From: Thermoplasmata archaeon
GTDB lineage: Archaea > Thermoplasmatota > Thermoplasmata > Thermoplasmatales > Thermoplasmataceae
NCBI GenBank assembly: GCA_021790415.1
Contig: JAJYDZ010000065.1
Location: 1-7,830, forward strand
Length of the DNA stretch: 7,830 nt
Direction: 5' to 3'
A program made the translations under genes and the position numbers. The notes below the pieces were generated by a model, which had not been told where the DNA came from, made no database searches, and worked only from the letters and a program-made list of their open reading frames with translations. This document shows, piece after piece, positions 1 through 7,830 of the stretch (positions are counted from its first letter, which is position 1; each line of letters begins with the position of its first letter).

Positions 1-12
1 AAAGTTCTGTTT

Positions 13-636
13 TCATTTAGTCATCACTCCAATTCCTTCTCCAGTGGAAATATACCCCTCCCCCTCTACCATCTTCATGAACATTTCATGAATTCTTGTA
101 TCTTCTGTTAATTCAGGGTGAAATGTCATACCTAGGGCATATCTTGAATATATCATAACTGGTTGATTTTTGTAATAAGAAAGCACTTCTGTTGTTCCTG
201 TATCTTTGATCACAGGTGCTCTTATGAAGACCCCGGGGACTTCTCCAATTCCCTTAACATTTAGTATATCTATAAATGACTCTCCCTGCCTTCCATATCC
301 ATTTCTCAATATTTCTGAATCAAGCACTCCCATCCCTTCTACCCTTGAATCATTTGTATTTTTTGAAAGTAAAATAAGGCCCGCGCAAGTTCCCATAATC
401 GGAAAACCTTCTCTGAATTTTTCCTTAATTTTATCATATATATTATATTCTTTAATCAGTTTGTATATTGTAGTACTTTCTCCGCCAGGTATTATCAAAC
501 CATCAACATTATCAAGTTCATTCTCTCTTCTGATTATGGTCGCGGAGACATTCTTCCCCTTTTCAGAGATTTTTGTGAACATTTCAAAATGTTCTCGAAC
601 ATCTCCCTGGAATCCTACAATTCCTATTTTCACCAT
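13..636 (-). CDS. pdxT: Pyridoxal 5'-phosphate synthase glutaminase subunit PdxT
   Basis: This 207-residue protein is a class I-type glutamine amidotransferase of the PdxT/SNO family. It hydrolyses glutamine and passes ammonia to the PdxS synthase, which makes PLP from ribose 5-phosphate and glyceraldehyde 3-phosphate in the cytoplasm. The N-terminal VGFQGDVREH, the GGES oxyanion motif (residues 51-54), the nucleophile in GTCAGL (Cys84), the RNGYGRQ segment (111-117), VFIRAP (136-141) and the FHPELT motif with His173 and Glu175 are all present, so the triad is intact. Length is normal for the family (about 190-210). The ATG at 636 is directly followed by the conserved VKIGIVGFQGD strand, which fixes the start. 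glyA lies 61 bases upstream on the same strand, so co-transcription or a short separate promoter are both possible. The partner pdxS is not in the window. Identity is very secure. Confidence 0.96.
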   Translation of the reverse strand: MVKIGIVGFQGDVREHFEMFTKISEKGKNVSATIIRRENELDNVDGLIIPGGESTTIYKLIKEYNIYDKIKEKFREGFPIMGTCAGLILLSKNTNDSRVEGMGVLDSEILRNGYGRQGESFIDILNVKGIGEVPGVFIRAPVIKDTGTTEVLSYYKNQPVMIYSRYALGMTFHPELTEDTRIHEMFMKMVEGEGYISTGEGIGVMTK

Positions 637-654
637 GGGGAATTATAAATAAAG

Positions 655-662
655 ATAAATTA
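655..662 (-). promoter_or_regulatory. Possible TATA box for pdxT
   Basis: TAATTTAT on the minus strand is centred about 22 bases before the pdxT ATG. A second AT-rich stretch (TTTATAA, about 644-650) is too close to the ATG to act as TATA box for that start. This is weak evidence, because all of this intergenic DNA is AT-rich. Confidence 0.3.
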
Positions 663-667
663 GTTTG

Positions 668-691
668 TTAAGCAGAAAAGCACTCGCTTAA
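668..691 (-). repeat. Inverted repeat between glyA stop and pdxT start
   Basis: TTAAGC and GCTTAA form perfect 6-base arms around a 12-base spacer. The repeat starts 6 bases after the glyA stop codon, in transcription order, and is followed by T-rich DNA. It could be a weak terminator or 3'-end structure for glyA, or a regulator site placed just upstream of the possible pdxT TATA box. The function is not known; only the symmetry is seen. Confidence 0.4.
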
Positions 692-697
692 TATAAA

Positions 698-1987
698 TCA
701 TTTATAGAGTTCAATATATTTATACGCTTCCATATCGCCATAACAGTACATAACTTTCTTATGATTTTTCTTAAGTTCCTTCACTCCTGATATGATCTTT
801 TCCTGAGGCTCCTCCTTAACTATTGCTCTATAAATAAGAGAAGCAAGCTCTTTCATATCGGATTTATCAAATCCTATTCTTGTAACTTCCTGAGTACCAA
901 TTCTTATACCACTGGGATCCTGAGATTTTTTATTATCGTCCCATGGAAGAAGGTTCTTATTCAGAACAATATGGCAACGTTCAAGTAATTCTGCTACTTT
1001 CTTTCCTCCTCCATTTTGTCTCACATCAGCTACAAGGGTATGTGATTGAGTAAATTCACGTTCTTCTCCCAGTACTTTAATTCCAAGTGAATGTAGCTCT
1101 TCAGCAAGGGCCTTCGCGTTCTGGATTATTTTTCCAGCATAATCACTTCCAAAATCAAGGGTCTCAGCTAGTGTGATTCCGAGAGCAGCCATTGTATTAA
1201 GATGATGGTTACTTAACACTCCAGGGAAAACCCCTCTTTGAACCTTTTTCCAGGTTTCATCATCGGTGTTTCCGAGAACAATTCCATGCTGTGGCCCCGG
1301 TAAAGTTTTATGGGTACTTCCGGTGATTACATCTGCACCTTCTCTGAGTGGGTCCTGAAACTTCCCACCAGCTATTAAACCAAGTACATGAGCACCATCA
1401 TACCAGACCTTAGCTCCAATCTCCTGAAAAGTATCCTTTAGTTCCTTTAATGGTGCAGGAAACAAAAATACAGATTGGCCTACTAGGCATACTTTTGGTC
1501 TCTCTTCTTTGAGCATTTTTATGGAACCATCCACATCTATGCTCATTGTATTTTCATCAAAAGGATAATTATGAATATCCAAGCCTCTAAAACCAAGTGT
1601 TCCAAATTTAGCTGCACTTATGTGCCCACCTCCTGAAAGGTTGGGTGCTGCTATCTTCTCGCCTGTTTTAGTTAGAGCAAAGGTTACTGCCTGATTTGCA
1701 TTTGTACCGGAAACAGGCCTTGGATCTGCCTGAGGTGCTTTAAAGACTTTCTTTGCAAGTTCGGTGACTTTTTCTTCCATTATATCTACAAAAAAATTTC
1801 CTTGGTAATACCTATGATGTGGAAGGCCTTCTGCATACCTGAAACCAAAATCTGTGAGTAGCATTTCCATTGCAAGTGGGCTCATGAGATTCTCTGAGGC
1901 AATAAGTGGAATGCTCTCCTCAAAAAATTTATTATTATCTATGGCGGTTTTTCTTATATCCAGGGCATCTTTCATATTCTGGTTCAT
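698..1987 (-). CDS. glyA: Serine hydroxymethyltransferase
   Basis: This is a fold-type I PLP enzyme that interconverts serine and glycine and transfers the one-carbon unit to a folate-like or pterin carrier in the cytoplasm. With the ATG at 1987 the protein has 429 residues. Visible family motifs are LIASEN (28-33), the RYYQGN segment near residue 60, the PVSGTNANQ loop near 91-99, the cofactor Asp197 and His200 in YDGAHVLG, and the Schiff-base lysine Lys227 in GSTHKT. The carboxylate-binding arginine is in SGIRIGTQE (Arg362). A TTG six bases upstream (1993) is in frame, but the ATG is preferred because a TATA-like AATATTTTTAT element is centred about 25 bases before it, as expected for a leaderless transcript. 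pdxT, which helps make this enzyme's cofactor, lies immediately downstream. The carrier used cannot be read from the sequence. Confidence 0.96.
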   Translation of the reverse strand: MNQNMKDALDIRKTAIDNNKFFEESIPLIASENLMSPLAMEMLLTDFGFRYAEGLPHHRYYQGNFFVDIMEEKVTELAKKVFKAPQADPRPVSGTNANQAVTFALTKTGEKIAAPNLSGGGHISAAKFGTLGFRGLDIHNYPFDENTMSIDVDGSIKMLKEERPKVCLVGQSVFLFPAPLKELKDTFQEIGAKVWYDGAHVLGLIAGGKFQDPLREGADVITGSTHKTLPGPQHGIVLGNTDDETWKKVQRGVFPGVLSNHHLNTMAALGITLAETLDFGSDYAGKIIQNAKALAEELHSLGIKVLGEEREFTQSHTLVADVRQNGGGKKVAELLERCHIVLNKNLLPWDDNKKSQDPSGIRIGTQEVTRIGFDKSDMKELASLIYRAIVKEEPQEKIISGVKELKKNHKKVMYCYGDMEAYKYIELYK

Positions 1988-2004
1988 AGACAAACATAGT
2001 GAAA

Positions 2005-2015
2005 GAATATTTTTA
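2005..2015 (-). promoter_or_regulatory. TATA-like element of glyA
   Basis: The minus strand reads ATAAAAATATT here, preceded by GAAC that could serve as BRE. Its centre is about 23-25 bases before the ATG at 1987, so the transcript would begin at or next to the start codon. This spacing is the main reason to prefer the ATG over the in-frame TTG at 1993. Confidence 0.5.
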
Positions 2016-2067
2016 TGTTCTCATTGGATAAGAACGTGAGATCATAGGCTTAACAGATTCTTCATAA

Positions 2068-2076
2068 GATTTATGT
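2068..2076 (+). promoter_or_regulatory. TATA-like element of the C/D box sRNA
   Basis: The plus strand reads GATTTATGT, centred near 2072. The first base of the sRNA terminal stem is at 2098, 26 bases away, which is the usual archaeal TATA-to-start distance. The element also sits in a small inverted repeat, CATAA-gat-TTATG (2063-2075). Confidence 0.4.
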
Positions 2077-2097
2077 TCAATATCCACATTCAAATAG

Positions 2098-2156
2098 ACC
2101 GCGATGATGAACAACTTCTGGCTGATCTATGATGTCTGACGGGCAATCTGAGCGGT
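2098..2156 (+). ncRNA. C/D box 2'-O-methylation guide sRNA
   Basis: All four boxes are present in order with canonical spacing: C box ATGATGA (2104-2110), an 11-base guide (2111-2121), D' box CTGA (2122-2125), a 3-base spacer, C' box ATGATGT (2129-2135, one base off consensus), a 12-base guide (2136-2147) and D box CTGA (2148-2151). The flanks ACCGC (2098-2102) and GCGGT (2152-2156) pair perfectly into a 5-bp terminal stem, completing the C/D kink-turn that L7Ae would bind. Nop5 and fibrillarin would complete the RNP. Overall length (59 nt) is typical of archaeal C/D sRNAs. The D guide contains TGACGGGC, complementary to the universal GCCCGUCA of 16S rRNA. No protein gene overlaps it. Expression and target are inferred; the box architecture is directly seen. 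Confidence 0.88.
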
Positions 2157-2259
2157 AAAACAACACTTACAAATTTAAATAGATTGAGACTTTCATTTAA
2201 TAATTGAATATTTTAAAAATGGATGCTTAAAATTGTTTTGATTTAAATAACCAAACAAA

Positions 2260-2415
2260 CTATTGGCAGCCGCATCCACAACTGTCTTCTGAGGTTTGCA
2301 TATGTTGATGTCCGTGCCCCGATCCACATCCACATCCTTGCTGGGGCTCTGCTGAGGCGTTTCTTCCACATCCACATCCTTGATTCATATTTCCATGGTT
2401 ATGTTTTGCTTCCAT
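2260..2415 (-). CDS. Cys/His-rich metal-binding miniprotein
   Basis: This frame encodes 51 residues, starts with ATG at 2415 and ends with TAG. The peptide has seven cysteines, all in CGC-type clusters: QGCGCG at 12-17, QGCGCG at 26-31, and CGCGC at 46-50 next to the C-terminus. It also has histidines at 5 and 7 and an HGHQH run at 34-38. There is no signal peptide or membrane segment, so it should be cytoplasmic. Such spacing suggests thiolate/imidazole metal binding (Cu, Zn, Ni or an Fe-S cluster), as a buffer, metallochaperone or cluster carrier; this is inference, and I do not recognise a named family. A TTTTAAATA box is centred about 33 bases before the ATG. The next gene upstream is a CDGSH Fe-S protein on the same strand, with T-rich DNA between them. 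An overlapping 60-codon frame (2193-2375) lacks this composition and is treated as a shadow. Confidence 0.75.
   Translation of the reverse strand: MEAKHNHGNMNQGCGCGRNASAEPQQGCGCGSGHGHQHMQTSEDSCGCGCQ
2323..2382 (-). repeat. 18-bp direct repeat inside the Cys/His miniprotein gene
   Basis: The same 18 bases (TCCACATCCACATCCTTG on the plus strand) occur at 2323-2340 and 2365-2382. The offset is 42 bp, exactly 14 codons, so the protein repeats QGCGCG in frame. Each copy is itself an internal repeat of a GGATGT unit. This suggests the second cluster arose by in-frame duplication. Confidence 0.85.
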
Positions 2416-2443
2416 CTTCTATCAAAGCAACAATTTATACTTG

Positions 2444-2452
2444 TATTTAAAA
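2444..2452 (-). promoter_or_regulatory. TATA box of the Cys/His miniprotein gene
   Basis: TTTTAAATA on the minus strand is centred about 33 bases before the ATG at 2415. It predicts a transcript start near 2421 and a leader of only about 6 bases. A second AT-rich match (TATAAATT, 2432-2439) is too close to the ATG to be used for this start. Confidence 0.5.
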
Positions 2453-2460
2453 CATTAGAA

Positions 2461-2487
2461 GTGAAAAAATATTATAAGAGAAAGAAA
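2461..2487 (-). terminator. T-rich terminator after the CDGSH gene
   Basis: Directly after the CDGSH stop codon the minus strand reads TTTTCTTTCTC and then a run of six T (2463-2468). Archaeal polymerase often stops on such T-tracts without a hairpin. It separates the CDGSH gene from the miniprotein's own TATA box. Confidence 0.4.
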
Positions 2488-2488
2488 A

Positions 2489-2695
2489 TTAATTTTTTGG
2501 GTAGAATGAAGTAAGTTTTGTTCTTGTTTCTTTATCATACATAAAAGTCTGATCCTTCTCATCCAGCGTCTTTTTGTGTGTACCGTCGCAATATGGTTTA
2601 TTGCCTGAGAGTCCGCATGCACATATATGCACTTCCTGATCCCCGACTTTTATGGCGTAAGGTACGTTCCTTTCGTGTAATACTAATCTTGCCAT
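2489..2695 (-). CDS. CDGSH-type iron-sulfur domain protein (mitoNEET-like)
   Basis: This 68-residue protein is a single CDGSH domain. It matches the family signature C-x-C-x2-S-x3-P-x-C-D-G-[ST]-H exactly: CACGLSGNKPYCDGTH at residues 25-40. Cys25, Cys27, Cys36 and His40 are the 3Cys-1His ligands of a labile [2Fe-2S] cluster. No membrane anchor is present, so unlike animal mitoNEET it should be soluble. Likely roles, from the family, are redox sensing or cluster transfer; the partner is unknown. The ATG at 2695 is supported by a TTATTTAA box centred about 29 bases upstream. It lies 57 bases after the ATPase stop codon with T-rich DNA between, so it probably has its own promoter. The neighbouring Cys/His miniprotein is a possible functional partner, which is inference only. 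Domain identity is secure and physiological role is not. Confidence 0.93.
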   Translation of the reverse strand: MARLVLHERNVPYAIKVGDQEVHICACGLSGNKPYCDGTHKKTLDEKDQTFMYDKETRTKLTSFYPKN

Positions 2696-2719
2696 GCTAA
2701 CGTTATCCTAAATTCATTC

Positions 2720-2729
2720 TTAAATAATT
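2720..2729 (-). promoter_or_regulatory. TATA-like element of the CDGSH gene
   Basis: AATTATTTAA on the minus strand is centred about 29 bases before the ATG at 2695. It implies a leader of 0-4 bases. Confidence 0.45.
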
Positions 2730-2748
2730 GTAAAAAGGAGAAAGATTG
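2730..2748 (-). terminator. Possible T-rich terminator after the KaiC-like gene
   Basis: A pyrimidine tract (TCTTTCTCCTTTTTAC on the minus strand) begins a few bases after the ATPase stop codon and lies just upstream of the CDGSH TATA-like element. No hairpin is seen, and the call rests on the T-run alone. Confidence 0.3.
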
Positions 2749-2752
2749 AATT

Positions 2753-3712
2753 TTATCTAACCCTTTCAAGAGAGAAAGAACCGAGATCGAAGGTAGTAGG
2801 CCGCGGATATACCTCAATCCATTCCCTTGATTTCACATTACCCAAACCAACTATACGAATATATTGTTTTGAATTTGCGATCTTGAACTCAATGGCGCCA
2901 TCCATCATGTAGCTTATAGTTTCGTAAACTTTCTGTTCAAAAAGGCCATATTCAAGGAGGTACATAGCAGTTCCATTTTCGGCCTTCCTTTTCTGGACGA
3001 ACTGTTGAATAAATCTCATTAACAGTTTTTCATCCAGTTGCGGTATATATGCTGTAAGCGATACAAATAGCATCCTGTAATACCCGTAGGATGCCTCCAG
3101 CTCCGTTGCAATTGTATCTAGGGACTTCATAAGAGCACTAACATTAGTTACATTATCTATAACCACAGCATATTTTGATGGAGATGACATCTGTATGGAT
3201 CTTGAATAAAGATCGATAAAGCGGAGGATTTTATTTGCTTCCATCTTGTCAACAAGCTCAAGATCTTCCCCAAGTATTCTTGCAATTTCCTTCTTTATTT
3301 GTCTGATATCTTTATCTGCAGCTATAATTACAATTGGCACTGATTCAAGTATTGATTGGGCAGCAAAATTGTATGCAAGCGTTTCTTTTCCTGAAAAGGG
3401 CGGACCAAATAACACTAAATTTGATGAGACAGGAATTCCACCAAGCATGAGCTCATCAACTTTCTTTATTCCAGATGAAAGACGATCTTCAATTGTCTTT
3501 TTTTCTGCTGTATTACCAACTGCAATTTCTTCCACAATAGCAGTTTTCTTTCCTTCATCTTTCTCTGCTGTCAGTGTTTTGAGCTTTGCAATAATACCCT
3601 CAAGTTCTTTTTGCTTATCCTGAGCTCTTTTTATATCTTTGCTTATTGAATTCTTGACTTCCTCTAATTCGATTATTTTCTTATTGATCTCATCCATTTC
3701 AAGTTCGCTCAA
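2753..3712 (-). CDS. KaiC/RAD55-like RecA-superfamily ATPase with N-terminal coiled coil
   Basis: This 319-residue protein has a charged heptad-like coiled coil (about residues 1-50), a flexible linker (about 51-72) and a single RecA/KaiC-type domain that begins RLSSGIKKVDELMLGG (77-92). The Walker A loop is GPPFSGKE (103-110): Lys109 is present, but the usual Ser/Thr after it is Glu110, with Thr111 next. A Walker B-like strand is YAVVIDNV (181-188, Asp186). The C-terminal part ends with a KaiC-like beta hairpin region (about 274-303). No DNA-binding or membrane segment is seen. Archaeal proteins of this group are often annotated as RecA-superfamily signal-transduction ATPases; the substrate is unknown. 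The TTG start at 3712 is chosen because GGTGA (3719-3723) lies 6 bases before it and it overlaps the dehydratase stop as TTGA. The in-frame ATG at 3697 has no such site. Translation is probably coupled to the dehydratase. Confidence 0.82.
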   Translation of the reverse strand: MSELEMDEINKKIIELEEVKNSISKDIKRAQDKQKELEGIIAKLKTLTAEKDEGKKTAIVEEIAVGNTAEKKTIEDRLSSGIKKVDELMLGGIPVSSNLVLFGPPFSGKETLAYNFAAQSILESVPIVIIAADKDIRQIKKEIARILGEDLELVDKMEANKILRFIDLYSRSIQMSSPSKYAVVIDNVTNVSALMKSLDTIATELEASYGYYRMLFVSLTAYIPQLDEKLLMRFIQQFVQKRKAENGTAMYLLEYGLFEQKVYETISYMMDGAIEFKIANSKQYIRIVGLGNVKSREWIEVYPRPTTFDLGSFSLERVR

Positions 3713-4908
3713 TTGTCTTCACCATTCTTCCATGTATCTGACACAACCCATGGCGGTTCAGAAGGGTTTAATGGCTCCATTCCTTTGATCTGATGCTCAT
3801 CAAGAATTTTTTCATCTATGACTATTCCCAATCCTTCCTTCCCTGCCAATCTCAAATATCCATTCTCAATGCTGTATCCTGATTTAACTATTTTCTTCTT
3901 CCACTCAGGCCAGTATTCCTCGAAACTTTCCTGTATAATGAAATTTTGCATTGTAAGATCCACATTCAGTGTGGCGGCCGTCTGAACTGGTCCAAAGGCA
4001 TTATGTGGGGCCACTGGCATTCCCCTTGAATCCGCTATGGCATAAATATTTCTCAATTCCGTTATCCCCCTGCAATTGGTTACATCCGGCTGTATAATAT
4101 CAACCTTTTCCCCATAAATATTTCTTGCGAAATCTCTGGCATTCAATATCCGTTCTCCTAGTGCAACCGGAGTTGAAATTCTTGATCTTAGGACGGGAAG
4201 AAGATCCTCGAGTTCAGGGTGAAGGGGTTCTTCAAAAAACATGCATGAATATTTATCAAGTTCAGCGGTTGCTTTTACCGCGGCATCCATTGAAAATCTA
4301 CCGTGGAATTCTATTAGAAGATCCAGGGAAAAATCAAATTCGTTCCTCAATGCTTCAACAATAGATGATGCATTTTGAAGGCTTTCCCTGTCTATGTGAT
4401 CATATGCGCTTCCAAAAGGATCAAATTTTATTGCAGTTATTCCTTTTTTCGCAACGATTTTTGCTCGTGTTACGAAATCATCTGGAGTTTTGCAACCTGA
4501 ATACCAGCCATTTGCATACATTCTGGCTTTATCCCTTACAGTGCCTCCAAGCAGATTAAATATGGGCTCGCCCACATATTTCCCAATGAGATCCCAGGAA
4601 GCAATGTCAAAGGCACTTAATGCAGATGTTGCCTCCATGGATCTGCTAAGATAGAAGGAATTTTTATAGAAATCCATTATATTCTTACCCAAGGAGAAGA
4701 CATCTTTTCCTTGAAAAGACCGCTTAACCTCATTAAGGCTCTCAAGGACAGGAAGGGTCATTAGTGTAGTTGGAGCTTGCCCATAGCCTACTTTTCCATC
4801 ATCGGTTGTTAATCGCAATATTAGCATGGTTGAACTCCATGGAGAGGATAATTCATTTGAGAGATCACCAATTTCAAAGATTTCAACGTCCCTTATTTTT
4901 TGTGTCAT
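3709..4908 (-). CDS. gad: Gluconate/galactonate dehydratase, enolase superfamily
   Basis: This 399-residue protein belongs to the mandelate racemase/enolase superfamily and closely resembles, as far as I remember the sequences, the gluconate dehydratases of Sulfolobus and Thermoplasmatales. It would dehydrate D-gluconate (and perhaps D-galactonate) to 2-keto-3-deoxy acids in the archaeal Entner-Doudoroff pathway. Numbering from the ATG at 4908, visible elements are the N-terminal capping domain (to about 120), YANGWY (131-136), IKFDPFG (Lys161), IEFHGRF with Glu200 and His202, FFEEP (Glu226), ALGER (Glu252), QPD (Asp275) and PHNAFG (His302). These match the metal-ligand and general acid/base positions of the barrel. 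WVVSDTWKNG at the end is typical of this group. The in-frame ATG at 4929 is rejected because a TATA-like element is centred 28 bases before 4908. The gene overlaps the downstream ATPase by 4 bases. Exact sugar-acid specificity is not proven. Confidence 0.9.
   Translation of the reverse strand: MTQKIRDVEIFEIGDLSNELSSPWSSTMLILRLTTDDGKVGYGQAPTTLMTLPVLESLNEVKRSFQGKDVFSLGKNIMDFYKNSFYLSRSMEATSALSAFDIASWDLIGKYVGEPIFNLLGGTVRDKARMYANGWYSGCKTPDDFVTRAKIVAKKGITAIKFDPFGSAYDHIDRESLQNASSIVEALRNEFDFSLDLLIEFHGRFSMDAAVKATAELDKYSCMFFEEPLHPELEDLLPVLRSRISTPVALGERILNARDFARNIYGEKVDIIQPDVTNCRGITELRNIYAIADSRGMPVAPHNAFGPVQTAATLNVDLTMQNFIIQESFEEYWPEWKKKIVKSGYSIENGYLRLAGKEGLGIVIDEKILDEHQIKGMEPLNPSEPPWVVSDTWKNGEDN
3719..3723 (-). 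promoter_or_regulatory. Shine-Dalgarno site for the TTG-started ATPase gene
   Basis: GGTGA on the minus strand matches part of the archaeal GGAGGUGAU consensus and sits 6 bases before the TTG at 3712, inside the end of the dehydratase gene. It is the only clear ribosome-binding site I see at a start in this window. That fits an operon-internal gene that cannot be leaderless. Confidence 0.6.
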
Positions 4909-4930
4909 GGTATACCAATTCAAAATCATG

Positions 4931-4940
4931 CTTAAGTTTA
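4931..4940 (-). promoter_or_regulatory. TATA-like element of the dehydratase gene
   Basis: TAAACTTAAG on the minus strand is centred about 28 bases before the ATG at 4908 and predicts a leaderless or nearly leaderless mRNA. It argues against the upstream in-frame ATG at 4929. Confidence 0.4.
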
Positions 4941-5004
4941 ACTATTTTCATTCAAGGAAGCATTCATCAATTTTCATAATAATAGTCTTTTTCAAATCGA
5001 TAAG

Positions 5005-5014
5005 CTATTTAAAT
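5005..5014. promoter_or_regulatory. Symmetric TATA-like box CTATTTAAAT
   Basis: CTATTTAAAT is a good archaeal TATA match that could work on either strand. Rightward it would start a transcript near 5036, just past the 16-bp palindrome, with no obvious gene to serve. Leftward it would give the dehydratase a second promoter with a leader of about 75 bases. Confidence 0.35.
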
Positions 5015-5019
5015 TGGTT

Positions 5020-5035
5020 CTTATGAATTCATAAG
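5020..5035. repeat. Perfect 16-bp palindrome, possible operator
   Basis: CTTATGAATTCATAAG reads identically on both strands with no spacer. It begins 6 bases after the CTATTTAAAT box, where a dimeric winged-helix repressor could block transcription to the right. Its regulator and target are unknown. Function is inference; the symmetry is directly seen. Confidence 0.45.
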
Positions 5036-5299
5036 GGTTTCATCAAATATACTGAAATTGCTTTCATAGGACTCACATAGAGAAAATTTAACGCAAGTGA
5101 GTGAAATCCATATTATTTTTCTAAACGTCTTGCATCGTCGGCTTGTAGACAGAAGTGAAAGTGGTTGGATAGCATATTGCTTCATGCCTGCATAAATCTT
5201 TAAAGTCACAAGGTTATCATGAACGAACGAGCACCTTCGGTCCAAGAGGAATTCAAGCTCATGGTGATTCCGCAAGCGATCTTTGATGAGGAGGTCACA

Positions 5300-5309
5300 A
5301 GATTATTTC
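5300..5309 (+). promoter_or_regulatory. Weak TATA-like element of acnA
   Basis: AGATTATTTC is centred about 27 bases before the acnA ATG at 5332, fitting a leaderless transcript. The match to consensus is weak and no ribosome-binding site precedes the ATG. Confidence 0.35.
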
Positions 5310-5331
5310 TACTCCAACAAAATTACCTAAT

Positions 5332-7830
5332 ATGTCAAAATATGCAATAATTAAAGAATTGGAGCTGAATGGTAAAAAGTTCAAATATTTTTCATTGCCT
5401 GAACTGCAGTCAAAGAATCATAATATCTCAAGACTCCCATTTTCACTTAGAATTGTACTTGAATCTGTAATCCGGAATTCGACAAAAGGTCTTGCCAATG
5501 AAAAAGATATTGAAAATATTCTTGAATGGAATGCGAAGGAACCTGCTGACTCAGAAATACCCTTTACGGTTTCACGAGTTCTAATGCAGGATTTCACAGG
5601 TATTCCAGCCATAGTCGATCTCGCATCTATGAGGGATACCGTAGTTCGCCTTGGCAAAGATCCCGATGTTATAGAGCCAGAAGTTCCCGTTGATCTGGTA
5701 ATAGATCACTCGGTTCAGGTTAATTACTTCGGAGATGATGAATCGTTCCAGAAAAACGTTGAGGAAGAGTTCCGAAAAAATGGAGAAAGGTACCAGTTTC
5801 TGAAATGGGCCCAGGGAAGCATGAAGAACCTGAGGATAGTCCCACCATCAACAGGAATTGTGCATCAGGTAAATCTGGAGTATCTTGCGAAGCTCGTTTA
5901 TACAAAGAAAGAAGGAAATGAAGAATTTGCATATTTTGATTCTCTAGTAGGTACGGATTCACACACGACAATGGTCAATGGACTTGGAGTTGCGGGGTGG
6001 GGTGTAGGTGGAATAGAGGCAGAAGCAGCAATGCTGGGACAGCCTGTCACCTTTCAAACGCCTAGCGTTGTGGGCGTAAACCTTCATGGTTCTCTTCGAT
6101 CCGGAATTACCGCGACAGATCTGGTCCTTACCGTAACGGAAATTCTCAGAAAGGCAAAGGTCGTGGGAAAATTCGTTGAATTCTTTGGGAGCGGTATTAA
6201 GAGTCTTTCCTTGCCTGACAGGGCAACTGTATCCAACATGTGTCCTGAATATGGAGCCACTATGGCTCTGTTTCCCATAGACGATGAAACCCTATCATAC
6301 CTGAGAATAACGGGGAGATCAGAAGAGCAAATTGCACTGGTAAAGAAATATTTTGAAGCACAGGGACTCTTTGCATATACAGGTGGAGCGGAATACAGCG
6401 AAATCATTGATATAGATTTGGAAAGCATTGTTCCAGTTATTGCTGGACCAAAACTTCCACAGCAAAAAGTTCAACTTAAGGATGCGGGAAGAAGCTTTCT
6501 CAAATTCATGGAAGAATCAGGTGCCAAACAATCAGGAAAGGGCCAAACAGTTCAGGTTAGCCTGAAGACTGAAAAGATAAAAATATCAGGAAGAGAGGAA
6601 ACTCTCTCCGAAGGAGATGTTGTAATTGCTGCAATTACCAGCTGTACAAATACTAGCAATCCAAGAGTTATGGTTGGTGCTGGACTTCTGGCTAAAAAGG
6701 CCGTTGAAAAAGGATTAACGGTCTCTCCAAAAGTGAAAACAAGCCTGGCTCCCGGGTCAAGGGTTGTTACCTCATATTTGGAGCAAAGCGGTTTGCAAAG
6801 ATATCTGGATGAATTGGGATTCTATCTTGTTGGATATGGATGCACAACATGTATAGGCAATTCTGGACCGCTCCCGGAAGTGATTGAACAAGCTATTGAT
6901 TCAGAAAATCTCTCAACTGTGGCGGTACTGTCAGGGAATAGGAATTTCGAAGCAAGAATACACAAGAGCGTAAAAGCAAACTATCTGATGTCACCACCTC
7001 TCGTGGTAGCTTTTGCACTTGCTGGAAAGATCATAATAGATATGGAAAAGGAACCGATTGGTACCTCCAAAGACGGAAAACCAGTTTACCTTAGAGACAT
7101 ATGGCCGTCTGAAAGCGAAATAACTGAAATTATAAATAAAAAAATCACGGAATCAATGTACGAGTCCAATTATAAGAATATAGGAAACTTCAGTGAAATG
7201 TGGAATAATCTGAAAGCACCATCCGGGGACATATACAAATGGGATGAAAAAAGCACATATATTAGGAATCCGCCTTTTTTCCAGAATTTTACTAAGGAAG
7301 AGGAGAAAGTATCGGGGCAATTTAATAATCTTGCTGTGTTAGCTGTACTTGGAGATTCTGTAACTACAGATCATATATCCCCAGCTGGAAACATTTCAAA
7401 GGATAGCCCTGCAGGTAAATATCTTACATCTCATGGAGTAACCTATGAAGACTTCAATTCGTTTGGTTCAAGACGCGGCAATCATGAAGTGATGATGAGA
7501 GGCACCTTTGGAAACAATAGGATCCAGAACCTGCTTGTGGATAAGCAGGGACCTTATACTAAGTTATTCCCCTCTGGAGAAGTCACATGGCTTTTTGATG
7601 CCTCTGAACAATATTCCAAGAGGAATTTGGGAAGCATAGTTTTTGCAGGTAAAGAATATGGAACAGGCTCATCCAGGGACTGGGCTGCAAAAGGACCATA
7701 CCTTCTCGGGGTTAAGGTAGTTATTGCAGAGAGCTATGAAAGAATTCACAGAAGCAATCTGGTGGGAATGGGAGTGCTTCCATTGCAATTTTTGAAGGGC
7801 AGGAATTTCAAATATCTGAACATTGATCCC
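5332..7830 (+). CDS. acnA: Aconitate hydratase (aconitase A), C-terminus cut by window edge
   Basis: The enzyme isomerises citrate to isocitrate through cis-aconitate in the citric acid cycle and carries a [4Fe-4S] cluster. The frame is open without interruption for 833 codons and runs off the window; the family is usually about 890-920 residues, so roughly 55-90 are missing. Cluster ligands are Cys438 (SCTNTSNP) and Cys504 and Cys507 (GCTTCIGNSGP). GTDSHTT (207-213) supplies active-site Asp209 and His211. DHSVQV and GWGVGGIEAE are typical of the AcnA/IRP type, and GTGSSRDWAAKGP near 778-790 holds the catalytic serine loop of the swivelling C-terminal domain. The last visible residues, RIHRSNLVGMGVLPLQF, are also conserved. 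The ATG at 5332 starts a typical N-terminus that reaches the conserved LPFSLRI segment at about residue 38. It is divergent from the dehydratase gene. Nothing suggests inactivation. Confidence 0.97.
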   Translation, partial: MSKYAIIKELELNGKKFKYFSLPELQSKNHNISRLPFSLRIVLESVIRNSTKGLANEKDIENILEWNAKEPADSEIPFTVSRVLMQDFTGIPAIVDLASMRDTVVRLGKDPDVIEPEVPVDLVIDHSVQVNYFGDDESFQKNVEEEFRKNGERYQFLKWAQGSMKNLRIVPPSTGIVHQVNLEYLAKLVYTKKEGNEEFAYFDSLVGTDSHTTMVNGLGVAGWGVGGIEAEAAMLGQPVTFQTPSVVGVNLHGSLRSGITATDLVLTVTEILRKAKVVGKFVEFFGSGIKSLSLPDRATVSNMCPEYGATMALFPIDDETLSYLRITGRSEEQIALVKKYFEAQGLFAYTGGAEYSEIIDIDLESIVPVIAGPKLPQQKVQLKDAGRSFLKFMEESGAKQSGKGQTVQVSLKTEKIKISGREETLSEGDVVIAAITSCTNTSNPRVMVGAGLLAKKAVEKGLTVSPKVKTSLAPGSRVVTSYLEQSGLQRYLDELGFYLVGYGCTTCIGNSGPLPEVIEQAIDSENLSTVAVLSGNRNFEARIHKSVKANYLMSPPLVVAFALAGKIIIDMEKEPIGTSKDGKPVYLRDIWPSESEITEIINKKITESMYESNYKNIGNFSEMWNNLKAPSGDIYKWDEKSTYIRNPPFFQNFTKEEEKVSGQFNNLAVLAVLGDSVTTDHISPAGNISKDSPAGKYLTSHGVTYEDFNSFGSRRGNHEVMMRGTFGNNRIQNLLVDKQGPYTKLFPSGEVTWLFDASEQYSKRNLGSIVFAGKEYGTGSSRDWAAKGPYLLGVKVVIAESYERIHRSNLVGMGVLPLQFLKGRNFKYLNIDP

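Follow-up and report, generated by a model that had tools for sequence, protein, structure and literature searches.

Is the short segment that lies between glyA and a run of metal-site miniproteins in this archaeal DNA a functional guide RNA gene, and if so, which nucleotide does it address? The window analysed here is the whole stretch of 7,830 nucleotides, and the segment covers 59 nt of its + strand (2098..2156). Read directly from the sequence, it opens with the 5' arm of a terminal stem (ACCGC, 2098..2102), followed by a C box (ATGATGA, 2104..2110), an 11-nt D' guide (ACAACTTCTGG, 2111..2121), a D' box (CTGA, 2122..2125), a 3-nt D'-C' spacer (TCT, 2126..2128), a C' box (ATGATGT, 2129..2135) whose last base departs from the RUGAUGA consensus, a 12-nt D guide (CTGACGGGCAAT, 2136..2147), a D box (CTGA, 2148..2151) and a 3' arm (GCGGT, 2152..2156) that forms 5 bp with the 5' arm, all on the + strand. 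Boxes, guides, spacer and stem thus lie where the preliminary description had placed them, and their arrangement is that of archaeal C/D box RNAs: terminal C and D boxes, internal C' and D' boxes, two guides within the expected range of about 10-13 nt, a short spacer and a short terminal stem beside the C and D boxes. A motif scan for the four boxes on both strands, in strict and in relaxed form, returned this segment as the single match in the window; the strict form, which was the one applied to simulated sequence, gave 0 matches in 8 Mb generated by an order-2 Markov model of window composition, even without the stem requirement. Both results bear out the earlier claim of a complete C/D box guide sRNA gene.

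In Rfam 15, no family reaches its gathering score on the window. When the threshold was opened on 351 bases, the top matches were the archaeal C/D families sR2 (26.0 bits), sR10 (E 0.0002), sR5, sR9, sR14, sR1 and others, falling on about 2100-2153 and all scoring below gathering. RNAs of this kind recruit L7Ae, Nop5 and fibrillarin to their two box pairs, and fibrillarin methylates the N+5 nucleotide. The window's own genome (G000) encodes fibrillarin (PF01269, E 8.3e-52), as do two of the three other genus genomes compared (G001 and G003); the protein was not found in the third, G002, an assembly that is 88% complete. L7Ae and Nop5 are, to our knowledge, universal in archaea.

The sRNA occupies a gap of 266 bases that is bounded by glyA (SHMT, - strand, 698-1993) on one side and a 51-aa Cys/His-rich ORF (- strand, 2260-2415) on the other, in agreement with the location first given for it, between glyA and the miniprotein region. 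Beyond the ORF lie genes for a CDGSH protein, a KaiC-like ATPase, an enolase-superfamily protein and aconitase, and on the other side one for a PdxT-type (SNO) protein; positions 1-1387 of the window fall outside contig C154 of the G000 assembly (placement -1387-6442). The 51-aa ORF, which is CGCG- and His-rich, stands beside the sRNA in all four genus genomes; its product looks like a small metal-binding protein, had no Pfam match and, when compared with viral contigs, no match there either. Among 30 loci with long flanks (L151-L180), only those of genera g1 and g12 have glyA next to the sRNA, and a KaiC-like gene is near it also in g2 and g17, with a weak match in g5. The remaining 60 order loci were excluded from this comparison, their flanks being too short to judge. 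The sRNA lies upstream of glyA, which reads away from it, and its own predicted transcription runs away from glyA. The TATA-like element noted upstream is present as TTTATG (2070..2075, + strand), 28 to 23 bases upstream of the 5' end, and is identical in 4/4 genus genomes. Upstream of 90 homologs, the A+T fraction lies at 0.53-0.72 in the zone from -60 to -33 and at 0.64-0.87 in the zone from -32 to -21, and TATA-like words have their main peak at -28 (14 genomes). A second, smaller peak at -37 (11 genomes) is unexplained. We regard the raised A+T as suggestive of a promoter, and a promoter role for TTTATG is likewise putative.

The preliminary description had staked the gene on boxes and stem being kept in close relatives, and they are kept in 4/4 genus genomes compared. 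A blastn search found the sRNA stretch in 4 of 41 genomes, namely these four; the same search with 120 bases gave nothing in the 37 genomes outside the genus, for which it was too insensitive. Across the four, all 59 columns are free of gaps, no base differs in the C, D' and D boxes, in TGACGGGCAAT or in the D guide from TGACGGGC through the D box, and the terminal stem pairs in every genome, with one A-U become G-U, while the flanks differ more. This pattern bears on whether the segment could be a chance motif or the decayed remnant of an sRNA in the window's genus. Such a reading could point to the D' guide, which has changed within the genus, to the C' box that is one base off consensus and to the D guide that is imperfect at positions 2-3. 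Against it stand the identity of boxes and D guide amid drifting flanks, the stem that pairs in all four genomes and the empty strict scan of simulated sequence, and we consider it very improbable.

Wider conservation was followed with covariance models. The first (R1), built from the four genus sequences, with GACGGGC guides only, matched 102 of 117 order genomes at E<=1 and 83 at E<=0.01; 90 of the 102 loci were analysed, with 12 weak-match genomes left out, and all 90 parse. Among them the C box is an exact RTGATGA in 88, the D box is CTGA in 89, the C' box has <=1 mismatch in 90/90, the D' box is CTGA in 75, and GA[CT][GA]GGC precedes the D box in every one. The second model (R2) matched 208 of 292 phylum genomes at E<=0.01, a count by score that includes many weaker matches, and left 84 without a match. 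Because both models contain the D guide, which the parse patterns also require, homologs that lost this guide would be under-counted. From the R2 list, 33 loci outside the order were chosen, of which 30 parsed and three (G338, G271 and G119) were judged by eye; A[CT]GGGC is present in the D guide of 32, including G338 and G271, which carry the same guide beside the variant D boxes CAGA and CCGA, and the exception is G119. In 43 representatives, 96.7% of terminal stem cells are paired, and double changes number 38 cells against a shuffled mean of 5.4, in an alignment that was fitted to this stem and so favours the count. Nine order homologs show 1-2 stem pairs in the fixed register; all belong to family f3, where the stem is shifted by one base.

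A strict DNA pattern run over the named GTDB collection recovered 29 stretches, of which 26 come from archaea and 3 from bacteria. The titles of 24 of the archaeal ones name Thermoplasmata/Thermoplasmatota/Thermoplasmatales, Thermoplasma, Thermogymnomonas, Aciduliprofundum or DHVE2, and the other two read 'Euryarchaeota' and uncultured archaeon. The bacterial matches are taken as chance, because about 2 are expected by a hand calculation with uniform base frequencies. The evidence thus supports 2098-2156 as a functional, previously unannotated archaeal C/D box guide sRNA gene, which we predict to be transcribed.

What this RNA may guide emerges from comparing D guides with 16S rRNA. The 16S of the window's genome was not found in its assembly, and that of G003, the only genus member with one, stands in for it. 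Counted from the D box, D guide bases 4-11 (2137-2144 in the window) pair with GCCCGUCA of G003 at the start of helix 44, with mismatches at positions 2 and 3, beside the D box; positions 1-3 are often unpaired across the family, and these mismatches are not peculiar to the window. In a single genome the match carries little information, as 0.877 of 300 shuffled guides match 16S plus 23S as well as the D guide does; the target rests on comparison. In 20 order genomes, guide GACGGGC occurs with 16S GCCCGUC (13/13) and GACAGGC with GCCUGUC (7/7), with no exceptions; that is, guide position 7 (G2141 in the window) and 16S position 1404 form G with C in 13/13 and A with U in 7/7. A 16S tree from which the target bases had been removed requires 5 changes for the guide trait and likewise 5 for the 1404 trait, and in 4/4 independent pairs on well-supported branches the two change together, a sample for which a sign test has a floor of p = 0.125. 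The 20 genomes derive from 25 order genomes with 16S matches, of which 22 gave helix 44; the two of these not used, G034 and G039, had no R1 match.

Outside the order, 19 of 21 genomes with 16S gave helix 44 (G315 and G134 are fragments lacking it), and in 18 of the 19 the guide is fully paired at positions 4-10, with G-U at position 8 in nine. In G119, the D guide of the covariance-model match, ATGACTGGAGCG, does not pair with helix 44 at positions 4 and 7. Taken over all 39 genomes having both sRNA and helix 44, positions 4-10 are paired with N+5 on C1402 (E. coli numbering, taken from rrsB) in 38, and the N+5 pair itself, formed by G2143 in the window, is a Watson-Crick G-C in 39/39. For GATGGGC guides, a compensating 16S change at 1405 was sought and is absent in 9/9, a G-U wobble being present instead; 23S offered nothing convincing as a target of the D guide. 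The comparison supports the 16S nucleotide equivalent to E. coli C1402 as the D guide target, a site newly proposed here and one that the RNA would mark for methylation. As a separate observation, eight of 22 order genomes (G014, G017, G021, G027, G030, G033, G036 and G039) have U at 16S position 1404, and a modification of the 1404 cytidine cannot exist in these lineages. In P. abyssi this position is reported to carry hm5C (PMC7005279), and in Haloferax it is recorded as an unknown C*.

The unremarkable single-genome match would also be expected if the sRNA were real and its D guide acted on another RNA (e.g. tRNA) in place of 16S. The covariation of guide position 7 with 1404 speaks against this, as do scans of the sense strand of tRNA genes from G003 and G000, in which the D guide did not outperform its shuffled versions (0.98 of 200 as good over 64 genes; 0.97 of 300 over 59 G000 genes). 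Moreover, the 11-base complement ATTGCCCGTCA has five exact sites in the four genus genomes, and these are the four sRNAs and one site in G003. An alternative target of this kind therefore appears highly unlikely, and we retain the helix 44 assignment.

The D' guide has had a more varied history. In 60 of the 90 order homologs it contains the core TYAGCC, which fits 16S helix 27; the form ATTCAGCCTTGA pairs 10/10 with CAAGGCUGAA of G003, a match that 0 of 300 shuffles equalled, with N+5 at E. coli G902. Of the 18 genomes whose 16S site is intact, 15 retain this guide, and none of the 4 with an altered site does. It is also carried by G350 and G211, from one family outside the order, and therefore either predates the order or moved. 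That the guides of many of these RNAs fit both helix 27 and helix 44, and that the D' guide follows its 16S site in this way, would suit a real sRNA that mainly chaperones assembly of the 16S decoding centre by pairing with helix 44 (and in relatives also with helix 27), methylation being secondary or absent, and chaperone roles of double guides have been proposed in PMC4644070. However, the N+5 pair is G-C in all 39 genomes, and the nucleotide it addresses carries a 2'-O-methyl group in P. abyssi and eukaryotes, which points to methylation, and the D' guide of the window's genus no longer matches helix 27. We judge a mainly chaperoning role improbable and favour guided methylation of C1402.

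In fourteen of the 90 order homologs, the D' box is found only as ATGA (genera g9, g18 and g19; e.g. L186, L218 and L225), and the D' guide is A/T-rich; the three such genomes with 16S (G011, G020 and G021) have a changed helix 27, CAAGACTGAA. These homologs apparently reflect decay of half a double guide. The window's genus differs, in that the helix 27 site is intact (G003) yet the D' guide is another one, identical in G001, G002 and G003 and altered at 2 places in the window. Against rRNA, neither version has a site better than those of shuffled guides (0.593 of 300 as good for the G003 guide, 0.830 for the window's), and the best rRNA site of the G003 guide, 23S GTAGGGGTTAAA, was set aside on these grounds.

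Among tRNAs, scanned on the sense strand in 64 genes and then in 46 G003 and 59 G000 genes (G000 has 67 tRNA family matches), positions 2-11 of the window's D' guide pair with nucleotides 2-11 of tRNA-Leu(UAG) (two G-U; L348 of G000), and the G003 guide pairs equally with tRNA-Leu(GAG) (two G-U; L120) and with part of tRNA-His. The N+5 position of the leucine pairing is Leu nucleotide 5. As good a pairing was reached by 0.043 (window guide) and 0.027 (G003 guide) of 300 shuffled guides; several target sets were tried, and the fractions carry no correction for this. A different isoacceptor is paired in each genome. G000 and G003 do not differ in the Leu(GAG) and Leu(UAG) stretches concerned, so that there is no covariation between D' guide and tRNA-Leu. 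We offer tRNA-Leu as a weak lead for the target of this guide. A match to tRNA-Met was rejected, as it lies opposite to the gene strand. The D' complement has 21 sites in the four genus genomes, of which 4 are the sRNAs themselves; two groups among the other 17 are uninformative because they lie in orthologous regions that are 83-87% identical over about 3 kb. In the tRNA survey ARAGORN also called tRNA-Asn(GTT) in two forms (L106, L122), one with an intron and one plain; the former is perhaps another tRNA with a misplaced intron, the list containing no tRNA-Trp or tRNA-Tyr.

Taken together, we consider it very likely that the window carries a stand-alone, + strand archaeal C/D box sRNA gene whose D guide directs fibrillarin to C1402 of 16S rRNA, with transcription, RNP assembly and methylation being the predicted steps. 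The C/D and C'/D' boxes would fold into kink-turns, the RNA would, like others of its family, bind L7Ae, Nop5 and fibrillarin, the D guide would pair with 16S at the top of helix 44, and fibrillarin would methylate the 2'-OH of the C1402 equivalent in the P-site decoding region. The reading as a guide sRNA gene, put forward at the outset, finds support in the boxes, the stem covariation, the relatives across the phylum and the guide-target covariation in 16S. In the window's genus, the D' guide to helix 27 (G902) has been replaced. A broader history can be sketched tentatively, although it is less likely than not: one vertically inherited guide might have kept fibrillarin on C1402 since early Thermoplasmatota, its sequence changing to compensate whenever 16S mutated at 1404; it might have begun as a double guide joining helix 27 (G902) and helix 44 (C1402), with the D' half freed in several lineages, including the window's, and re-aimed at a non-ribosomal target, perhaps the acceptor stem of leucine tRNAs.

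Published surveys give this family some context. The 2'-O-methylated Cm1376 of P. abyssi corresponds to E. coli m4Cm1402, yeast Cm1639 and human Cm1703 (Table 4 of PMC7005279), and is numbered 1369 in PMC11542601. PMC4644070, which covers 719 sites, describes predictions in helix 44 as sparse and gives sites at 1408 and 1494; 1402 does not occur in its text as far as this was searched. A review (PMC7994747) describes accelerated evolution of guides and no position common to all seven species surveyed, as far as its accessible sections go; against that background, the broad retention of a guide that covaries with its rRNA target is notable. We found no description of the sRNA family in the open-licence papers searched, where among the matches listed no title concerned Thermoplasmatales C/D sRNAs. 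The machine itself would be an ordinary one, but the RNA appears to belong to a family that is broadly retained within one phylum and has a target assigned by covariation and, for the window's member, no Rfam 15 match at gathering strength. It provides a candidate guide RNA, across an archaeal phylum, for a nucleotide that is reported as 2'-O-methylated in E. coli (by protein), in eukaryotes (snoRNA-guided in plants) and in Pyrococcus abyssi. The covariance model could serve to annotate the sRNA gene in many Thermoplasmatota genomes, and the sRNA offers a simple way to test what Cm1402 does in archaea.

Compared with known systems, the window's RNA shares with the archaeal C/D sRNAs of Rfam (sR2, sR10, sR5 and sR14) its box order, spacing, guide lengths and short terminal stem, and is set apart from the sR families by score, its six best matches lying at 21.5-26 bits vs gathering scores of 36-45. 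Among eukaryotic snoRNAs, SNORD43 guides the human site and snR70 the yeast site. U43/SNORD43 and snR70 share with the window's RNA its proposed target nucleotide, the equivalent of E. coli C1402 (PMC7005279, PMC11542601), and AtU43 is the snoRNA named for the plant site (PMC11542601). They are eukaryotic snoRNAs, unlike the window's RNA, and the likeness described here is one of target nucleotide. In bacteria, RsmI (with RsmH) acts on the same nucleotide, carrying out 2'-O-methylation of 16S C1402 (PMC7694415, PMC11542601). Unlike the sRNA, whose D guide would bring fibrillarin to this site, RsmI is a stand-alone protein enzyme that works without a guide RNA.
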